From NCBI RefSeq assembly GCF_900106695.1, contig NZ_FNMZ01000001.1:62001-126000 (forward strand): a stretch of 64,000 bases of DNA, written 5' to 3'. Of this stretch, positions 1 through 64,000 are shown piece after piece (position 1 is the first letter of the stretch; each line of letters opens with the position of its first letter). Under the pieces are notes generated by a model that saw only the letters and a program-made list of their open reading frames with translations, was not told the DNA's origin and searched no databases. The stretch comes from Albimonas donghaensis (GTDB lineage Bacteria; Pseudomonadota; Alphaproteobacteria; Rhodobacterales; Rhodobacteraceae). The position numbers were made by a program, and so were the translations under genes.

Positions 1-2
1 CG

Positions 3-1523
3 GGGGACGAGGCGTCGGAGGGGTTCGTGACCTTCGAGACGGCGCTGGGCCGGGGCCGCGGCTATCTCCGCCTGCGCGAAGGCCGCTGCCGCACCCTGCT
101 GCTGTCGCTGGAGGAACTGAAGGGCCATGAGGAGCCGTTGCGCGCCCGCCGTCCCTCGGGTCTCGTCGACGACCCGCAGGGGCGCAACTGGGCCGAGCGT
201 CTCGCCGCCAAGGCCGAAGCCTATGGCGACGCCGCCCAGCCCTATGTGCTGGTGGTGGGGGGCGGGCAGGCGGGGCTGGCGCTGGGCGCCCGGCTGGAGA
301 TGCAGGGCGTGCCCTACCTGATCGTCGACAAGCATCCCCGCGTCGGCGACCAGTGGCGCAACCGCTACAAGGCGCTGACCCTGCATGATCCGGTCTGGTA
401 CGACCACATGCCCTATCTGCCCTTTCCCGATTTCTGGCCGGTCTTCACCCCCAAGGACAAGATGGCCGACTGGCTGGAAGCCTACGCCCACGCGCTGGAA
501 CTGGCGATCTGGACCGGGACCGAGATGCTCGGCGCCGCGCGCAACGAAGCCGATGACGGCTGGACCGTCACCCTCAGGCGCGGCGACCGGACCGTGACCC
601 TCGCCCCCACCCATCTGGTGATGGCGGTGGGCAACGCCGGCTTCCCGCGCCTGCCCGAGTTCGAGGGGGCGGAGACCTTCGCGGGCCCCCAGCTCCATTC
701 CTCGCAATTCGCCAGCGGCGAGGGCATGGCGGGCAGGCGCGTGGTGATCGTGGGGGCCAACAACAGCGCCCATGACATCGCCGCGGATCTGGCGGCGAAC
801 GGCGCGCATCCGGTGATGATCCAGCGGTCCTCGACCCTCATCATCCGCCAGTCCACCCTGACCGACGTGCTGTTCAAGCCGGTCTTCTCGCAGGAGGCCG
901 TGGAGGCCGGGATCACCACCGACCGCGCCGACCTGCTGCTGGTCTCCAACCCGATGCGGGTGCAGGAGGAGAACAACCGCCGCGTCTGGGACGCCATCCG
1001 GGTCGCGGAGAAGCCGTTCTACGACCGCCTGACCGCCGCCGGCTTCCAGCTCGATTTCGGTGAGGACGGCACGGGCCTGATGAAATATCAGCGCGCCGCG
1101 TCGGGGTACTACATCGATGTCGGCGCCTGCGAGATGGTGGCCGACGGGCGCATCGGCATCCGCGCGGGCGTCGGCATCGCGCGGCTGGTCCCCGAGGGGG
1201 TCGAACTGGAGGACGGCGAGGTCCTGCCCGCCGACATGATCGTCCACGCCACCGGCTTCGGCGCGATGGAGGAATGGGTCGCCCGGCTGATCGACCCGGA
1301 GACCGCGGCGCGGGTCGGCCGCTGCTGGGGCTACGGGTCGGGAACCCGCGGCGATCCGGGCCCGTGGGAGGGCGAGCTGCGCAACATGTGGAAGCCCACC
1401 GCGCAGCCGGGCCTCTGGTTCATGGGTGGCAACCTCGCCCAGTCGCGCTTCTATTCGGGCCTGCTCGGGTTGCAGCTGAAGGCGCGCCATGCGGGGCTCG
1501 CCCCCGCGCCGGAGGGCGCCTGA
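3..1523 (+). CDS. Flavin-containing monooxygenase-like NAD(P)/FAD oxidoreductase, 5' end outside window
   Basis: Probable flavin monooxygenase using FAD and NADPH to oxygenate a small organic substrate in the cytoplasm. The frame is open to the window edge, so the N-terminus is missing. The visible part begins with about 70 residues that look like the end of an NTF2-like domain and linker. An FAD-binding Rossmann motif follows (VVGGGQAGLALG, about residues 76-87 counted from the GTG at 27). Then comes the FMO fingerprint FAGPQLHSSQF (about 218-228), matching FxGxxxHSxxF, and a second nucleotide motif VVIVGANNSAHD (about 239-250). Family members of this architecture are near 600 residues, which supports a truncated start. 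The substrate is unknown. The stop codon lies inside a 24-bp tandem repeat. Confidence 0.85.
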   Translation, partial: GDEASEGFVTFETALGRGRGYLRLREGRCRTLLLSLEELKGHEEPLRARRPSGLVDDPQGRNWAERLAAKAEAYGDAAQPYVLVVGGGQAGLALGARLEMQGVPYLIVDKHPRVGDQWRNRYKALTLHDPVWYDHMPYLPFPDFWPVFTPKDKMADWLEAYAHALELAIWTGTEMLGAARNEADDGWTVTLRRGDRTVTLAPTHLVMAVGNAGFPRLPEFEGAETFAGPQLHSSQFASGEGMAGRRVVIVGANNSAHDIAADLAANGAHPVMIQRSSTLIIRQSTLTDVLFKPVFSQEAVEAGITTDRADLLLVSNPMRVQEENNRRVWDAIRVAEKPFYDRLTAAGFQLDFGEDGTGLMKYQRAASGYYIDVGACEMVADGRIGIRAGVGIARLVPEGVELEDGEVLPADMIVHATGFGAMEEWVARLIDPETAARVGRCWGYGSGTRGDPGPWEGELRNMWKPTAQPGLWFMGGNLAQSRFYSGLLGLQLKARHAGLAPAPEGA

Positions 1524-1595
1524 CGCCGGGCGCCGCAGGGCGCCTGACGCCCCGCGCCGCAGGGCGCCTGACCCGGGCGCCGCAGGGCGCCTGAG
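1511..1595. repeat. 24-bp tandem repeat straddling the monooxygenase stop codon
   Basis: Three and a half imperfect copies of a 23-24 bp unit whose conserved core is GCCGCAGGGCGCCTGA. Units are about 1511-1524 (partial), 1525-1548, 1549-1572 and 1573-1595. The stop codon TGA of the monooxygenase is part of the first unit, so each later copy carries its own TGA. Each unit also contains a short inverted repeat (GGCGCC/GGGCGCC). Confidence 0.8.
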
Positions 1596-1602
1596 GCCGG
1601 GC

Positions 1603-1628
1603 GCGCGCCCCGAGATGTCGGGGCGCGC
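1603..1628. terminator. Perfect 11-bp hairpin between convergent genes
   Basis: Arms GCGCGCCCCGA (1603-1613) and TCGGGGCGCGC (1618-1628) are exact inverted copies with a GATG tetraloop. The hairpin lies between the monooxygenase (+) and the NmrA-type gene (-), so it could end transcripts from both sides. There is no T-tract, as is common in GC-rich genomes. Confidence 0.6.
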
Positions 1629-1684
1629 CGTGTCCGGTCATCTCCCGGCCCGGAAGGGGGGAGGCGCGCCCCGCGGGACGCGGT

Positions 1685-2512
1685 TCACGCCGCCGCCGAC
1701 CACGCCCCGGTCCGGGCCGCGTCCCGCGCGAAGGTCGCGAAGTCCCGCGGCGGCCGGCCCAGCGCGCGCTGAACGCCGTCGGCGAGCCGTGCGTTGCGGC
1801 CATCCAGCGTCTCCCGCGCGATCTCCGTCACGATCCCGGCCAGCGCCTCGCCATTGGCCTGCGCCATCGCGTCGTGGAACGCCTCGAAGGACAGCGACAG
1901 GCGGCGCACCGGCCGGCCGAGGGCGTCCGAGAGCGCGTCGGCCATCTCGTCGAAGGTCATCAGGCGCGGGCCGGTGACCTCGTAGATCTCGCCGTCATGG
2001 CCGTCCTCGGTCAGCGCCGCCACGGCGACCTCGGCGATGTCGTCGACATCCACGATGGGCTCACGCACGTCGCCGCCCGGCATGGGCAGCACGCCCGCCT
2101 GCACCGCGTCCAGCAACGCGCCCTCGGAGAAGTTCTGCGCGAACCACGCGGCCCGCACGATGGCGGTGGGGATGCCGGAGGCGCGCACGATCCGCTCCGC
2201 GCGTTCGGCGTGATGCTCTCCGCGCCCGGTCAGCAGCACCAGCCGGGGCAGGCCCATGCGGCGGGCGAGCGCGGCGAAGGCCTCGACCTGCTCCACCGCG
2301 CCGGGAAAGGCGATGTCGGGGAAGTAGGAGACATAGGCCGCGCGGACGCCGTCCAGCGCCGGGGCCCAGGTCTCGGGCCGGTCCCAGTCGAAGGGGATCG
2401 GCGCGCGGCGCGAGCCGGAGCGCACGGCGTGGCCGCGCGCCGAAAGCAGCCGGGCGATGCGCGAGCCGGTCTTGCCGGTGGCGCCGATGACGAGGATGGG
2501 GCGGTCGGTCAT
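1685..2512 (-). CDS. NmrA/NAD(P)H-binding short-chain-reductase-like protein
   Basis: A 275-residue cytoplasmic Rossmann protein of the NmrA-like family of atypical short-chain dehydrogenases. These act as NAD(P)-dependent reductases or redox sensors. The N-terminus MTDRPILVIGATGKTGSRIA carries the GATGxTG dinucleotide motif, and no YxxxK catalytic pair is evident, as usual for NmrA proteins. The frame extends upstream, but the ATG at 2512 is preceded by a good ribosome site (AAGGAG), so I use that start. It is divergent from an AraC regulator 136 bp away, an arrangement often meaning the regulator controls this gene. Substrate unknown. Confidence 0.8.
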   Translation of the reverse strand: MTDRPILVIGATGKTGSRIARLLSARGHAVRSGSRRAPIPFDWDRPETWAPALDGVRAAYVSYFPDIAFPGAVEQVEAFAALARRMGLPRLVLLTGRGEHHAERAERIVRASGIPTAIVRAAWFAQNFSEGALLDAVQAGVLPMPGGDVREPIVDVDDIAEVAVAALTEDGHDGEIYEVTGPRLMTFDEMADALSDALGRPVRRLSLSFEAFHDAMAQANGEALAGIVTEIARETLDGRNARLADGVQRALGRPPRDFATFARDAARTGAWSAAA

Positions 2513-2573
2513 GGGGGATCTCCTTGTGAATGCGATGACCCCGAGATAGCCGGCGCAGGCGGGACGTCCCATT

Positions 2574-2605
2574 CCCGTGCGTCCGCGTCTCTTGCCCGTT
2601 CGTCC
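2574..2605 (+). promoter_or_regulatory. Candidate AraC-family direct-repeat operator
   Basis: CCCGTGCGTCC (2574-2584) and CCCGTTCGTCC (2595-2605) match at 10 of 11 positions. They are in the same orientation and exactly 21 bp apart, the two-helical-turn spacing typical of AraC-family half-sites. They sit in the 136-bp gap between the NmrA-type gene and the AraC gene, just upstream of the latter. A 10-bp palindrome, GGGACGTCCC, lies next to them at 2561-2570. Confidence 0.45.
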
Positions 2606-2648
2606 CGAAATGGTGGACGCAGGGCGTCGGCCGGGCCAGAATGCCCCC

Positions 2649-3644
2649 ATGACCCGTCCCACGCCCCATGTCCCCGACCCCGACGCCCTCGCCCGCCCGC
2701 AGGGCGATCCGCTGGGGGAGATCCTGCACCTGCTCAAGCTGACCGGGACCTTCTATTGCCAGTCCCGTCTCTCGGCCCCCTGGGGCGTCGCCATCCCCGG
2801 CTTCGAGGGCGCGCTCTGCTTCGTCGTCGTCACCCATGGCCGCGGCTGGCTGGAGGTCGGCGACGCCCCGCCCTTCGAGATCGGGCAGGGCGACCTGGTG
2901 TTGGTCACCAACGGCGCGCCGCTGGGCCTGCGCAGCGCCCCCGACGCGCCCCTGCGCACGCTCGATGACCTGCCGATCCGCAAGCTCTCCGCGCTCTACG
3001 AGACGCTGGACTGCGGCGGCGGCGGGGCGGAGACGGGGGTCATGTACGGGCTCGCGCGCATCGACCACGCCGCCGGCGGGATGCTGATGGCGCTGCTGCC
3101 CGACATCCTGCGCATCGACCCGTGGGAGGAGGACGCGGGAAGCTGGCTGCAAGGCACGCTGCAGTTCATCGCCCGCGAGGCGCGCGCGCCGCGTCCGGGC
3201 GGCGAGACGGTGGTCACCCGGCTCGCGGACGTGGTGGTGGTCGAGGCCATCCGCCGCTGGCTCAACACCGCGCCCGAGGCGGATCGCGGCTGGCTGAAGG
3301 CGGCGCGGGATCCGCAGATCGGCCGCGTGCTGGTCGCCATCCACCGGGCGCCGGCGCAGGACTGGTCGGTGGAGCGTCTGGCCGAGGTCGCGGGGATGTC
3401 GCGCTCGGCCTTCTCGGCGCGGTTCACGGCGCTGGTCGGGGCGCCGGCGATGCAATATCTCGCGACCTGGCGGATGCGGCTGGCCTGGCGAGCGCTGGTG
3501 GAGACCGCGAAGCCCGTCGCCGTGATCGCGGCGGAGCTGGGATACCTGTCGGAGCCCGCCTTCAACCGCGCCTTCAAGCGGGTGTTCGACGTCCCCCCCG
3601 GCGAGGCGCGCCGGCGGGGCCGGGCGGAGGCGCGGGCGGCCTGA
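2649..3644 (+). CDS. AraC-family transcriptional regulator with cupin-type N-terminal domain
   Basis: A 331-residue regulator. The N-terminal half (about 15-190) looks like the AraC-associated cupin sensing domain: it starts DPLGEILHLLKLTG and has a small beta-barrel-like VVVTHGRGWLEVG segment. The C-terminal 100 residues hold the double helix-turn-helix, with WSVERLAEVAGMSRSAFSAR as the first and VAVIAAELGYLSEPAFNRAF as the second. The ATG at 2649 starts the conserved domain; upstream codons look non-coding. Divergent from the NmrA-type reductase, the usual target of this subfamily. Inducer unknown. Confidence 0.88.
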   Translation: MTRPTPHVPDPDALARPQGDPLGEILHLLKLTGTFYCQSRLSAPWGVAIPGFEGALCFVVVTHGRGWLEVGDAPPFEIGQGDLVLVTNGAPLGLRSAPDAPLRTLDDLPIRKLSALYETLDCGGGGAETGVMYGLARIDHAAGGMLMALLPDILRIDPWEEDAGSWLQGTLQFIAREARAPRPGGETVVTRLADVVVVEAIRRWLNTAPEADRGWLKAARDPQIGRVLVAIHRAPAQDWSVERLAEVAGMSRSAFSARFTALVGAPAMQYLATWRMRLAWRALVETAKPVAVIAAELGYLSEPAFNRAFKRVFDVPPGEARRRGRAEARAA

Positions 3645-3917
3645 TGCAGGACCGCCGGGGGGCGCCTCCTGCGCGTCGTCGGCATGGCGCGCGCCCCTGA
3701 AGAAAGCGCCGGGCGTCCGCGTGAGCGGCGCGCTGGGGACTTCGGGATCGGACCGGAAAGTCCCGCTCCGGACAGGCCGCGGGGCGCGCGCGTTCCGGCG
3801 GGGTGCGCAGGCGTGTGCGGGCGAGGGCGCGTCCGATCTCGATACGTTTTCCAGCCCGGATGACGCCCCCCGTCGGGCTCGTGATCCGGCCAGGGCCGCG
3901 CGGGCGCCGCTGTCGGT

Positions 3918-4535
3918 TCAGCGTCCGCGACCGGCGGCAGGGCGCCGCCGCCGCCCGGCCAGGATCGCCCGCGCCGCCGCCGCGGCGACCAGCGCGCAGA
4001 GCCCGGCCTTGGTCCACCCCTCCATGATCCCGTCGATCAGCATCGCGTGCAGGATGACCCCCGCCGCGATCAAGGCGCCGAGCAGGAGATGACCCCGCCG
4101 CCACAGCCCCGGCCCCAGCCGCCGCGTCAGCCGGCGACGGAACGCGGCGAGCAGACCCGTGGCGAAGACCGCCCACATCGCCGCCACCCCCCAGACCGAG
4201 AACGGCGTGGGAGAGCGGAGCAGCAGCGCGTCGATCACGTCCGGCGGGCTGGTCAGCCAGAGCGCGCCGACATGCAGGACCACCGCCGCGACCAGCCCCG
4301 CCCCCACCCACGCATGGAGCCGCCTGCCGCGCCGCCCCTCGGCGCCGGGCAGGGCGCCCGCCGCCAGCAGGGGCTGAACCAGCAGCAGCGCCAGCCCGAT
4401 CACCCCGGCGAAGCAGCCGGCGATGTAGACGGGGCCGCGCCAGGCGAGCAGCGGGCTCGTCCCCGCCACCGCCAGCGGAAGCGCGATCGCGACGGCCAGC
4501 GCCGCCCGGACGAGCGTGGGCGGAAGCCTCCGCAC
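3918..4535 (-). CDS. Ferric-reductase-like transmembrane heme protein
   Basis: A 205-residue inner-membrane protein with about six hydrophobic segments, resembling the ferric-reductase-like transmembrane domain (PF01794 type). Candidate heme-b ligands are His74 (RRLHAWVG), His88 (VVLHVGALW), His149 (RRGHLLLG) and His163 (VILHAMLIDG). These form two pairs on two helices, as in this family. It lacks a fused FAD/NAD domain, so it would pass electrons to or from a partner. It lies 5 bp after the intradiol-dioxygenase-like gene in the same direction, so the two are probably cotranscribed and may act together at the periplasmic face. Confidence 0.75.
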   Translation of the reverse strand: MRRLPPTLVRAALAVAIALPLAVAGTSPLLAWRGPVYIAGCFAGVIGLALLLVQPLLAAGALPGAEGRRGRRLHAWVGAGLVAAVVLHVGALWLTSPPDVIDALLLRSPTPFSVWGVAAMWAVFATGLLAAFRRRLTRRLGPGLWRRGHLLLGALIAAGVILHAMLIDGIMEGWTKAGLCALVAAAAARAILAGRRRRPAAGRGR

Positions 4536-4540
4536 CCGGT

Positions 4541-5047
4541 TCAGGCCGGTTGCAGCACGAAATCCGCGCTGAGCGACGTGTCCGACCGGCTCGACATCAC
4601 CGGGCGCAGGAACACGGTGCGGAAGCCGTTGGGATCATGGTCGGCGTCATAGGCGAGATGGGCGTGCGGCTGCCCGAAGGCCGGCACGATCTGCGGCATG
4701 TCCATGCGGAAGGCGCCGGAGGCGTCGGTCAGCGTGGCGCCGTGGCTCTCGGGATCGCGCTCGCGGCCCTCGGTGGTGTGCGCCCAGATCTGGATGCGCA
4801 CCCCCTCCAGCGGCGCCCCGTCGCCGGCGCGGCGCACGGTGCCGCTCATCAGGAAGCCGCCGCCGCCGATGCGGTCGCGGATCGGGGCGCCGGCGCGGTA
4901 GTTGTTGGCCCCGCCGCGCATGGTCTCGGTGGGCGCGAGACCCTGGGCGCGGGCGGGCGCGATCAGGCCGCGGGGGCCGAGGATCAGGGCGCTCGCCGCG
5001 GCGGCGGCGGCGAGAACGGCGCGGCGGGTCTGCGGAACTCGGGTCAT
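4541..5047 (-). CDS. Tat-exported intradiol ring-cleavage dioxygenase-like protein, tyrosine ligands missing
   Basis: A 168-residue protein with a twin-arginine signal (QTRRAVLAAAA, residues 6-16). The mature part has the beta-sandwich hallmarks of intradiol dioxygenases: GVRIQIWAHTTEG near 82-94 and the histidine ligand pair QPHAHLAYD at 127-134. Canonical enzymes bind Fe3+ through two Tyr and two His. Here the first Tyr site reads EGRERDP and the second reads VPAFGQP, so Phe124 stands where a Tyr is expected. Only the HxH pair remains, and ordinary catechol cleavage is doubtful. Cotranscribed with a ferric-reductase-like membrane protein. The ATG at 5047 is chosen because it begins the signal; the longer upstream frame has no protein-like character. 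Confidence 0.72.
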   Translation of the reverse strand: MTRVPQTRRAVLAAAAAASALILGPRGLIAPARAQGLAPTETMRGGANNYRAGAPIRDRIGGGGFLMSGTVRRAGDGAPLEGVRIQIWAHTTEGRERDPESHGATLTDASGAFRMDMPQIVPAFGQPHAHLAYDADHDPNGFRTVFLRPVMSSRSDTSLSADFVLQPA

Positions 5048-5317
5048 CCGTGTCTCTCCTTGCCGGGCGGAGGATAGGGATCGCATGGGCGGACGTCCGA
5101 AAGCTGCCGGAAGCGCGCGGATCGTCCCCCCCACAGCTAGGCGAAATCCGGGCGCGGAGAAATCAACCCCGCGTGAGGGCCCCCGCCCGCCGCGCTTTTC
5201 GCCGCCCCGCCCCCCCGCCTGCGCGCTTTTTCCGCGCCCGCCGCCGGCGCCGGCCATGCTAGTCCGCCCCCGAACCGGACGAGCCGCCGAACCGGCGGCC
5301 GCGAGCGGGAGACGGCG

Positions 5318-6421
5318 ATGACGGAACTGCGCCTCACCAACCTGTCCAAGCGCTTCGGCGGGACCGGCGACGCCCCGGCGGTCGACGGGCTCGACGCCAC
5401 CGTGCGCGACGGGGAGTTCTTCGTGGTTCTCGGCCCCTCGGGCTGCGGAAAGTCCACGCTGCTGCGCCTGATCGCGGGGCTGGAGACGGTCTCGGGCGGG
5501 GAGATCCGCTGCGACGGCGCGCTCTGGTCCGGGGCGGGCGGCCATCTGCGCCCCGAGGACCGCGGCGTCGGCTTCGTGTTCCAGAGCTACGCGCTCTGGC
5601 CCCATCTGACGGTGGAGCGCAACGTCTCCTTCCCCGCCGAGGTCGCCGGCGCCGCGCCGCGGGACTGGAAGGCGCTGGCCGCGAAGCACCTGGAGACGGT
5701 GGGCCTCACCCGCTTCGCCGAGCGTCGCCCGGCCGAGCTTTCGGGCGGGCAGCGGCAGCGGGTGGCGCTGGCGCGGGTGCTGGCCTCGGACGCGCGGCTG
5801 GTGCTGATGGACGAGCCGCTGGCCAATCTCGACCCGCATCTGCGCGCGACGATGGAGGCGGAGTTCCTGGAGTTCCACCGGCTCAGCGGAGCCACGACGG
5901 TCTACATCACCCATGACCAGCGCGAGGCGATGGGCATGGCCGACCGCATCGCGGTGATGATGGACGGGCGGTTCCTTCAGGTGGACGCGCCCGAGACGCT
6001 CTACTGGCGCCCGGCCACGGCGGAGGTGGCGCGCTTCATCGGCCGCGGGGCGCTGCTGCCCGCGACCCGGCGCGGCGGCCGGGTGACGGCGGAGGGGCTG
6101 GGCGAGGTCCCGGCCCGCGACAACCCGGCGCTGGCGGACGGGTTCTGCGCGCTGTTCGTGCGCCCCGAAGAGGTCCGGCTGGGCGGAGACGCGGCGGAGG
6201 GCGGCGCGGAAGCGCGGGTCGTGCGCGCCGTCTATCGCGGCGGCGTGTGGGAACTGACGCTGGACCTCGGCGGTCTGCGGCTGGAGGCGGTCGGCCCCGC
6301 CCGCGTCCGGGTCGGCGACATCGTCCGCGCCACGGTCGCGGGCGGCTGGCCGCTTCCCGCGCCGGAGGGTTTCCCGATGTCGCGCAACGCCGTGGAAGAC
6401 GCGTTCGTTCCCGCGGAGTAG
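5318..6421 (+). CDS. ABC transporter ATP-binding protein (FbpC/PotA type)
   Basis: A 367-residue importer ATPase. Walker A is GPSGCGKST (39-47), the Q-loop is FVFQSYALWPHLTVERNV, the signature is LSGGQRQR, Walker B is LVLMDEPLANLD, and the switch is THDQREAMGMADR. A C-terminal TOBE-like beta domain (about 265-350) marks the Fe3+/polyamine/aminoethylphosphonate group. The start has GGGAG about 8 nt upstream. It should energise the permease and binding protein encoded just downstream, but those genes point the other way. Ferric iron is the likeliest substrate by family; aminoethylphosphonate or another solute cannot be excluded. Confidence 0.88.
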   Translation: MTELRLTNLSKRFGGTGDAPAVDGLDATVRDGEFFVVLGPSGCGKSTLLRLIAGLETVSGGEIRCDGALWSGAGGHLRPEDRGVGFVFQSYALWPHLTVERNVSFPAEVAGAAPRDWKALAAKHLETVGLTRFAERRPAELSGGQRQRVALARVLASDARLVLMDEPLANLDPHLRATMEAEFLEFHRLSGATTVYITHDQREAMGMADRIAVMMDGRFLQVDAPETLYWRPATAEVARFIGRGALLPATRRGGRVTAEGLGEVPARDNPALADGFCALFVRPEEVRLGGDAAEGGAEARVVRAVYRGGVWELTLDLGGLRLEAVGPARVRVGDIVRATVAGGWPLPAPEGFPMSRNAVEDAFVPAE

Positions 6422-6475
6422 GCGCGCTCCGGCGCGGTCGGTTCGGTCTTCCTCGTCTCGGTCCAGTCGGGCGTC

Positions 6476-8212
6476 TCAATCCAGCCAGGGGATCGTTCCA
6501 CGGGGCAGGCGCCTTCCCAATCGGGTCAGCGCCGCCATCAGCAGCGCCGTGACCGCCAGCGTCACCGTCGCCATGGCCGAGGCCAGCGCCGTGTAGCCGC
6601 CATCCTCGAAATTGAAGATCACCGTGCCGATGGTCTCGGACCCGCGCGACCACAGCAGGGCGGAGACGGTGACCTCGTTGTAGGCGGTCATGAACACCAG
6701 GATCGCGCCCGAGGCCGCCGCCGGCGCCGTGGCCGGCCCGAAGATCCGCCGCAGCCGCGCCCCCAGCCCCGCGCCCGCCACCCGCGCCGCGTCGTCGAGG
6801 CTGGGGTCCAACTGGGCGTAGGCCGCCATCACCGGCTTCAGCCCCACGGTCATGAAGCGGATCAGGTAGGCGAGGAAGATCACCGCCAGCGAGCCGTAGA
6901 GGCTGACGCCGAGCCAGGGCAGCGGCTTCGCGAAGATCAGGATCAGCGCGATGGACAGCACCAGTCCGGGCAGGGCGTAGGCCATGTCCCCCAGCGCCGT
7001 CGCCGCGGCGACCAGCCGTCCGCCCCGCCCGCCCTGCGTGAAATATCCCAGCGCCACCGCGAACACCGCCAGCGTCGCCGCGGCCCCGCCCGCGATCAGG
7101 AAGGAATTGGCGAAGGCGCGCAGGGTGACCTCCTGCTCCAGCAGCACCTCGCGGAAATTGGCCAGCGTCAGGGTCTGCAGGTTCAGCGTCACCCCGTAGG
7201 TGGAAACCAGCGCGGTGGAGATCAGCGAGACCAGCGGCAGCACCAGCGTCGCCAGCACCGCCAGCGCCAGCCCGGTTTCCGCCGCCGGACGCATGGGCCC
7301 CAGCGCGAAGGCCAGCGGGCGGGAGGGCGGGCCGATGCTCTCGGCCCTCGCGCGCCGCTCCAGCCCGCGTTGCAGAAGCGAGGCGACCAGCGCCGCCAGC
7401 GCCATGACGGTGGCCAGCACCGCCACGTCGCGCAGCACCGAGGGGCCGAAGCTGGACAGCTTCTGATAGATCAGCACCGGCAGCGTGTGATAGCCGGCCG
7501 GAATGCCCAGCAGGGCAGGGATCCCGAAATTGCCGAGGCCGGAGACGAAGGCCAGCATGAACCCCGCCGCCAGATGCGGGGCCAGCATCGGCAGCAGGAT
7601 CCGGCGCAGGATGGCGAAGGGGCGGGCGCCCGACAGCCGCGCCGCCTCGATCGCCTCGCGGGGCAGGGCGCGCAGGCCGGCGCGCACCAGCAGCATCACC
7701 AGCGGCGCGTGCTGGATGGCGAGCAGCAGCACGATCCCGCCGGGCGAATAAAGCGGATGGGTCGAGCCCAGCGGCGGCGCGATCCCCAGCGTGCGCAGCA
7801 GCACGCTGGACGGGCCCAGCGACTGGATCCAGGCGATGGCCGTCACATGCGGCGGGATCATCATCGGGACCATGACCAGGAACACGAACCCGGCCTTGAA
7901 GCGGATGTCGGTCAGCCCCAGCAGCAACGCGCAGCCCGCCCCGAAGACCAGCGCCAGCGCCGCCGCGGCGAGGCTCGTCTCCAGCGACCGGCGCAGCCCG
8001 CGCAGCACGGTCTCGTCCCCCAGCGCCTCGGCCAGCGGGATCAGCGTCAGCCCCTCGGGGCCGGAGATCCCGGCCAGCAGCAGCCGCGCGAAGGGCAGGC
8101 CGATGACGACCAGCGCGGCAAGCGCGAGGGCGGCGGGCCATATCCGCCCGCCGCCCCCGTTCATCGTCCCGCGCGCGACCCCGCGCGCGGGGCTCGTGAC
8201 GCCGAAGGCCAT
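6476..8212 (-). CDS. ABC transporter permease, duplicated domain (FbpB type)
   Basis: A 578-residue inner-membrane permease made of two homologous halves of about six segments each, as in FbpB/SfuB ferric-iron permeases. Each half carries an EAA-type coupling loop: LPREAIEAARLSGARPF in the first and LDDAARVAGAGLGAR in the second. Its ATG overlaps the stop of the binding-protein gene by one base (TGATG), so translation is probably coupled. The matching ATPase gene ends 54 bp away in the convergent orientation. Substrate assignment rests on the family only. Confidence 0.86.
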   Translation of the reverse strand: MAFGVTSPARGVARGTMNGGGGRIWPAALALAALVVIGLPFARLLLAGISGPEGLTLIPLAEALGDETVLRGLRRSLETSLAAAALALVFGAGCALLLGLTDIRFKAGFVFLVMVPMMIPPHVTAIAWIQSLGPSSVLLRTLGIAPPLGSTHPLYSPGGIVLLLAIQHAPLVMLLVRAGLRALPREAIEAARLSGARPFAILRRILLPMLAPHLAAGFMLAFVSGLGNFGIPALLGIPAGYHTLPVLIYQKLSSFGPSVLRDVAVLATVMALAALVASLLQRGLERRARAESIGPPSRPLAFALGPMRPAAETGLALAVLATLVLPLVSLISTALVSTYGVTLNLQTLTLANFREVLLEQEVTLRAFANSFLIAGGAAATLAVFAVALGYFTQGGRGGRLVAAATALGDMAYALPGLVLSIALILIFAKPLPWLGVSLYGSLAVIFLAYLIRFMTVGLKPVMAAYAQLDPSLDDAARVAGAGLGARLRRIFGPATAPAAASGAILVFMTAYNEVTVSALLWSRGSETIGTVIFNFEDGGYTALASAMATVTLAVTALLMAALTRLGRRLPRGTIPWLD

Positions 8213-9195
8213 CAGCCGCCGAACAGCGCGTTGAACTTCGCCTTGTGGGCCGCGTCGTTCTCAAGCGCGTCGGCGGGGTCGAAGTCCATCAGCTTGATCT
8301 CGGCCCGCGCCGGGAAGCCCTCGGGCGGGGTCACGTCGGGATGGGCGGGAAGGTAGCCCATCCGCGCGGCCAGCTCCTGCCCCTCGCGCGAGACCAGGAA
8401 GTCGATGAAGGCCTTGGCCGCGTCGGGGTTCTTCGCGGTGGAGAGGATCGCCGCCGGCTCGGTCACCGCCGAGACGCCCTGCGGCGGGAACACGAAGGCC
8501 ACGGGCGCGCCCTTGGCGGCTTCGCGGATCGGCAGGAAGTCGACGACCACGCCGCACAGCTTCTCGCCGCCGGCCACCGCCTTCAGGGTTCCGCCATTGC
8601 CGCCCTGCGCGACGGCGCCGGTTTCGGCCAGCTTGGCGTAGTAGTCCCAGCCCAGCTCCGGGTTGGCGGTCAGGGTGGCCATGTGGATGGTCGCGGCGCC
8701 CGAGGTCAGCGGCGAGGGCATCGCCACCTTGCCCGCGCAGGGGCCTTCCACCAGGTCCGCCCAGGTCGCCGGCGCCGCGTCGGAGGCGGTGTTGTAGACG
8801 ATGCCCGAGGTGATCAGCTTGGTGGAGAAGTAATACCCCTCCGGATCGTGCAGCCCGGCCGGATAGGCCGAGACGTCGGCCTCCGGATGCGCCATCAGCC
8901 GGCCTTCGCGCTTCAGGCCCTCCATGGTCACCATGTCGGCGATGAACAGCACGTCGGGCTGCGGGGCGTCGGCTTCGAATTCGGCGCGCAGGCGGGCCAT
9001 GATCTTGGTGGTGCCGTCGCGCACCCACTCGACCTCGACCTGCGGATAGGCGGCCATGAAGGCGTCGACGGTGGCCTGCGCGTCGGCGTTGGGCTGCGAG
9101 GTGTAGAGCACCAGCGGGCCTTCCTGCGCCGAGGCGGCGCCTGCGGTGGTCAGCGCGGCGGCGGAAAGGGCGAGGGCGGTCAGGAGGGGTCTCAT
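8212..9195 (-). CDS. Periplasmic substrate-binding protein, Fe3+/FbpA-like family
   Basis: A 327-residue periplasmic protein with a Sec signal (MRPLLTALALSAAALTTAGAASA). The mature start is LVLYTSQPNADAQATVDAFMAAYP, typical of extracellular solute-binding family 1/FbpA proteins. It also shows the expected GYYFSTKLITSGIVYNT and GKVAMPSPLTSGAA segments. It would deliver ligand to the downstream permease. The divergent 298-bp region upstream is shared with the zinc operon. Iron is the leading guess; no regulator-specific iron box is obvious to me, so the substrate is uncertain. Confidence 0.82.
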   Translation of the reverse strand: MRPLLTALALSAAALTTAGAASAQEGPLVLYTSQPNADAQATVDAFMAAYPQVEVEWVRDGTTKIMARLRAEFEADAPQPDVLFIADMVTMEGLKREGRLMAHPEADVSAYPAGLHDPEGYYFSTKLITSGIVYNTASDAAPATWADLVEGPCAGKVAMPSPLTSGAATIHMATLTANPELGWDYYAKLAETGAVAQGGNGGTLKAVAGGEKLCGVVVDFLPIREAAKGAPVAFVFPPQGVSAVTEPAAILSTAKNPDAAKAFIDFLVSREGQELAARMGYLPAHPDVTPPEGFPARAEIKLMDFDPADALENDAAHKAKFNALFGG

Positions 9196-9289
9196 ACGAG
9201 CTCCGCTGTCAGGGTCGGGGGGAGGATCGGCCTCCGTTTAACTCGGCTCGATTGCATTAATATGTCGGTGACGCGAGCCCTGATCGCAC

Positions 9290-9311
9290 GGCGCCTATGC
9301 GGCGCCTATGC
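9290..9311. repeat. Perfect 11-bp tandem duplication
   Basis: GGCGCCTATGC occurs twice back to back (9290-9300 and 9301-9311) in the divergent promoter region. It could be a simple duplication or two half-sites one helical turn apart. Confidence 0.7.
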
Positions 9312-9344
9312 GGGGCGATCCGGTCGCGAAACCGGCTTGTCGCA

Positions 9345-9364
9345 TGTTATGTTATACAGTAACA
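9345..9364 (+). promoter_or_regulatory. Candidate Zur-box-like palindrome upstream of the zinc operon
   Basis: TGTTATGTTATACAGTAACA has outer arms TGTTA/TAACA and a TATA centre; 14 of 20 positions are self-complementary. It resembles the AT-rich Zur operators of proteobacteria and stands out against the very GC-rich surroundings. It lies 130 bp upstream of the first gene of an operon whose members (COG0523 GTPase, ZrgA, DUF3299) are known zinc-starvation genes. Assignment to Zur is inference; no zur gene is in the window. Confidence 0.5.
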
Positions 9365-9493
9365 ATCTCCGCCGAAGCCGATGCGGCGGGACATCTCGTG
9401 CGGGCCAGGCGCCCGCGCCGCCCGATCCCCCGTTTCAGATCCGAGACCACAGTGACCCGGAAAGCGCCTTTCCGGGACCGGAGAGATTTCGCC

Positions 9494-10407
9494 ATGTTCG
9501 ATGTCGCCGTCATCGGGGGGAGCTTCGCGGGACTGACCGCAGCGCTCCAGCTCGGCCGCGCCAGCCGCTCCGTGCTGGTGATCGACGCGGGCGCGCCGCG
9601 CAACCGGACCTCGCCGGGGGCGCATGGGGCGGCGGGCTGGGACGGGAGGCCGCCGGCGGAGATCCTCGCCCGCTTCCGCGCCGACCTCGCCGCCTATCCG
9701 ACCGTCGCGCTGCGCGCCGGGACGGCCGAGGACGTCTCCGGCGGCCCGGACGGGTTCGAGGTTCGGCTGGCGGGCGGCGATCGGGTCGCCGCCCGGCGCA
9801 TCCTGCTGGCCCACGGGCAGCGCGACGTGCTCCCCCCGATCCCCGGCGTCGCCGAGGCCTGGGGGCGCCGCGTCCTGCACTGCCCCTATTGCCATGGCTA
9901 CGAGGTGAAGGGGGCGCCGCTCGCCGTGCTCGCCCTGCACCCGACGGCGGCGCATCAGGCCCTGATGCTGCGCGCCGACTGGAGCGACCGGGTCACGCTA
10001 TATGGCGCGGGGCCGGAGGGGCTGGATATCGCCGCGCTGGAGGCCGCGGGCGTTCTCGCGGACCCGCGCGGGGTGGAGGCGGTGCGCGCCGACGACGCCG
10101 GCGCCGATCTCTTCCTGACCGGCGGCGGGACCGCGCGCGTCGGGGCCCTGTTCCTCGCCCCCCGCGCCACGCTGGAGGGGAGCCCGGCGGCCCGGCTGGG
10201 CTGCGCCGCCGACGAGGGGCCCATGGGGCGTTTCCTGCGCGTCGGCCCGATGGGCCAGACCAGCCTGCCGGGCGTCTTCGCCGCCGGCGATCTCGCCCGC
10301 CCCATGCCCAACATCAACTTCGCCCTCGCCGACGGCGCCCAGTCCGGCGTCGCCTGCCACGCCTCGCTTCTGTTCCCCGGGTTCGTCCCGCCGCTGGAGA
10401 TCGCCGC

Positions 10408-10411
<4 letters not shown>
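9494..10411 (+). CDS. Thioredoxin-reductase-like FAD/NAD(P) oxidoreductase
   Basis: A 305-residue cytoplasmic flavoprotein. It has the FAD motif AVIGGSFAGLTAALQLGRA (about 5-23), a CPYC disulfide in VLHCPYCHGYEVKG, and the FAD-binding C-terminal motif GVFAAGDLARPMPNINFALADG. Small proteins of this sort reduce a thioredoxin-like partner or low-molecular thiols. ATG 9494 is preceded by GGAGAG at a good distance; the frame runs further up but into the AT-rich promoter. Its stop overlaps the start of the COG0523 GTPase gene (ATGA), so it is the first gene of the zinc operon. Its role in zinc stress is not established; it may keep metal-binding thiols reduced. Confidence 0.82.
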
Positions 10412-11631
<1,220 letters not shown>

Positions 11632-11786
11632 GGCTCGCCGCCGACATCGCTTCCCCCGCATCGCGGGCCGCCGCGGCTGTGGCCGGTGATCGCCCCGGCC
11701 CGCGCGCAAGACGCGGGAGCGGCGGGGCCCGCCCCGGCGATCTCGGCGCCACGCGGCTGCCCCGGCGCCGGCGCGAGGAAGACCCG

Positions 11787-12032
11787 ATGCGCGCCTTCGA
11801 CGCCCTGCCGGCGCCCCTGCGCCGCTGGCTGGCCGAGGCCGCGCGGCCCTGGTCGTCCGCCTCCTGCCGCCGGATTTGGCGGCGCGCCATGGCGCGGGGC
11901 GAAAGCGTGGAGGCCGCGCTCGCCCGCCTGACCCGGGCCGAGCGCCGGGCGCTGATGCGCGACGCCATGGCGCCCGGCGCTCCCCCCGAAATCCGCTCCC
12001 CTGTCGCATCGACGTTGCGGGCGCGTGCTTGA
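11787..12032 (+). CDS. Small conserved protein, DUF6525-like
   Basis: An 81-residue basic cytoplasmic protein, MRAFDALPAPLRRWLAEAA at the start, rich in Arg and Ala with three predicted helices. It resembles small alphaproteobacterial proteins labelled DUF6525 in my memory, function unknown. I prefer the ATG at 11787 because GAGGAAG lies about 7 nt upstream. An in-frame ATG at 11628 would overlap the GTPase stop (ATGA) and add 53 residues of low-complexity Arg/Ala/Gly that look non-coding. It sits between the zinc GTPase and zrgA, so it may be part of the zinc response. Confidence 0.6.
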   Translation: MRAFDALPAPLRRWLAEAARPWSSASCRRIWRRAMARGESVEAALARLTRAERRALMRDAMAPGAPPEIRSPVASTLRARA

Positions 12033-12063
12033 AATGACCATAATCGTCAAGGAAGGAACCGTC

Positions 12064-12714
12064 ATGAAAACCGCTCGTCTGGCTCTGCTGGCCTCCGCCG
12101 CCGCGATCCTCGTCGCAGCCCCCCTCCACGCGCAGGACAAGCGCGAAATGGAGGCCCATGAGCATGGCGTCAGCACGCTGGAACTGGCCGTCGAGGGCGG
12201 CGAGGTGGCGATCAACCTGACCTCGCCCGGCGCCGACATCGTCGGCTTCGAATACGCGGCGAGCTCGGACGCGGACAAGGACGCGGTCGAGGCCGCGATC
12301 CGGGTCCTGCTGACGCCCGAGAACGTCGTGACCCTTCCGGACGCCGCCGAATGCCGCCTGACCGAGGTGCTGGCGCATCTGCATGGCGGCGGCGACCATG
12401 ACGAGGACGAGCACGGCCACGGGGACCATGAGGACCACGCCGACGACCATGCCGACGAGGCGCATCACGACGACGGCCATGGGGACGACCACGGGGACGA
12501 ACACGGCGACGACCACGAAGCCGGCGCCGAGCACAGCGAATTCCACGTCCGCTACCGGTTCGCCTGCGAACACCCCGAGGATCTGACCGCCCTCGCCTTC
12601 CCCTTCTTCGAGCGCTTCGGCGCCGCGAAGGAGATCGAGGCGCAATACGTCACCGATGCGGGCGCGGGCTCCGCCGAGATCACGCGCGACGCAGCGGAGC
12701 TGTCCCTGAAGTGA
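12064..12714 (+). CDS. zrgA: Zinc-uptake protein ZrgA (DUF2796), periplasmic, histidine-rich
   Basis: A 216-residue exported protein with a Sec signal (MKTARLALLASAAAILVAAPLHAQ). It matches the DUF2796/ZrgA layout: an N-terminal HEHGVSTLELAVEGGEV segment, a central linker (about 105-157) with 15 His among many Asp/Glu, and a C-terminal HVRYRFACEHPEDLTALAFPFF-like portion. In Vibrio cholerae ZrgA is the zinc-binding component of the ZrgABCDE importer. ATG 12064 follows AAGGAAGG. The next gene starts in its stop codon. It is likely the periplasmic zinc trap of this operon. Confidence 0.88.
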   Translation: MKTARLALLASAAAILVAAPLHAQDKREMEAHEHGVSTLELAVEGGEVAINLTSPGADIVGFEYAASSDADKDAVEAAIRVLLTPENVVTLPDAAECRLTEVLAHLHGGGDHDEDEHGHGDHEDHADDHADEAHHDDGHGDDHGDEHGDDHEAGAEHSEFHVRYRFACEHPEDLTALAFPFFERFGAAKEIEAQYVTDAGAGSAEITRDAAELSLK

Positions 12715-13463
12715 GCCGACCCGAACCCGCTCCCGCCCTCGCCCCCGCTCCGCGCGCCGAACCCCGTCCGGCGCTCGCGCTCCGCGACGTGGCCTTCGCC
12801 TGGCCGGGCGCGGGGCGGGGACGGGGCGGGTTCGGCCTGCGCTGCCCTGACTTCTCGCTGGCGCAGGGGGAAAGCGTGCTGCTGCTCGGCGCCAGCGGTT
12901 CGGGCAAGTCCACGCTGCTGTCGCTGATCTGCGGGATCGTGGCGGCCGATGCGGGCGTGGTGGCGGTGGCGGGGACGGATCTGCGCGGCCTCTCCGCCGG
13001 CGCCCGCGACCGTTTCCGGGCCGAGCGCATCGGCGTGATCTTCCAGCAGTTCAACCTGCTGCCCTATGCGAGCGTTTCCGACAACATCCTGCTGCCCCTG
13101 CGCTTCGCCCCCGAACGCCGGGCGCGGGCCGGCGAAGGAGCGGCGGAGGTCCGGCGGCTCTGCGCGGCGCTGGGGCTGCCCGCGGACGCGCCCGAAACCC
13201 CCGCCGGCCGGCTCAGCGTCGGCCAGCAGCAGCGCGTCGCCGTGGCCCGCGCCCTGATCGGGCGCCCGGGCCTGATCGTGGCGGACGAGCCGACCTCGGC
13301 GCTGGACGCCGCCGCCCAGGACGCGTTCCTCGGCCTGCTGTTCGGGCAGGCGGAGGACGCGGGCTCCTCCCTGCTGATGGTCAGCCATGACCCGCGGCTG
13401 GGGGAACGCTTCGACCGGGTCGTCCGGATCGAGGACATCGCCGCGGCGGAGCGAAACCCATGA
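12711..13463 (+). CDS. ABC transporter ATP-binding protein of ZrgA-type zinc importer (LolD/MacB type)
   Basis: A 250-residue ATPase with Walker A GASGSGKST (about 60-68), Q-loop IFQQFNLLPYASVSDNI, Walker B LIVADEPTSALD and switch VSHDP. The signature motif reads LSVGQQQRV rather than LSGGQ, a one-residue departure. It starts at a GTG overlapping the zrgA stop (GTGA). Proteins of this LolD-like group pair with FtsX-type permeases, which is exactly what follows. It probably powers the ZrgA-dependent uptake system from the cytoplasmic side. Confidence 0.88.
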   Translation: MSRPEPAPALAPAPRAEPRPALALRDVAFAWPGAGRGRGGFGLRCPDFSLAQGESVLLLGASGSGKSTLLSLICGIVAADAGVVAVAGTDLRGLSAGARDRFRAERIGVIFQQFNLLPYASVSDNILLPLRFAPERRARAGEGAAEVRRLCAALGLPADAPETPAGRLSVGQQQRVAVARALIGRPGLIVADEPTSALDAAAQDAFLGLLFGQAEDAGSSLLMVSHDPRLGERFDRVVRIEDIAAAERNP

Positions 13464-14707
13464 TCCTGCGTCTCGCCATCGGCTCGCTCTTCGCCCGCGC
13501 GCTGACCGTGGGCATGACCGTGCTCGCCATCGCGCTGTCGGTCGCGCTGTTCCTCGGCGTCGAGAAACTGCGCACCGGGGCGCGGGCCAGCTTCGCCGAC
13601 ACGATCTCGGGGACCGACCTGATCGTGGGCGCGCGCTCGGGCTCGGTGCAGTTGCTGCTCTACTCGGTGTTCCGCATCGGCAACGCCACCAACAACGTGA
13701 GCTGGGAGAGCTTCCAGGACATCGCCTCGCGCCCCGAGGTGGACTGGGCCGTGCCCATCTCGCTCGGCGACAGCCACCGGGAATTCCGGGTGATGGGCAC
13801 CACGCCCGAGTTCTTCCGCCGCTACGAATACCGCGGCGGCCGGTCGCTGGAATTCGCCGAAGGGCGGGGGCTGGACGACCTCTATGACGCGGTGATCGGG
13901 GCGGATGTGGCCGCGGCGCTGGGCTATGAGGTCGGCGACCCGATCGTGGTCTCCCACGGGCTCGCCTCTTTCACCGACCATGACGACCAGCCGTTCCGCA
14001 TCGCCGGGATCACGGCCAGGACCGGCACCCCGGTGGACCGCACGGTGATCGTCAGCCTGGAGGCCATCGAGGCGATCCATGTGGACTGGCGCGGCGGCGG
14101 CAAGACCGGCGCCGCCACGCCGGTGGAGGCGATCCGGGCCATGGAGCTGACGCCCACCGCCATCACCGCGGCGCTGGTCGGGGTGAAATCGCGGCTGCGC
14201 ATCTTCACCCTGCAACGCTGGATCAACGATTATCCCGAGGAGCCGCTGCTCGCGATTCTCCCCGGCGTGGCGTTGCAGGAGCTGTGGGCCATCGTCGGGG
14301 TGGCGGAAACCGCGCTGGTCGGCGTCTCCGCCATGGTGGTGCTGACGGCGCTGCTGGGCATGACGGCGATGATTTTCTCCACGCTCAACGAGCGGCGGCG
14401 CGAAATGGCGATCTGGCGGGCGATGGGGGCGCGGCCGGCGACGATCCTCGGCCTGCTGGTGCTGGAGGCGATGCTGATGGCCGCCGCCGGGGCCGTGCTG
14501 GGGGCGGCGCTGCTCTATGCGGGGCTGGCGGCCGGGCGGCCGCTGGTGGACGCGGCCTTCGGGATCTGGCTGCCGATCGAGCCCCCCAACGCGCGCGAGC
14601 TGTGGACGCTCGCCGCCGTGATCGGCGCGGCGGCGCTGGCCAGCCTGCTGCCCGCGCTCCGGGCCTATCGCCTGTCCCTCGCCGATGGCATGATGGTGAG
14701 AACATGA
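13460..14707 (+). CDS. FtsX/MacB-type ABC permease of ZrgA-type zinc system
   Basis: A 415-residue inner-membrane protein with one N-terminal hydrophobic helix (about 14-35), a large periplasmic domain, and three C-terminal membrane segments (about 285-400). These include the FtsX-typical ERRREMAIWRAMGARP loop. It overlaps the ATPase gene by ATGA and the following DUF3299 gene by ATGA. FtsX-like permeases usually couple ATP hydrolysis to periplasmic conformational work rather than forming a classical channel, so how zinc crosses the membrane here is unclear. Confidence 0.85.
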   Translation: MILRLAIGSLFARALTVGMTVLAIALSVALFLGVEKLRTGARASFADTISGTDLIVGARSGSVQLLLYSVFRIGNATNNVSWESFQDIASRPEVDWAVPISLGDSHREFRVMGTTPEFFRRYEYRGGRSLEFAEGRGLDDLYDAVIGADVAAALGYEVGDPIVVSHGLASFTDHDDQPFRIAGITARTGTPVDRTVIVSLEAIEAIHVDWRGGGKTGAATPVEAIRAMELTPTAITAALVGVKSRLRIFTLQRWINDYPEEPLLAILPGVALQELWAIVGVAETALVGVSAMVVLTALLGMTAMIFSTLNERRREMAIWRAMGARPATILGLLVLEAMLMAAAGAVLGAALLYAGLAAGRPLVDAAFGIWLPIEPPNARELWTLAAVIGAAALASLLPALRAYRLSLADGMMVRT

Positions 14708-15225
14708 CTCAAGCGCACATGATAACCCGCCGGCGTTTCGGCCTGATGGCCGCGGCCGCCTCGCTGAGCGTCGCGCCCCGCGCGGCCTTCGCCGCGGCCT
14801 TCCGCGAAATCACCTGGGAGGATCTGATCCCCCCCGGCGAGCCCTATTCGGAGATCGTCGGCGACGGCAAGTTCGACGCCGTGAACGACGTCTGGGTGCC
14901 CGAGTTCGACGAGCACGGCGCCAAGCTCAACCCCGAGCTGGACGGCGCGCTGGTGAAGCTGCCGGGCTACATCATCCCGCTGGAGATGGGGGCCGAGGGC
15001 GTCACGGATTTCGTGCTGGTCCCCTATGTCGGCGCCTGCATCCACGTCCCCCCGCCGCCGCCCAACCAGCTGGTGCTGGTCTCCGCGAAAGACCCCTGGC
15101 CGAGCGAGAGCCTGTGGGACGCGGTCTGGGTGTTCGGGCGCATGACGGCCCAGCTCTCCTCCACCGAGGTCGCCCAGACCGGCTACCGGATCGAGGCCGA
15201 GAAGGTCGAGGCCTATCAGTGGTGA
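14704..15225 (+). CDS. DUF3299 protein, Tat-exported, zinc-operon component 1
   Basis: A 173-residue exported protein. The start MTQAHMITRRRFGLMAAAAS carries a twin-arginine motif, suggesting folded export. The mature part contains the family landmarks ITWEDLIPPG, LPGYIIPLEMG and VPYVGACIHVPPPPPNQLVLV. The Cys-x-His in ACIHVP could bind metal. DUF3299 proteins are encoded with ZrgA in the V. cholerae zinc importer locus. Here two occur in tandem; this is the one with a Tat signal. It overlaps its upstream neighbour by ATGA and its downstream neighbour by GTGA. Confidence 0.82.
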   Translation: MTQAHMITRRRFGLMAAAASLSVAPRAAFAAAFREITWEDLIPPGEPYSEIVGDGKFDAVNDVWVPEFDEHGAKLNPELDGALVKLPGYIIPLEMGAEGVTDFVLVPYVGACIHVPPPPPNQLVLVSAKDPWPSESLWDAVWVFGRMTAQLSSTEVAQTGYRIEAEKVEAYQW

Positions 15226-15758
15226 GCCGCGCGTCCCGGCGCCGCGTCCTGGCCGCCTTCCTCGCGGCGCTGGGCCTCGCGGCGCTGGGCCTCGCGGCGC
15301 TGGGCCTGGCGGCCGCGTCCGCGCAGGCCGAAGATGTCGTGGACCTCGGTTGGGATGACCTGATCCCGCAGGGCCAGCCGCCGCTGTCGCCCTCGCTGGA
15401 AGGGGTGATCCCCCATGACGAAAGCGCGATGGCGAGCGGGCAGCCGGCGTCTTCGGGCGTGCGCGGCGACTGGAACGGCCGCATCGTGCGCCTGTCGGGC
15501 TTCGTCATCCCGCTCGACCAGGACGGGGCCGGGGTGCGGGTGTTCATGCTGGTCCCCTATGTCGGGGCCTGCATCCATGTGCCTCCGCCCCCGGCCAACC
15601 AGCTTGTGCTGGTCACGTCCGAACGCCCCTACGAGGCCGAGGGCCTGTTCGCCCCGGTGACGGTGACGGGGATGTTCGGCGCGGCCGCGACCTCGACCCG
15701 GTTGGCGGAGGTGGGCTACGCGCTCTCCGCCGACCGGATCGAGGCCTATGGCGGCTAG
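15222..15758 (+). CDS. DUF3299 protein, exported, zinc-operon component 2
   Basis: A 178-residue paralogue of the preceding gene, sharing DLGWDDLIPQG, LSGFVIPLDQDG and VPYVGACIHVPPPPANQLVLV. The GTG start at 15222 overlaps the upstream stop. The N-terminus MSRASRRRVLAAFLAALG begins a long hydrophobic signal that contains three exact LGLAA repeats, encoded by a 15-bp tandem repeat. The Arg-Arg-Arg cluster is compatible with Tat or Sec export. The extra length before VIPLDQ (about 75-100) is unlike its sibling. Likely the last gene of the zinc operon. Confidence 0.8.
   Translation: MSRASRRRVLAAFLAALGLAALGLAALGLAAASAQAEDVVDLGWDDLIPQGQPPLSPSLEGVIPHDESAMASGQPASSGVRGDWNGRIVRLSGFVIPLDQDGAGVRVFMLVPYVGACIHVPPPPANQLVLVTSERPYEAEGLFAPVTVTGMFGAAATSTRLAEVGYALSADRIEAYGG
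15261..15305 (+). repeat. 15-bp tandem repeat (3 exact copies) in a signal-peptide region
   Basis: CTCGCGGCGCTGGGC is repeated three times (15261-15275, 15276-15290, 15291-15305) and begins a fourth, degenerate copy. It lengthens the hydrophobic core of the second DUF3299 signal peptide by five residues per copy. The repeat is in frame and prone to slippage. Confidence 0.85.
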
Positions 15759-15807
15759 CGCGCCCTCGCCTTCAGCGCGCCCTCGCCTTCAGCGCGCCCC
15801 TGCCTTC
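15757..15807. repeat. 17-bp tandem repeat between convergent genes
   Basis: AGCGCGCCCTCGCCTTC occurs at 15757-15773 and 15774-15790, with a one-base variant at 15791-15807. It begins on the stop codon of the second DUF3299 gene and ends on the stop codon of the phnE-like gene, filling the convergent gap. On the minus strand each copy carries TGA. Confidence 0.8.
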
Positions 15808-16634
15808 AGCGTGCCCGGGCGCGGAGCCGGTCGGTCAGCCACTCCATCGCCAGCACGATCACGAACACCGCGAGGATGATCGCGGAAGCCTTCTGATACT
15901 GGAACAGGTCGAAGGCGGTTTTCAGCTCCTGCCCGATGCCGCCCGCGCCCACCAGCCCCAGCACCACCGAGGACCGCACCGCCTTTTCCAGCGCGAAGAG
16001 CGAGGCGTTGATCATCGAGGGCAGGGCGTCGGGCAGCACCGCGCCGAACAGCACGCCCCAGCGGTTGGCGCCAATGGTCTCCAGCGCCTGCCGGGGTTCG
16101 GCCTCGGTCTCCTCCATCGCCTCGGCGAAGAAGCGGCCGCAAAAGCCCAGCGTGTCCACGGCGATGGTCATGGTGCCGGCCACGGCGCCCAGCCCGACGG
16201 CCGAGACGAAGATCAGCGCCCAGACCAGGTCCGGCACGGTGCGCGCCAGCGACACGGTGGCCTTGAACAGGAAGGCCCCGCGCCCGAACGGCGTCACCCC
16301 GCGGGCCGAGGCCCAGGCGAAGGGCAGCGAGACGAGCACCCCGAAGAAGGCCCCGACCAGCGCGATCTGAAGCGTCTCCACGATGCTCCAGAACATGCGC
16401 AGCAGGAAGGCGGGGTCGGTCTCGGGCGGCAGCATCCGGCCGACCAGCCGGGCGATGCGGGGCCCGCCCTCGGCCAGCCGCTCGGGAGACGGCGCCACGT
16501 CCCCGAGGCTGGCCACGATCAGCGCCAGCACCGCCACGATCAGAGCGAAGCTGAGCGGGGAGCCGCCGCTGAGCCGCGAGGGCGGGGGCAGGGGGGCGGG
16601 CGCGGGGCGAATGCCCGGGAAATCCAGCGTCCGG

Positions 16635-16642
<8 letters not shown>
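15806..16642 (-). CDS. phnE: Phosphonate-type ABC transporter permease
   Basis: A 278-residue inner-membrane permease of the PhnE family with about six segments. The coupling loop LETIGANRWGVLFGAVLPDALP is typical of PhnE/PtxC. It overlaps the ATPase gene by 8 bp. Together with the binding protein and ATPase it should import a phosphonate, phosphite or phosphate ester. A short tandem repeat flanks its stop codon. Family is clear; the exact ligand is not. Confidence 0.85.
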
Positions 16643-17447
<805 letters not shown>

Positions 17448-17449
17448 GA

Positions 17450-18310
17450 TCAGTCGCCGACGAAATCGGTGACGGTGTCGATGCCGATGGTCTTGTACAT
17501 GTCGCGGACGTAGTCGTAGTCGCTGTCCTCGATGCCGGTCAGGAAGAACCCGCCCTTGTACTTCTGGTTGTCGTCGCCCTTCAGCACCGACGCCATCAGC
17601 GCCCGGCCGTCCTCGACGAAGGCCGTGCGGACCTTCTCCAGCGCCGCCGGATCCACGTCGGCGCGGGCCACGAGGATGTCGTTGGGCAGGTCGCGGCCGC
17701 GGGCGACCACCTGGAAGGCCACGTCGGGGAAGGCCTCGCGGATCTTGTTGAGATGGCCGAAGTTCATCCCCACCGCGGCGACGTCGCCGTTGACCATCGC
17801 CTCGACCGCCACGTTGCGGTTGATGATGCGGGCCTCGTAATCCTCGCCCAGCTTCAGGCCGAGATCCGACAGCGCCTGCGCCGGCCCGAGATGCTGGGAG
17901 GTCGAGCCGACCGAACCGAAGGTCACCACCTGGCCGCGCAGATCCTCGACCGTCTTCACCGGCCCGTCGGCCAGCGCCACGACCTGGGCGAAATAGTCGG
18001 GACGCTGCCAGGCGGCGACGATCACCGGGTTCGACAGCGCCTTGATCACCACGTATTCCGCCGGGCCGGTCAGCACGAAGTCCACCTGGCCGGCGTTCAT
18101 CGCCTCCACCGCCGCGGTGCGCGAGGACACCGGGTAAAGGTCGATCTCCAGCCCGGTCGAGGCCTCCAGCGCCGCTTCGAAGGCGCCGAATTCCTGGGTG
18201 AGCTGCTCCAGCCCCTCGACATCGGTGACGGCGAACTTCAGCGGTTCGGCAGCGGCGGAGACCGCGCCGGCGGCCAGCATGGCGGTCGCGGCGATGACGG
18301 TTTTCAGCAT
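17450..18310 (-). CDS. phnD: Phosphate/phosphite/phosphonate-type periplasmic binding protein
   Basis: A 286-residue periplasmic protein with a Sec signal (MLKTVIAATAMLAAGAVSAAA). PhnD-family features include QVDFVLTGPAEYVVIKA, VVTFGSVGSTSQHLGP (the Ser/Thr-rich anion-binding loop) and MVNGDVAAVGMNFGHLNK. It should capture an oxyanion such as a phosphonate or phosphite and hand it to the adjacent permease. It is divergent from phnM; the 104-bp gap holds a PhoB-box-like repeat. Ligand not assignable from sequence. Confidence 0.85.
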   Translation of the reverse strand: MLKTVIAATAMLAAGAVSAAAEPLKFAVTDVEGLEQLTQEFGAFEAALEASTGLEIDLYPVSSRTAAVEAMNAGQVDFVLTGPAEYVVIKALSNPVIVAAWQRPDYFAQVVALADGPVKTVEDLRGQVVTFGSVGSTSQHLGPAQALSDLGLKLGEDYEARIINRNVAVEAMVNGDVAAVGMNFGHLNKIREAFPDVAFQVVARGRDLPNDILVARADVDPAALEKVRTAFVEDGRALMASVLKGDDNQKYKGGFFLTGIEDSDYDYVRDMYKTIGIDTVTDFVGD

Positions 18311-18363
18311 GAGATGCCCCTCGTTGAGATAAAAACGTCTTCAGCCGCTGGTATGCGCCTTGC

Positions 18364-18381
18364 GCGACGGATGCGTGACGC
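18364..18381 (-). promoter_or_regulatory. Candidate PhoB box between phnD and phnM
   Basis: Read on the minus strand, GCGTCACGCATCCGTCGC has two GTC cores 11 bp apart, the half-site spacing of the Pho box (CTGTCAT-4 nt-CTGTCAT). It matches 10 of 18 consensus positions, 12 if C is allowed at the last base of each half-site. Position between two divergent phosphonate genes makes PhoB control plausible but unproven. Confidence 0.4.
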
Positions 18382-18414
18382 TTCCTCAACGGTTTCGAGA
18401 AGAAGGACCCACCC

Positions 18415-19575
18415 ATGGACTGGACCCTCCGCGGCGGCGCGCCGCTCGGCCCCGGCGCGCCTGCGGGCGACCTGCTGCATCTGACCGGCGGGCGCATCGA
18501 CGCGCGGGGGGCGGAAGGGGCGCAGGTCTTCGACGCTTCGGGGCTGACGGTGGCGCCGGGGCTGATCGACCTGCATGGCGACGGGTTCGAGCGGAACCTC
18601 TCGCCCCGCCCCGGCGTGCTCTTCGACCCCGAGATCGCGCTGGCCGAGACCGACCGACAGCTCACCGCCAACGGCATCACCACCGCCTGGCTGGCCGTGA
18701 CCATCAGCTGGGAGCCGGGGCTGCGCAGCCTGGACACCGCGCGCAGGCTGGTCGAGGCCTGGACCCGCCTGCGCGGCGCCTTCGCGTGCGACATGCGCCT
18801 GCAATTGCGCTGGGAGGTCTATGCGCTCGACGCCGTGGAGCAGGTGGAGGCGTGGCTGGCGCTGGAGCCGCGCCCGGCGATCGCCTTCAACGACCATTTC
18901 ACCGGCCTGTTCGATCCCACGACCCGGATGGCGAAAAGCCTCGACAAATACGCCGCGCGCTCGGGGCTGAGCGTGGAGGCGTATCGGGAGATGATCGGGC
19001 GGCTCGCGGCGCGCCGGGACGAGGTCGCGCCCGCCATCGCGCGGCTTGCGGCCGCCGCGGCGCGGGCCGGGGCGCCCCGGCTCGCCCATGACGAGCCGGA
19101 CGCCGCGACCCGCCGCGCCAACCGCGCGCTGGGGATCGACGTCTCCGAGTTTCCGCTGTCGCGCGAGGCGGCGGCGGCGGCGGCCGAGGCCGGCGAGGTC
19201 GTGGTCCTGGGCGCGCCCAACGTGGTGCGCGGCGGCAGCCATATCGGCGCGCTGGACGCCGAGCCCGCGGCGGCCGAGGGGCTCTGCACGGCGCTGGCCT
19301 CGGACTATTACTACCCCGCGCCGCTCGCCGCCGCGGCGCGCCTTCTGGCGCGGGGGGACATGGCGCCGGAGGCCGTGTGGGGCCTGGTTTCGGCCGGGCC
19401 GGCGCGGGCCATGGGGCTGCGCGACCGGGGCGCTCTGGCGCCCGGGATGCGCGGCGATCTCGTGCTGATCCGGCGCGACGGGCCGCGGGCGCGGGTGGTC
19501 GCGGTGTTCGTCGGCGGCGCTCCGGCCTGGTGCGCGGAGCCCTGGAGGATCGCCGGCGCGACCGTGCCGGCCTGA
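18415..19575 (+). CDS. phnM: PhnM-type phosphonate-metabolism amidohydrolase (triphosphate diphosphatase)
   Basis: A 386-residue cytoplasmic amidohydrolase-superfamily enzyme. Known PhnM cleaves pyrophosphate from alpha-D-ribose 1-methylphosphonate 5-triphosphate in the C-P lyase pathway. Landmarks are VAPGLIDLHGDGFERN (metal-binding D-x-H, about 48-63), NGITTAW, FNDHFTGLFDP, and LASDYYYPAPL near 298-308. The genes for the C-P lyase core (phnGHIJKL) are not adjacent, so PhnM either works with genes elsewhere or on a related substrate. ATG 18415 follows GAAGAAGGA. Divergent from the phnDCE transporter. Confidence 0.87.
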   Translation: MDWTLRGGAPLGPGAPAGDLLHLTGGRIDARGAEGAQVFDASGLTVAPGLIDLHGDGFERNLSPRPGVLFDPEIALAETDRQLTANGITTAWLAVTISWEPGLRSLDTARRLVEAWTRLRGAFACDMRLQLRWEVYALDAVEQVEAWLALEPRPAIAFNDHFTGLFDPTTRMAKSLDKYAARSGLSVEAYREMIGRLAARRDEVAPAIARLAAAAARAGAPRLAHDEPDAATRRANRALGIDVSEFPLSREAAAAAAEAGEVVVLGAPNVVRGGSHIGALDAEPAAAEGLCTALASDYYYPAPLAAAARLLARGDMAPEAVWGLVSAGPARAMGLRDRGALAPGMRGDLVLIRRDGPRARVVAVFVGGAPAWCAEPWRIAGATVPA

Positions 19576-20121
19576 GGCGGGGCGGCCCGAAGCCGGGCTC
19601 CACCGCAGGGTGCATGGCGACGGGCGTCCCGGGCAGCGGGTTCGGCCTCGCCGGACCGGGGGGAAGGCGGCTCCAGGACGTGTTTTCACCCCTGCGCAGG
19701 GCGGAGGTCCGTGCGGACCCCGCATGGGGGGAACCCGCGCCGGTCTCAACCGTTTCGAGCGGGGAAAACCATGAAATTCATATACTTGAAGATAGGTGGT
19801 TCCGAGCCCCAACGCTCTCCCCCTGGGCGAGTTTGCCTAAACAACGATAGCGCGTGTGGATTTCTGCGTGCTAGTTTCGCACAGTCGGCGGCGGAATCGC
19901 GCCCGGCCGTGGCGGCGCCTCATGTCTCGGGCCGTCACCTGCCTGACGCATCGTCGACGTAGACTTCGGCGGCGGCCGTGCTCAACCGTCAAGAGCATGG
20001 CCATGCCTGCGCGCCCGCGACGGCGCGCCCCTGCGGGGCGGGGGTATCTCTCACGCCCGCCTGCCGTTCGCCATGACCGCGGACGGATCATCGTCGTTCC
20101 CAACGTCAAGCGAGTCACCTG
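19576..20121. other. 546-bp gene-free stretch with an AT-rich island
   Basis: No convincing gene. The first 180 bp are GC-rich, including a small hairpin GGTCCGTGCGGACC near 19707. Positions about 19760-19890 are strikingly AT-richer than all neighbours. A short frame from an ATG at 19771 (63 codons, GGGGA upstream) runs through it but resembles no family I know. The rest leads into the sulfatase signal peptide. This may be the sulfatase promoter region or a relic of acquired DNA. Confidence 0.6.
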
Positions 20122-21705
20122 ATGCGACAGACATCCCTGGCGGCGGCGGCCCTGGCCGCGATCGCCGCCTTTGCGGCAAGTCCGGCTACGGCGCAGGACG
20201 CCGCCGAAAAGCCCAACATCCTGGTGATCTGGGGCGACGATGTCGGCCAGTCCAACATTTCCGCCTACACCATGGGCATGATGGGTTACCGGACCCCCAA
20301 CATCGACCGGATCGCCGAAGAGGGCATGATCTTCACCGACTATTACGGCGAGCAGTCCTGCACCGCCGGCCGGTCGTCCTTCATCATGGGCCAGTCGGTG
20401 TTCCGCACCGGCCTGTCCAAGGTGGGCCTGCCCGGCGCCGATCTGGGCATGCAGGAAGAGGACCCGACCATCGCCGGCATCCTCAAGGCGCAGGGCTACG
20501 ACACCGGGCAGTTCGGCAAGAACCACCTCGGCGATAAGGACGAGCACCTGCCGACCAATCACGGTTTCGACGAGTTCTTCGGCAACCTCTACCACCTCAA
20601 CGCCGAGGAGGAGCCCGAGAACGAGGACTATCCCGGCGAGATGGTGATGGCCGACGGCCAGACCTTCCGCGACAAGTTCGGCCCGCGCGGCGTCATCAAG
20701 TCCTCCGCCGACGGCCAGATCGAAGACACCGGCCCGCTGACCAAGAAGCGCATGCAGACGGTGGACGACGAGACCGTCGCCGCCGCCCTCGACTTCATCG
20801 AGCGCAAGACCGCCGAGGGCACGCCCTGGTTCGTGTGGTGGTCCGGCACCCGCATGCATTTCCGCACCCATGTGAAGCCGGAAATGCGCGAGACCGCCGA
20901 CCAGATGGCCGGCCGCCACCTGGACGAATACCAGGCCGGCATGGTCGAGCATGACCTGCATATCGGCCAGTTCCTCGACAAGCTCGACGAGCTGAACATC
21001 GCCGACGACACGGTGGTGTTCTACTCGACCGACAACGGGCCGCACATGAACACCTGGCCCGACGCGGCGATGACCCCGTTCTGGGGCGAGAAGAACACCC
21101 AGTGGGAAGGCGCCTGGCGCGTCCCCGCCATGGTGCGCTGGCCCGGCCGGATCGAGGAGGGCTCGATCAACAACGAGATCGTGCACCACATGGACTGGCT
21201 CCCGACCTTCGCCGCCATCGCCGGCGAGCCGGAGATCAAGGAAAAGCTGCTGGAAGGCGGCGTCCAGGCCATCGGGCGCGAGTACAAGGTGCATCTCGAC
21301 GGCTACAACATCATGCCGCTGCTGATCGGCGAGGCCGACAAGTCCCCGCGTGAGGAGATCTTCTACTTCACCGATGACGGCGACCTGGCCGCGCTGCGCT
21401 GGAACGACTGGAAGCTGACCTTCCTGGAGCAGAAGGCCTGGGCCACGTTCCGCGCCTGGATGGAGCCGCTGACCGAGCTGCGCGTGCCCCTGATCACCAA
21501 CCTGCGCCGCGATCCCTACGAACGGGCCTACCGCACGTCCAACACCTATTACGACTGGCTGCTGGACCGGGCCTACATGCTGGTGCCGGCCCAGGCCTAT
21601 GTCGGGAACTTCCTGGCCACCTTCCAGGAATTCCCGCCGCGCCAGAAGGCGGCGAGCTTCTCGCTCGACCAGGTGATGGAGAAGATGACGCCCCCGGCCC
21701 AGTGA
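20122..21705 (+). CDS. Exported arylsulfatase 1
   Basis: A 527-residue type I sulfatase with a Sec signal (MRQTSLAAAALAAIAAFAAS...ATAQ). It should hydrolyse sulfate esters in the periplasm, freeing sulfate. The metal-binding start is NILVIWGDDVGQSN (32-45). The formylglycine site is Cys80 in SCTAGRSSF (CxAxR form). Further sulfatase landmarks are GKNHLG, TNHGFDEFFGNLYHLN and STDNGP. The Cys must be oxidised by a formylglycine-generating enzyme, not seen in this window. It heads a same-strand array with a second sulfatase, a HAD phosphatase and a MoxR/Bat module. A 73-bp stretch is identical to the next gene. Confidence 0.92.
   Translation: MRQTSLAAAALAAIAAFAASPATAQDAAEKPNILVIWGDDVGQSNISAYTMGMMGYRTPNIDRIAEEGMIFTDYYGEQSCTAGRSSFIMGQSVFRTGLSKVGLPGADLGMQEEDPTIAGILKAQGYDTGQFGKNHLGDKDEHLPTNHGFDEFFGNLYHLNAEEEPENEDYPGEMVMADGQTFRDKFGPRGVIKSSADGQIEDTGPLTKKRMQTVDDETVAAALDFIERKTAEGTPWFVWWSGTRMHFRTHVKPEMRETADQMAGRHLDEYQAGMVEHDLHIGQFLDKLDELNIADDTVVFYSTDNGPHMNTWPDAAMTPFWGEKNTQWEGAWRVPAMVRWPGRIEEGSINNEIVHHMDWLPTFAAIAGEPEIKEKLLEGGVQAIGREYKVHLDGYNIMPLLIGEADKSPREEIFYFTDDGDLAALRWNDWKLTFLEQKAWATFRAWMEPLTELRVPLITNLRRDPYERAYRTSNTYYDWLLDRAYMLVPAQAYVGNFLATFQEFPPRQKAASFSLDQVMEKMTPPAQ
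20543..20615 (+). repeat. 73-bp tract identical to 22245-22317 (sulfatase paralogues)
   Basis: By eye, 20543-20615 in the first sulfatase and 22245-22317 in the second are identical over 73 bases, third codon positions included, and encode HLPTNHGFDEFFGNLYHLN and a few more residues. Flanking sequence diverges at once. This suggests recent gene conversion between the paralogues. Confidence 0.85.
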
Positions 21706-21817
21706 GCCGGCCCGCGTGATCGCCTGAACGGCGGGCTCCCCGGCCCGTCTTCGGCCGCCCCGTCGCGGGGGCGGCCGACACGCTTGCCCCCTGACCGGGC
21801 ATCCTCTCTCGCACAGG

Positions 21818-23398
21818 ATGAAAGACCTCATGACGCTGGCAAGAACACTCGTCGCGGCCGCCGCCGCGACGCTCGTCTTCGGCGGACCGCTCGCGGCCCA
21901 GGACTCCGAAAAGCCCAATATCCTCGTGATCTGGGGCGACGACATCGGCGTGCACAACATCAGCGCCTACAATCACGGGATCATGGGCTACCAGACCCCG
22001 AACATCGACCGGCTCGCCAAGGAAGGCGCGATGTTCACCGACGCCTACGGCCAGCAGAGCTGCACCGCCGGCCGCGCCGCCTTCATGCTGGGGCAGAGCC
22101 CGTTCCGCACCGGCCTGCTGACCATCGGCATGCCCGGCTCGGACCACGGCATCCCCGACTGGACGCCGACCATCGCCGAGGTGCTCAAGGAGCAGGGCTA
22201 CGCCACCGCGCAGTTCGGCAAGAACCATTTCGGCGACCAGGATCAGCACCTGCCGACCAATCACGGTTTCGACGAGTTCTTCGGCAACCTCTACCACCTC
22301 AACGCCGAGGAGGAGCCGGAGGGCTATTACTACCCCAAGGATCCGGAGTTCCGCGAGAAATACGGCCCCCGCGGCGTCATCAAGTCGACCGCCGACGGCG
22401 AGATCGAGGACACCGGCCCGCTGAACACCAAGCGGATGGAGACCGTGGACGAGGAGTTCCTCGCCGCCGGGCTCGATTTCCTCGAACGGACCACCGCCGA
22501 GGGCAAGCCCTTCTTCATGTGGTTCAACGCCACCCGCATGCACGTCTGGACCCATCTGAAGCCCGAGTCCCAGGGCGTCACCGGCGTCGGGCTCTATCCC
22601 GACGGCATGGTGGAGCATGACGGCCATGTGGGCCAGCTGCTCGACAAGCTCGACGAACTGGGCGTCGCCGACAACACCATCGTCATGTATTCGACCGACA
22701 ACGGCGCCGAGGCCGTGACCTGGCCCGATGGCGGCACCACCCCGTTCCACGGCGAGAAGGGCGACACCTTCGAGGGCGCGTTCCGCGTGCCGCTGCTGGT
22801 GAAATGGCCGGGCGTGCTCGAGGAAGGCACGATCATCAACGACATCGTCGCGCATGAGGACTGGCTGCCGACCTTCGCCGCCGCCGCCGGCGACGCCGAT
22901 GTGGTCGAGAGCATGAAGGCCGGCGCGACCTATAACGGCAAGGAGTTCAAGGTCCATCTCGACGGCTACAACATGATGCCGTTCTTCAGCGGCGAGGTCG
23001 AAGCCGGCCCGCGCAAGGAGATGTTCTACTTCTCCCAGGGGGGGGAGCTGAACGCCGTCCGGGTCGGCCCCTGGAAGACCCATTTCGCGCTGCTCAACGG
23101 CAACATCGCCCAGGCGACGCGCGACGTGACCTCCTGGCCCACGGTCATCAACCTGCGGGCCGATCCCTATGAGAAGGCCTGGCTCGAATCCGGCATGTAC
23201 ATCCGCTGGTATGCGGAGAACACCATGTGGACCTTCGTGCCGGTGCAGGAGACGATCAAGGAGTTCTTCTCGACCTTCGCGGACTATCCCTACCAGGCGG
23301 GGTCGTCGCTGACCGCCGCCAATCTCGGCTACGACACCCTGCGCAACGCGGAGCTGATGAAGCGTCTCGAAGCGCAGGGCTTCAAGCCCAAGCAGTAA
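21818..23398 (+). CDS. Exported arylsulfatase 2
   Basis: A 526-residue paralogue of the upstream sulfatase, with a Sec signal (TLARTLVAAAAATLVFG...LAAQ). It has the metal-binding NILVIWGDDIGVHN and the formylglycine Cys82 in SCTAGRAAF. Other landmarks are GKNHFGDQ, TNHGFDEFFGNLYHLN and STDNGAEA. Two starts are possible: ATG 21818 (AGG directly before it) or ATG 21830 (AGGATGAAAG upstream); the signal peptide works with either. Substrate specificity is unknown; it may differ from the first copy given divergence outside the conserved core. Confidence 0.9.
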   Translation: MKDLMTLARTLVAAAAATLVFGGPLAAQDSEKPNILVIWGDDIGVHNISAYNHGIMGYQTPNIDRLAKEGAMFTDAYGQQSCTAGRAAFMLGQSPFRTGLLTIGMPGSDHGIPDWTPTIAEVLKEQGYATAQFGKNHFGDQDQHLPTNHGFDEFFGNLYHLNAEEEPEGYYYPKDPEFREKYGPRGVIKSTADGEIEDTGPLNTKRMETVDEEFLAAGLDFLERTTAEGKPFFMWFNATRMHVWTHLKPESQGVTGVGLYPDGMVEHDGHVGQLLDKLDELGVADNTIVMYSTDNGAEAVTWPDGGTTPFHGEKGDTFEGAFRVPLLVKWPGVLEEGTIINDIVAHEDWLPTFAAAAGDADVVESMKAGATYNGKEFKVHLDGYNMMPFFSGEVEAGPRKEMFYFSQGGELNAVRVGPWKTHFALLNGNIAQATRDVTSWPTVINLRADPYEKAWLESGMYIRWYAENTMWTFVPVQETIKEFFSTFADYPYQAGSSLTAANLGYDTLRNAELMKRLEAQGFKPKQ

Positions 23399-23496
23399 GG
23401 CGCCGGGCGCCGCGCGCGCCCCTCGCCCCTTTCCGGACAGGCCAGAGACCCGGGCCGCGATCGCGCGGCCCGGGTCCCCCACCGAAGGACGAGCCC

Positions 23497-24512
23497 ATGC
23501 GCCCCAACGCTTCCGTTTCCGCCCAGACCCCCGCCCTGATCCCCGCCCTGATCCCCGCCTGCGTTCTCGCCGCCGCCTTCGCCCTGCCGGGCGCGGCCTC
23601 GGCGGACCCGCTGCCCTCCTGGCGCGATGACGGCGCGCAGGCCCGGATCGAGGCCTTCGTCGAGGCGGTCACCGACCCGGCCTCCGAAGACTACGTGACC
23701 CCCGCCCGCCGCATCGCCGTCTTCGACAATGACGGCACGCTGTGGTCCGAGCAGCCCGCCTATTTCCAGCTGCTCTTCGCGCTGGACGTGCTGAAGACGA
23801 AAGCCGAGGCCGACCCGTCCATCCTCACCTCCGACGTGCTCAAGGCCGCCGCCGCCGGGGACATGGAGGGCATGATGGCCGGCGGCGTGAAGGGCCTGCT
23901 GGAGGTCGTCGACGTCAGCCATGCGGGCATGAGCGTCGAGGCCTTCCAGGCCGACGCCGCCGCATGGCTGGCGGAGACGGCGCACCCGACCTCCGATCTG
24001 CCCTACGCCGCGATGACCTACCAGCCGATGATCGAGCTTCTGTCCTATCTGCGCGACGAGGGGTTCTCGACCTGGATCGTCTCGGGCGGCGGCGTGCATT
24101 TCATCCGCGCCGTGGCCCAGGACGCCTACGGCATCCCGCCCTGGCAGGTGATCGGCTCGCGCGGGAACCTCTCCTACGACGCCGAGGGCAAGGCGTTGAT
24201 GAAGGACGGCGGCGTCAGCCTCGTCGACGACAAGGAGGGCAAGCCGGTCGGCATCGACCAGCAGATCGGCGTGCGCCCGATCCTCGCCGCGGGCAATTCC
24301 GACGGCGATTTCGCCATGCTGGACTACGTGACCGCGGGCGACGGCCCCTCGCTGGGCCTGCTGGTCCACCACACCGACGGCGCGCGCGAATTCGCCTATG
24401 ACCGCGAGGGCCATATCGGCGTGCTGAACCAGGGGCTGGACGAGGCCGAGGGCCGCGGCTGGCTGCTGGTCGACATGAAGGCCGACTGGACCCGCATCTG
24501 GACCGGCGGCGA

Positions 24513-24516
<4 letters not shown>
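23497..24516 (+). CDS. Exported HAD-superfamily phosphatase (phosphoserine-phosphatase-like)
   Basis: A 339-residue protein with an N-terminal signal (about 1-35, hydrophobic with an ALIPALIPA repeat). HAD motif I is VFDNDGTLW, motif II is WIVSGGGVHF and motif IV is GNSDGDFAML. These give the Asp nucleophile and metal site of a small-molecule phosphatase with a helical cap (about 95-190). Export to the periplasm is unusual for this fold but matches the sulfatase neighbours. Its stop overlaps the moxR-type start by ATGA, so it belongs to the same transcript as the MoxR/Bat module. Substrate unknown. Confidence 0.82.
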
Positions 24517-25550
<1,034 letters not shown>

Positions 25551-25570
25551 TCGGCGGAGGGGTTTTCACG

Positions 25571-26572
25571 ATGCGCGACCGCGCCGCTCGAACCCGCCTC
25601 GGCCTCGACGTCCCGCCGCCCCCGGCGGAGGCGGAGGCGGACCCGCGGGTGCATGTCTCCCTCGCCGGGCTGCGGGGGCTGGAGGGGCGGGCGCGCGCGC
25701 TGTCCTTTCTGCCCCGCCAGCCCGCGCGCTCGGCGCTCAACGGCCGGCACGGCTCGCGGATGCGGGGCAGGGGGCTGAACTTCGAGGAGCTGCGCGGCTA
25801 CCTCCCCGGCGACGACATCCGCGCCATCGACTGGAAGGTCACCGCCCGCACCGGCCGCCCCCATGTCCGGGTGATGACCGAGGAACGCGACCGCCCCGCG
25901 CTGATCGTGGTCGATCAGCGCATGTCGATGTTCTTCGGCTCGCGGCTCAACATGAAGTCGGTGACGGCGGCCGAGGCGGCGGCGCTGGCCGCCTTCCGCA
26001 TCCTCGACCAGGGCGACCGGGTGGGCGGCATCGTCTTCGGCGACGAGACCATCGCCGAGATCCGCCCCCAGCGCAGCCGCGCCGCGCTCGACCGTCTGCT
26101 GACCGCGCTGGTCGTCGCCAACGGCGCCCTGCATGCCGAGGCGCCGGCGGTGGCGCCGGTGTCGCTGACCCGCGTGCTGCGGGCGGTGGCGCGGATCGCG
26201 CCGCGCAATCACCTGGTGATCCTGATCTCGGATTTCGACGTGATCGACGACGAGACGCGGCGGCTGGTCTCCACCCTCTCGCGGCGCAATGACCTGGTGC
26301 TGGGCGTGGTCACCGACCCGCTGGCCGAGACGTTGCCCGAGGGCCTGCGCCTGCTGGTCTCGGACGGCGAGCTGCAGGCCGAGGTCGACACCGGCGACCG
26401 CGCCACCCATCGCCGTCTGCGCGACATGGCCGAGGGGCGGCTGGCCGAGGCGCTGGACTGGCAGCGCAGCTTCGGCGTGCCGCTGCTGCCGCTGAGCGCG
26501 GGGGAGGAGACCTTGCCCCAGATGCGCCGCCTGATGGGCCTCGGCCCCGGCCGCGCGGGAGGCGGGCGATGA
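25571..26572 (+). CDS. DUF58 domain protein of MoxR module
   Basis: A 333-residue cytoplasmic protein. The DUF58 signature is GRGLNFEELRGYLPGDDIRA followed by IDWKVTARTGRPHVR. A degenerate VWA-like fold follows, with LIVVDQRMSMFFGS and LVILISDFDVIDD. DUF58 proteins bind the MoxR ATPase and act as adaptor or scaffold. ATG 25571 has GGAGGGG upstream. It ends with an ATGA overlap with the DUF4381 gene. Confidence 0.9.
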   Translation: MRDRAARTRLGLDVPPPPAEAEADPRVHVSLAGLRGLEGRARALSFLPRQPARSALNGRHGSRMRGRGLNFEELRGYLPGDDIRAIDWKVTARTGRPHVRVMTEERDRPALIVVDQRMSMFFGSRLNMKSVTAAEAAALAAFRILDQGDRVGGIVFGDETIAEIRPQRSRAALDRLLTALVVANGALHAEAPAVAPVSLTRVLRAVARIAPRNHLVILISDFDVIDDETRRLVSTLSRRNDLVLGVVTDPLAETLPEGLRLLVSDGELQAEVDTGDRATHRRLRDMAEGRLAEALDWQRSFGVPLLPLSAGEETLPQMRRLMGLGPGRAGGGR

Positions 26573-27204
26573 GCGACGCGGCGCCTGACGCGGGCGCGCC
26601 CGGCGCGGTCCCGCCCGGCGCCCCGGAAACGGGGGCCGGGGCGGCGCCCGGCGCGGGCGTCGCGGTCGAAGCCGGCGCGGACACCACCTCCGCTTCCACC
26701 TCCGCTTCCGGCGCCGATGGTGTCGTGACCCCGCCGGAATCGCTGGTCGGTCTGCTGGACCAGCTCGCCCAGCCGGTTCCGCCGCCGCCGATCTCCATGG
26801 CGCCCCAGACCGCCGGCTGGGCGGTGGCGGGCGTCGTGCTGCTGATCCTTCTGGCCCTGGTCGCGATCCGCGCCGCGCGCCGCCGCCGGGCGAACGCCTA
26901 TCGCCGCGCGGCGCTGGCGGCGCTGGCGCGCGCGGGCGACGATCCGGCGGCGGTCGCCGCCATCCTGCGCCGCACGGCCCTCGTCGCCTATCCGCGCGAG
27001 CAGGTCGCCGGCCTCCATGGCGCCGCATGGCTGCGCTTCCTCGACGAGACCGCCGGCGCCGGGGCGGGCGGCGGTCTCTCCGACGGTCCCGGCGCCGCCC
27101 TGATCGCCGCCCCCTACGCGCCCGGCCCGCACGCGGTCCCCGGCCTCGGCGCCGCGGCGGCCGACTGGGTGCGCCGCCACCGCGCCCCGGAGGCCGTGCG
27201 ATGA
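26569..27204 (+). CDS. DUF4381 membrane protein of MoxR/Bat module
   Basis: A 211-residue protein with an Ala/Gly/Pro-rich N-terminus (1-50). A PPESLVGLLDQLAQPVPPPP segment, one transmembrane helix (WAVAGVVLLILLALVAI, about 84-100) and a C-terminal cytoplasmic part (YRRAALAALARAGDDPAAVA, WLRFLDET) follow. DUF4381 proteins are regularly found between DUF58 and VWA genes in Bat-type operons. It overlaps both neighbours by four bases. Probably anchors the cytoplasmic MoxR-DUF58 pair to the membrane VWA proteins. Confidence 0.85.
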   Translation: MSDAAPDAGAPGAVPPGAPETGAGAAPGAGVAVEAGADTTSASTSASGADGVVTPPESLVGLLDQLAQPVPPPPISMAPQTAGWAVAGVVLLILLALVAIRAARRRRANAYRRAALAALARAGDDPAAVAAILRRTALVAYPREQVAGLHGAAWLRFLDETAGAGAGGGLSDGPGAALIAAPYAPGPHAVPGLGAAAADWVRRHRAPEAVR

Positions 27205-28325
27205 TCTCTCTCGGTCTGCCCTGGGCGCTGGCGCTGGCGCCCCTGCCGCTGCTGATCTGGCGGCTCGTCCCCCCGCATCGCGAACGCGCCTCCGCCCTGC
27301 GCTTCCCCTTCTTCCGCCGCATCGCCGAGGCCGCGGGGGCCGAGCCCCGCCGCGGCGCCGTGGTGCTCGCCCGCTCCCGCCTCCAGATGGGGGCTGCGGC
27401 GCTGGTCTGGCTCTTGCTGGTCGCGGCCCTCGCCGCGCCGGAGCGGGTCGGCGACCCGGTCGAGGTCACCCGCGCCGCGCGCGACGTGGCGCTGGCCATC
27501 GACATTTCGGGCTCCATGGACACGCGCGATTTCGCGACCGAGGACGGCCCGCCCCAGCAGCGCCTCGCCGCCGTGCGCGACGTGGTCTCCGACTTCGTGG
27601 CGGGGCGGGAAGGCGACCGCATGGCGCTGATCGTGTTCGGCTCCAAGGCCTATCTTCAGGCGCCGCTGACCGAGGACCTGTCGGCCATCGAGGAGCTGCT
27701 GGCGCGCACCGAGGTCGGCATGGCCGGGCCGCATACCGCGCTGGGCGACGCCATCGGGCTGGCGATCCGGACCTTCGAGGCCTCGGAGATCGAGCAGCGC
27801 CTGCTGATCCTGCTTTCGGACGGCGCCGACACCGCCAGCCGGATGAGCCCGGTCAACGCCGCCGAGATCGCCGCGGATCGGGGGGTGGAGATCCATACCA
27901 TCGGCGTCGGCGACCCCGAGGCCTCGGGCGAGGACCGGGTGGACCTGGACGCGCTGAAGGACATCGCGGCGCGCACCGGGGGGCGGTATTTCTTCGCCGG
28001 AGACGCCGACGCGCTGGAGGCGGTATACGCAAGCATCGACGCGCTCGCCCCGCGGGAGGTGGAGACCCTGTCCTGGCGGCCCCGGCAGGCGCTGGCCTGG
28101 ATCCCGCTGACCGCCGCGGCGCTGATCGGCATGGCCGCCACCGCCGCCCTGCATCTGGGCGCCGCCGGGGGCGGGCTGCGCGCGGGCGGGGGCGGGCTGC
28201 GCGCGGGCGGGGGGCGTCGGGGCCGGGACCGGGCCGGGACCGACATCGCGCCCGCAGCCGGGCCAGAAGCCGGGCCCGAACCCAGGCCCGAAGCCGGGCC
28301 CGAATCCAGAGAGGACGCGGCGTGA
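27201..28325 (+). CDS. VWA-domain membrane protein, BatA-like
   Basis: A 374-residue membrane protein with an N-terminal helix pair (about 1-20 and 60-80) and a C-terminal helix (about 293-315) around a VWA domain. The metal-ion-dependent adhesion site is complete: DISGS, a Thr in GPHTALGD, and SDGAD. The domain should lie in the periplasm and bind proteins through a divalent ion. The last 55 residues are low-complexity, with GGGLRAG repeated twice and a run of Pro-Glu-Ala-Gly motifs, and are not part of the family core. Start overlaps the DUF4381 stop (ATGA). Confidence 0.88.
   Translation: MISLGLPWALALAPLPLLIWRLVPPHRERASALRFPFFRRIAEAAGAEPRRGAVVLARSRLQMGAAALVWLLLVAALAAPERVGDPVEVTRAARDVALAIDISGSMDTRDFATEDGPPQQRLAAVRDVVSDFVAGREGDRMALIVFGSKAYLQAPLTEDLSAIEELLARTEVGMAGPHTALGDAIGLAIRTFEASEIEQRLLILLSDGADTASRMSPVNAAEIAADRGVEIHTIGVGDPEASGEDRVDLDALKDIAARTGGRYFFAGDADALEAVYASIDALAPREVETLSWRPRQALAWIPLTAAALIGMAATAALHLGAAGGGLRAGGGGLRAGGGRRGRDRAGTDIAPAAGPEAGPEPRPEAGPESREDAA
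28167..28208 (+). repeat. 21-bp tandem duplication encoding a 7-residue repeat
   Basis: Two exact 21-bp units (28167-28187 and 28188-28208) encode consecutive GGGLRAG repeats in the C-terminal tail of the BatA-like protein. A second imperfect repeat region encoding Pro-Glu-Ala-Gly units follows at about 28257-28310. Confidence 0.8.
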
Positions 28326-29920
28326 CCGACCCGGCCCTGTTCCTCGAGGCGTTCCACTTCCTGCGCCCCTGGCTGCTGGTCCTGCTGCCGGTGATCGCGG
28401 CGCTGTGGTGGGCCGCCCGGCGCGGGCGGCTGCGGGCGGAGACGGGGGCGCAGGCCCTCGCCCCCCATCTGCGCGCCGCGCTGACCGTGGGCGCGGCCTC
28501 GCGCCGCCGCCTGCGCCCGCTCGACGGCGCGGCGATGGCCTTCGCGCTGGCCGCGCTGGGCGCCGCCGGGCCGACCTGGTCCCGCGTCCCCGACCCCTTC
28601 GCCGCGCAATCCGCGCCGGTGGCCGCGATCCTGAAGGTCGCGCCCTCGATGACCGCGGGCGACGTCGCGCCCTCGCGGCTGGAGCGGGGCAAGCAGAAGA
28701 TCCGCGGCTTTCTCGAACGTCGCGCCGGCGCGCGCACCGCGCTGATCGCCTATGCCGGCACGGCCCACAGCGTGGTCCCGATGACCGAGGACCCGGACGT
28801 CATGACCCCCTATCTCGGCGCCCTGACGCCCGAGGTGATGCCGGAGGCGGGCGACCGGGCCGGCGAGGCGCTGGCGCTCGCGCTCGCCATGCTAGCGCAG
28901 GAGAACGCGCCGGGCGGGGTGCTGCTGGTGACCGACGCGATCGACCCGGCGGATGTCGCCGCGCTGAACGCCGCCGGGGCGCCGCTGGCGGTGCTCGCCC
29001 TGCTGCCCGAGGGCGTGCGCGACCGCGGGATCGACGCGCTGGACGCGCCGGTGGCGCAGGTCACGCCCGATGACGCGGATCTCGCCCGGCTGGAGCGCGC
29101 GCTGGACGCCGCCTGGCGCCGGGCGCAGCTGGAGAACGCCGAGCAGCCCTGGGAGGACCGGGGCCGCTGGCTGGCCTGGCCGGCGGCGGCGCTGACGCTG
29201 ATCTGGTTCCGCCGCGGCTGGACCATGCGCTGGGCGGCGCTGGCGCTGGTCGTCGCCGGGGCGGCCTTCGCGCCCGGGGGCGCGCGGGCCGAGGGGATCG
29301 CGGACTGGTTCCTCACCCCCGACCAGCAGGGCGAGCTCGCCGCCCGGCGCGGGGATTTCCACGCGGCCTCGGACCTTTACGCCGACCCGCTGCATCGCGG
29401 CTACGCGCTCTACCGCGCCGGGCGCTACGCCGAGGCGCGCGAGGTTCTGGCCCGCCTCTCCACCCCCGAAGCCGCCTTCATCCAGGGCCTCGCCGCGATC
29501 CGCGACCACGCCTATCGCAACGGCGTCCGCGCGTTCGAGACCACGCTGGAGCGCGACCCGGACTTCGCCGACGCGGCGGCCAACCTGGCGCTGGCCAAAC
29601 GCATCGTGACCTATGTGGAGGACGCGCAGGAACAGTCGGACACCGGCGAGCAGCCGGACCTGAGGGCCGACGAGGAGACCTACGACAACGAGGCGAACCG
29701 CGGCCAGGAGATGGAGGCGCCCGCCCCTGGCGACAAGGCCGAGGCCATGCCCTCGACCGAGCAGTGGATGAACGCCGTGGACACCCGCCCCGCCGATTTC
29801 CTGCGCCAGCGTTTCGCGCTGGAGGCGGCCCGGGGGCCGGCCGCGGACAACGCCGCGTCGGCGCCCGACCCGTCTGCCGGGCCCGCCCCCGGCGCCGCTG
29901 GACAGGAGGCGCCGGAATGA
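28322..29920 (+). CDS. VWA/TPR membrane protein, BatB-BatC-like, degenerate metal site
   Basis: A 532-residue protein that fuses a membrane-anchored VWA domain (about 95-240) to a second helix (about 300-320) and a TPR region (about 335-430). Family BatB proteins carry DxSxS at the metal site. Here the segment reads KVAPS (105-109), keeping GDVAPSRLERGKQKI after it but losing the Asp and first Ser, and the Thr loop is GDRAGEALA. The VWA fold is therefore probably metal-free. The TPR part (LYRAGRYAEAREVLARLS, FADAAANLALAKRI) matches BatC. An acidic tail follows. GTG start overlaps the upstream stop (GTGA). Confidence 0.82.
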   Translation: MTDPALFLEAFHFLRPWLLVLLPVIAALWWAARRGRLRAETGAQALAPHLRAALTVGAASRRRLRPLDGAAMAFALAALGAAGPTWSRVPDPFAAQSAPVAAILKVAPSMTAGDVAPSRLERGKQKIRGFLERRAGARTALIAYAGTAHSVVPMTEDPDVMTPYLGALTPEVMPEAGDRAGEALALALAMLAQENAPGGVLLVTDAIDPADVAALNAAGAPLAVLALLPEGVRDRGIDALDAPVAQVTPDDADLARLERALDAAWRRAQLENAEQPWEDRGRWLAWPAAALTLIWFRRGWTMRWAALALVVAGAAFAPGGARAEGIADWFLTPDQQGELAARRGDFHAASDLYADPLHRGYALYRAGRYAEAREVLARLSTPEAAFIQGLAAIRDHAYRNGVRAFETTLERDPDFADAAANLALAKRIVTYVEDAQEQSDTGEQPDLRADEETYDNEANRGQEMEAPAPGDKAEAMPSTEQWMNAVDTRPADFLRQRFALEAARGPAADNAASAPDPSAGPAPGAAGQEAPE

Positions 29921-31353
29921 GCCTTCGCGCCTCGCGTCTCGTCGTCGCCGCGGTTCTCGCCGCTTCGGCCGTCTCCGGCTCCGCCGCCGCCCAGGGCCGC
30001 AGCGCCGAGCAGATCGAGGCCAACCGCGAGGCGGTGGCCCGCGGCGCCGACAGCGCCCCCGCGGCCGCCGCCGAAACGGCGCCGACCCGGCCGATCCTGC
30101 GTCTGGACCTCGACGCCGCCGAGGCCGTGCCCGGCCAGCCCCTGACCCTGCGCCTCACGGTTCTGGTCCCGACCTTCATGCCCAGGCCCCCGGACTGGCC
30201 GGATTTCGAGGCGCCCAACCTGCTGGTCCGCCTGCCGGGCCGCGCCACGTCGCCGGTCAGCGAGCGGGTGGGGGCGGAGACCTGGTCCGGCGTCTCGCGC
30301 CGCTGGCGGATCGCGCCGATGATCCCCGGCGACATCCCGGTCCCCGCGCAGGAGGTGCGCGTCACCTGGTCCGATCCCGACGGGGGCGAGGACCTGACCG
30401 CCGACCTGCCCGTGGACGCCGTCACCTTCCGCGGCGTGGTTCCCGAGGGTGCCGAGGGGCTCGATCCCTTCATCGCCGCCTCGGGCCTCAGGCTGGAACG
30501 CCTGGTCGAGCCTGCGGGCGACGCCGCCGGGGCCGACCCCGACGCGCCGGGGCAGGGCATGGCGCCGGGGGACAGCGTGACCGTCACCCTCACCGCGACG
30601 GTGGAGGGGGTGTCGCCGATCTTTCTCCCCACGCTCGCGCCCCCCGCCGCGATCCCCGGCCTCGCCGCCTATCCCGACCCGCCGCAGGTGAGCGAGACCG
30701 ACGGTCGCGACGGGCCGGGGGGCGCGCGGGTCGAGCGCATGTCGCTGGTCGCCGAGGGCGGCGGGGCGGGCGAGCTTCCGGCCGTGACCCTGCGATGGTT
30801 CGACCTTGATGCCGGAGAGGTGCGCGAGGCCACGGTCCCGGCCGTGCCGCTTTCGGTCGACGGGCCGCCGGCGCGGGCGGCGGCGGCGCCGCGGGACTGG
30901 GCGAGCCTCGCGGTCCGGGGCGCGGCGGCGCTGGCCGGGCTGGCGCTGCTGGTCGGCCTGGCGCGGCTGGCCGGCCCGCCGCTGGGCCGGTCGCTGGCGG
31001 CGCGGCGGGCGGGGCGGCTGGCGTCGGAGGCCCATGCCTGGGCCGGATTGCGCCGGGTCGTCGCGGCGCGCGACCATGCCGCCCTGCGCCCGGTGCTGGA
31101 CCTTTGGGCGGGACGGGTGGCGGGGGCGGATCCGCGCCGGGACCCGGCGGTTTCCGCGGCGCTCCTGCAACTCGGCGCCGCGCGCTACGGCGCGGCCGAA
31201 GGGGGGGCGAAAGGTAGGGCGAAGGGCGGGGCGGAAGAGGCCGAGGCCGCCGCCTGGGCCGCGCTCGCCGCCGCCTTGCCCGCCGCGCGCCGTCAGGGAC
31301 GAGACGGCGGAGGCGGGGACGCCGCCGCGCTTCCGCCGCTCAACCCGGTGTGA
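29917..31353 (+). CDS. BatD-like exported membrane protein
   Basis: A 478-residue protein with a signal (MSLRASRLVVAAVLAASAVSG...AQ). A beta-rich periplasmic region (about 45-320, PGQPLTLRLTVLVPTFMPRPP near its start) and a transmembrane helix (about 331-352) come next. A helical cytoplasmic tail ends the protein. BatD is the large exported member of Bat operons and presumably contacts client proteins at the membrane. ATG 29917 has AGGAGG upstream and overlaps the preceding stop. It appears to be the last gene of the sulfatase/MoxR array. Confidence 0.8.
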   Translation: MSLRASRLVVAAVLAASAVSGSAAAQGRSAEQIEANREAVARGADSAPAAAAETAPTRPILRLDLDAAEAVPGQPLTLRLTVLVPTFMPRPPDWPDFEAPNLLVRLPGRATSPVSERVGAETWSGVSRRWRIAPMIPGDIPVPAQEVRVTWSDPDGGEDLTADLPVDAVTFRGVVPEGAEGLDPFIAASGLRLERLVEPAGDAAGADPDAPGQGMAPGDSVTVTLTATVEGVSPIFLPTLAPPAAIPGLAAYPDPPQVSETDGRDGPGGARVERMSLVAEGGGAGELPAVTLRWFDLDAGEVREATVPAVPLSVDGPPARAAAAPRDWASLAVRGAAALAGLALLVGLARLAGPPLGRSLAARRAGRLASEAHAWAGLRRVVAARDHAALRPVLDLWAGRVAGADPRRDPAVSAALLQLGAARYGAAEGGAKGRAKGGAEEAEAAAWAALAAALPAARRQGRDGGGGDAAALPPLNPV

Positions 31354-31469
31354 CGGGCGGCTTGGCGATGCCCGGCGCGGCGTCGCGGACCGCATGCGGA
31401 TCGGGCGCCCGGCGCCCGCGCCCCGAGGCCCGCCGCCGCATCGCGGCCGGCTTCGGGACGTGATCGCGC

Positions 31470-31498
31470 TTGACCCTCGGCCGGCGGAAGGTTAACCG
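31470..31498 (+). promoter_or_regulatory. Possible sigma-70-type promoter before the siderophore block
   Basis: TTGACC (31470-31475), a 17-bp spacer, then a weak -10 beginning TAACCG (31493-31498). The -35 is good and the -10 poor. It lies about 100 bp upstream of the ferri-siderophore reductase start. Confidence 0.3.
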
Positions 31499-31597
31499 CA
31501 ACGACAAGGGCCGCCCCCAGCCCGTCGCCAGTGCGACGGCCCCGCGCGCATCGCCGTGCGACCGCAGCCCTTTCCTCCCGAGGTTCCCCGCGTTTCC

Positions 31598-32701
31598 ATG
31601 ACCGCTCCGCTATACGCCGGCGCCCGTGCCGGCCTGCCCGATTCCGTCGCCGCCCTGCGCCGCATCGTCGAAGCCGCCGCTGCGCTCGACATCCGCGCCG
31701 AGCCCGCCGCGCGCGCCGATGCGGACCCCGCCGCGCACCCCGGTGCGCACCCGGCCGCGCGCGCCCGGGCCGTGACCCTGCGCGGGGACGGCTGGTCCGT
31801 GGGCCTCGACGCCGGGGACCGGGGCCTGGACCTGGCGGCCGAGGCCTGCGACGCGGTGGTGATGCGCGGGATCAAGGAGATGGCGGTTCATTTCCTGGCC
31901 GAAATCGACCCGCCCGCCGCCGAGGCGTTGCGCTGGTCCGACGGGGCCCGGCCCGGCGCGCTCGCCGCCGATTTCCAGGCATGGACCTGGCGGGGCGCGC
32001 GGGCGCCGGTGATGCCGGGGCTCGACCGGCTGGTGTTCGAGGTCGAGGACGCGGCCCGCTATGCCGGCGCGCCCATGCATGTGCGCCTGCTGGTTCCGCC
32101 CGTCGAGACCGGGGACGGCGAAGGGGCCGCCTGGCCGCGCCAGAAGCCGAATGGCGGGCTCGCCTGGCCGGCCGGCCCGCAGGCGCTGGCGACGCGGGTC
32201 TACACCGTGCGCCGCGCGGATGTCGCGCGGGGCGAAGTGGAGATCGACGCGGTGGTCCATGGCGACGACCTGCTGGCCGGATGGGCGGCGCGGGCGCGGC
32301 CGGGATGGCGGCTCGGCGCGCTCGGCCCTTCGGGCGGGCCGCCGGCGGCGGATGCGGCGCTGATGGCCGCCGCCGATCTCTGCGCCCTGCCGGCGCTGGC
32401 CCGCGCCTTCGAGGCGGCGCCCGGGCGCCGGGGCCTCGCCGTCGTCGCCGCGCCGCCCGAGGCCGCCGCCTACCTGGCGCCGCCGCCGGGAATCGCGCTG
32501 CGGCTGCTGCCCCCCGACACGGCGCCCGAGGCGCTGGCCGACGCGCTGCTCGACGCGGCGGAGGCCGCGATGGGCGCCGCCGACCCGCCCCGCTGGTGGA
32601 TCGCGGCCGAGACCGCCGCGGTGCGCCGCGCGCGCGTCCGGCTCGACGCGCTGGGCGTGCCGCGCGACCGGCGCGACTGCGTCGCCTACTGGCGCGCCTG
32701 A
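31598..32701 (+). CDS. Siderophore-interacting protein (FAD ferri-siderophore reductase) with DUF2218-like N-terminus
   Basis: A 367-residue cytoplasmic flavoprotein that should reduce Fe3+ in an imported siderophore. The N-terminal part (about 50-110, MRGIKEMAVHFLAEID) resembles DUF2218. The FAD-binding barrel has ATRVYTVRRADVARGEVEID (RxYTxR FAD motif), VVHGDD and LGALGPSG. The C-terminal NAD(P)H half ends VRLDALGVPRDRRDCVAYWR, the standard SIP ending. ATG 31598 is used; a GTG 42 bp upstream lacks a good ribosome site. It is followed by a TonB-dependent receptor and an MFS importer, completing a siderophore route. Confidence 0.83.
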   Translation: MTAPLYAGARAGLPDSVAALRRIVEAAAALDIRAEPAARADADPAAHPGAHPAARARAVTLRGDGWSVGLDAGDRGLDLAAEACDAVVMRGIKEMAVHFLAEIDPPAAEALRWSDGARPGALAADFQAWTWRGARAPVMPGLDRLVFEVEDAARYAGAPMHVRLLVPPVETGDGEGAAWPRQKPNGGLAWPAGPQALATRVYTVRRADVARGEVEIDAVVHGDDLLAGWAARARPGWRLGALGPSGGPPAADAALMAAADLCALPALARAFEAAPGRRGLAVVAAPPEAAAYLAPPPGIALRLLPPDTAPEALADALLDAAEAAMGAADPPRWWIAAETAAVRRARVRLDALGVPRDRRDCVAYWRA

Positions 32702-32778
32702 CCCGTTTCGCAAGGCCCGCGCGCGCCGGAAGCGACGCGGCCCAGCCTGAACAACGCCGCCCGAGACATGGCGCGCGC

Positions 32779-32801
32779 AAAAAACCGACTGAAACAGTCG
32801 G
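32779..32801 (-). terminator. Intrinsic-terminator-like hairpin facing the wrong way
   Basis: CCGACTG (32785-32791), AAA, CAGTCGG (32795-32801) is a perfect 7-bp stem. Read on the minus strand it is followed by TTTTTT (complement of 32779-32784), a textbook Rho-independent terminator. Both flanking genes are on the plus strand, so it would stop antisense transcription, or it is an operator for the receptor gene starting at 32853. Confidence 0.55.
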
Positions 32802-32852
32802 TCGTCCGGGCGCTGCGGCCCCGGGCGTCTGAACAGCTCAGAGGGACCCCGT

Positions 32853-35006
32853 ATGACCGACAAGACAGACACGACCCGCCCGCCCCGAGACCTGCGCGCC
32901 CGCCTAGACCTTCGCGCCCGCCGCGCCCTGCGCGCCGGCGCCGCCCCGCTGGCGCTGGCGCTGGCGCTCGCCGCCCCGCAGGCCCGCGCGCAGGACGCGG
33001 CCGAGCCCATCCGGCTCGGCCCCATCACGGTGGAGGCGGAATCCGACACCACCCTCGTCCAGAACGGCTACGTCGCCCAGCGCGGGCGCCAGGCGACCAA
33101 GGTCGACACCCCGATCCGGCGCATTCCGCAGGCGGTCTCGGTCATCACCCAGGACCAGATGGAGGACCAGAGCCCGCGCACCCTGCTCGACGCGCTGGCC
33201 TATACCGCGGGCGCCTCGATCTCGGCCTTCGGCTATGACAGCCGCTACGACGCCTACACGATCCGCGGCTTCCCCGCCTATTACACCGGCATGTTCCGCG
33301 ACGGGCTGCGGCTCTACAACGGCCCCTCCGCCTGGTTCCGCAACGATCCCTACACGCTGGAGGGGGTGGCGGTGCTGAAGGGCCCGTCCTCGTCGCTCTA
33401 CGGCGTGTCGGGGCCGGGAGGGATCGTCAACATGGTCTCCAAGCGCCCCACCGCCGAGCCCTATCGCGAGGTCGAGGTGCTGACCGGGACCGACGACCGC
33501 TGGCAGGGAGCGTTCGACCTGTCCGGGCCGGTTCCGGGGTCGGGCTCGCTGAGCTACCGCATCACCGGCCTCGCCCGCACCGCGGAGACCGAGCTGCCCG
33601 GCTATCCCGACGACAAGCTGACCATCGCCCCGGCGCTGAGCTGGGCGATCACGCCGGACACCACGCTGACCCTGCTGGGCGAATACACCGACGCCACCAC
33701 CGGCGGCACGGCGGCCTATTACAACCCGGCCTATGGCGAGGTCTCGCGCGTTCCCGCCGCGGATCCGGCCTATAACGACTTCGACCAGCAGCAATGGCGC
33801 CTGGGGTGGGAGCTGGAGCACGACGTGAATTCCGCCATCACCCTGCGCCAGAAGGGGCGCTACGCGGATGTGGACGCGGATCTGGAATATTCCGGGCTCT
33901 ACGACGCCGGCGCCCCGGAGCTGACGCGCTATTGGGGGCACTACACCGAGACGCTGTCCCAGTTCACCGTGGACAACCAGGCCCAGGCCGAATTCGCCAC
34001 CGGCTCGGTGCGCCACACGCTGCTGGCCGGGCTCGACTACACCTGGGCGGATTACGAGGCGGGCTCGCTGGTGGATTACGTCTCGCTGGCCTCGATCAAG
34101 GCCTCCGCCGTGCCCTCGGCCGGGGGGCAGGAGCAGAACCAGGTCGGGCTCTACCTGCATGACCAGGCGGTGTGGCGGGACCTGACCGTGTTTCTGTCGG
34201 GCCGCTGGGACCATGTGGAGACCGCGTCCACCGACGCGGCGGGCCTGCGGACCGACACCACGGACGAGGCGTTCTCGGGCCGCATCGGGGTGAGCTACGA
34301 GGTCGGCTACGGACTGGCGCCCTTCGCCAATCTCTCCACGTCCTTCTCCCCCAATATCGGGCTGGTCTACGAGCCCGCGACGTCGGCCGTCGGCACGCCG
34401 GCGAAGCCCACCACGGCGCTGCAGAAGGAGATCGGGATCAAATACGCGATCCCGGGGACCGACAGCCTGGTGACGGCGTCCGTCTTCGATATCTCGCAGG
34501 AGGACGGGGTGGTCTTCGACACCTCGACCGGGATCAACCGGCAGGTGCAGCGGGATCTGCGCTCGCAGGGGTTCGAGATGGAGGCGGTGTCGAATTTCGA
34601 CAACGGGCTCAGCGTGATCGCCTCGTGGACCCATCTGCGCATGTCGATCCGCAAGGGGGCCGCGGGCACGGCGGGGAACGAGCTTTCCGCCACGCCCAAC
34701 GACGTCGCCAGCCTCTGGGCCCATTACGCGCCGCGGTCGGGCCTGCTGGAGGGCTTCGGCATCGGCGCCGGCGTCCGCTATGTCGGGGACAGCTGGGGGG
34801 ATGACGCCAACTCCATCCGCAACGCCGAGCGGATGTTCGTGGACGCGGCGCTCAGCTACGACCTCGGGCAGGTGGGGATCGAGGGCGCGCAGGTGCAGCT
34901 GAACGTCCGCAACCTGTTCGACCAGGCCGACCAGACCTGCGCCTCGGGCTTCTGCTACTGGGACGAGGGGCTGAACGCGACGCTGGCGCTGCGGTATCGC
35001 TTCTGA
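32853..35006 (+). CDS. TonB-dependent siderophore receptor
   Basis: A 717-residue outer-membrane receptor. A long N-terminus contains an exported signal (about 1-47). A plug domain follows ([60 protein letters not shown]). The 22-strand barrel ends in [11 protein letters not shown] with the terminal Phe. The layout matches FhuA/FpvA-type hydroxamate siderophore receptors. No N-terminal signalling domain is evident. A Cys pair (CASGFC) near the last loop is probably an extracellular disulfide. It works with the MFS importer that overlaps its stop and the reductase upstream. The siderophore cannot be named. Confidence 0.92.
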
Positions 35007-36217
35007 TGGGCGGTTCCGTCTCCGCCTCGCCCTGGGGCGTCACGCTGGCCATCGGCGGGCTCTATGTGGGTCAGAGCGTCATCGGGGGCCTGACCTGGAG
35101 CGGTCTGCCCGCGGTGCTGCGCGCCGAGGGGTTGCCGCTGGAGCATGTGGGGCTGCTGTCGCTGCTGGCGGCGCCCTGGGCGCTCAAGTTCCTGTGGTCG
35201 CCGGCGGTGGAGCGGTTCCGGCTGCCTCCGGGGCGCCCCGCGCGATCGGGCGCGGTGGTGCTGATCGGCGGGGCGGCGGCGGTGGCGGGGCTGGCGGCGG
35301 CGGGGCTGGTGGGGCCGGCCCCGCTGGCCGCGACGCTGGCCTGCCTGATGCTGGTCGCCATCGCCACCTCCACCGTCGACATCGCCGTGGACGGCTACGC
35401 GGTGCAGAACCTGTCGGATCGGCAGCTGGGCTGGGGCAACGCCGCCCAGGTCGGAGGCTCCTATCTCGGTCATGCGATCGGGGCGGGGGCGTTCCTCGTC
35501 GCCGTGGGCTGGGTCGGCTGGGGGCCGGCGGTCGGGCTGGCGGCGGGGGCGGTGACGCTGCTGGCGCTGCCCTTTCTCGCGCGGACGCGGCGGGGGGAGC
35601 CGATATCGCTCCCCGGACCGCGGCCGTCGCTGCGCGCGGCGCTGGCCCGGCGGCCGGTGCGGCGCGGGCTGGCGCTGGCGGCGATCCACGTGACCGCGCA
35701 GAAGACCTCGATCGGGCTGCTGGGACCGTTCTTCGTGGACCAGGGCTGGTCCCTGGCCCAGGTCGGGCTGCTCAACGGGGCCGGGGCCATCGGGCTCGGG
35801 GTCGTGGGGGCGGCGCTCGGCGGCGGGCTGGTGCGGCGCTTCGGCATTCGCGCGGTGCTGGTGGGCGCGGCGGTGGTCCAGGCCGGCGTGCTGACGCTGA
35901 TCGGCCTGCACGCCGCCACCGGCGCGCTGCCCGGCGCGGCGCTGGTCGGGCTGGCGCTGACCGGCGGCTCGCTGGTCATGGCGACCGGGTTCGTGGCGCT
36001 CTACGCCCAGTTCATGCGCTGGTCGGACCCGCGCCAGGCCGGCGTCGACTTCACCCTGTTTCAAAGCGCGGACGCCGCCGTGTCCATGGCCACGGGACTG
36101 GCCGCGGGCGTGCTGGCCGGGGCGCTGGGCTACGCGGCGTTCTTCTGGATCGCCGCCGGGCTGGCGTTGCTGGCGGTCCCGGCGTTGTTCTGGGCGACCC
36201 GCGCGGAGCCGGGCTGA
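35006..36217 (+). CDS. MFS importer, RhtX/FptX-like siderophore transporter
   Basis: A 403-residue inner-membrane protein with about 12 hydrophobic segments. It resembles RhtX/FptX single-unit siderophore importers, which carry ferri-siderophore across the inner membrane in place of an ABC system; the AmpG-like group is the alternative. Landmarks are [37 protein letters not shown] and [18 protein letters not shown]. Its ATG shares a base with the receptor stop (TGATG). Its position after a siderophore receptor and reductase supports the importer role. Confidence 0.83.
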
Positions 36218-36230
36218 GCCGCGCCCCCAT

Positions 36231-36273
36231 CGCGCATGAGCGAGCCGGCGGCCTCCGAGGCGCCTCATGCGCG
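36231..36273 (+). terminator. 10-bp hairpin after the siderophore MFS gene
   Basis: CGCGCATGAG (36231-36240) and CTCATGCGCG (36264-36273) are perfect inverted copies around a 23-nt loop that itself can pair (GCCTC/GAGGC). It lies 14 bp after the MFS stop and probably ends the siderophore transcript. No T-tract. Confidence 0.5.
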
Positions 36274-36526
36274 AGCCTTGCCGGCCCGGCGCCTGTCCCG
36301 CGCGCAGTCGGCGCCTTCCGGACAGGCGCCCGTTGCGGCGATGCGCAAATCTCCGCCCTTTTCGCCGCGTCGCGGAAATTCATATGTGGACAGGCGGAGG
36401 CGAAATTCGCAGGCTCCCACACCGGGACGCGGAACCAGCCGCGCCCGACAAATGAGGCCGGGCTCGACCCCGGCCCGATCCCAGGCCGCGCTGAACCGCG
36501 CGGCGCGCAACAGCGGAGGCGCGACA
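36274..36526 (+). promoter_or_regulatory. Upstream region of the dipeptide-type ABC operon
   Basis: Together with the hairpin before it, this fills a 309-bp gap between genes. It holds AT-richer patches, with GAAATTC at 36375-36381 and again at 36402-36408, the first continuing into CATATG. They may belong to the promoter of the operon that starts at 36527. No gene is visible. AGCGGAGG just before 36527 is the ribosome site. Confidence 0.35.
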
Positions 36527-38131
36527 ATGAATTTCCTCAGCAGACTGGCCGTGACGGGGCTCGCGGCAGCGATTCTCGCCGGCCCGGCGCTGGCCCCGGC
36601 TCCGGCCTACGCCGCCCCCCCCGCCGACACGTTCGTGATGGCCAAGGACGTCTCGGACATCATCACGCTCGACCCGGCGGAAGTGTTCGAGTTCTCGGGC
36701 GGCGAGATCATCGCCCAGATCTATGACCGCCTGATGTGGTTCGAACCCGAGGACATGGCCACCCTGGTCTGCGGCGTGTGCGAGACCTACACGGTGTCGG
36801 AGGACGGCAAGTCCATCACCTTCACCATGCGCGAGGGCATGACCTTCGAGAGCGGCAATCCGGTCACCGCCGAGGACGTGGTCTATTCGCTGCGCCGCGT
36901 GGTGAAGCTGAACAAGACGCCTTCCTTCATCATCACCCAGTTCGGCTGGACCCCGGAGAACGTGGACGAGCTGGTCCGGGTCGAGGACGGCGCCGCGGTG
37001 ATCACCATCACCGAGGACTTCTCCCCCGCCCTGGTGCTGAACGCGCTGTCCGCCGGCGTCGCCTCGATCGTCGACATGAAGACGGTGGAAGAGCACGCGA
37101 CCGACGGCGACATGGGCTACGCCTGGCTGAAGAACCACTCCGCCGGCTCGGGTCCGTTCAAGCTGCAGACCTGGAAGGCCAACGAGCTGGTCTCGATGAC
37201 CGCCAACGAGGACTTCCGCTCCGGCGCGCCGGGCGTGAAGCGGGTGATCGTGCGCCACGTCGCCGAGCCGGGCGCCCAGCGCCTGCTGATCGAGAAGGGC
37301 GACATCGACGTCGCCCGCGACCTGACGCCGGACATGGTCGCGGCGCTCGAGTCCAATGACGACGTGACCGTGCAGACCGACGCCAAGGCGGCCGTGATCT
37401 ACATGGCCTTCAACCAGTCGGACGAGATCCTGTCCAATCCCAAGGTGGCCGAGGCGATCCGCTATCTGGTCGACTATCGCGGCATGGCCGACACCTTCCT
37501 GAAGGGCCAGTTCAAGGTCCACCAGGCGGCCTGGCCCGAGGGCATGTGGGCGGCCTACAACGAGACGCCCTATGCGCTCGACATCGAGAAGGCGAAGGCG
37601 CTGCTGGCGGAGGCCGGCTATCCCGACGGGTTCGAGATCCACATGGACACGCTCAACCAGTCGCCCTACCCGGAGATCGCCCAGGCCCTCCAGGGCACGC
37701 TGGCCCAGGCCGGCATCAAGGTCGAGATCTCGACCGCCGAGGGCAAGACCCTGTGGCCCATGTACCGGGCGCGCAAGCATCAGCTGATCCTCGCCCAGTG
37801 GTCGCCGGACTACACCGACCCGCACTCCAACCTCGACGCCTTCGCGCATAACCCGGACAACTCGCCCGAAGCCAAGCTGACCGGCGTGCTGGCCTGGCGC
37901 AACGCGTGGATGGACGAGGACATGAACGCCATGGTCGTGGCGGCCCGGAACGAGACCGACACCGCCAAGCGCGAGGCGCTCTATCACGACATCCAGGCCA
38001 AGCTGATGCATGAAGGCCCCTACGCCATCCTGTTCCAGCAGACCGAGCAGGCGGTGATGCGCGCGGAGGTCGAGGGCTTCGTCTCCGGGCCGACCTTCGA
38101 CCTGATCTACTACCGCACCGTGTCCAAGTAA
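36527..38131 (+). CDS. Dipeptide/oligopeptide-type periplasmic binding protein
   Basis: A 534-residue periplasmic protein with a Sec signal (MNFLSRLAVTGLAAAILAGPALA). Family 5 solute-binding features are ITLDPAEVFEFSGGEIIAQIYDRL, REGMTFESGNPVTAEDVVYSL, and the late AGYPDGFEIHMDTLNQSPYPE. ATG 36527 has AGCGGAGG upstream. First gene of a five-gene importer operon. Family members bind peptides, opines, sugars or nickel; the ligand here is unknown. Confidence 0.88.
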   Translation: MNFLSRLAVTGLAAAILAGPALAPAPAYAAPPADTFVMAKDVSDIITLDPAEVFEFSGGEIIAQIYDRLMWFEPEDMATLVCGVCETYTVSEDGKSITFTMREGMTFESGNPVTAEDVVYSLRRVVKLNKTPSFIITQFGWTPENVDELVRVEDGAAVITITEDFSPALVLNALSAGVASIVDMKTVEEHATDGDMGYAWLKNHSAGSGPFKLQTWKANELVSMTANEDFRSGAPGVKRVIVRHVAEPGAQRLLIEKGDIDVARDLTPDMVAALESNDDVTVQTDAKAAVIYMAFNQSDEILSNPKVAEAIRYLVDYRGMADTFLKGQFKVHQAAWPEGMWAAYNETPYALDIEKAKALLAEAGYPDGFEIHMDTLNQSPYPEIAQALQGTLAQAGIKVEISTAEGKTLWPMYRARKHQLILAQWSPDYTDPHSNLDAFAHNPDNSPEAKLTGVLAWRNAWMDEDMNAMVVAARNETDTAKREALYHDIQAKLMHEGPYAILFQQTEQAVMRAEVEGFVSGPTFDLIYYRTVSK

Positions 38132-38141
38132 GGCGGCGGTC

Positions 38142-39203
38142 TTGACGGATACGAACAGCGCGGCGGCGACGGGGAAGCTCCCGGCGGCGCCGCGCGCCCT
38201 GCGGGCGACGGCGAGCGCGCTCGTCTCGCTCGCGCTCACCTTCATCGGGCTCACCGCGATCACCTTCGTGATCGGGCGGGTGATGCCGGCGGATCCCGTG
38301 CTGGCCGTGGTCGGCGACCGGGCCTCCGAGGAAGCATATCAACGGGTGTTCCTGGAAATGGGGCTCGATCGCCCGATCTGGGAGCAGTACCTGACCTATC
38401 TCGGCCAGATCCTGACCGGGGATTTCGGCACCTCGATCATGACCACGCGGCCGGTGACGGAGGACATCCTCCGCTTCTTCCCCGCGACGCTGGAACTGGC
38501 GACGCTGGCCACGCTGATCGGCTGCGTCATCGGCATTCCGCTGGGCGTCTGGGCGGCGGTCAACCAGGGGCGCTGGATCGACCATTGCGCCCGCGTGCTG
38601 GGGCTGGCGGGCTATTCGGCGCCGGTGTTCTGGCTGGGCATGCTGGGGCTGCTGATCTTCTACGGCAATCTGGGCTGGGTCGCCGGGCCGGGGCGCATCG
38701 ACATCTACTACGACGGCCTGGTCGAGGACCCGACCGGCGTGATCCTGTTCGACGCCGCCTGGCATGGCGAATGGGAGATCTTCTGGAACGCGTTCAGCCA
38801 CCTGATCCTGCCGGCCGGGGTGCTGGGGCTTTATGCGCTGGCCTATATCGCGCGGATGACGCGCAGCTTCATGCTGGATCAGCTGGGGCAGGAATACGTG
38901 CTGGCGGCCCGGATCAAGGGCGCGTCGGAATTCTCGGTGATCTGGCGGCACGCCTTCCGCAACGTGCTGGTGCAGCTCATCACCATCATCGGCCTGACCT
39001 ACGCCTCGCTGCTGGAGGGCTCGGTGCTGACCGAGACCGTCTTCGCCTGGCCGGGGATCGGGCAATACATCACCACCTCGCTGTTCAACGCCGACATGAA
39101 CGCGGTGCTGGGCGGGACCGTGGTGGTGGGCATCTGTTTCGTGGGGATCAACATGCTCTCCGACCTGCTTTACCGCTTCGCCGATCCGCGGGCCCGGACA
39201 TGA
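38142..39203 (+). CDS. Peptide-type ABC transporter permease (DppB-like)
   Basis: A 353-residue inner-membrane permease with about six segments. DppB landmarks are RVMPADPVLAVVGDRAS near the start, MGLDRPIWEQYLTYLGQIL, and the coupling loop GQEYVLAARIKGASE followed by AFRNVLVQLITIIGLTYASLLEGSVLTETVF split over two stretches. A TTG start is used (no ATG or GTG fits before the first helix), 10 bp after the binding-protein stop. Pairs with the DppC-like permease next door. Confidence 0.88.
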   Translation: MTDTNSAAATGKLPAAPRALRATASALVSLALTFIGLTAITFVIGRVMPADPVLAVVGDRASEEAYQRVFLEMGLDRPIWEQYLTYLGQILTGDFGTSIMTTRPVTEDILRFFPATLELATLATLIGCVIGIPLGVWAAVNQGRWIDHCARVLGLAGYSAPVFWLGMLGLLIFYGNLGWVAGPGRIDIYYDGLVEDPTGVILFDAAWHGEWEIFWNAFSHLILPAGVLGLYALAYIARMTRSFMLDQLGQEYVLAARIKGASEFSVIWRHAFRNVLVQLITIIGLTYASLLEGSVLTETVFAWPGIGQYITTSLFNADMNAVLGGTVVVGICFVGINMLSDLLYRFADPRART

Positions 39204-39213
39204 GGACGCTGAC

Positions 39214-40140
39214 ATGAGCGCGGCCGCCGATCCGCAGGGCGCGGGGCTGCGCGCCTGGCTGCGCTCGCCCTCGCCGGCCTCGACCTGGCAGGCGCGGGCG
39301 CAGCGGGCCTATCTGGGATGGGTGGCCTTCCGGGCCAATCCCATCGCCATGGCGGGGCTGCTGATCGTGGTCGCCCTGGTGCTGGCGGCGATCTTCGCGC
39401 CGCTGCTGACCGGGTCGCGGGGGCTCGACCCCGACCTGCCCAACCGCCTGCTGCCGCCATCGGCCGAGCACTGGCTGGGCACCGACCAGCTGGGCCGGGA
39501 CATCTACGACCGGCTGATCTGGGGCTCGCGCGTCACGCTCTACATCGTGGGGCTGGTGTCGATCATCGTGGCGCCCATCGGGCTCGCGGTCGGCACGCTG
39601 GCGGGCTATGCGGGCGGCTGGGTGGACACGGTGCTGATGCGCATCGTGGACATCTTCCTCGCCTTCCCCCGCCTGATCCTGGCGCTGGCCTTCGTCGCGG
39701 CGCTGGGTCCGGGGCTGGAGAACGCAGTGCTCGCCATCGCGCTGACCACCTGGTCCCCCTACGCCCGCATCGCGCGGGCCGAGGTGCTGACCATCCGCAA
39801 GGCCGACTACATCGTGGCGGCCGAGGCGCAGGGCGCCTCCACCTGGCGGATCCTGCGCAAGCATGTGGTGCCGCTGTGCCTGGCCTCGGTCATCGTGCGG
39901 CTGACGCTGGACATGGCGGGGATCATCCTGACCGCCGCGGGGCTGGGCTTCCTCGGGCTCGGCGCCCAGCCGCCGCTGCCGGAATGGGGGGCGATGATCT
40001 CCACCGGCCGCGATTTCCTCTATGACCAGTGGTGGGTGCCCACCGCGCCGGGCGCCGCGATCTTCCTGGTCTCGCTCGGCTTCTGCCTGCTCGGCGACGG
40101 GCTGCGCGACGTCCTGGACCCGAGGAGCGGCGAGGCATGA
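39214..40140 (+). CDS. Peptide-type ABC transporter permease (DppC-like)
   Basis: A 308-residue inner-membrane permease. Typical features are LGTDQLGRDIYDRLIWGSRV, YAGGWVDTVLMRIVDIFLAFP, and the coupling loop RKADYIVAAEAQGAS followed by HVVPLCLASVIVR. ATG 39214 lies 10 bp after the previous stop, with GAGGACG upstream. Its stop overlaps the next ATPase start (ATGA). Forms the channel with the DppB-like protein. Confidence 0.9.
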   Translation: MSAAADPQGAGLRAWLRSPSPASTWQARAQRAYLGWVAFRANPIAMAGLLIVVALVLAAIFAPLLTGSRGLDPDLPNRLLPPSAEHWLGTDQLGRDIYDRLIWGSRVTLYIVGLVSIIVAPIGLAVGTLAGYAGGWVDTVLMRIVDIFLAFPRLILALAFVAALGPGLENAVLAIALTTWSPYARIARAEVLTIRKADYIVAAEAQGASTWRILRKHVVPLCLASVIVRLTLDMAGIILTAAGLGFLGLGAQPPLPEWGAMISTGRDFLYDQWWVPTAPGAAIFLVSLGFCLLGDGLRDVLDPRSGEA

Positions 40141-40985
40141 CCGAAGCCAGACTGCTTGAGGTCGAGGACCTCCGCGTCACCTTCCGCACGCCGCATGGGC
40201 CGGTCGAGGCCGTGCGCGGAGTGTCGTTCTCGCTGGGCCGCGAACGGCTGGGGATCGTGGGCGAGTCCGGCTCCGGCAAGTCCCAGACCGGGCGGGCGCT
40301 GCTGCGGCTCTCGGCCCGCAACGGGCGGGTGAGCGCGAAGAAGATGGTCTTCGACGGCATCGACCTGACCAACGCCTCGGAGCGGACCATGCGCCGGATC
40401 CGCGGCGCGCGGATCTCGATGATCATGCAGGACCCGCGCTATTCGCTGAACCCGGTGGTGAAGGTCGGCGACCAGATCGCCGAGGCCTATCGCATCCACA
40501 CCGGCGCCTCCGCCCGCAAGGCCCGCGACCGGGCGATGGAGATGCTGGAGACGGTGCGCATCCGGGAGGCCGGGAAGGTCTATGACCTCTACCCCCACCA
40601 GGTCTCCGGCGGGATGGGGCAGCGGGTGATGATCGCCATGATGCTGATCCCGGAACCCGACGTGCTGATCGCGGACGAGCCGACCTCGGCGCTCGACGTC
40701 ACGGTGCAGATGCAGGTGCTGGCGCTGCTCGACGACATGGTGCGGGAACGGGGGATGGGGCTGGTGCTGATCTCGCACGACCTGAACCTGGTGGCCTCGT
40801 TCTGCGACCGGGTGATGGTGATGTATGGCGGCCGGGTGATGGAGGTGCTGGAGGCCGGGCGCCTGCATGAGGCGCAGCACCCCTATACCCGCGGGCTGCT
40901 GAACTGCCTGCCCTCGCTGGAACATCCGCAGCACATGCTGCCGGTGCTGACCCGCGACGCCGGCTGGCTGGAGGAGGCCCGATGA
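40137..40985 (+). CDS. Peptide-type ABC ATPase (DppD-like)
   Basis: A 282-residue ATPase with Walker A GESGSGKSQ (about 42-50; the usual final Thr/Ser is followed by Gln here as in other DppD proteins), Q-loop IMQDPRYSLNPVVKVG, signature VSGGMGQRVMIAM, Walker B VLIADEPTSALD and switch SHDL. It ends HPYTRGLLNCLPSL, the oligopeptide-ATPase C-terminal motif. Start and stop both overlap neighbours by four bases. Confidence 0.9.
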   Translation: MTEARLLEVEDLRVTFRTPHGPVEAVRGVSFSLGRERLGIVGESGSGKSQTGRALLRLSARNGRVSAKKMVFDGIDLTNASERTMRRIRGARISMIMQDPRYSLNPVVKVGDQIAEAYRIHTGASARKARDRAMEMLETVRIREAGKVYDLYPHQVSGGMGQRVMIAMMLIPEPDVLIADEPTSALDVTVQMQVLALLDDMVRERGMGLVLISHDLNLVASFCDRVMVMYGGRVMEVLEAGRLHEAQHPYTRGLLNCLPSLEHPQHMLPVLTRDAGWLEEAR

Positions 40986-41758
40986 TCGAGGTCGAGAACC
41001 TGACCGTCGAATTCGGCCGCGGCGCCGCCACGGTGCGGGCGGTGCGCGGGGTCTCCTTCACGGTGGCCCAGGGCGAATCCTACGGGCTGGTGGGCGAGAG
41101 CGGCTCGGGCAAGTCCACGGTCCTGCGCGCCATCGCCCGCATCAATCCGGAGTTCGGCGGGACGATCCGGGTGAATGGCACGCCGCTGACCTCGAAGCGC
41201 AGCCGGGACGAGGCGCGGCGGATGCAGATGGTGTTCCAGGACCCCTACGGCGCCCTGCACCCGCGCCACACCGTCGACGCCATCCTGCGCGAGCCGCTGG
41301 AGATCCACCGCGTCGGCGACAAGGATCGGCGGATCAAGGCGGCGCTGTCGGATGTGGGGCTGGGGCCGGAATTCCGTTTCCGCTACCCGCACCAGATCTC
41401 CGGCGGCCAGCGTCAGCGCATCGCGGTGGCCCGCGCCCTGATCCTGGAACCCGAAATCCTGCTGCTGGACGAGCCGACCAGCGCGCTCGACGTCTCGGTG
41501 CAGGCGGAGGTGCTGAACCTGCTCAAGCGCCTGCAGCGGGAGCGGGGGCTGACCTATCTGATGGTCTCCCACAACCTCGCCGTGGTGGCGCATATCTGCG
41601 AACGGGTGGCGGTGATGAACCGGGGCAGGGTGGTGGAGGAGCTGACCGCCTCCACCCTGCGCGGCGGCGAGCCGGCGGAGGCCTATACCCGCCAGCTGGT
41701 CTCGGCCACCGAGGGTTACGACCGCGAGGCGGTGCGGGGATATGTGACCTACGAGTAG
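40982..41758 (+). CDS. Peptide-type ABC ATPase (DppF-like)
   Basis: A 258-residue ATPase with Walker A GESGSGKST, Q-loop MVFQDPYGALHPRHTVDAI, signature ISGGQRQRI, Walker B LLLDEPTSALD and switch SHNLAVVAHI. It closes the five-gene importer operon. A GC-rich hairpin lies 45 bp downstream. Slightly short compared with DppF proteins that carry a full C-terminal zinc-like extension. Confidence 0.9.
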   Translation: MIEVENLTVEFGRGAATVRAVRGVSFTVAQGESYGLVGESGSGKSTVLRAIARINPEFGGTIRVNGTPLTSKRSRDEARRMQMVFQDPYGALHPRHTVDAILREPLEIHRVGDKDRRIKAALSDVGLGPEFRFRYPHQISGGQRQRIAVARALILEPEILLLDEPTSALDVSVQAEVLNLLKRLQRERGLTYLMVSHNLAVVAHICERVAVMNRGRVVEELTASTLRGGEPAEAYTRQLVSATEGYDREAVRGYVTYE

Positions 41759-41803
41759 GCGGGCGAACAGGCGGGCGGGGGCGCGCGGTCTGACGGGGGC
41801 GGG

Positions 41804-41851
41804 GGCGCCCGCCGGCTCCGGCCCCGCTGCGCGGGCGGGCTGGCGGGCGCC
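41804..41851 (+). terminator. 10-bp hairpin ending the peptide ABC operon
   Basis: GGCGCCCGCC (41804-41813) pairs exactly with GGCGGGCGCC (41842-41851); an inner CCCGC-TGC-GCGGG stem fills the loop. It lies 45 bp after the last ATPase gene and before the MarR gene. No T-tract. Confidence 0.55.
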
Positions 41852-41875
41852 GCGCGCTTGGCCTAAAATTCAGCG

Positions 41876-42310
41876 ATGAGCTTCGACCCAGACCACCAGG
41901 CCGAGACCCTGCGCGGGGCCATCGGCGCCCTTTCGCAGCGGTTCAAGTCGGCCGAGGCCCAGCTTTCCGCGGGCCGGCCGTTGAACCCGCTGGACATGCA
42001 GATCCTGCTGTTCGTGGCCGAACGCCCCGGCTGCGGGCCCTCGGACCTCGCCCGGGGGCTGGGGGCCGCCGCGACCACCATTTCCTCGGCGACCGACCGG
42101 CTGCACCGGCAGGGGCTGCTGGCCCGCGACCGGCCGGAGCAGGACCGGCGCGCCATCCGGCTGAGCCTCAGTCCGGCGGGGCGGGACTATGCGGAGGCGT
42201 TGCTGGCCGTGCAGCGCGAGCATTGCCGGCAGATGCTCGACCGGCTCGATCCGGAGGAGCAGGCGACCTTCCTGCGTATTTTTACGAAACTCGCATCATT
42301 CGAACTTTGA
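41876..42310 (+). CDS. MarR-family transcriptional regulator
   Basis: A 144-residue winged-helix regulator. The DNA-binding core is PSDLARGLGAAATTISSATD (recognition helix) followed by the wing LLARDRPEQDRRAIRLSLS. MarR proteins dimerise on short palindromes and release DNA on binding small phenolics or after oxidation. It is followed by a short-chain dehydrogenase on the same strand, and a 20-bp inverted repeat lies at its stop codon. Likely controls that gene or itself. Confidence 0.87.
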   Translation: MSFDPDHQAETLRGAIGALSQRFKSAEAQLSAGRPLNPLDMQILLFVAERPGCGPSDLARGLGAAATTISSATDRLHRQGLLARDRPEQDRRAIRLSLSPAGRDYAEALLAVQREHCRQMLDRLDPEEQATFLRIFTKLASFEL

Positions 42311-42329
42311 ATACTGCGAATCTCGTATT
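42310..42329 (+). promoter_or_regulatory. Candidate MarR operator upstream of the dehydrogenase
   Basis: AATAC (42310-42314) and GTATT (42325-42329) form an inverted repeat with a 10-bp spacer in an AT-rich patch between the MarR stop and the dehydrogenase start (42368). Size and position fit a MarR site. Confidence 0.4.
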
Positions 42330-42367
42330 ACATTCCCTCTCGCCCCAACGGTCGAAAGGGACCCGAG

Positions 42368-43411
42368 ATGACCTGTCTGCATGTGCTCACCGGCGCCACT
42401 TCCGGACTTGGACTGGCCGCCGCAAGGCGGCTGGCGGAACGGACCGGCGACCGGATCCTCGTCGGCGCGCGGGCCCCGGACCGGGCCGTGGCGCTGCGGG
42501 CCGCGGTCCCGGCCGATCGGCTGGAGATCCTGCCGCTCGACACCGGCTCGCGCCGGTCGGTGCACGCCTTCGTCGCGGAGGCGCGGGCGCGGGTGCGGGC
42601 GGGGGAAAGCGGGCGGGGCGACGTGGCCTCGGTCCTGTGCATCGCCGGCGCGCAGGCGCTGGGGCCGCAGGAATTCACCGAGGACGGGATAGACGCCGTG
42701 TTCGCCGCCAATGCGCTGGGCCATGTGGCGCTGGTCGACGGGCTTCGGGACCTGCTGGCGCCAGGCGCGGCGGTGGTCACCACGGGCAGCGGCACCCATG
42801 ATCCGGCGAACCGGCTGGCGGCCCGGGCGGGGTTCCGGGGGGCCGTCTACCGGGATGCGCGCGCTGCGGCGCTGGGGCGCGACAGTGCGGGGGACGACAG
42901 GGCGGGGGATGACGAGATGGGGGAAGAAGACGGGGGGCGCGACGCGCTTGGGCGGGCGCTCGATCGCTACGCGACCTCGAAGCTCTGCGCCATCTACCAC
43001 GCCGCCGCCGCCTCGGGGGAGCCGGGCTTCGCTGGCGCGCGCCTGGCCTGTTTCGACCCGGGGCTGATGCCGGGCACCGGACTTGCGCGGGACCGCGGCC
43101 CGACGCTGCGCTTCGCCTGGCGGCGGGTGATGCCGCTTTTGCGCCACGCGGTCGAGGGGGTCAGTTCGGCCGAGCGCTCGGCCCGGGCGCTGGTCGACGG
43201 GCTGGTGCTGGGCGGGATGACCTTCGCCTCGGGCGACTGCGTGGAATTCACCGGCCGGCCGGCGCCGATCAGCGCCCAGGCCGCGGACCGCGCCGCCGCC
43301 GCGCGCTTCCTGGCCGAGGCGCGGACGCTCTGGCCGGCGCCGCCCGCGATGGAGGCCGGGCCCCCGTCCGCGAGCCCGCTCCCCTCCGCGCCCCGCCTCA
43401 GGACGGGATGA
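42368..43411 (+). CDS. Short-chain dehydrogenase/reductase, protochlorophyllide-reductase-like
   Basis: A 347-residue NAD(P)-dependent oxidoreductase. TGATSGLGLAAARRLAE (about 8-24) is the Rossmann motif, NALGHVALVDGL the NAG-type helix, a Ser in TTGSGTHDP, and YATSK near 199-203 the catalytic Tyr/Lys. The length and substrate-region layout resemble the protochlorophyllide-reductase/retinol-dehydrogenase group. An acidic insert (about 172-190) rich in Gly/Asp/Glu is unusual. Follows the MarR gene and probably responds to it. Its 3' end overlaps the convergent OpgD-like gene by 14 bp. Substrate unknown. Confidence 0.82.
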   Translation: MTCLHVLTGATSGLGLAAARRLAERTGDRILVGARAPDRAVALRAAVPADRLEILPLDTGSRRSVHAFVAEARARVRAGESGRGDVASVLCIAGAQALGPQEFTEDGIDAVFAANALGHVALVDGLRDLLAPGAAVVTTGSGTHDPANRLAARAGFRGAVYRDARAAALGRDSAGDDRAGDDEMGEEDGGRDALGRALDRYATSKLCAIYHAAAASGEPGFAGARLACFDPGLMPGTGLARDRGPTLRFAWRRVMPLLRHAVEGVSSAERSARALVDGLVLGGMTFASGDCVEFTGRPAPISAQAADRAAAARFLAEARTLWPAPPAMEAGPPSASPLPSAPRLRTG

Positions 43412-44996
43412 GGTTGGCGCGGCGGAACTGGTAGGTCCAGGTTTCGGTCAGCGGTTCGCCGTCCAGCGCCATGTACATGCGCAGCTCCGCCACCTCCTCC
43501 GGCCCGATCTCCAGGTCGAAGAAGGCCCGCCACACGTTCCCGCCCGGCACCGGCTCCACGAAGGTCCGCACGATGCGGCCGGCGGAGGTCGAGGCCACGA
43601 CCTCCGGCATCACGCCGTAGGGGATCCGGGTCAGCACTTCGGGCCGGTCGAATTCCACCGCGATCTTCCAGGTGTTCTCGGGCCGCGCATGGCCCGGCTG
43701 CCCGCCCCGACCGATGCGGGTGGAGACGGTCTGCGCGATGTTGGTCGCGGGGTCGGGATGCCCGTCCTTCCAGTGCAGCTTGTAGTGCAGCCGCCAGGCG
43801 GACCCCGCCTTCGCCGGCCGCTCCGGCACCCAGAAGGCGCCGATATTGTCGTGGATCTCGTCGTTGGTCGGGATCTCCAGCAACTGCACCGCGCCGCGGC
43901 CCAGCGGCGCGATCGGCTCCACCCACAGGCTCGGGCGACGCTCGTAGAACACGCCGTCGCGGTAATGGTCGAAGTTCCGGTCCCGCTGCATCAGCCCGAA
44001 GCCGCGCGGGTTCTCCGCCCCGAAGGCCGAGACCTGCGTGGCCACCGGGTTGTTGAGCGGCCTCCAAAGCCGCTCCCCGTTCTCCATCCACAGTTCCAGC
44101 CCGTCACTGTCATGCACTTCGCCGCGCCAGTCGAAGGCGCGTTCACGGCCGTATTCGCCGTACCAGAACATCGAGGTCAGGGGCGCGAGGCAGAGCCGCG
44201 CCACGTCCCGGCGCAGGAACAGCTGCGCCTCGACCTCCATTTCCACCCCCCGCGCGCGATCGCGGCCGCGCAGCACGGTGAAGCGGAAGGCGCCGGTGAT
44301 CGAGGGGCCGTCGAGCAGGGCGTGGACGGTGACCGGAGCCTCCGGGTCCTCGCCCTGTTCGATGTAGAATTCGGTGAAGTCGGGGAACTCCTCCGGCATG
44401 TCGGGCAGGGCGGGGTTGATCGCCGCGCCGCGGGCCGAGAGCCCGTATTGCCCCGACGCCCCGATGGCCCGCAGGTAGGAGGCGCCGAGAAAGGCCAGCC
44501 AGTCCTGCGTCTCCCAGTCCTCGGCGCCGGAGAATTCCTGGAACCGGAAGCCTGCGAAGCCGCTGTCGGCGGGGAGCTTTCGGGCGGGATTATCCTCGGG
44601 CATCTCGAACAGGGACTGGTCGTAGGGGAATTCGGTGGCCTGGCCGTCGGCGACCATGTGCATCTTCACCGACTTCTGGAAATACTGGCCGAGGTGAAAG
44701 AAGGTCACCGGATAGGCGCCGGTCTCGGCGAAGGGGGCCTTGTCGGTGCGGTAGCGGATTTCGCCCCATCTGGCGTAGTCGATGGCGGCGGTGACCTCGG
44801 GCATCGGCGTGTAGGGCGCGCGATAGGCGACGCGGCAGGCGTCCTCGGCCCGGACGATCAGGCTGTCGAAGTCGAAGGCGAAGGGTTCGGGGGGCGGCGC
44901 GGCGGTCTGCTGGGCGAAGGCGCGGCCCGAGGGGGCGGCGGCGAGCGCGCCGAAGGCGGCGGCGGTTCCGAGCAGGCGCCGGCGGCTGACGAACAT
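43398..44996 (-). CDS. opgD: Periplasmic glucan biosynthesis protein, OpgD/MdoD-like
   Basis: A 532-residue exported protein with a twin-arginine signal (MFVSRRRLLGTAAAFGALAA), the hallmark separating OpgD from Sec-exported OpgG. The MdoG-family beta-sandwich is evident from FDFDSLIVRAEDACRVAYRAP, PFAETGAYPVTFFHLGQYFQ, SMFWYGEYGRERAFDWRGEV, DGLELWMENGERLWRPLNNP and NFDHYRDGVFYERRPSLWVE. These proteins shape osmoregulated periplasmic glucans. No glucan synthase (opgH) lies in this window. ATG 44996 starts the signal; the frame extends upstream without coding character. Confidence 0.88.
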   Translation of the reverse strand: MFVSRRRLLGTAAAFGALAAAPSGRAFAQQTAAPPPEPFAFDFDSLIVRAEDACRVAYRAPYTPMPEVTAAIDYARWGEIRYRTDKAPFAETGAYPVTFFHLGQYFQKSVKMHMVADGQATEFPYDQSLFEMPEDNPARKLPADSGFAGFRFQEFSGAEDWETQDWLAFLGASYLRAIGASGQYGLSARGAAINPALPDMPEEFPDFTEFYIEQGEDPEAPVTVHALLDGPSITGAFRFTVLRGRDRARGVEMEVEAQLFLRRDVARLCLAPLTSMFWYGEYGRERAFDWRGEVHDSDGLELWMENGERLWRPLNNPVATQVSAFGAENPRGFGLMQRDRNFDHYRDGVFYERRPSLWVEPIAPLGRGAVQLLEIPTNDEIHDNIGAFWVPERPAKAGSAWRLHYKLHWKDGHPDPATNIAQTVSTRIGRGGQPGHARPENTWKIAVEFDRPEVLTRIPYGVMPEVVASTSAGRIVRTFVEPVPGGNVWRAFFDLEIGPEEVAELRMYMALDGEPLTETWTYQFRRANLIPS

Positions 44997-45156
44997 ATTT
45001 GGACCTCGTCCTGGCTGTCTGGGGCGGGTCGGCGCCTGCGCGCCGGTCGTCTCGCCCCTTCGAGATAAGCGCCGCGACCGGCTCGGCAAGATGCGGCGCA
45101 TTCGCTTGCGCCCCCCGTTCGGCCGCCGGAGCGCCCGTCGCCCGCGCGCCCAGGCG

Positions 45157-45612
45157 TCAGCGCGGCCCGGCCATCGCGGAGGCGCCCGGAGGACCCGCGC
45201 CCAGCAACAGCTCCAGCGTGCCGGGACGGGCCCGCAGGACCTCCGCCAGGGTGAAGCGGTCGAGCGAGGCGTAGAAGGCGTTCTCCGCCTCCCGCAGCGC
45301 CCGCACCAGGCCGCAGCTTCCGCGCAGCAGGCAGGCGGAGCAGTCCACCATCGGGCCGTCGTTCTCCATCAGGCGCACGATCTCTCCGACCCGGATCTCG
45401 GCGCCCGGCCGGGCCAGGGCCACGCCTCCGCTGCGCCCGCGCACGGATCGCAGGACGCCGCCGTCGACCAGCATGTTGACGACCTTCATCAGATTGCTCT
45501 GCGACAGGTCATGGGCGCGCGCGATCTCGGCGATGGGCGCGAGCCGGCCTTCATGCGCCGCGAGATACAGCGCGGCGCGGAGCGCGTAGTCCGAAAAGCG
45601 CGAAAGGCGCAT
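45157..45612 (-). CDS. Rrf2-family regulator with Cys motif (NsrR-like)
   Basis: A 151-residue winged-helix regulator starting MRLSRFSDYALRAALYLAAH. HTH: ARAHDLSQSNLMKVVNMLVD. Three Cys (91, 94, 100) in DCSACLLRGSCGL could bind an iron-sulfur cluster, as in NsrR/IscR-type sensors of nitric oxide or cluster status. The spacing differs slightly from classical NsrR (91-94-100 here), so the sensed signal is uncertain. The start at 45612 gives the conserved N-terminus. It stands alone downstream of the TRAP operon on the same strand, separated by a terminator-like hairpin. Confidence 0.8.
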   Translation of the reverse strand: MRLSRFSDYALRAALYLAAHEGRLAPIAEIARAHDLSQSNLMKVVNMLVDGGVLRSVRGRSGGVALARPGAEIRVGEIVRLMENDGPMVDCSACLLRGSCGLVRALREAENAFYASLDRFTLAEVLRARPGTLELLLGAGPPGASAMAGPR

Positions 45613-45650
45613 GGCGATGTTCCTGAAACCGGGCCCGCGGATTAAAGACG

Positions 45651-45685
45651 AAGGGAGCCCCCGAAGCAATGTCGGAGGCCCCCTT
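45651..45685 (-). terminator. Rho-independent-type terminator after the TRAP operon
   Basis: A 14-bp stem (12 of 14 paired; arms 45651-45664 and 45672-45685, loop AGCAATG). Read on the minus strand, the CTCCCTT arm is followed by CGTCTTTAAT, a modest U-tract. It lies 90 bp past the DctM stop and upstream of the Rrf2 gene. Confidence 0.6.
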
Positions 45686-45774
45686 GCGCGGCGCGCGTGA
45701 CGAACGGGTCCCGGGCCGTGGCCCGCGGGCGTCGGAGCGCGGCGGCCCCGTTCGTCTCAGTCCACCCGTCGGTC

Positions 45775-47061
45775 TCAGTCCATCAGTGAGGGCAGCCAGG
45801 TGCTGAGTTCGGGCACCAGGAACAGCAGCCCGATCACCACGATCTCGCCCAGGATGAAGGGCGCGACGCCGCGGAACCCGTTCTCGATCCGCGATCCCGC
45901 CGCCCCGCAGGCGACGAAGACGTTCATGCCCAGAGGCGGCGTCACCAGCCCGATCTCGGCGGTCTTGGTCATGATGATGCCGAACCAGATCGGGTCGTAG
46001 CCCAGGCTCATCACCAGCGGGAAGGTCAGCGGCAAGGTCAGGATGGTGATGGCGATCTGGTCGATGAAGAAGCCCAGCACGATGTAGATGCCGATGATCA
46101 CCAGCATCACGCCCCAGCGCGGCAGGGGCAGGTCGCCGACGGCCTCCACCAGGGTCTGGGGGATCTGCGCGATGGCCAGGAAATAGCCGAAGATCATCGC
46201 GCCGATGATGATGGTGAAGATCATGCAGGTCGCGCGCAGGGTGGCGGTCAGGGCGTCGTTCATGCCCGCCCAGCGCAGCCCCCCGATCAGGGTGGAGATC
46301 ACCAGCGCCCCCAGCGCGCCGACCGCCGCGGCCTCGGTCGCGGTGATGGCGCCGGAATAGATCCCGCCCAGCACCAGGAACACCAGCACCAGCGCCGGCC
46401 AGACGCGGGGCAGGGCCTCCATCCGCGCCTTCATCGGAAAACGCTCGGTGGCCGGCGCGATCTCGGGCCGGCGGCGCACGAGGATCTGGATGACGATCAG
46501 GTAGCCCGCCACGGTGATCAGGCCGGGGATGATGCCGGCCAGGAACAGCTTGCCGATCGAGGTCTCGGTCAACACCCCGAACAGGATCAGCGCCAGGCTG
46601 GGCGGGATCATGATCGACAGCGTGCCGCCGATGGCGATGACGCCCAGCGCGAAGCTCTCGTCATAGCCGTAGCGGCGCATCTCGGGCATCGAGATCCGCG
46701 ACATGGCCGCGGCGGCGGCGGTGGACGACCCCGACAGCACCGCGAAGCCGACATTGGCCGCGATGGCGGCCATGGCGAGGCCGCCGCGGATATGGCCCAG
46801 GCACAGATAGGCCAGCCGGTAGAGGTCGCGCACCACCGAGCCGCGGGCCAGCAGTTCCGCCATCAGGATGAACAGCGGCACCGTGGACAGCAGGAAATGC
46901 GCGGCGGTGCGGTAGGGCGTGGTCTGCAACACCCCCAGCATCGGCGTGAAGCCGATCTGGCTGAGCACGCCCAGCGCGCCGGTGACGCCCAGCGCGAAGG
47001 CGATGGGCATGCCCAGCGCGATCAGGACGAGCAGGAGAATGAGAACGGCGGCGGCGAGCAT
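45775..47061 (-). CDS. TRAP transporter large membrane subunit (DctM-like)
   Basis: A 428-residue inner-membrane protein with about 12-13 hydrophobic segments. DctM landmarks are LALGMPIAFALGVTGALG, HFLLSTVPLFILMAELLA, GSSTAAAAAMSRISMPEMRRYGYDESFALG and IIPGLITVAGYL (each a separate stretch). It is the sodium-coupled transport channel of a tripartite (binding-protein-dependent) system for organic acids. Last gene of a minus-strand operon whose other members include acyl-CoA enzymes. Confidence 0.92.
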   Translation of the reverse strand: MLAAAVLILLLVLIALGMPIAFALGVTGALGVLSQIGFTPMLGVLQTTPYRTAAHFLLSTVPLFILMAELLARGSVVRDLYRLAYLCLGHIRGGLAMAAIAANVGFAVLSGSSTAAAAAMSRISMPEMRRYGYDESFALGVIAIGGTLSIMIPPSLALILFGVLTETSIGKLFLAGIIPGLITVAGYLIVIQILVRRRPEIAPATERFPMKARMEALPRVWPALVLVFLVLGGIYSGAITATEAAAVGALGALVISTLIGGLRWAGMNDALTATLRATCMIFTIIIGAMIFGYFLAIAQIPQTLVEAVGDLPLPRWGVMLVIIGIYIVLGFFIDQIAITILTLPLTFPLVMSLGYDPIWFGIIMTKTAEIGLVTPPLGMNVFVACGAAGSRIENGFRGVAPFILGEIVVIGLLFLVPELSTWLPSLMD

Positions 47062-47167
47062 CGGCGGGTCCTGCGATGAAGTCGGAACATGGCCCGGCGC
47101 GCCCGTCAGGGGCGCGGCGCGGCGGGGGCGTGGGGTGGGGGCCGGGCGGCCCGGCGCTCAGCGCGCG

Positions 47168-47698
47168 TCAGACATCGTGGATCTCCGGCGCATCCGCCCC
47201 GCGTCCGGCGATGTCGCCGCCGCGCAGGATCAGCGCCGCCTGCAGCCCCAGGCGCAGGCAGAACACCCACGCCCCCAGGGCGGCGATCGCCCAGGAGGGC
47301 CCGGTGGGGATCGGCACGACGCCGGTGGTCCAGCGGTTGGCCTCGAAATTGTTGATCGAGGTCCGCGTGGCCGCCCAGGCGATCAGCGCGAACAGCACCA
47401 GGGCGGCGAGCAGGTAGATCACCTCCAGCGTCTTCTGCACCCGGATCGGGAACAGGTCGAAGAACACGTCGGCGCGCACATGCCCGCCGACCCGCTGGGT
47501 CATCGCGAAGCTGAGGAAGATCAGCGCCACCATCAGGTAGAACTCGGTGATCTCGTAGACCCCGGGCACCGGGTGGGCGAACAGGTAGCGCCCGCCCGCG
47601 TCGGCGCAGACCAGCAGCATCATGGCGACCAGCGCCAGCTTGGCGAACCAGCCGAAGAAGGTTTCGATGGCGGTGATCGCCCGGTCTATGGCGTGCAT
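47168..47698 (-). CDS. TRAP transporter small membrane subunit (DctQ-like)
   Basis: A 176-residue inner-membrane protein with four hydrophobic segments; ITAIETFFGWFAKLALVAMM near the start and GGHVRADVFFDLFPIRVQKT between helices are typical of DctQ. It joins the large subunit in the membrane. A 106-bp gap separates it from the DctM-like gene and a structured 181-bp gap separates it from the binding-protein gene. Confidence 0.88.
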   Translation of the reverse strand: MHAIDRAITAIETFFGWFAKLALVAMMLLVCADAGGRYLFAHPVPGVYEITEFYLMVALIFLSFAMTQRVGGHVRADVFFDLFPIRVQKTLEVIYLLAALVLFALIAWAATRTSINNFEANRWTTGVVPIPTGPSWAIAALGAWVFCLRLGLQAALILRGGDIAGRGADAPEIHDV

Positions 47699-47772
47699 TC
47701 GGATCGGTTTCCTGGATCGAGTGAGCGAAGCGCGGCCGGCCCCCCGGCCCGCCGCGCGGGAACGCCCCGCCG

Positions 47773-47857
47773 CCTTCGCGGGCGGCCCCCGGCGCCCGCA
47801 TCCCCCCGGCCGGACGCCGGGGAAAGGCGGAGGGCGCCGCGGACCCGCCCGCGAAGG
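47773..47857 (-). terminator. Large nested hairpin between DctP and DctQ genes
   Basis: Outer arms CCTTCGCGGGCGG (47773-47785) and CCGCCCGCGAAGG (47845-47857) are perfect 13-bp inverted copies. Inside, CCCCGGCG (47787-47794) pairs with CGCCGGGG (47815-47822). Located just after the binding-protein stop, it could attenuate transcription or protect the upstream mRNA so that binding protein is made in excess over the membrane subunits. Confidence 0.55.
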
Positions 47858-47879
47858 ACGGGGCGCGCGGGTCCCGGCC

Positions 47880-48911
47880 TCAGGCCGTGACCAGCTCCTC
47901 CCACTTGGCGGCGACCATCTCGGCGGGCTTGTCCAGCTTCTGGAGGCTCGCCTCCCAGTCGTCGCGCACCGGGGCCAGCTTGCCCGCCCAGACCGCGCGC
48001 TCCTCGTCGGGGAGCGAATAGAAGCCGCCGCCCTTCTTCTCCAGCGCCGCCTTGAAGGCCGCCTGCCGCTTCACGTCCTCTTCCCAGAGCAGCGGGACGG
48101 TATCCTCGCCCGCCTGCACCAGCGCCTGCTGGATGTCCTCGGGCAGGCCTTCCCACACGCGCTCGTTGATCACGTTGGTGGTGGGGAACAGGCCGAGATT
48201 GAGGTTGTCGGTCGACCAGCTCAGCTGCTCCTCCAGCCGGTAGCCCGAGGCGGTCGGCAGGTTGAACAGCGCCCCGTCCACGGTGCCGCGCTGGATGGCG
48301 GCGTAGAGGTCGGGCGCGGGGATGCCGGTGGCGATGGCGCCCAGCATCTCGACCGAGCGCTCCTGCACCCCGCCCGAGGACCGGATCTTGCGCCCCTTCA
48401 GGTCGTCGAGGCTCATCACCTTGTCGCCGCGCATCATCAGCTGGTAGGCGGGCGTGGTGCCCGACCGGATGACCCGCACGCCCTGGGGCGCGTATTCGAT
48501 CTCGTTGAGCGTATCGAACAGCAGGGTATGCCAGGCGTCGTGCAGGCCCTTGCGCTCGGTCACGTTGCCGACCAGCGGCAGCGCGGCCACGGTCGAGAGC
48601 GGCAGCCGGTCCGAGATATAGAGCGGCGCCGCGTAGACCACATCCGCGATGCCGTTCTGGCAGGCGTCGAGCAGGTCGGCGGCCTTGGCCAGCTGCTCGG
48701 CGGGGTAGTAGTCGATCTGCACCCGCCCCTCGGTCAGCTCGTCCACGCGCTTGATCCATTCGCGGGTGTTGAGCGAGGACGAATGCGTGGTCGGATAGCT
48801 GTCGGCGGCGCGCAGGGTGAACTCGGCGGCGCGGGCGCGGCCGCCGATGGCGAAGACGCTGGCCGCGGCGGCGGTCGAGGCGGCGCCTTTCAGGAAGGTT
48901 CTTCTTTTCAT
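47880..48911 (-). CDS. TRAP transporter periplasmic binding protein (DctP-like)
   Basis: A 343-residue periplasmic protein with a twin-arginine-type signal (MKRRTFLKGAASTAAAASVF). DctP-family features are FTLRAADSYPTTHSSSLNTR, GRVQIDYYPAEQLAKAADLL, LKGRKIRSSGGVQER (ligand-binding Arg region) and IQRGTVDGALFNLPTA. It binds an organic acid for the DctQM pair. The upstream acyl-CoA genes suggest a carboxylate that is then CoA-activated. ATG 48911 begins the signal. Confidence 0.9.
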   Translation of the reverse strand: MKRRTFLKGAASTAAAASVFAIGGRARAAEFTLRAADSYPTTHSSSLNTREWIKRVDELTEGRVQIDYYPAEQLAKAADLLDACQNGIADVVYAAPLYISDRLPLSTVAALPLVGNVTERKGLHDAWHTLLFDTLNEIEYAPQGVRVIRSGTTPAYQLMMRGDKVMSLDDLKGRKIRSSGGVQERSVEMLGAIATGIPAPDLYAAIQRGTVDGALFNLPTASGYRLEEQLSWSTDNLNLGLFPTTNVINERVWEGLPEDIQQALVQAGEDTVPLLWEEDVKRQAAFKAALEKKGGGFYSLPDEERAVWAGKLAPVRDDWEASLQKLDKPAEMVAAKWEELVTA

Positions 48912-48993
48912 GGGGGTTCCTCCAGGTTGGTTTTTCAGGGTCCGTCCGGCGGCCTCCGCGGCGTTCTGATGCGCCGTCGGCGGCGCCGGCATG

Positions 48994-50292
48994 TCAGCCG
49001 ACGGGCCGGGGGACGGGTCTTGTCGCGGGCGCGGGCGCGGTGGCGCTCGCATCGGGGGTGGGCGCGGGCGCATCGGGGGCGGGAGCGGGCGCGTCGGGCG
49101 CGGTTTCGGATCGCGCCGCGGGGCCGAGCCCGAGTTCCGCCAGCACCTCCGCCGTGTGCTCGCCATGGCGCGGCGCGTGGCGGCGCAGGGTCCAGGGCGC
49201 GCCGGAAAACGTCACCGGCGGGCGGATCGAGCGATAGGCCCCCTCGGTCGGATGCTCCGCCGTGGCGAACAGGCCGACGGCTTTCACATGCGGATCGTCG
49301 GGCAGATCCTCCAGCGCGATCACCGGCATGCAGGGGATCGAGGCCGCATCGCAGAAGGCCACCCATTCGGCGTTGGTCCGGGTCGGCGCGGTCCGGTCGA
49401 TGATTTCGTAGAGCACTTCGATATGCGCGACCCGGTCGGGCAGGGTGGCGAAGCGCGGATCGCTCACCAGCTCGGCATGTCCGGCCTCGGTCAGGAAATC
49501 CCGCCAGTTGGCGTCCGAATAGGGCAGGATGCAGCAATGCCCGTCGGCGGTGGCGAAGGGTCTGCGCCAGGCGTTCAGCAGCCGTCGGTAGCCGGGTTTC
49601 TCCAGCGCCGGCTCGAAGCCGAAGCCGCCCAGATGCTCCAGCAGCATGAACTCGATGGCGGTCTCGAACATCGGCACCTCGACCGCCTGGCCGCCGGCGC
49701 CGCGTTCGCGGGCGAACAGCGCGGCGATCACCGCATAGGCGATGGCCTGGCCGGCGAGCTTGTCGCAGATCACCGTGGGCGCGTAGGAGGGCGCCCCGTC
49801 CCGCTCGGCCGCGAAGGCCGCGAAGCCGGAGCCCGCCTGGATGATGTCGTCATAGGCCGCCTTGTCCGCATAGGGCCCGGCGGCGGAGAAGCCGTAGGCC
49901 CCGCAATGCACGATGTCGGGGTTGATCGCGCGGACGCTTTCGTAATCCAGCCCCAGCTTGCGGATCGCCCTGGGGCGCAGCGCGTGGACGAAGACGTCGG
50001 CCGAGGCCGCCAGCCTCCGCATCGCCTCCATGCCCGCCTCCGACTTCAGGTCCAGCACCACCGAGCGCTTGTTGCGGTTGAGATGCAGGAAATTGCCGGA
50101 CATGCCGGGGCTGCGGCTGGGCCGGCCGGTGCGGATGGAGTCGCCCTCGGCGCTTTCCACCTTGATGACGTCGGCGCCCATGTCGGCGAGGATATGGGTC
50201 GCGAAGGGCCCCATGATGACGTTGGTCAGGTCCACCACCCGCACGCCGACGAGCGGCCCGGCGAAGGGCGCGGGCGTTTCCACAGGGCTCAT
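48994..50292 (-). CDS. Class III (CaiB/BaiF-type) CoA transferase
   Basis: A 432-residue cytoplasmic CoA transferase that swaps CoA between carboxylic acids. Landmarks are LVGVRVVDLTNVIMGPFATH, LADMGADVIKVES, HLNRNKRSVVLDLKS and AAYDDIIQAGSGFAAF, with Asp148 as the likely catalytic nucleophile. The C-terminal 35 residues are a low-complexity Pro/Ala/Asp tail. The start overlaps the acyl-CoA dehydrogenase stop (ATGA). With the TRAP importer downstream it probably activates the imported acid. Confidence 0.88.
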   Translation of the reverse strand: MSPVETPAPFAGPLVGVRVVDLTNVIMGPFATHILADMGADVIKVESAEGDSIRTGRPSRSPGMSGNFLHLNRNKRSVVLDLKSEAGMEAMRRLAASADVFVHALRPRAIRKLGLDYESVRAINPDIVHCGAYGFSAAGPYADKAAYDDIIQAGSGFAAFAAERDGAPSYAPTVICDKLAGQAIAYAVIAALFARERGAGGQAVEVPMFETAIEFMLLEHLGGFGFEPALEKPGYRRLLNAWRRPFATADGHCCILPYSDANWRDFLTEAGHAELVSDPRFATLPDRVAHIEVLYEIIDRTAPTRTNAEWVAFCDAASIPCMPVIALEDLPDDPHVKAVGLFATAEHPTEGAYRSIRPPVTFSGAPWTLRRHAPRHGEHTAEVLAELGLGPAARSETAPDAPAPAPDAPAPTPDASATAPAPATRPVPRPVG

Positions 50293-51347
50293 GCGCGGGC
50301 CCCCGCGGCGGTGACGTCGACGATGGCGGGCCACAGCGCCTCGCCCCCCGCGGCGCAGATGCGGCGGCCGATCCGTTCCTCCCACCAGCTTTCGGCGCCG
50401 AACTCCTCGCGCCAGGACCACAGGCGCCGGGTCAGGAAATGCAGCCCGTGCTCCTGGGTGAATCCCATCGCGGCATGGACCTGGTGGACGATGGCGGAGA
50501 CCCGGCCGGCCGCCTCCCCGGTCCGCGACTTGGCGAGGCCGGCGGCGAAGTCGAAATCCTCGGTCCCCCAGGCCTCGGCGGCCATGTCCACGATGGCGGA
50601 GGCGGCGGCGACATGGCCGGCGGCTTCGGCCAGCATCTGCTGGATGGCCTGGAATTTCGCGATGGGGCGGCCGAACTGCTCGCGCTCGTTGGCGTAGGCC
50701 ACCGCCATCTCCAGCGCGCGGTCCATGGCGCCGCTCATCTGGGCGGCGCGGATCAGGGCGCCATGGGGGGCGAACCCGTCGGGGCCGAGCCCCGGAACCT
50801 CGCGGATGGCGTCGGCGGGCAGGCCGGAAAGCTCCAGCGCATCCCGCGGCTCGTTCGCCAGGCTGCGGTCATGGACGAGCCTGCGGCCCGCCAGCGGAAT
50901 CAGCGCCGCGCGCGACCCGCCCGCATGGACCAGCGCCTGGGCGGCGTCGCGCCCGAAGGCCAGCCGGGCCAGCCGTCCATGCCCGTCGGGCGCGGTCCCC
51001 GGGGCCAGCGTCGCCGGCCCCTCCAGAGGCGCGCCCCAGAGCGCGGCGGCGACCATCGTCTCCCCCAGCGGAACCGGAGCCGCGTGACGGGCGGCGAGGC
51101 GGATCAGCCCGAAGGCCGCCACGGGGGGGAGCCCCACGCCGCCCGCATCCTCGTCCAGAAGGGCCAGCGGCAGTCCCGCTTCCTCCACCGCCGCCCAGAG
51201 TTCCGCCTGCCATTCCCCGCGATCGGCGGCGGCGAGCGTGTCGCGGTCCACCCGGCGCTCGAACAGGCGCGCGGCCTGCTCGGCCACCACGGCGCCGAGG
51301 TCTTCGGCATCAGGGGCGATATCGGGGGCGTCCATCATGCGGGTCAT
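50289..51347 (-). CDS. Acyl-CoA dehydrogenase-like protein, short subunit
   Basis: A 352-residue acyl-CoA dehydrogenase homologue. It has a helical N-terminal domain, a middle beta domain that appears reduced (about 120-180, QALVHAGGSRAALIPL), and a C-terminal helical part with QVHAAMGFTQEHGLHFLTRR. This short form with the GFTQEH motif usually pairs with a full-length partner in a heteromeric enzyme; the partner is the overlapping upstream gene. It probably oxidises an acyl-CoA made by the neighbouring CoA transferase. Confidence 0.83.
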   Translation of the reverse strand: MTRMMDAPDIAPDAEDLGAVVAEQAARLFERRVDRDTLAAADRGEWQAELWAAVEEAGLPLALLDEDAGGVGLPPVAAFGLIRLAARHAAPVPLGETMVAAALWGAPLEGPATLAPGTAPDGHGRLARLAFGRDAAQALVHAGGSRAALIPLAGRRLVHDRSLANEPRDALELSGLPADAIREVPGLGPDGFAPHGALIRAAQMSGAMDRALEMAVAYANEREQFGRPIAKFQAIQQMLAEAAGHVAAASAIVDMAAEAWGTEDFDFAAGLAKSRTGEAAGRVSAIVHQVHAAMGFTQEHGLHFLTRRLWSWREEFGAESWWEERIGRRICAAGGEALWPAIVDVTAAGARA

Positions 51348-52492
51348 CTCAGGCCGAGGCCGCGGGCGATCATGCCGCGCAGGATTTCCTGCGTGCCGCC
51401 GCGCAGCGTGAAGGAAGGGGCGCGGAGCACGGTCTCCGCGAGGCTCTGGGCGTAGTCGCCGGGCGCGTCGGGGCCAGGCTCGGTCCGGCGGATGCGGCGC
51501 GCGGTCTCGGGAACCATGCGCTCGAACCCCGTGCCCACGTCCTTGACCAGCGCCGCCTGCGTGACCGGCGAGGCGCCCTCGTCAAGCATCGAGCTGACCG
51601 AGGCCGACATGCGCCGCAGCGCCGCCAGATGCGCGGTCATGCGCCCGATCTCGGCGGCTTCCATGCGGTCGGGCTCGGCCCCGATCTCGTCGATCAGGCT
51701 CACCAGCAGGCGGATGTCCGACAGGTAGCGGTCCGGGCCCGCGCGCTCGAAGGCCAGCTCGGCGGTGACCATCGACCAGCCGTCGCCCTCGCCGCCCACC
51801 CGCATGTCGTCGGGCACGAAGAAGTCGTCGAAGAATACCTCGTTGAACTCGTGGTTCCCCGCGAGGTCATGAATCGGCCGCGTGGTCACGCCGGGGGCCG
51901 AGAGGTCGATGACGAACTGGGTCAGCCCCGCATGGCGGCTGGCGCCGGCGTCCCCGGTGCGCACCAGCGCGATCAGGTAATGGGCGCGATGGGCGTTCGA
52001 GGTCCAGATCTTGGCGCCGTTGATCCGCCACCCGTCCCCGTCCCGCACCGCCCGCGTCCGCACCGCCGCGAGGTCGGAGCCCGAGCCCGGCTCCGACATC
52101 CCGATCCCGAAAAAGCAGTCGCCGGCGGCGATGCGGGGCAGGATCTCGGCCTTCGCGCGGGCCGAGCCGTGGCGCAGGATCTGCGGGCCGGACTGGCGTT
52201 CCGCCACCCAATGCGCGCCGCAGGGAGCGCCGGCGGCCAGCATCTCCTCGGCGATGGCGAAGCGGACCAGCATCGGGGCGCCCTTGCCGCCATATGCCTC
52301 GGGAAAGCCGGTGGCGATGAAGCCGGCGGCGCCGGCGCGGGCCGAGAACGCGGCGTCGAAGCTCGTCCAGGTGGTGCGGTGGGGCTCCCAGCCGCCGATC
52401 TCGCGATCCTTCGCCAGAAAGGCGCGCACATCGGCGCGCGCGGCCTCGGCCTCGGCCGGCAGGCGTGCGCCCGCGAACCGGAAAGTCTGCAT
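51344..52492 (-). CDS. Acyl-CoA dehydrogenase, full-length subunit
   Basis: A 382-residue flavoenzyme introducing an alpha-beta double bond in an acyl-CoA. Landmarks are TGFPEAYGGKGAPMLVRFAI, FFGIGMSEPGSGSDLAAVRT (FAD/substrate loop), WRINGAKIWTSNAHRAHYLI and SFTLRGGTQEILRGMIARGLG at the C-terminus. First gene of the operon; starts 157 bp from a divergent IclR regulator with a palindrome between. The substrate is probably not a plain fatty acid, given the heteromeric pair plus CoA transferase. Confidence 0.88.
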   Translation of the reverse strand: MQTFRFAGARLPAEAEAARADVRAFLAKDREIGGWEPHRTTWTSFDAAFSARAGAAGFIATGFPEAYGGKGAPMLVRFAIAEEMLAAGAPCGAHWVAERQSGPQILRHGSARAKAEILPRIAAGDCFFGIGMSEPGSGSDLAAVRTRAVRDGDGWRINGAKIWTSNAHRAHYLIALVRTGDAGASRHAGLTQFVIDLSAPGVTTRPIHDLAGNHEFNEVFFDDFFVPDDMRVGGEGDGWSMVTAELAFERAGPDRYLSDIRLLVSLIDEIGAEPDRMEAAEIGRMTAHLAALRRMSASVSSMLDEGASPVTQAALVKDVGTGFERMVPETARRIRRTEPGPDAPGDYAQSLAETVLRAPSFTLRGGTQEILRGMIARGLGLR

Positions 52493-52601
52493 GTCTTGTT
52501 CCTCCCGGGGCGCGCCGCGACGGGGTCTGAAGCTCCGTTTTCAGGGCGCGTCCTTCCCGGGAAAGAGACCGCGCATCGGCCCGGCTTGCAATGCGTGTCC
52601 A

Positions 52602-52628
52602 CATGTATGATTACTAAAATCATGGATG
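52602..52628. promoter_or_regulatory. Candidate IclR operator between regulator and acyl-CoA operon
   Basis: CATGTATGATT (52602-52612), 5-bp spacer, AATCATGGATG (52618-52628): 9 of 11 positions of the arms are inverted matches. It is an AT-rich patch in the divergent gap, 21 bp upstream of the IclR start, so it may serve both directions. Confidence 0.5.
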
Positions 52629-52649
52629 TGAAAAGAACGGTGGAGGAAC

Positions 52650-53459
52650 ATGCGCTCGACACGCCTGCACGACGCTCAGATGGTCTCCGCCCCCGACCCG
52701 GTTCCGCGCAGCGCGGGCGCGGTGAAGTCGGCGGGCAGGGTGTTGCAGGTATTGGAGTTCTTCGAGGATGTGCGCCGCCCCGCGCGCGCCACCGAGATCT
52801 CCGAGGCGCTGGGGATGCCGCAATCCTCGACGTCGATCCTGATGCGCAGCCTGCGCGACCTGGGCTATCTCGACTACGACCACGCGACGCGCACGTTCCT
52901 GCCCTCGCCGCGGGTGTCGCTGCTGGGCGCGTGGCTTGACGGCGGCCCGATCCGCGACGGGCGCCTGACCCGGATGATGGAGCGGCTGACCGCGGAGACC
53001 GGCAAGACCAGCTTCGTGGCGGCGCGCAGCGGGATCTTCGCGCAGTATATCTACACGGTGTCCTCGACCTCGACGATGCGCTTTCACATCACCATCGGGG
53101 CGCGGCGGCTGCTGGTGTGGTCGGCGGCGGGCTTCACCCTGATGACGGGGATGGAGGACGCCGAGATCCGCGCGCTGACCCGGCGCACGGCGGCCGAGAT
53201 ACCGGGCTTTCACGCCCGCTCGGACGACGTCGTGGCCAATGTGGAGCGCGCCCGGCGCAAGGGGCATTTCCTGTCGCGGGGCCTGGTGACCCAGGGCGCC
53301 GGCGCCATCGCGCTGCGGCTGCCCGAGGGGGTGGACGCGGCCGGGCGCCCGCTGGCGCTGGCCTTCGGCGGGCTGCAGGAGGAGCTGGAGCGCGACGAGG
53401 ATCAGCTGGTCGCGTCGATGCGCGCCGGGGTCGCCGATTTCCTCCAGGCGGCGGAGTGA
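52650..53459 (+). CDS. IclR-family transcriptional regulator 1
   Basis: A 269-residue regulator. The N-terminal winged HTH is VKSAGRVLQVLEFFEDVRRP followed by ATEISEALGMPQSSTSILMR (about 25-70). The C-terminal GAF-like effector domain includes FVAARSGIFAQYIYTVSS and RLLVWSAAGFTLMTG. GTGGAGG precedes the start. Divergent from the acyl-CoA/CoA-transferase/TRAP operon, which is the likely target; the effector would be its substrate or a CoA product. Confidence 0.88.
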   Translation: MRSTRLHDAQMVSAPDPVPRSAGAVKSAGRVLQVLEFFEDVRRPARATEISEALGMPQSSTSILMRSLRDLGYLDYDHATRTFLPSPRVSLLGAWLDGGPIRDGRLTRMMERLTAETGKTSFVAARSGIFAQYIYTVSSTSTMRFHITIGARRLLVWSAAGFTLMTGMEDAEIRALTRRTAAEIPGFHARSDDVVANVERARRKGHFLSRGLVTQGAGAIALRLPEGVDAAGRPLALAFGGLQEELERDEDQLVASMRAGVADFLQAAE

Positions 53460-53463
53460 GGGC

Positions 53464-53496
53464 GCGCGGCGCGGGCCCCTTCGGCCTGCGCCGCGC
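53464..53496. terminator. Hairpin between convergent IclR and flippase genes
   Basis: GCGCGGCGC (53464-53472) pairs with GCGCCGCGC (53488-53496); an inner GGCC/GGCC pair closes a CCTTC-like loop. Starts 5 bp after the IclR stop. Confidence 0.5.
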
Positions 53497-53562
53497 CGCT
53501 TCTGTCCGGGAACGCGTCCCGCTCCGGGTCCCGGTCGGCGATGGGGCCCCGGTCGGCCCGCG

Positions 53563-54879
53563 TCAGTCGCGCGAGGCCGGCTTCGCCTCCGCCGCGCCCG
53601 CTTTCGGCGCGCTGCGTTTCCAGTACCACAGCGCGACATAGCGCACGATCGCCAGCAATCCGATATTGCCCAGCGCCCAGAGCTCCGGCGCATCGGGCGC
53701 GACCAGCAGGAACACCACGAAGGACGCGATGAAGGCGATGCGCAGCAGGTTGGCCACCACCAGCGACCGGAACAGCAGGATCGCGAACATCGCCGGACCC
53801 GCCGCCAGCGACAGCGTCTGAAGGATCACGAGCAGGACATAGAACAGCTCGGGCGGGACCGTCGTGAAGTTGTGGCGCAGCAGCAGGATCATGATGGCGA
53901 GGTTGCCCACCGCCGAGGCGATGGAGAAGAAGGCGATCTCCACCGGGCCGGAGCCGATGTCCCGCCGCCCCCGGTCGAGCTTGTTGAGGAAGGCCTTGAT
54001 CCTGCCTTTCAAGCCGCCGCCCCCGGCCCTGGCCTCCGTCTTTTCCGCAGCCGCCCCCGGCTTCGCCGCCCCGCCGCGCCCGGTTCCCACGCGGAAGATC
54101 CGCTGGAACTGCTGGCTCTGCTCGGTGACGAAATTGAGCTTCATGATGGTGTTGAACACGGCCAGCGCGACGGGGCCGTAAAGCGCCTGGATCAGCAGGT
54201 TGATGCCGTTGGTGAAGGCCGCTTCCATGGAGTAGCTGAAATAGACCGAGCCCAGCCGCCCGGGCCGCATCCGAAGAAACACGGGCGCGCGCAGGATGCG
54301 CCCGGGCGCCGCGCGTCCCATGGTGCGCACGAATATCGCCGCGCAGAGCGCCACCCACAGCCCCGCGCCCAGCCCCAGCGCCATTTCCGGCGTGGCGCCG
54401 AGGCACAGCAGCCCGACGCCGAACAGATGCATGAAGGGCGGCTCGTAAAGCGGCGCCGGGCGGGTGCGCAGGCAGGCCCGAAGGTAGCGCCCCGCGACCA
54501 CGGCGGCGGAGATCAGAACCCCGCTGAAAATCGCGATCCCGTAGGGCGCGCCCGCCGCCCAGGCCGCCGTCGCCGCCGCCATGCAGGGCGCCCACAGCAC
54601 GATCCAGGTCTTGAACACCCGCGCGCGCAACGACGCGCCCTCGCGCCCGCCGGCGAGCCCCGCGGTGCGCGACAGGCGCAGCATGGTGTGATCGGCGCCG
54701 AAACGGGTGAAGACGTTGATGATCACCGCCAGGCTGAAGCCGGCGAGGTAGAGGCCGTAGGATTTCGCCTCGCCGATGCCGATCAGATAGAAGGCGCCGA
54801 AGAAGGAGACCACCGAGCTCGCGCCTCGGATGATCCCGAAGGCCAGCACGTCGCGGCGGGCGGAGGCCGCGCCGCTCAT
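53563..54879 (-). CDS. Polysaccharide flippase-like membrane protein (Wzx/MATE type)
   Basis: A 438-residue inner-membrane protein with about 11-12 hydrophobic segments. The N-terminus DVLAFGIIRGASSVVSFFGAF and the SLAVIINVFTRFGADHTML stretch resemble O-antigen/teichoic-acid flippases. A hydrophilic insert (about 263-320), rich in Gly, Ala, Lys and Arg, sits between helices. No glycosyltransferase or polymer genes surround it, so its glycan is unknown. Assignment is by general topology and motif style. Confidence 0.62.
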   Translation of the reverse strand: MSGAASARRDVLAFGIIRGASSVVSFFGAFYLIGIGEAKSYGLYLAGFSLAVIINVFTRFGADHTMLRLSRTAGLAGGREGASLRARVFKTWIVLWAPCMAAATAAWAAGAPYGIAIFSGVLISAAVVAGRYLRACLRTRPAPLYEPPFMHLFGVGLLCLGATPEMALGLGAGLWVALCAAIFVRTMGRAAPGRILRAPVFLRMRPGRLGSVYFSYSMEAAFTNGINLLIQALYGPVALAVFNTIMKLNFVTEQSQQFQRIFRVGTGRGGAAKPGAAAEKTEARAGGGGLKGRIKAFLNKLDRGRRDIGSGPVEIAFFSIASAVGNLAIMILLLRHNFTTVPPELFYVLLVILQTLSLAAGPAMFAILLFRSLVVANLLRIAFIASFVVFLLVAPDAPELWALGNIGLLAIVRYVALWYWKRSAPKAGAAEAKPASRD

Positions 54880-55191
54880 CGCGCGCCGGCCGGGCGGATG
54901 GCGTCGGGGCGGGGACGGGATATGGGGGCCATGCTGCGCAAGTCCTTGGAACCTCGGGGCCGCTGAGGGGGGCGAGGTCCGGCGTAGCGCCCGCGGCGAC
55001 GCCCTGTCCAGATGGACATTTGGCGCCGCAGCAAAAGGGCGCGCCCCCCGCTCCCGCCGTCACGACGGGGGAAGGGGGCGCCAGGCGCGCGCGCACAGGA
55101 TCGCGCGGGTCGGATCCGCAGGCGCGCGGCTTGCGGCGCCCGGGCGGATGCAAGGGGGGGGCGAGGCGCGCGCAGGCGGCCCGCCCGCGGG
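54880..55191. other. 312-bp gene-free gap
   Basis: GC-rich sequence between the flippase start and the 3' end of the cyclase-family gene, both on the minus strand. I see no gene. A less GC-rich patch near 55007-55037 may hold the flippase promoter. Nothing else stands out. Confidence 0.5.
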
Positions 55192-56232
55192 TCAGGTCGT
55201 CGCCACCGGCGTCAGCGGAGAGCCCACCGCGCCGGGCAGCCGCAGCGGCGGCGCGGTCAGGAAGAAGCGCGTCCGTCCCGCCGCCCGCAGATGCGCGGCC
55301 AGCGGCGTCAGGTGCCACAGCTCGCCCAGATGCACGCCGAGCTTGAACAGGCAGTGCTCATGCAGGGGCAGCACCGCGTGCTTGCCCTCGCCGGGGCGGG
55401 AGGGATGCCCCTCCACCGCGTAATTGTCCGCGATCAGCACCGCGGCGCCGGAATCCGTCACCCAGTTCAGCAGCTTCGCGTCGCGCCCGTCGAGCACCGC
55501 GCAGGCGTCGTGCAGGATCTCGACCGAGGGGTCGCGGTCCATCTCCAGCACCCTTTGCGCCCAGCCGGTGTGGAAGCAGACCATGTCGCCTTCCTCCACC
55601 TCCGCGCCGTCGGCCTCCATCACCCGCATCAGGTCATCGTAACCCACATAGGTCCGCGCATCGCCCAGGTGGTGGCGCAGGTCGATCATCACGCCGCGGC
55701 CCTGCACGCCGGTCGCGGCCATGTTCTCGATCCCCAGCCGGTCGGCGTGGGAGCCTTCGAAGTCCGAACAGTCATGGCCATGGGTGTTGGCGGGGGCGAA
55801 GATATGCTCCTCGGCCCGCCAGCCGTTGTAATAGACCCGCTCCGGTTCCCCGTCGCCGTCGGCGTCGAACAGGCCCCCGACATGGGCCAGCGCGTCCCAC
55901 TGGGTCGAATACTGGCAATGCAGCAGCACCGCGTCGTCGGACACCACGTCGGTGAAATCCGGGCCGTTGACGTTGAGCGGCTGGTTGAACCAGGGCTGCC
56001 CCTTGGCGGTGACGGTGGCGAAGAGGCGCGGCGGGTGGCGCCGCTCGTTCAGCTTGTTCCCGCCGGGGAAATCCAGCGGCAGGGACAGGCACCAGGACCG
56101 GCCGTCATGGATCTCGGCCGCCGCGCGGCGCACCCGCTCGGGCGTCAGCAGGGCGAGGCGGCCGGTCTGGTCGTCCTCCCCGAAATCGCCCCAGGTCGAG
56201 CCCTCGGGCCGGTTCTTCCAGCGTTTCGTCAT
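55192..56232 (-). CDS. Cyclase-family hydrolase (PF04199 type)
   Basis: A 346-residue metal-dependent amide/lactam hydrolase of the cyclase family (relatives: isatin hydrolase, kynurenine formamidase KynB). Landmarks are WCLSLPLDFPGGNKLNERRH, HCQYSTQWDALAHVGG (metal-binding Gln/Asp/His form instead of HxGTHxD), GHDCSDFEG and VCFHTGWAQRV. It lies 10 bp after the LivF-type ATPase gene, so it is probably the last gene of the ABC operon and acts on the imported compound, perhaps an aromatic amide. Exact reaction unknown. Confidence 0.85.
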   Translation of the reverse strand: MTKRWKNRPEGSTWGDFGEDDQTGRLALLTPERVRRAAAEIHDGRSWCLSLPLDFPGGNKLNERRHPPRLFATVTAKGQPWFNQPLNVNGPDFTDVVSDDAVLLHCQYSTQWDALAHVGGLFDADGDGEPERVYYNGWRAEEHIFAPANTHGHDCSDFEGSHADRLGIENMAATGVQGRGVMIDLRHHLGDARTYVGYDDLMRVMEADGAEVEEGDMVCFHTGWAQRVLEMDRDPSVEILHDACAVLDGRDAKLLNWVTDSGAAVLIADNYAVEGHPSRPGEGKHAVLPLHEHCLFKLGVHLGELWHLTPLAAHLRAAGRTRFFLTAPPLRLPGAVGSPLTPVATT

Positions 56233-56242
56233 GGGGGCCTCC

Positions 56243-56950
56243 TCAGAACAGGGTCATCAGGCGGACATGGTCGTTGAGCGGCTCGGGCGCGCCCTCGTAG
56301 ACCACCGCGCCGGTCTTGATGACCATGGCCCGGTCGGCCACGGGCAGGGACAGCTTCACGTTCTGCTCCACCATCAGGATCGAGGCGCCGAGGTCGCGGT
56401 TGATGGTCTTGATCGCCTCCATCACCCGCTCCACCAGGTTGGGCGCCAGCCCGATGGAGGGCTCGTCGAGGATCAGAACCCGCGGCCCGTGCATCAGCGC
56501 CATGCCGATGGCCAGCATCTGCTGCTGCCCGCCCGAGAAGGTGCCCGCCACCTGGCCCGCACGCTCCTTGAGGATGGGGAAGAGTGAGAACACCTGCTCC
56601 AGCCGCTCCCGCGTCCTGGCGGCGTCGGTCTCCGAGAACGCGCCCAGCTCCAGATTGTCCCGCACGGTCAGCGTCTTGAAGATGCCGTGGCCCTGCGGGA
56701 CATAGGCGATGCCGTCGGCCACGTTGGCGGCGGGCGTGCGGCCGGAGATGTCGGCGCCCTCCAGCAGCACCTGTCCCTCCATCGGCCGGATCAGGCCGAA
56801 GATGGTGGACATGAGCGTGGTCTTGCCGGCGCCGTTATGGCCGAGCACCAGCAGGATCTCGCCGGCGTTCAGCGCCAGGTCCACGCCGTGCACGGCCCGT
56901 TTCTTGCCATAGCCGGAGACGAGAGCGCGGGTTTCGAGGATGGCGGTCAT
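56243..56950 (-). CDS. Liv-type ABC ATPase (LivF-like)
   Basis: A 235-residue ATPase of the branched-chain amino-acid transporter group: Walker A GHNGAGKTT, Q-loop YVPQGHGIFKTLTVRDNL, signature FSGGQQQML, Walker B VLILDEPSIGLAP and switch VEQNV. LivF features include the GLIRPMEG segment. Overlaps the LivMG-type gene by ATGA. The operon may carry amides, urea or aromatic acids rather than amino acids. Confidence 0.92.
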   Translation of the reverse strand: MTAILETRALVSGYGKKRAVHGVDLALNAGEILLVLGHNGAGKTTLMSTIFGLIRPMEGQVLLEGADISGRTPAANVADGIAYVPQGHGIFKTLTVRDNLELGAFSETDAARTRERLEQVFSLFPILKERAGQVAGTFSGGQQQMLAIGMALMHGPRVLILDEPSIGLAPNLVERVMEAIKTINRDLGASILMVEQNVKLSLPVADRAMVIKTGAVVYEGAPEPLNDHVRLMTLF

Positions 56951-58650
56951 TTGAAATACCTCGCGGCCAGCTCGGGGTCGTTCATCAGGGCTTCCGGCGT
57001 GCCGGTCGCCATGGCGCGGCCCTCGTCGAGGAAATAGACCGTGTCGCAGAGCTCTTTGATGACATCGAGATTGTGCTCGATGATGCAGACGGTCTTTCCG
57101 TTGGCCGCGAGCTTGCGGATCACCGGGAAGATCTCCTGCAAGGTGGTCTGGTCGAGCCCGGACATGGGCTCGTCGAACAGCAGCACCTCGGCGCCGGTGG
57201 CCAGCAGGCGGGCGACGACGAGCAGCTTCTCCTCGGCGTAGGACAGGTCCTCGGCGGTTTCGTGGGCCTTCTTGTCCAGCTCCACGAAGCGCAGGATCTC
57301 CATGGCGCGGGCGGCGTTGGCGCGCTCCTCCTCCCGCACCTTCAGCGGGCGCAGGAAGACGGAGGCGAGGCTGTCGCCGGACTGGCGGGGCAGGGCGACG
57401 ACGACGTTCTCGATCACCGTCATCTTGGTGAAGAGCCGCAGGTCCTGGAAGGACCGGGCGACGCCGGCGCCGACCAGCTCATGCGGCTTCTTCGCGCCGA
57501 TGGCCTTGCCGTGCAGCCGGATTTCGCCGGCGGTGGGGCGCAGGAACCCCGTGAGCAGGTTGAAGGCGGTGGTCTTGCCGGCGCCGTTGGGGCCCAGCAG
57601 GCCGGTGATGCGCCCCTTCTTCAGCTCGATGGAGAAGTCGGAGATCGCGGTGATGCCCCCGAAGGTCTTCTTCAGCGCGCGGCCTTCCAGCGTGACCGAG
57701 CCGGGCTCTCCCGCGCCGCCCTCGAACAGGGCCTCGGCGTCGCCCTTGCCGCCCTCCGCGTCCACGGGCACGAACATCGCCTTCTTGCCCCGCGGTTCCG
57801 GCAGCAGGCCCTCGGGCCGGAAGCGCAGGATCACCATCAGCACCAGGCCATAGGCGATCAGGCGCAGCTTGTCGGCGATGTCCACGGGCAGGGGGGCGAA
57901 TTTCAGCGCCTCGGGCAGGATCACCAGGATCGCGGCCCCGAGGATCGAGCCCCAGAGGTTCCCGGCCCCGCCCAGGATCACCATGGCGAGAATGTAGATG
58001 GTTTCGTCGATGGTGAAGCTGTCGGCGCCGACATAGGTGAAGTAGCGGGCGAAGAGCGAGCCCGCCACGGCGGCCAGCCCGGCGGAGACCGCGAAGACCG
58101 TGACCTTCATGTAGAGGATGTTCTTACCCACCGCCTGGGCCGCGGCCTCGTTCTCGCGCATGGCGCGCAGGGCCCGGCCGAAGGGGGACCGGGTCAGGCG
58201 CCGGCACACCCAGAAGCAGGCGACGGCGGCGATGGCGGCCACCACCAGGAAGGATCCGGGCGTGTCGATGCGGATCCCGAAGAAGGTGTATTGCGGGATG
58301 CCGGAGATGCCGTCGGTGCCGCCGGTCAGCCCCTTCCAGTTCAGCGCCACCTGAAGGACGATGATCTGGAGGGCGAGCGAGACCACCACCAGGTAGTGGC
58401 CCGAGACCCGCAGCGCGGGAATGGCGATCAGCGCCGACATGACCGCGGCCACGACGACCGACATGATCAGCGGGATCGGGAAGGGCAGGCCCAGCGTGCC
58501 GGCCCCGATGGCGGTGGCGTAGGCGCCCAGCGCATAGAGCGCGGCCTGGGACAGGGCGAACAGGCCGCCGAAGCCGACCAGCAGGTTGAACGAGGTCGCG
58601 AGGATCGAATAGAGGCAGAACATCGCGAGGACGTGGAGGACGTATTCCAT
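56947..58650 (-). CDS. Fused Liv-type permease and ATPase (LivM-LivG-like)
   Basis: A 567-residue fusion. Residues about 1-290 form a LivM-like permease (FGGLFALSQAALYALGAYAT, ALRAMRENEAAAQAVGKNIL). A short linker leads to a LivG-like ATPase (about 325-567) with Walker A GPNGAGKTT, Q-loop FQDLRLFTKMTVIENV, a signature of LSYAEEKLL (divergent, usual for this group), Walker B VLLFDEPMSGLD, and EHNLDVI. The fusion fixes one permease half to one ATPase. Known in other Liv systems. Confidence 0.92.
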   Translation of the reverse strand: MEYVLHVLAMFCLYSILATSFNLLVGFGGLFALSQAALYALGAYATAIGAGTLGLPFPIPLIMSVVVAAVMSALIAIPALRVSGHYLVVVSLALQIIVLQVALNWKGLTGGTDGISGIPQYTFFGIRIDTPGSFLVVAAIAAVACFWVCRRLTRSPFGRALRAMRENEAAAQAVGKNILYMKVTVFAVSAGLAAVAGSLFARYFTYVGADSFTIDETIYILAMVILGGAGNLWGSILGAAILVILPEALKFAPLPVDIADKLRLIAYGLVLMVILRFRPEGLLPEPRGKKAMFVPVDAEGGKGDAEALFEGGAGEPGSVTLEGRALKKTFGGITAISDFSIELKKGRITGLLGPNGAGKTTAFNLLTGFLRPTAGEIRLHGKAIGAKKPHELVGAGVARSFQDLRLFTKMTVIENVVVALPRQSGDSLASVFLRPLKVREEERANAARAMEILRFVELDKKAHETAEDLSYAEEKLLVVARLLATGAEVLLFDEPMSGLDQTTLQEIFPVIRKLAANGKTVCIIEHNLDVIKELCDTVYFLDEGRAMATGTPEALMNDPELAARYFK

Positions 58651-58663
58651 GCTTCCAGCTCCC

Positions 58664-59530
58664 TCAGCGCCGCGCCATCGAGAACAGGCCCTCGGGCCTG
58701 ATCAGGATCATCGCGTAAAGCACCACGAAGGCGATGGACTGCTGCCACTCGGTCGGGATCTGCCAGAGCCCGAGGCTCTCGACCAGGCCCAGCAGCATCC
58801 CCCCGGCGGCGGCGCCGCGGAGCGAGCCGACGCCCCCCACGATCACCGCCACGAAGCCCATGAAGACGGCGGCGAAGCCCATATGGGTCGAGGCGCCGTC
58901 CTTGAGCAGGATCAGCGTGGCCGGCACGGCCGAGAGCATCGAGCCGATGGCGAAGACCAGCAGCGTGATCTTGAAGGTGTCGATGCCGATGATCCGCGCC
59001 ATGTCCGGGTCATCGGTCATCGCCAGGATCGCCTTGCCGTAGCGGGTGCGCCGCAGGAACAGCGCCAGCCCGCCGGCGAGGATCACGAAGGAGCCGACCT
59101 GCCACAGGTGGATCGAGGTGAAGAACACCGGCCCGAGGAAATAGATGCCGTAATCCAGGTCCACGACCCGGACGCCGGTGCCGAAGAGGATGCCCACCAG
59201 GTTCTCCAGCACGATATAGAGCCCCAGCGACGCGATCAGCGGCGCCAGCGGCGGCGCGCGGTTGACCTCCAGCGGGCGATACAGCGCGAGGTAGCTCAGC
59301 AGCCCCAGCCCCACCGCGCAGGCGATGGCGGCGATCAGGCCCAGCCAGATCGGCAGGCCGAGCCCGCCCGAAACCCCCCAGGCCACATAGGCGGCGAAGG
59401 TGAAGACCGGACCGTAGGCGAAATGCACGATGCGGGTGGTGGCGAAGATCAGTCCGAACCCGACGCCCAGCAGCGCGTAATGCGCGCCGTTGATGACGCC
59501 GTTGACGAACAGTTGCAGCAGCAGGTCCAT
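58664..59530 (-). CDS. Liv-type ABC permease (LivH-like)
   Basis: A 288-residue inner-membrane permease with about eight hydrophobic segments: LFVNGVINGAHYALLGVGFG, TRIVHFAYGPVFTFAAYVAW, TRYGKAILAMTDDPDMARII and GFVAVIVGGVGSLRGAAAGG are LivH hallmarks. Lies 13 bp upstream of the LivMG-type gene. The 277-bp gap to the binding-protein gene contains a G-run tract and a hairpin. Confidence 0.92.
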   Translation of the reverse strand: MDLLLQLFVNGVINGAHYALLGVGFGLIFATTRIVHFAYGPVFTFAAYVAWGVSGGLGLPIWLGLIAAIACAVGLGLLSYLALYRPLEVNRAPPLAPLIASLGLYIVLENLVGILFGTGVRVVDLDYGIYFLGPVFFTSIHLWQVGSFVILAGGLALFLRRTRYGKAILAMTDDPDMARIIGIDTFKITLLVFAIGSMLSAVPATLILLKDGASTHMGFAAVFMGFVAVIVGGVGSLRGAAAGGMLLGLVESLGLWQIPTEWQQSIAFVVLYAMILIRPEGLFSMARR

Positions 59531-59553
59531 GCGGGGAAGGCCTTCCGGAGATC

Positions 59554-59608
59554 GGGTCGGGGGTGGAGCGGGTCGGGGCGGGCCGGGTTGGGTCGGGCCG
59601 GGTTGGGG
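59554..59608 (+). repeat. G-run-rich tract (possible G-quadruplex) upstream of livH-like gene
   Basis: Ten runs of three or more G occur in 55 bp, mostly spaced by TC, CC or TT. A 16-bp unit GGGTCGGGCCGGGTTG is partly duplicated. On the template strand for the liv operon this could fold as a G-quadruplex and slow transcription between the binding-protein and permease genes. Confidence 0.55.
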
Positions 59609-59750
59609 ACGCGCGCGGTCAGGCCGCGCGGCGTCGGCAAGCGGCGCGAAGGCGCCCGGTCGGGGGAAGCAGGGGCGCCGGCGTCGCGTCGCGCGGGACG
59701 CGGCGTTCGGGGCCGGAGCCTAAGCCGGGGCCGGAGCCGGGGGGGACTGC

Positions 59751-59779
59751 GGAAGGGGCGCTCGGGGGGCGCCCCTTCC
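59751..59779 (-). terminator. 10-bp hairpin after the binding-protein gene
   Basis: GGAAGGGGCG (59751-59760) pairs perfectly with CGCCCCTTCC (59770-59779). It starts 28 bp beyond the stop of the binding-protein gene in transcription direction. Probably a partial terminator or mRNA stabiliser that raises binding protein over the membrane subunits. Confidence 0.55.
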
Positions 59780-59807
59780 CTCCCGGATTTCCGGCGTGGG
59801 GTCCGGA

Positions 59808-60977
59808 TCAGTCGCGGGAGATGTACTTGACGAACTGGCTCTCGCCGCCCTCGACCTTGAACAGGGCCACGCGCTTCTTGGCGACGCCGTTGTCCTGATA
59901 GGTCATCTCGCCGCCATAGACCGACTTGAAGGTCGGGTTGGCCTTGATCTCGGCCGACAGCTTGTCGCCCTTCCAGTAGTCGCCGCCCTTGGCCCGGGCG
60001 CGCTTGATGGCCTCGGCGAGCACGTAGACGTCCTCGTAGTAGTTGGCCGCGTAGAACTCCGGAGCCTCGCCGTAGCGCTCTTCGTAGCCGGCGGCGAAGG
60101 ACTTGGCCCAGTCATCCGACGGGGTGAAGTAGTCGGAGGTGTACTCGTAGCCCTCGGAATACTTGCCGGCCACCGACTGGATGTCCTGGTTGTACTCGAT
60201 GCCGATGATCGGCGCCTTCACGCCGAACTCGCGCAGCCGCTTCAGGGCCAGCCCCGGATCGGGAGAGAACAGCCACAGCGCCACCCAGTCGGGCTTCGAG
60301 GCGCGGATCTTGGCGACCTGGGTGTCGATGTTGGCGGCGCCGACCTCCATGTATTCGGTCGCCCCGATGGAGCCGCCGCCATCCTTCCACATCGGGTCGA
60401 CGGCGTTGACGATGCTTTCGCCCGCGTCCGACTTCCACGCGATCTGGGCCATCTTCTCCAGCCCCAGATCCCTGGCATGAGCCGCCGCCGCGGCGCCCAG
60501 ATCGGCGGCGAGCGAGCGGTTGTGGAACAGGTGCTTGGAGGCCCCGATCAGCGCCGCCGAGACGCCGCCGCCGTTGAGCAGCAGGATGCCCTTTTCGTCG
60601 GCGATCGGCGCGATGGCCAGCGTCGGCGGGGAGAACGAGGTCAGCACCGCCTGCACGCCGTGAATGTTGATCAGGCGGGTCATCGCCGACACGCCTTCCT
60701 TGGCGACGCCGGACTTGTGGTCCTCGATGATGGCTTCCATCGGGATGCCGTCGATGCCGCCGGCGGCGTTGATCTCCTCGACCGCCTGCAGGACCGCCTG
60801 GCTCATCACCTTGCCATACCAGTCGGCCTTGCCGGACATGGCGAGGATGGCGCCGAAGCGGAAGACCTCGGGGTCGTTGGGGGCGTCGGCGGCGCGGGCG
60901 GCGTGCGGGGCGGCGGAGAGGCCGCCGAGCGTCAGGGCGCCCGCGGCCAGCCAGGACATGACTGAGCGTCGTTTCAT
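59808..60977 (-). CDS. Liv-type periplasmic binding protein
   Basis: A 389-residue periplasmic protein with a signal (MKRRSVMSWLAAGALTLGGL, Arg-Arg compatible with Tat). Family features are FGAILAMSGKADWYGKVMSQ, AVEEINAAGGIDGIPMEAII, GVSAMTRLINIHGVQAVLTS and ALKRLREFGVKAPIIGIEYN. It captures the substrate for the LivH/LivMG/LivF complex. First gene of the operon; an IclR-type palindrome lies 53 bp upstream. Ligand unknown; the cyclase-family hydrolase in the operon hints at an amide. Confidence 0.9.
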   Translation of the reverse strand: MKRRSVMSWLAAGALTLGGLSAAPHAARAADAPNDPEVFRFGAILAMSGKADWYGKVMSQAVLQAVEEINAAGGIDGIPMEAIIEDHKSGVAKEGVSAMTRLINIHGVQAVLTSFSPPTLAIAPIADEKGILLLNGGGVSAALIGASKHLFHNRSLAADLGAAAAAHARDLGLEKMAQIAWKSDAGESIVNAVDPMWKDGGGSIGATEYMEVGAANIDTQVAKIRASKPDWVALWLFSPDPGLALKRLREFGVKAPIIGIEYNQDIQSVAGKYSEGYEYTSDYFTPSDDWAKSFAAGYEERYGEAPEFYAANYYEDVYVLAEAIKRARAKGGDYWKGDKLSAEIKANPTFKSVYGGEMTYQDNGVAKKRVALFKVEGGESQFVKYISRD

Positions 60978-61029
60978 CGGTGATCCTCCCTGTCGGGCCG
61001 TCTGCGGCGGCCCCTGTCTGTCCGTATGT

Positions 61030-61043
61030 CGGACAATTGTCCG
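61030..61043. promoter_or_regulatory. 14-bp perfect palindrome, candidate IclR operator
   Basis: CGGACAATTGTCCG is fully self-complementary and is flanked by TATG and CATA. It lies between the IclR gene and the binding-protein start of the ABC operon, in the expected operator position for the adjacent regulator. Confidence 0.6.
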
Positions 61044-61171
61044 CATATCAGGGCGCATCCGGGCGGGGGGAGTCAACAGGAGATTTGCGCCCGCGCGCCC
61101 CTGGCAGGTTCCTGGCAGGCCCCTGAGAGACCCGCGACGCGCGTCCGCGCGCGGCGCCGAACCGCCGCGCC

Positions 61172-61972
61172 CTACCAGTCCATGCTGGCGGAAAGCTCCG
61201 GGGATATCTTGCGCAGAGCGGGGATCAGCGTGTCGCGCAACCGCGCAGGCTCGGCCCGGGCGGAGGAGACCGAGGCCGCCAGCCCCGCCACCACCCGGCC
61301 CCCGCGCCCCAGAATCGGCACGGCGCAGGAGCGGATGCCGATCTGCATCTCCTCGTCGATCAGGGCGCATTCCTCGGCCCGCACCCGGTCCAGTTCGGCG
61401 CGCAGGGCGGCGGGATCGACCAAGGTGCGCGGGGTCATCGCCGGCGGGGGATGGGCGTCCAGCCAGCGGTCCAGCGCGTCCGGCGACAGCCGCGCCAGCA
61501 GCACCCGCCCCACGGCCGAGCAGGCGGCGGGCAGGCGCGCGCCCACCGCCAGCCGCTCGGCGTAGATGCGGCGGACCTCGACGCGCGCGACATAGACCAC
61601 GTCGCCCCCGTCCAGCACGCCGATAGAGACGGTCTCGTCCATCTCCTCGCTCAGCCGGCGCAAAAGGGCGGCGGAGGCGTCCCCCAGCCCCAGCCGTTCG
61701 AGATAGCCGTTGGAGAAGTTCAGGACCTTGGGCGTCAGCCAGAACCGCTTGCCGTCCGTATCCGCGAAGCCCCGCCCGCGCAGGGTCAGCAGCAGCCGCC
61801 GCGCGGTGCCGCGGCTCAGCCCGACGGCGGCGGCGACCTCGGTCAGGGTCAACCGGCCGCGGCGGTCGTCATGCGAGGCGTCGGCGAGCGCGCCCAGCAC
61901 CTCCAGCCCGCGGGCCAGCGCCTCCACATGGTCGGGGTCTCGCCGTTTGGCGGGCGCCGCTTCGTCCTGCAA
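61172..61972 (-). CDS. IclR-family transcriptional regulator 2
   Basis: A regulator of about 266 residues. The N-terminal winged HTH has RLTLTEVAAAVGLSRGTARR and GFADTDGKRFWLTPKVLNFS. The effector domain has VYVARVEVRRIYAERLAVGA, PAACSAVGRVLLARL and EMQIGIRSCAVPILGRGGRV. The layout resembles PcaR/PobR-type regulators of aromatic catabolism. No ATG fits; TTG 61972 with GGGAGG upstream is the best start. Same strand as the ABC operon it probably controls. Confidence 0.85.
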   Translation of the reverse strand: MQDEAAPAKRRDPDHVEALARGLEVLGALADASHDDRRGRLTLTEVAAAVGLSRGTARRLLLTLRGRGFADTDGKRFWLTPKVLNFSNGYLERLGLGDASAALLRRLSEEMDETVSIGVLDGGDVVYVARVEVRRIYAERLAVGARLPAACSAVGRVLLARLSPDALDRWLDAHPPPAMTPRTLVDPAALRAELDRVRAEECALIDEEMQIGIRSCAVPILGRGGRVVAGLAASVSSARAEPARLRDTLIPALRKISPELSASMDW

Positions 61973-62065
61973 GCCGTTGATCCTCCCTCGCAAACACAAA
62001 CCGCCCGCGCCTGGGGACAGGCGCGGGCGGAGGAAGGCTAGCGAGCCGTGACGCGCGCGGCAAGC

Positions 62066-62080
62066 GTCCGCATCGCGGAC
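62066..62080. promoter_or_regulatory. Inverted repeat upstream of the IclR gene, possible second operator or terminator
   Basis: GTCCGC-ATC-GCGGAC has 6-bp arms. It resembles the half-sites of the palindrome at 61030 (TCCGCAT, GGACAA) and lies upstream of the IclR gene and 28 bp downstream of the M20 peptidase stop. Could be an autoregulatory site or a transcript end. Confidence 0.35.
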
Positions 62081-62107
62081 AACCGCCCGATCAGGCCGGG
62101 GCCGGGC

Positions 62108-63226
62108 TCATTTCAGGGTGGCGAGCATCCCGGCCATGACCTTGCCGCGCAGGGCCAGCGTGGGGACGATGAGATGCTCCGACAGCGTGTGCATCAGGTC
62201 GCCCTCCACCCCCAGCCCGTCCAGGGTCGGCACGCCCATGGCGCCGGTGAAATTGCCGTCCGAACCGCCGCCCGAGCTTTCGTGCCGGAACGCCATGCCC
62301 ACGTCCTTGTGGAAGGCCTCGGCCATCTCCATCATCCGGAAGGTCTCGCCGCTCGGCTCCCATACCGGGCGGGTGACGTTGCGCTCCACCGTGAATTCGT
62401 TGGTGTTGAGCGCCAGCATCGCCTCCACCCCCTTGTCGAGATCCTCCTGCCGCTTGGCCATGGAGAGCACCTCGGCCTGGGCCTCGGACGACACGCAGTT
62501 GACCCACTGGCCGGCCTTCAGGACCGAAACCGAGAAGGTGCAGTCGGAGGTGGTCATGTCCTCGATCTGCTCGATGCGCTTGATCATCTCGCGGATCGCG
62601 GACTTGCCCTCCGACAGGCGCGCGCCGGCATGGGCGGGGCGGCCGACCGTGGCGATCTTGAAGCGCGCGATGGCGTAGCGGCCCGAGGTGACGCCGCCGC
62701 CGGAGCGGCCCGGCTCGGGCACCAGCACGTATTTGGCGCGGGCGGCCTCGGCCTCGATCAGGTCGCGGACCGACGGCGTGCCGATCTCCTCGTCCGGGGT
62801 GGCGAGGAAGGTGACGGGCAGCGGCGTCTCGATCCCCGCGGCCATCAGCTGGCGGATGGCCTCGACCGACAGGTAGGAGCCGCCCTTCATGTCGCAGATG
62901 CCGGGGCCGTAGGCCTTGTCGCCCTCGCGCCGGAAGGGGAGCTTTTCGAGCGTGCCGACCGGGTGGACGGTGTCGAAATGGCCCAGGATCAGGATGCCCG
63001 GCGCATTGGGCGTGGGGTGGGGAAAGCGGGCGCGGACGCTGTCGCCCAGGCCCATGCGGCCGGGGATGCGTTCGACCGTGGCGCCCATGACCGCGAAGTC
63101 GCGGCACAGGATGTCCATCATGCGGTTGACGGCGGCGGCGTCGAAAGTGGGGCTTTCGCATTCCACCCAGGGGCGCAGGCCGGCGAGCATCTGGTCCGCG
63201 TCGAAGGGCAGGGCGGAGATATCCAT
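62108..63226 (-). CDS. M20-family metallopeptidase (carboxypeptidase G2-like)
   Basis: A 372-residue zinc exopeptidase. GHFDTVHPVG provides the first metal-binding HxD, YGPGICDMKGG the bridging Asp, ATPDEEIG the catalytic Glu pair, VPEPG the next ligand region, and SEHLIVPTL the final His. No signal peptide, so probably cytoplasmic. Relatives remove C-terminal Glu or hydrolyse N-acyl amino acids. Located before a peptide-type ABC ATPase and near the amide-related ABC operon, so it may process an imported peptide or conjugate. Confidence 0.88.
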   Translation of the reverse strand: MDISALPFDADQMLAGLRPWVECESPTFDAAAVNRMMDILCRDFAVMGATVERIPGRMGLGDSVRARFPHPTPNAPGILILGHFDTVHPVGTLEKLPFRREGDKAYGPGICDMKGGSYLSVEAIRQLMAAGIETPLPVTFLATPDEEIGTPSVRDLIEAEAARAKYVLVPEPGRSGGGVTSGRYAIARFKIATVGRPAHAGARLSEGKSAIREMIKRIEQIEDMTTSDCTFSVSVLKAGQWVNCVSSEAQAEVLSMAKRQEDLDKGVEAMLALNTNEFTVERNVTRPVWEPSGETFRMMEMAEAFHKDVGMAFRHESSGGGSDGNFTGAMGVPTLDGLGVEGDLMHTLSEHLIVPTLALRGKVMAGMLATLK

Positions 63227-63343
63227 GGTTCTTGGTCCTTGTTGGTCGCGGGCCGGCCCCGATGGACGCGGGCCCCGTCAGTTCGCCGCCCCCCGCATGG
63301 CATGCGAGGGGCGGCGCGGGCCGGCCCGGGGGCCGGAAAAGAC

Positions 63344-63376
63344 GCGCGCCCGGGGCCGCGAAGGCCCGGGGCGCGC
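63344..63376 (-). terminator. GC-rich hairpin after the peptide ABC ATPase
   Basis: GCGCGCCC (63344-63351) and GGGCGCGC (63369-63376) are perfect 8-bp arms with a 17-nt loop. It begins 6 bp beyond the ATPase stop in transcription direction. No T-tract. Confidence 0.5.
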
Positions 63377-63381
63377 AGGGC

Positions 63382-64000
63382 TCAGCCCAAGGCGGGCTCG
63401 ACGCCGGCCACGGGGCGGAATGCGCCGAAATCCCAGTGTCGGCCGGGGGCGGCCTCGATCAGGGTGCGGGTGTAGTCGGTGCGCGGGTTGGCCAGAACCT
63501 CGCCGGCCGGCCCGTATTCCACCACCGCGCCGCGCTGCATCACCATGACATCGTCGCAGATCTGGGCGGCGACGCGAAGATCATGAGTGATGAACAGAAT
63601 GGCGATGCCCATGCGGCTCTGGATCTCGTCCAGCAGCTTGAGCACCTGGTCCTGCACCGACACGTCGAGCGCGGAGACCGCCTCATCCGCCACCAGCAGG
63701 TCCGGGTCCATGGCCAGCGCCCGGGCGATGGCGATGCGCTGGCGCTGCCCGCCCGAGAACTGGTGCGGGAAACGGTCCACGGCCGAAGCGGGCAGGCCCA
63801 CCAGCTCCAGCAGCTCCCGCGCCCGCTTCATGGCGTCGGCGCGCGAGACGCCGAAATTGGTCGGCCCCTCGATGATCGACTCGCCCACCTCGATGCGCGG
63901 GTTGAGCGACCGGAACGGGTCCTGGAAGACGATCTGCACGCGCTTGCGATGCGGCTTGAGCTGGGCCTGCGGGATGGTCGCGATCTCGGTCCCCGAAACC
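63382..64000 (-). CDS. Peptide-type ABC ATPase, C-terminal part (DppF/OppF-like), cut by window end
   Basis: The frame is open to the window edge, so the N-terminus with Walker A is missing. The visible 206 residues include Q-loop IVFQDPFRSLNPRIEVGESI, signature FSGGQRQRIAIARAL, Walker B LLVADEAVSALD (DEA rather than the usual DEP), switch THDLRVAAQI, and the YTRTLIEAAPG ending of oligopeptide ATPases. Probably the last gene of a second peptide-type importer whose other genes lie beyond the window. Confidence 0.85.
   Translation of the reverse strand, partial: VSGTEIATIPQAQLKPHRKRVQIVFQDPFRSLNPRIEVGESIIEGPTNFGVSRADAMKRARELLELVGLPASAVDRFPHQFSGGQRQRIAIARALAMDPDLLVADEAVSALDVSVQDQVLKLLDEIQSRMGIAILFITHDLRVAAQICDDVMVMQRGAVVEYGPAGEVLANPRTDYTRTLIEAAPGRHWDFGAFRPVAGVEPALG

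What the first reader, a model, noticed from the sequence alone, without database searches (positions are those of the whole stretch)
20122..31353. Sulfatase pair linked to a full MoxR/Bat chaperone module
Two exported arylsulfatases and an exported HAD phosphatase share a strand with MoxR, DUF58, DUF4381, VWA, VWA/TPR and BatD genes, all but two of the last seven joined by 4-nt overlaps. MoxR-VWA pairs are known to activate cofactor-bearing enzymes. The arrangement suggests a membrane machine that folds, metallates or exports sulfatases. No formylglycine-generating enzyme is in the window, which leaves maturation open.
Basis: partly seen in the sequence, partly recalled or inferred. Interest (0 to 1): 0.7.

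Follow-up and report, generated by a model that had tools for sequence, protein, structure and literature searches.

The report
Sulfatase genes with own MoxR/Bat machine
Bacteria of several phyla keep a set of membrane "finishing machine" genes, related to one that helps load calcium into another enzyme, next to genes for exported sulfatases, which suggests an unrecognised activation step for these enzymes.

Summary
Window 20122-31353 carries two exported type I sulfatases (motif CTAGR), an exported HAD hydrolase, and MoxR, DUF58, DUF4381, VWA, VWA/TPR and BatD genes on one strand.

The link is not local chance. In 100 family genomes the sulfatase occurs in 17, DUF4381 in 14, both in 11 (2.4 expected), adjacent in 8. 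Among 108 MoxRs, one clade holds 41, of which 35 lie within 10.5 kb of this sulfatase family, against 0 of 67 outside. Of 16 genomes sampled with both kinds, 14 have the sulfatase by the clade copy and none by the other. Gene order varies; linked loci come from several phyla.

The block is not a substitute formylglycine maker: FGE or anSME genes lie inside many such loci, and anSME accompanies all three Ser-type members. It resembles the mxa accessory genes of calcium-dependent methanol dehydrogenase.

Best explanation: a dedicated ATP-driven machine activating exported sulfatases, most likely by opening or loading the conserved Ca2+ site. Dedication is well supported; the metal step is inferred. 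The window's genome shows no FGE or anSME, so its formylglycine source stays open. No paper found links MoxR to sulfatases.

The parts
20122..21705 (+). exported type I sulfatase 1 (CTAGR motif, signal-like N-terminus)
   Evidence: PF00884 E 4e-49; active-site and metal-ligand columns conserved in 144 aligned rows
21818..23398 (+). exported type I sulfatase 2 (CTAGR), of a second subfamily also found beside MoxR blocks elsewhere
   Evidence: PF00884 E 4.6e-49; its five nearest rows in the sulfatase tree are all linked
23497..24516 (+). exported HAD-type hydrolase
   Evidence: PF12710 E 5e-12; start; nearest solved chain 4ovy_A, E 1.1e-87
24513..25550 (+). MoxR AAA+ ATPase, member of the sulfatase-linked MoxR clade
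   Evidence: PF07726 E 2.6e-64; trees
25571..26572 (+). DUF58 protein
   Evidence: PF01882 E 3.4e-38; start
26569..27204 (+). DUF4381 protein, one predicted membrane span (by eye)
   Evidence: PF14316 E 2.8e-29
27201..28325 (+). membrane VWA protein (BatA-like) with complete MIDAS residues
   Evidence: PF00092 E 1.9e-20; D101, S103, S105, T179 and D207 invariant in 15 rows
28322..29920 (+). membrane VWA/TPR protein (BatB-like); first MIDAS Asp not kept in the window copy
   Evidence: PF13519 E 2.5e-11; weak TPR matches under their cut-offs; alignment
29917..31353 (+). BatD-like protein: signal-like N-terminus, beta domains, long helix with a predicted membrane span, helical tail
   Evidence: no Pfam hit; BLAST to proteins at BatD-annotated places; AlphaFold2 model mean pLDDT 86.5, pTM 0.60

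Best explanation
The nine genes form a sulfatase-maturation module. The MoxR hexamer with DUF58 in the cytoplasm, coupled through the membrane proteins DUF4381, VWA, VWA/TPR and BatD, uses ATP to remodel exported CTAGR sulfatases at the membrane. The likely result is that their conserved divalent-metal (Ca2+) site is opened or filled, completing activation after export. Formylglycine formation is a separate step done by FGE or anSME where these exist; its agent in this genome is unknown. Shown here: conserved linkage, a MoxR clade nearly confined to these loci, signal-like N-termini, intact metal-site residues, resemblance to the mxa accessory set. Inferred: physical action on the sulfatase, metal as the cargo, and the topology.
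For: Co-occurrence 11 against 2.4 expected in 100 family genomes, p 2.6e-8 without correction for kinship. MoxR tree of 108: 35 of 41 in one clade (SH-aLRT 100) linked, 0 of 67 outside; without the window and the ten hand-picked plasmid loci, 25 of 30 against 0 of 67. Of 16 sampled genomes with both kinds, the outside copy is unlinked in 16 and a clade copy is linked in 14. Four gene arrangements among 60 loci. Signal-like N-terminus on every linked sulfatase, by a hydrophobicity score or by eye; 11 signal-less ones are never linked. Metal and catalytic columns conserved in 144 rows. mxa parallel, profiles without the mxa row: MoxR 1.5e-57, DUF58 4e-17, VWA 3e-17 and 3.9e-10 by hmmsearch; MxaC and MxaL to VWA at 99.5 and 98%, MxaA best with BatD (74%), MxaK best with VWA/TPR (22%) by hhalign (first run). 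MIDAS complete in the first VWA. [quoted passage not shown] NorQ/NorD need ATPase and MIDAS for iron insertion (PMC9976466, passages).
Against: Six of the 17 sulfatase-bearing family genomes have no DUF4381 match, and on the sulfatase tree linkage changes at least 20-31 times, so these sulfatases can live without an adjacent block. Six of 41 clade members have no sulfatase in the fetched stretch, and in a larger tree one linked MoxR (L132) lies outside the clade. The signal-less sulfatases form a single change on the tree, so the export correlation is one evolutionary event. DUF4381 has no mxa counterpart, and hmmsearch with the BatD profile found none either; the MxaA and MxaK matches come from hhalign alone, are weak, and rest on one mxa locus. 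No direct evidence on metal.
Confidence: 0.55

Rival explanations
1. The block is a dedicated folding or assembly chaperone for the exported sulfatase (and perhaps the HAD protein), without metal loading: ATP-driven remodelling lets the enzyme fold, oligomerise or attach at the inner membrane.
For: The same linkage evidence applies. One published MoxR/VWA pair is described as remodelling rather than metal insertion (CbbQ/CbbO, in PMC12657314, passages). The BatD model has beta domains and a long helix but no specific solved relative.
Against: The closest characterised architecture, mxa, serves a calcium enzyme, and the sulfatase metal ligands are conserved; neither excludes this rival.
Confidence: 0.25
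2. The block replaces the missing maturase: it takes part in oxidising the CTAGR cysteine to formylglycine, or supports an unknown maturase.
For: The window's genome has three sulfatases and no FGE or anSME match. Two other linked genomes, G100 and G104, have no PF03781 match at 1e-20 and no anSME over the cut-off.
Against: FGE with both active-site cysteines lies in the same gene run as the block in L149, L150, L151 and L156. anSME lies between a Ser-type sulfatase and MoxR in L094, L213 and L225. FGE-less sulfatase genomes without any DUF4381 match exist: G031 and G034.
Confidence: 0.06
3. The linkage is ecological or regulatory only: the block is an envelope-stress module that travels with sulfate-ester utilisation genes.
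For: Many loci are on plasmids or in marine bacteria. A MoxR of another bacterium is studied for stress tolerance (search listing only).
Against: The linkage follows one MoxR clade and one sulfatase family; other MoxR/Bat blocks in the same genomes are not near it. Four arrangements are kept. The overlapping genes in the window suggest one transcript.
Confidence: 0.12

Closest known systems
mxaRSACKL accessory genes of methanol dehydrogenase (mxaFJGIRSACKLDEHB)
   Same: MoxR, DUF58 and two VWA proteins in the same kind of operon serving a periplasmic enzyme said to need calcium insertion; MxaA best matches BatD and MxaK best matches VWA/TPR among the seven profiles tried (gene order as in PMC6414531, passage)
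   Different: neighbour is a sulfatase; VWA and TPR are fused; DUF4381 has no detected counterpart; MxaA and MxaK matches are weak; gene names in L134 were given by position
Other MoxR/DUF58/DUF4381/VWA/BatD blocks (the MoxRs outside the clade in this survey)
   Same: same gene set and order in most of the stretches read
   Different: outside the sulfatase-linked MoxR clade; 0 of 67 within 10.5 kb of this sulfatase family; client unknown
NorQ/NorD, RavA/ViaA and other MoxR-VWA pairs
   Same: MoxR with a VWA partner acting on an enzyme, often a metalloenzyme (PMC9976466 and PMC12657314, passages)
   Different: these are described as ATPase plus VWA partner; here a six-protein membrane block with BatD and DUF4381
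FGE and anSME sulfatase maturases
   Same: gene neighbours of the same sulfatases, some inside the same loci
   Different: they make formylglycine; the MoxR/Bat block is additional and is linked to Cys- and Ser-type sulfatases alike

Membership tests
Type I (S1) sulfatase | PF00884 over cut-off, C/S-x-[PA]-x-R motif, catalytic and metal-ligand residues | tested here: met
   CTAGR (Cys in 141, Ser in 3 of 144 rows); D39, D40, D304, N305, R84, K133, H135, H246, K324 invariant in 144 rows (roles of the residues recalled)
Type I (S1) sulfatase | active-site formylglycine | not testable with these tools
   needs mass spectrometry; no FGE or anSME found in the genome
MoxR AAA+ family | AAA_3 domain and lid, VWA partner in the operon | tested here: met
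   PF07726 2.6e-64, PF17863 5.9e-20; VWA genes downstream in the same overlapping run
mxa-type calcium accessory system | homologous MoxR, DUF58 and two VWA proteins | tested here: met
   hmmsearch and hhalign on L134 with profiles that leave the mxa row out
mxa-type calcium accessory system | counterparts of MxaA and MxaK | tested here: inconclusive
   hhalign best matches BatD 74% and VWA/TPR 22%, one mxa locus only; not found by hmmsearch with the BatD profile
mxa-type calcium accessory system | methanol dehydrogenase client (MxaI, PF02315) | tested here: inconclusive
   no match in G000, but no control rang in that search; the model rang in G144 in a later search that did not include G000; the neighbour here is a sulfatase
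mxa-type calcium accessory system | calcium insertion into the client | not testable with these tools
   needs metal analysis of the enzyme in mutants
Bat operon (BatA/BatB/BatD) | MoxR, DUF58, VWA pair with TPR, BatD | tested here: met
   NCBIfam BatA/BatB Leptospira models match below their cut-offs
FGE-type maturase | FGE domain in the block | tested here: not met
   none of the nine proteins matches PF03781

The most novel reading that the evidence does not exclude
In genomes that carry these Cys-type sulfatases but no recognisable FGE or anSME, such as the window's, the MoxR/Bat block with the exported HAD protein is part of a third, periplasmic route to active sulfatase, including the cysteine oxidation itself.
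Probability: 0.05. Interest if true: 0.95.

Novelty: new variant of a known kind. Interest (0 to 1): 0.68.

Why it matters
Type I sulfatase maturation is usually described as one event, conversion of Cys or Ser to formylglycine. A dedicated ATPase/VWA membrane block that has stayed with exported sulfatases in several phyla implies a further activation step, for which I found no assay in print. It could explain poor activity of some sulfatases expressed without their native genes, give orphan Bat-type blocks a testable client, and give the MoxR family a sulfatase client. Genomes without recognisable FGE or anSME make the open question of other formylglycine routes directly testable.

Tried and rejected
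Rejected: the block as a replacement for FGE. At first sight the window's genome (no FGE) and L039 or L046 (FGE in place of the block) suggested exchange, but an FGE relative lies with block and sulfatase in 12 loci by BLAST hit (in L200 the relative is only 30% identical, and the cysteines of L162, L166, L167, L168 and L236 were not checked), and FGE-less genomes without DUF4381 exist.

Rejected: signal sequence as strong independent proof. Fisher p 0.003 (with the signal-less list made by eye), but the signal-less proteins are one change on the tree.

Mended: the first mxa comparison gave MoxR 1.6e-103, but that profile held the mxa row itself; rerun without it, 1.5e-57.

Led nowhere: PF02315 in 142 class genomes found no mxa locus and no control rang; a second try found one, in Methyloceanibacter, among 45 genomes. 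The BatD model has no specific PDB relative: the best hits are mostly Ig-like domains with TM-scores under 0.3. No residue separates linked from unlinked sulfatases cleanly. Searches for MoxR with sulfatase, arylsulfatase or sulphatase found 4, 3 and 0 papers. I judged these by the listing; in one of them, PMC7159879, I read the single sulfatase passage, which concerns an FGE-like domain. DUF4381 and CTAGR searches gave 2 papers each, not on topic by listing.

Limits: the 80 named loci are the best of at least 586 and lean towards close relatives. Of these, L056, L078, L088 and L111 show a MoxR hit that did not pass the later threshold and count as unlinked. The ten plasmid loci were hand-picked from 60 listed of 104 records; three of them (H62, H119, H76) lie on records that one search had already shown to hold the sulfatase. 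The 80 first phylum loci were picked by hand from the listed matches of 177 genomes (list cut), mostly top-ranked, then spread; 17 more were further copies from genomes with several matches. 'Linked' means a BLAST-defined sulfatase within 10.5 kb, and loci cut by contig ends count as unlinked. Rows dropped in counts: L066 (no intact sulfatase row), L070 (truncated), L071 (same genome as L042); L143-L147 and L071 as repeats. Gene arrangements were assigned by script.
Full report
Observation. The window holds, on the + strand from 20122 to 31353, two sulfatases, a HAD hydrolase, MoxR, DUF58, DUF4381, VWA, VWA/TPR and BatD genes. From HAD to BatD, five of six junctions are 4-nt overlaps. Both sulfatases have a signal-like N-terminus and a CTAGR motif. 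The downstream TonB receptor (32853) and MFS gene (35006) look like a separate unit.

Genome context. The window is part of G000 (5.0 Mb, 30 contigs, 98% complete). It has three sulfatases: the two here and a choline-sulfatase-like one with a CAPAR motif beside what looks by eye like an aldehyde dehydrogenase. It has no PF03781 match and no anSME match. Absence is not only an assembly matter. Of the 17 sulfatase-bearing family genomes, 5 have no PF03781 match at E 0.001 (G000, G005, G031, G034, G094), and only G007 has an anSME over the cut-off. Of 50 genomes behind named loci (50 of the 80 were searched), 6 have no PF03781 match at 1e-20, and none of those 6 has an anSME over the cut-off; their completeness is not told. 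PF03781 also covers proteins that are not FGE, so these counts do not show that the rest have one.

Co-occurrence. In 100 genomes of the family, a homologue of sulfatase 1 (E 1e-60) is found in 17 and DUF4381 in 14. Both are in 11 (2.4 expected; hypergeometric p 2.6e-8, kinship not corrected), and 8 of the 11 are adjacent (coordinates; stretches). In the other three, G005 and G094 carry the two on different contigs or far apart; in G013 the intact sulfatase is far away, but sulfatase fragments lie beside the block. Six sulfatase genomes have no DUF4381 match; in two of these, G036 and G083, FGE lies beside the sulfatase. Three genomes have DUF4381 without the sulfatase (G009, G072, G087).

Named genomes. 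A scan of genome contigs kept the best 80 of at least 586 loci. MoxR lies within 10.5 kb of the sulfatase in 27 of the 79 with an intact sulfatase row. These include alpha- and gammaproteobacteria (among them Halomonas, Vibrio, Shewanella and Photobacterium), Verrucomicrobiota (Rubritalea), Kiritimatiellota, Bacteroidota, and single MAG loci labelled Desulfobacteraceae and Caldithrix, which may be misbinned.

MoxR-first test. To avoid looking only near sulfatases, I took MoxR hits. Ten hand-picked plasmid loci: an intact sulfatase in the fetched 20-25 kb in 9, not in Cupriavidus metallidurans L152. Eighty phylum loci: sulfatase in 18. Seventeen further copies were added. On the tree of 108 MoxRs (window included), one clade of 41 (SH-aLRT 100) holds all 35 linked ones and 6 unlinked; none of the 67 outside is linked. 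By source, clade linked/unlinked against outside unlinked: first eighty 18/4 against 58, further copies 7/1 against 9, plasmids 9/1 against 0, window 1. Sixteen of the sampled genomes hold both a clade copy and a copy outside it: the outside copy is unlinked in 16, and a clade copy is linked in 14; in G514 and G517 neither is. G526 has one unlinked clade copy beside two linked ones. A larger tree that includes sulfatase-first loci gives 63 linked of 73 in the clade and one linked outside, L132; that set is biased by how it was collected.

Arrangement. Among 60 loci with both, the sulfatase is on the same strand upstream of MoxR in 44, downstream of the block in 10, and on the opposite strand in 6. 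Linkage has therefore survived rearrangement. On the sulfatase tree linkage changes at least 20 (starred branches) to 31 times, so the block seems tied to the sulfatase more than the sulfatase to the block.

Relation to formylglycine. FGE with both active-site cysteines lies in one run with the block and sulfatase in L149, L150, L151 and L156. In three Vibrio stretches (L143, L144, L147) an FGE-like lipoprotein and an anSME lie nearby; in L143 and L144 the printed motif lacks both cysteines. Three linked sulfatases are Ser-type (STAGR: L094, L213, L225), and each has an anSME gene between it and MoxR. The maturase varies while the block stays; the block therefore most likely does something other than make formylglycine.

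Export. Of the linked sulfatases that the script could score, 64 of 67 passed a simple hydrophobicity threshold; the other three, and those it could not score, show a signal-like or lipoprotein-like stretch by eye. No signal-peptide program was run. The 11 signal-less sulfatases of the sulfatase-first set are never linked, against 45 of 101 others (Fisher p 0.003). They are one change on the tree, so this is one event.

Mechanism. The mxa locus of Methyloceanibacter (L134, found by PF02315) contains homologues of MoxR (1.5e-57), DUF58 (4e-17) and two VWA proteins (3e-17, 3.9e-10) by hmmsearch with profiles that leave the mxa row out. By hhalign, among seven profiles, MxaA best matches BatD (74%) and MxaK best matches the C-terminal, TPR-bearing part of VWA/TPR (22%); DUF4381 has no clear match. 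The Mxa names in L134 were given by position. The M. extorquens order is mxaFJGIRSACKLDEHB (PMC6414531, passage). [quoted passage not shown] PMC9976466 (passages) reports that NorQ ATPase and the NorD MIDAS are needed for iron insertion. The sulfatase metal-ligand columns are conserved in 144 rows, and the first VWA keeps its MIDAS, whereas the second lacks the first Asp in the window copy. That mxaA, K and L are needed for calcium insertion is also recalled from older literature not held here. From this I infer ATP-driven opening or filling of the sulfatase metal site. Dedication to sulfatases I hold at about 0.9; the whole explanation with the metal step at about 0.55.

Novelty. Searches for MoxR with sulfatase, arylsulfatase and sulphatase found no paper on the link within the held open-access library; most subscription papers are not in it. 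I file it as a new variant of a known kind: a MoxR/VWA maturation block with a new client.

Noticed in passing
whole genome G000; L003 (choline-sulfatase-like gene): Three Cys-type sulfatases but no FGE (PF03781) or anSME (TIGR03942) match in a 98%-complete genome; four near-complete relatives with this sulfatase (G005, G031, G034, G094) have no PF03781 match and no anSME over the cut-off.
   Followed up: partly
L039:7500-8474, L098:8895-9956, L114:812-1963, L152:6596-8125: FGEs with both active-site cysteines that carry a signal-like, lipoprotein-like or membrane N-terminus, suggesting formylglycine formation outside the cytoplasm.
   Followed up: no
L143:17235-18071, L144:11087-11926, L147:7607-8398: Vibrio stretches carry an FGE-like lipoprotein; the printed motif lacks both active-site cysteines in L143 and L144 (L147 not settled). 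It lies beside an anSME and near the block.
   Followed up: no
window 23497-24516: The exported HAD protein stays with these sulfatases also where the block is absent (27 of 67 unlinked rows, 40 of 75 linked); its role is unknown; nearest structure 4ovy.
   Followed up: partly
L152 (Cupriavidus metallidurans CH34): Block with FGE and HAD, MoxR and DUF58 set apart from the rest, no sulfatase of this family in the 25 kb fetched.
   Followed up: no
L142: Fragments of a sulfatase of this family lie beside the block; an intact homologue is elsewhere in that genome.
   Followed up: no
G078:C53:42300-43304, G104:C2:24312-25316, G126:C30:35544-36551, G133:C61:14995-15999: Radical SAM proteins matching the anSME model at about 110-117 bits, far under its cut-off; possibly a related maturase family.
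   Followed up: no
window 28322-29920: The second VWA protein lacks the first MIDAS Asp (KVAPS in place of DxSxS) in the window copy, while several relatives keep an Asp there.
   Followed up: no
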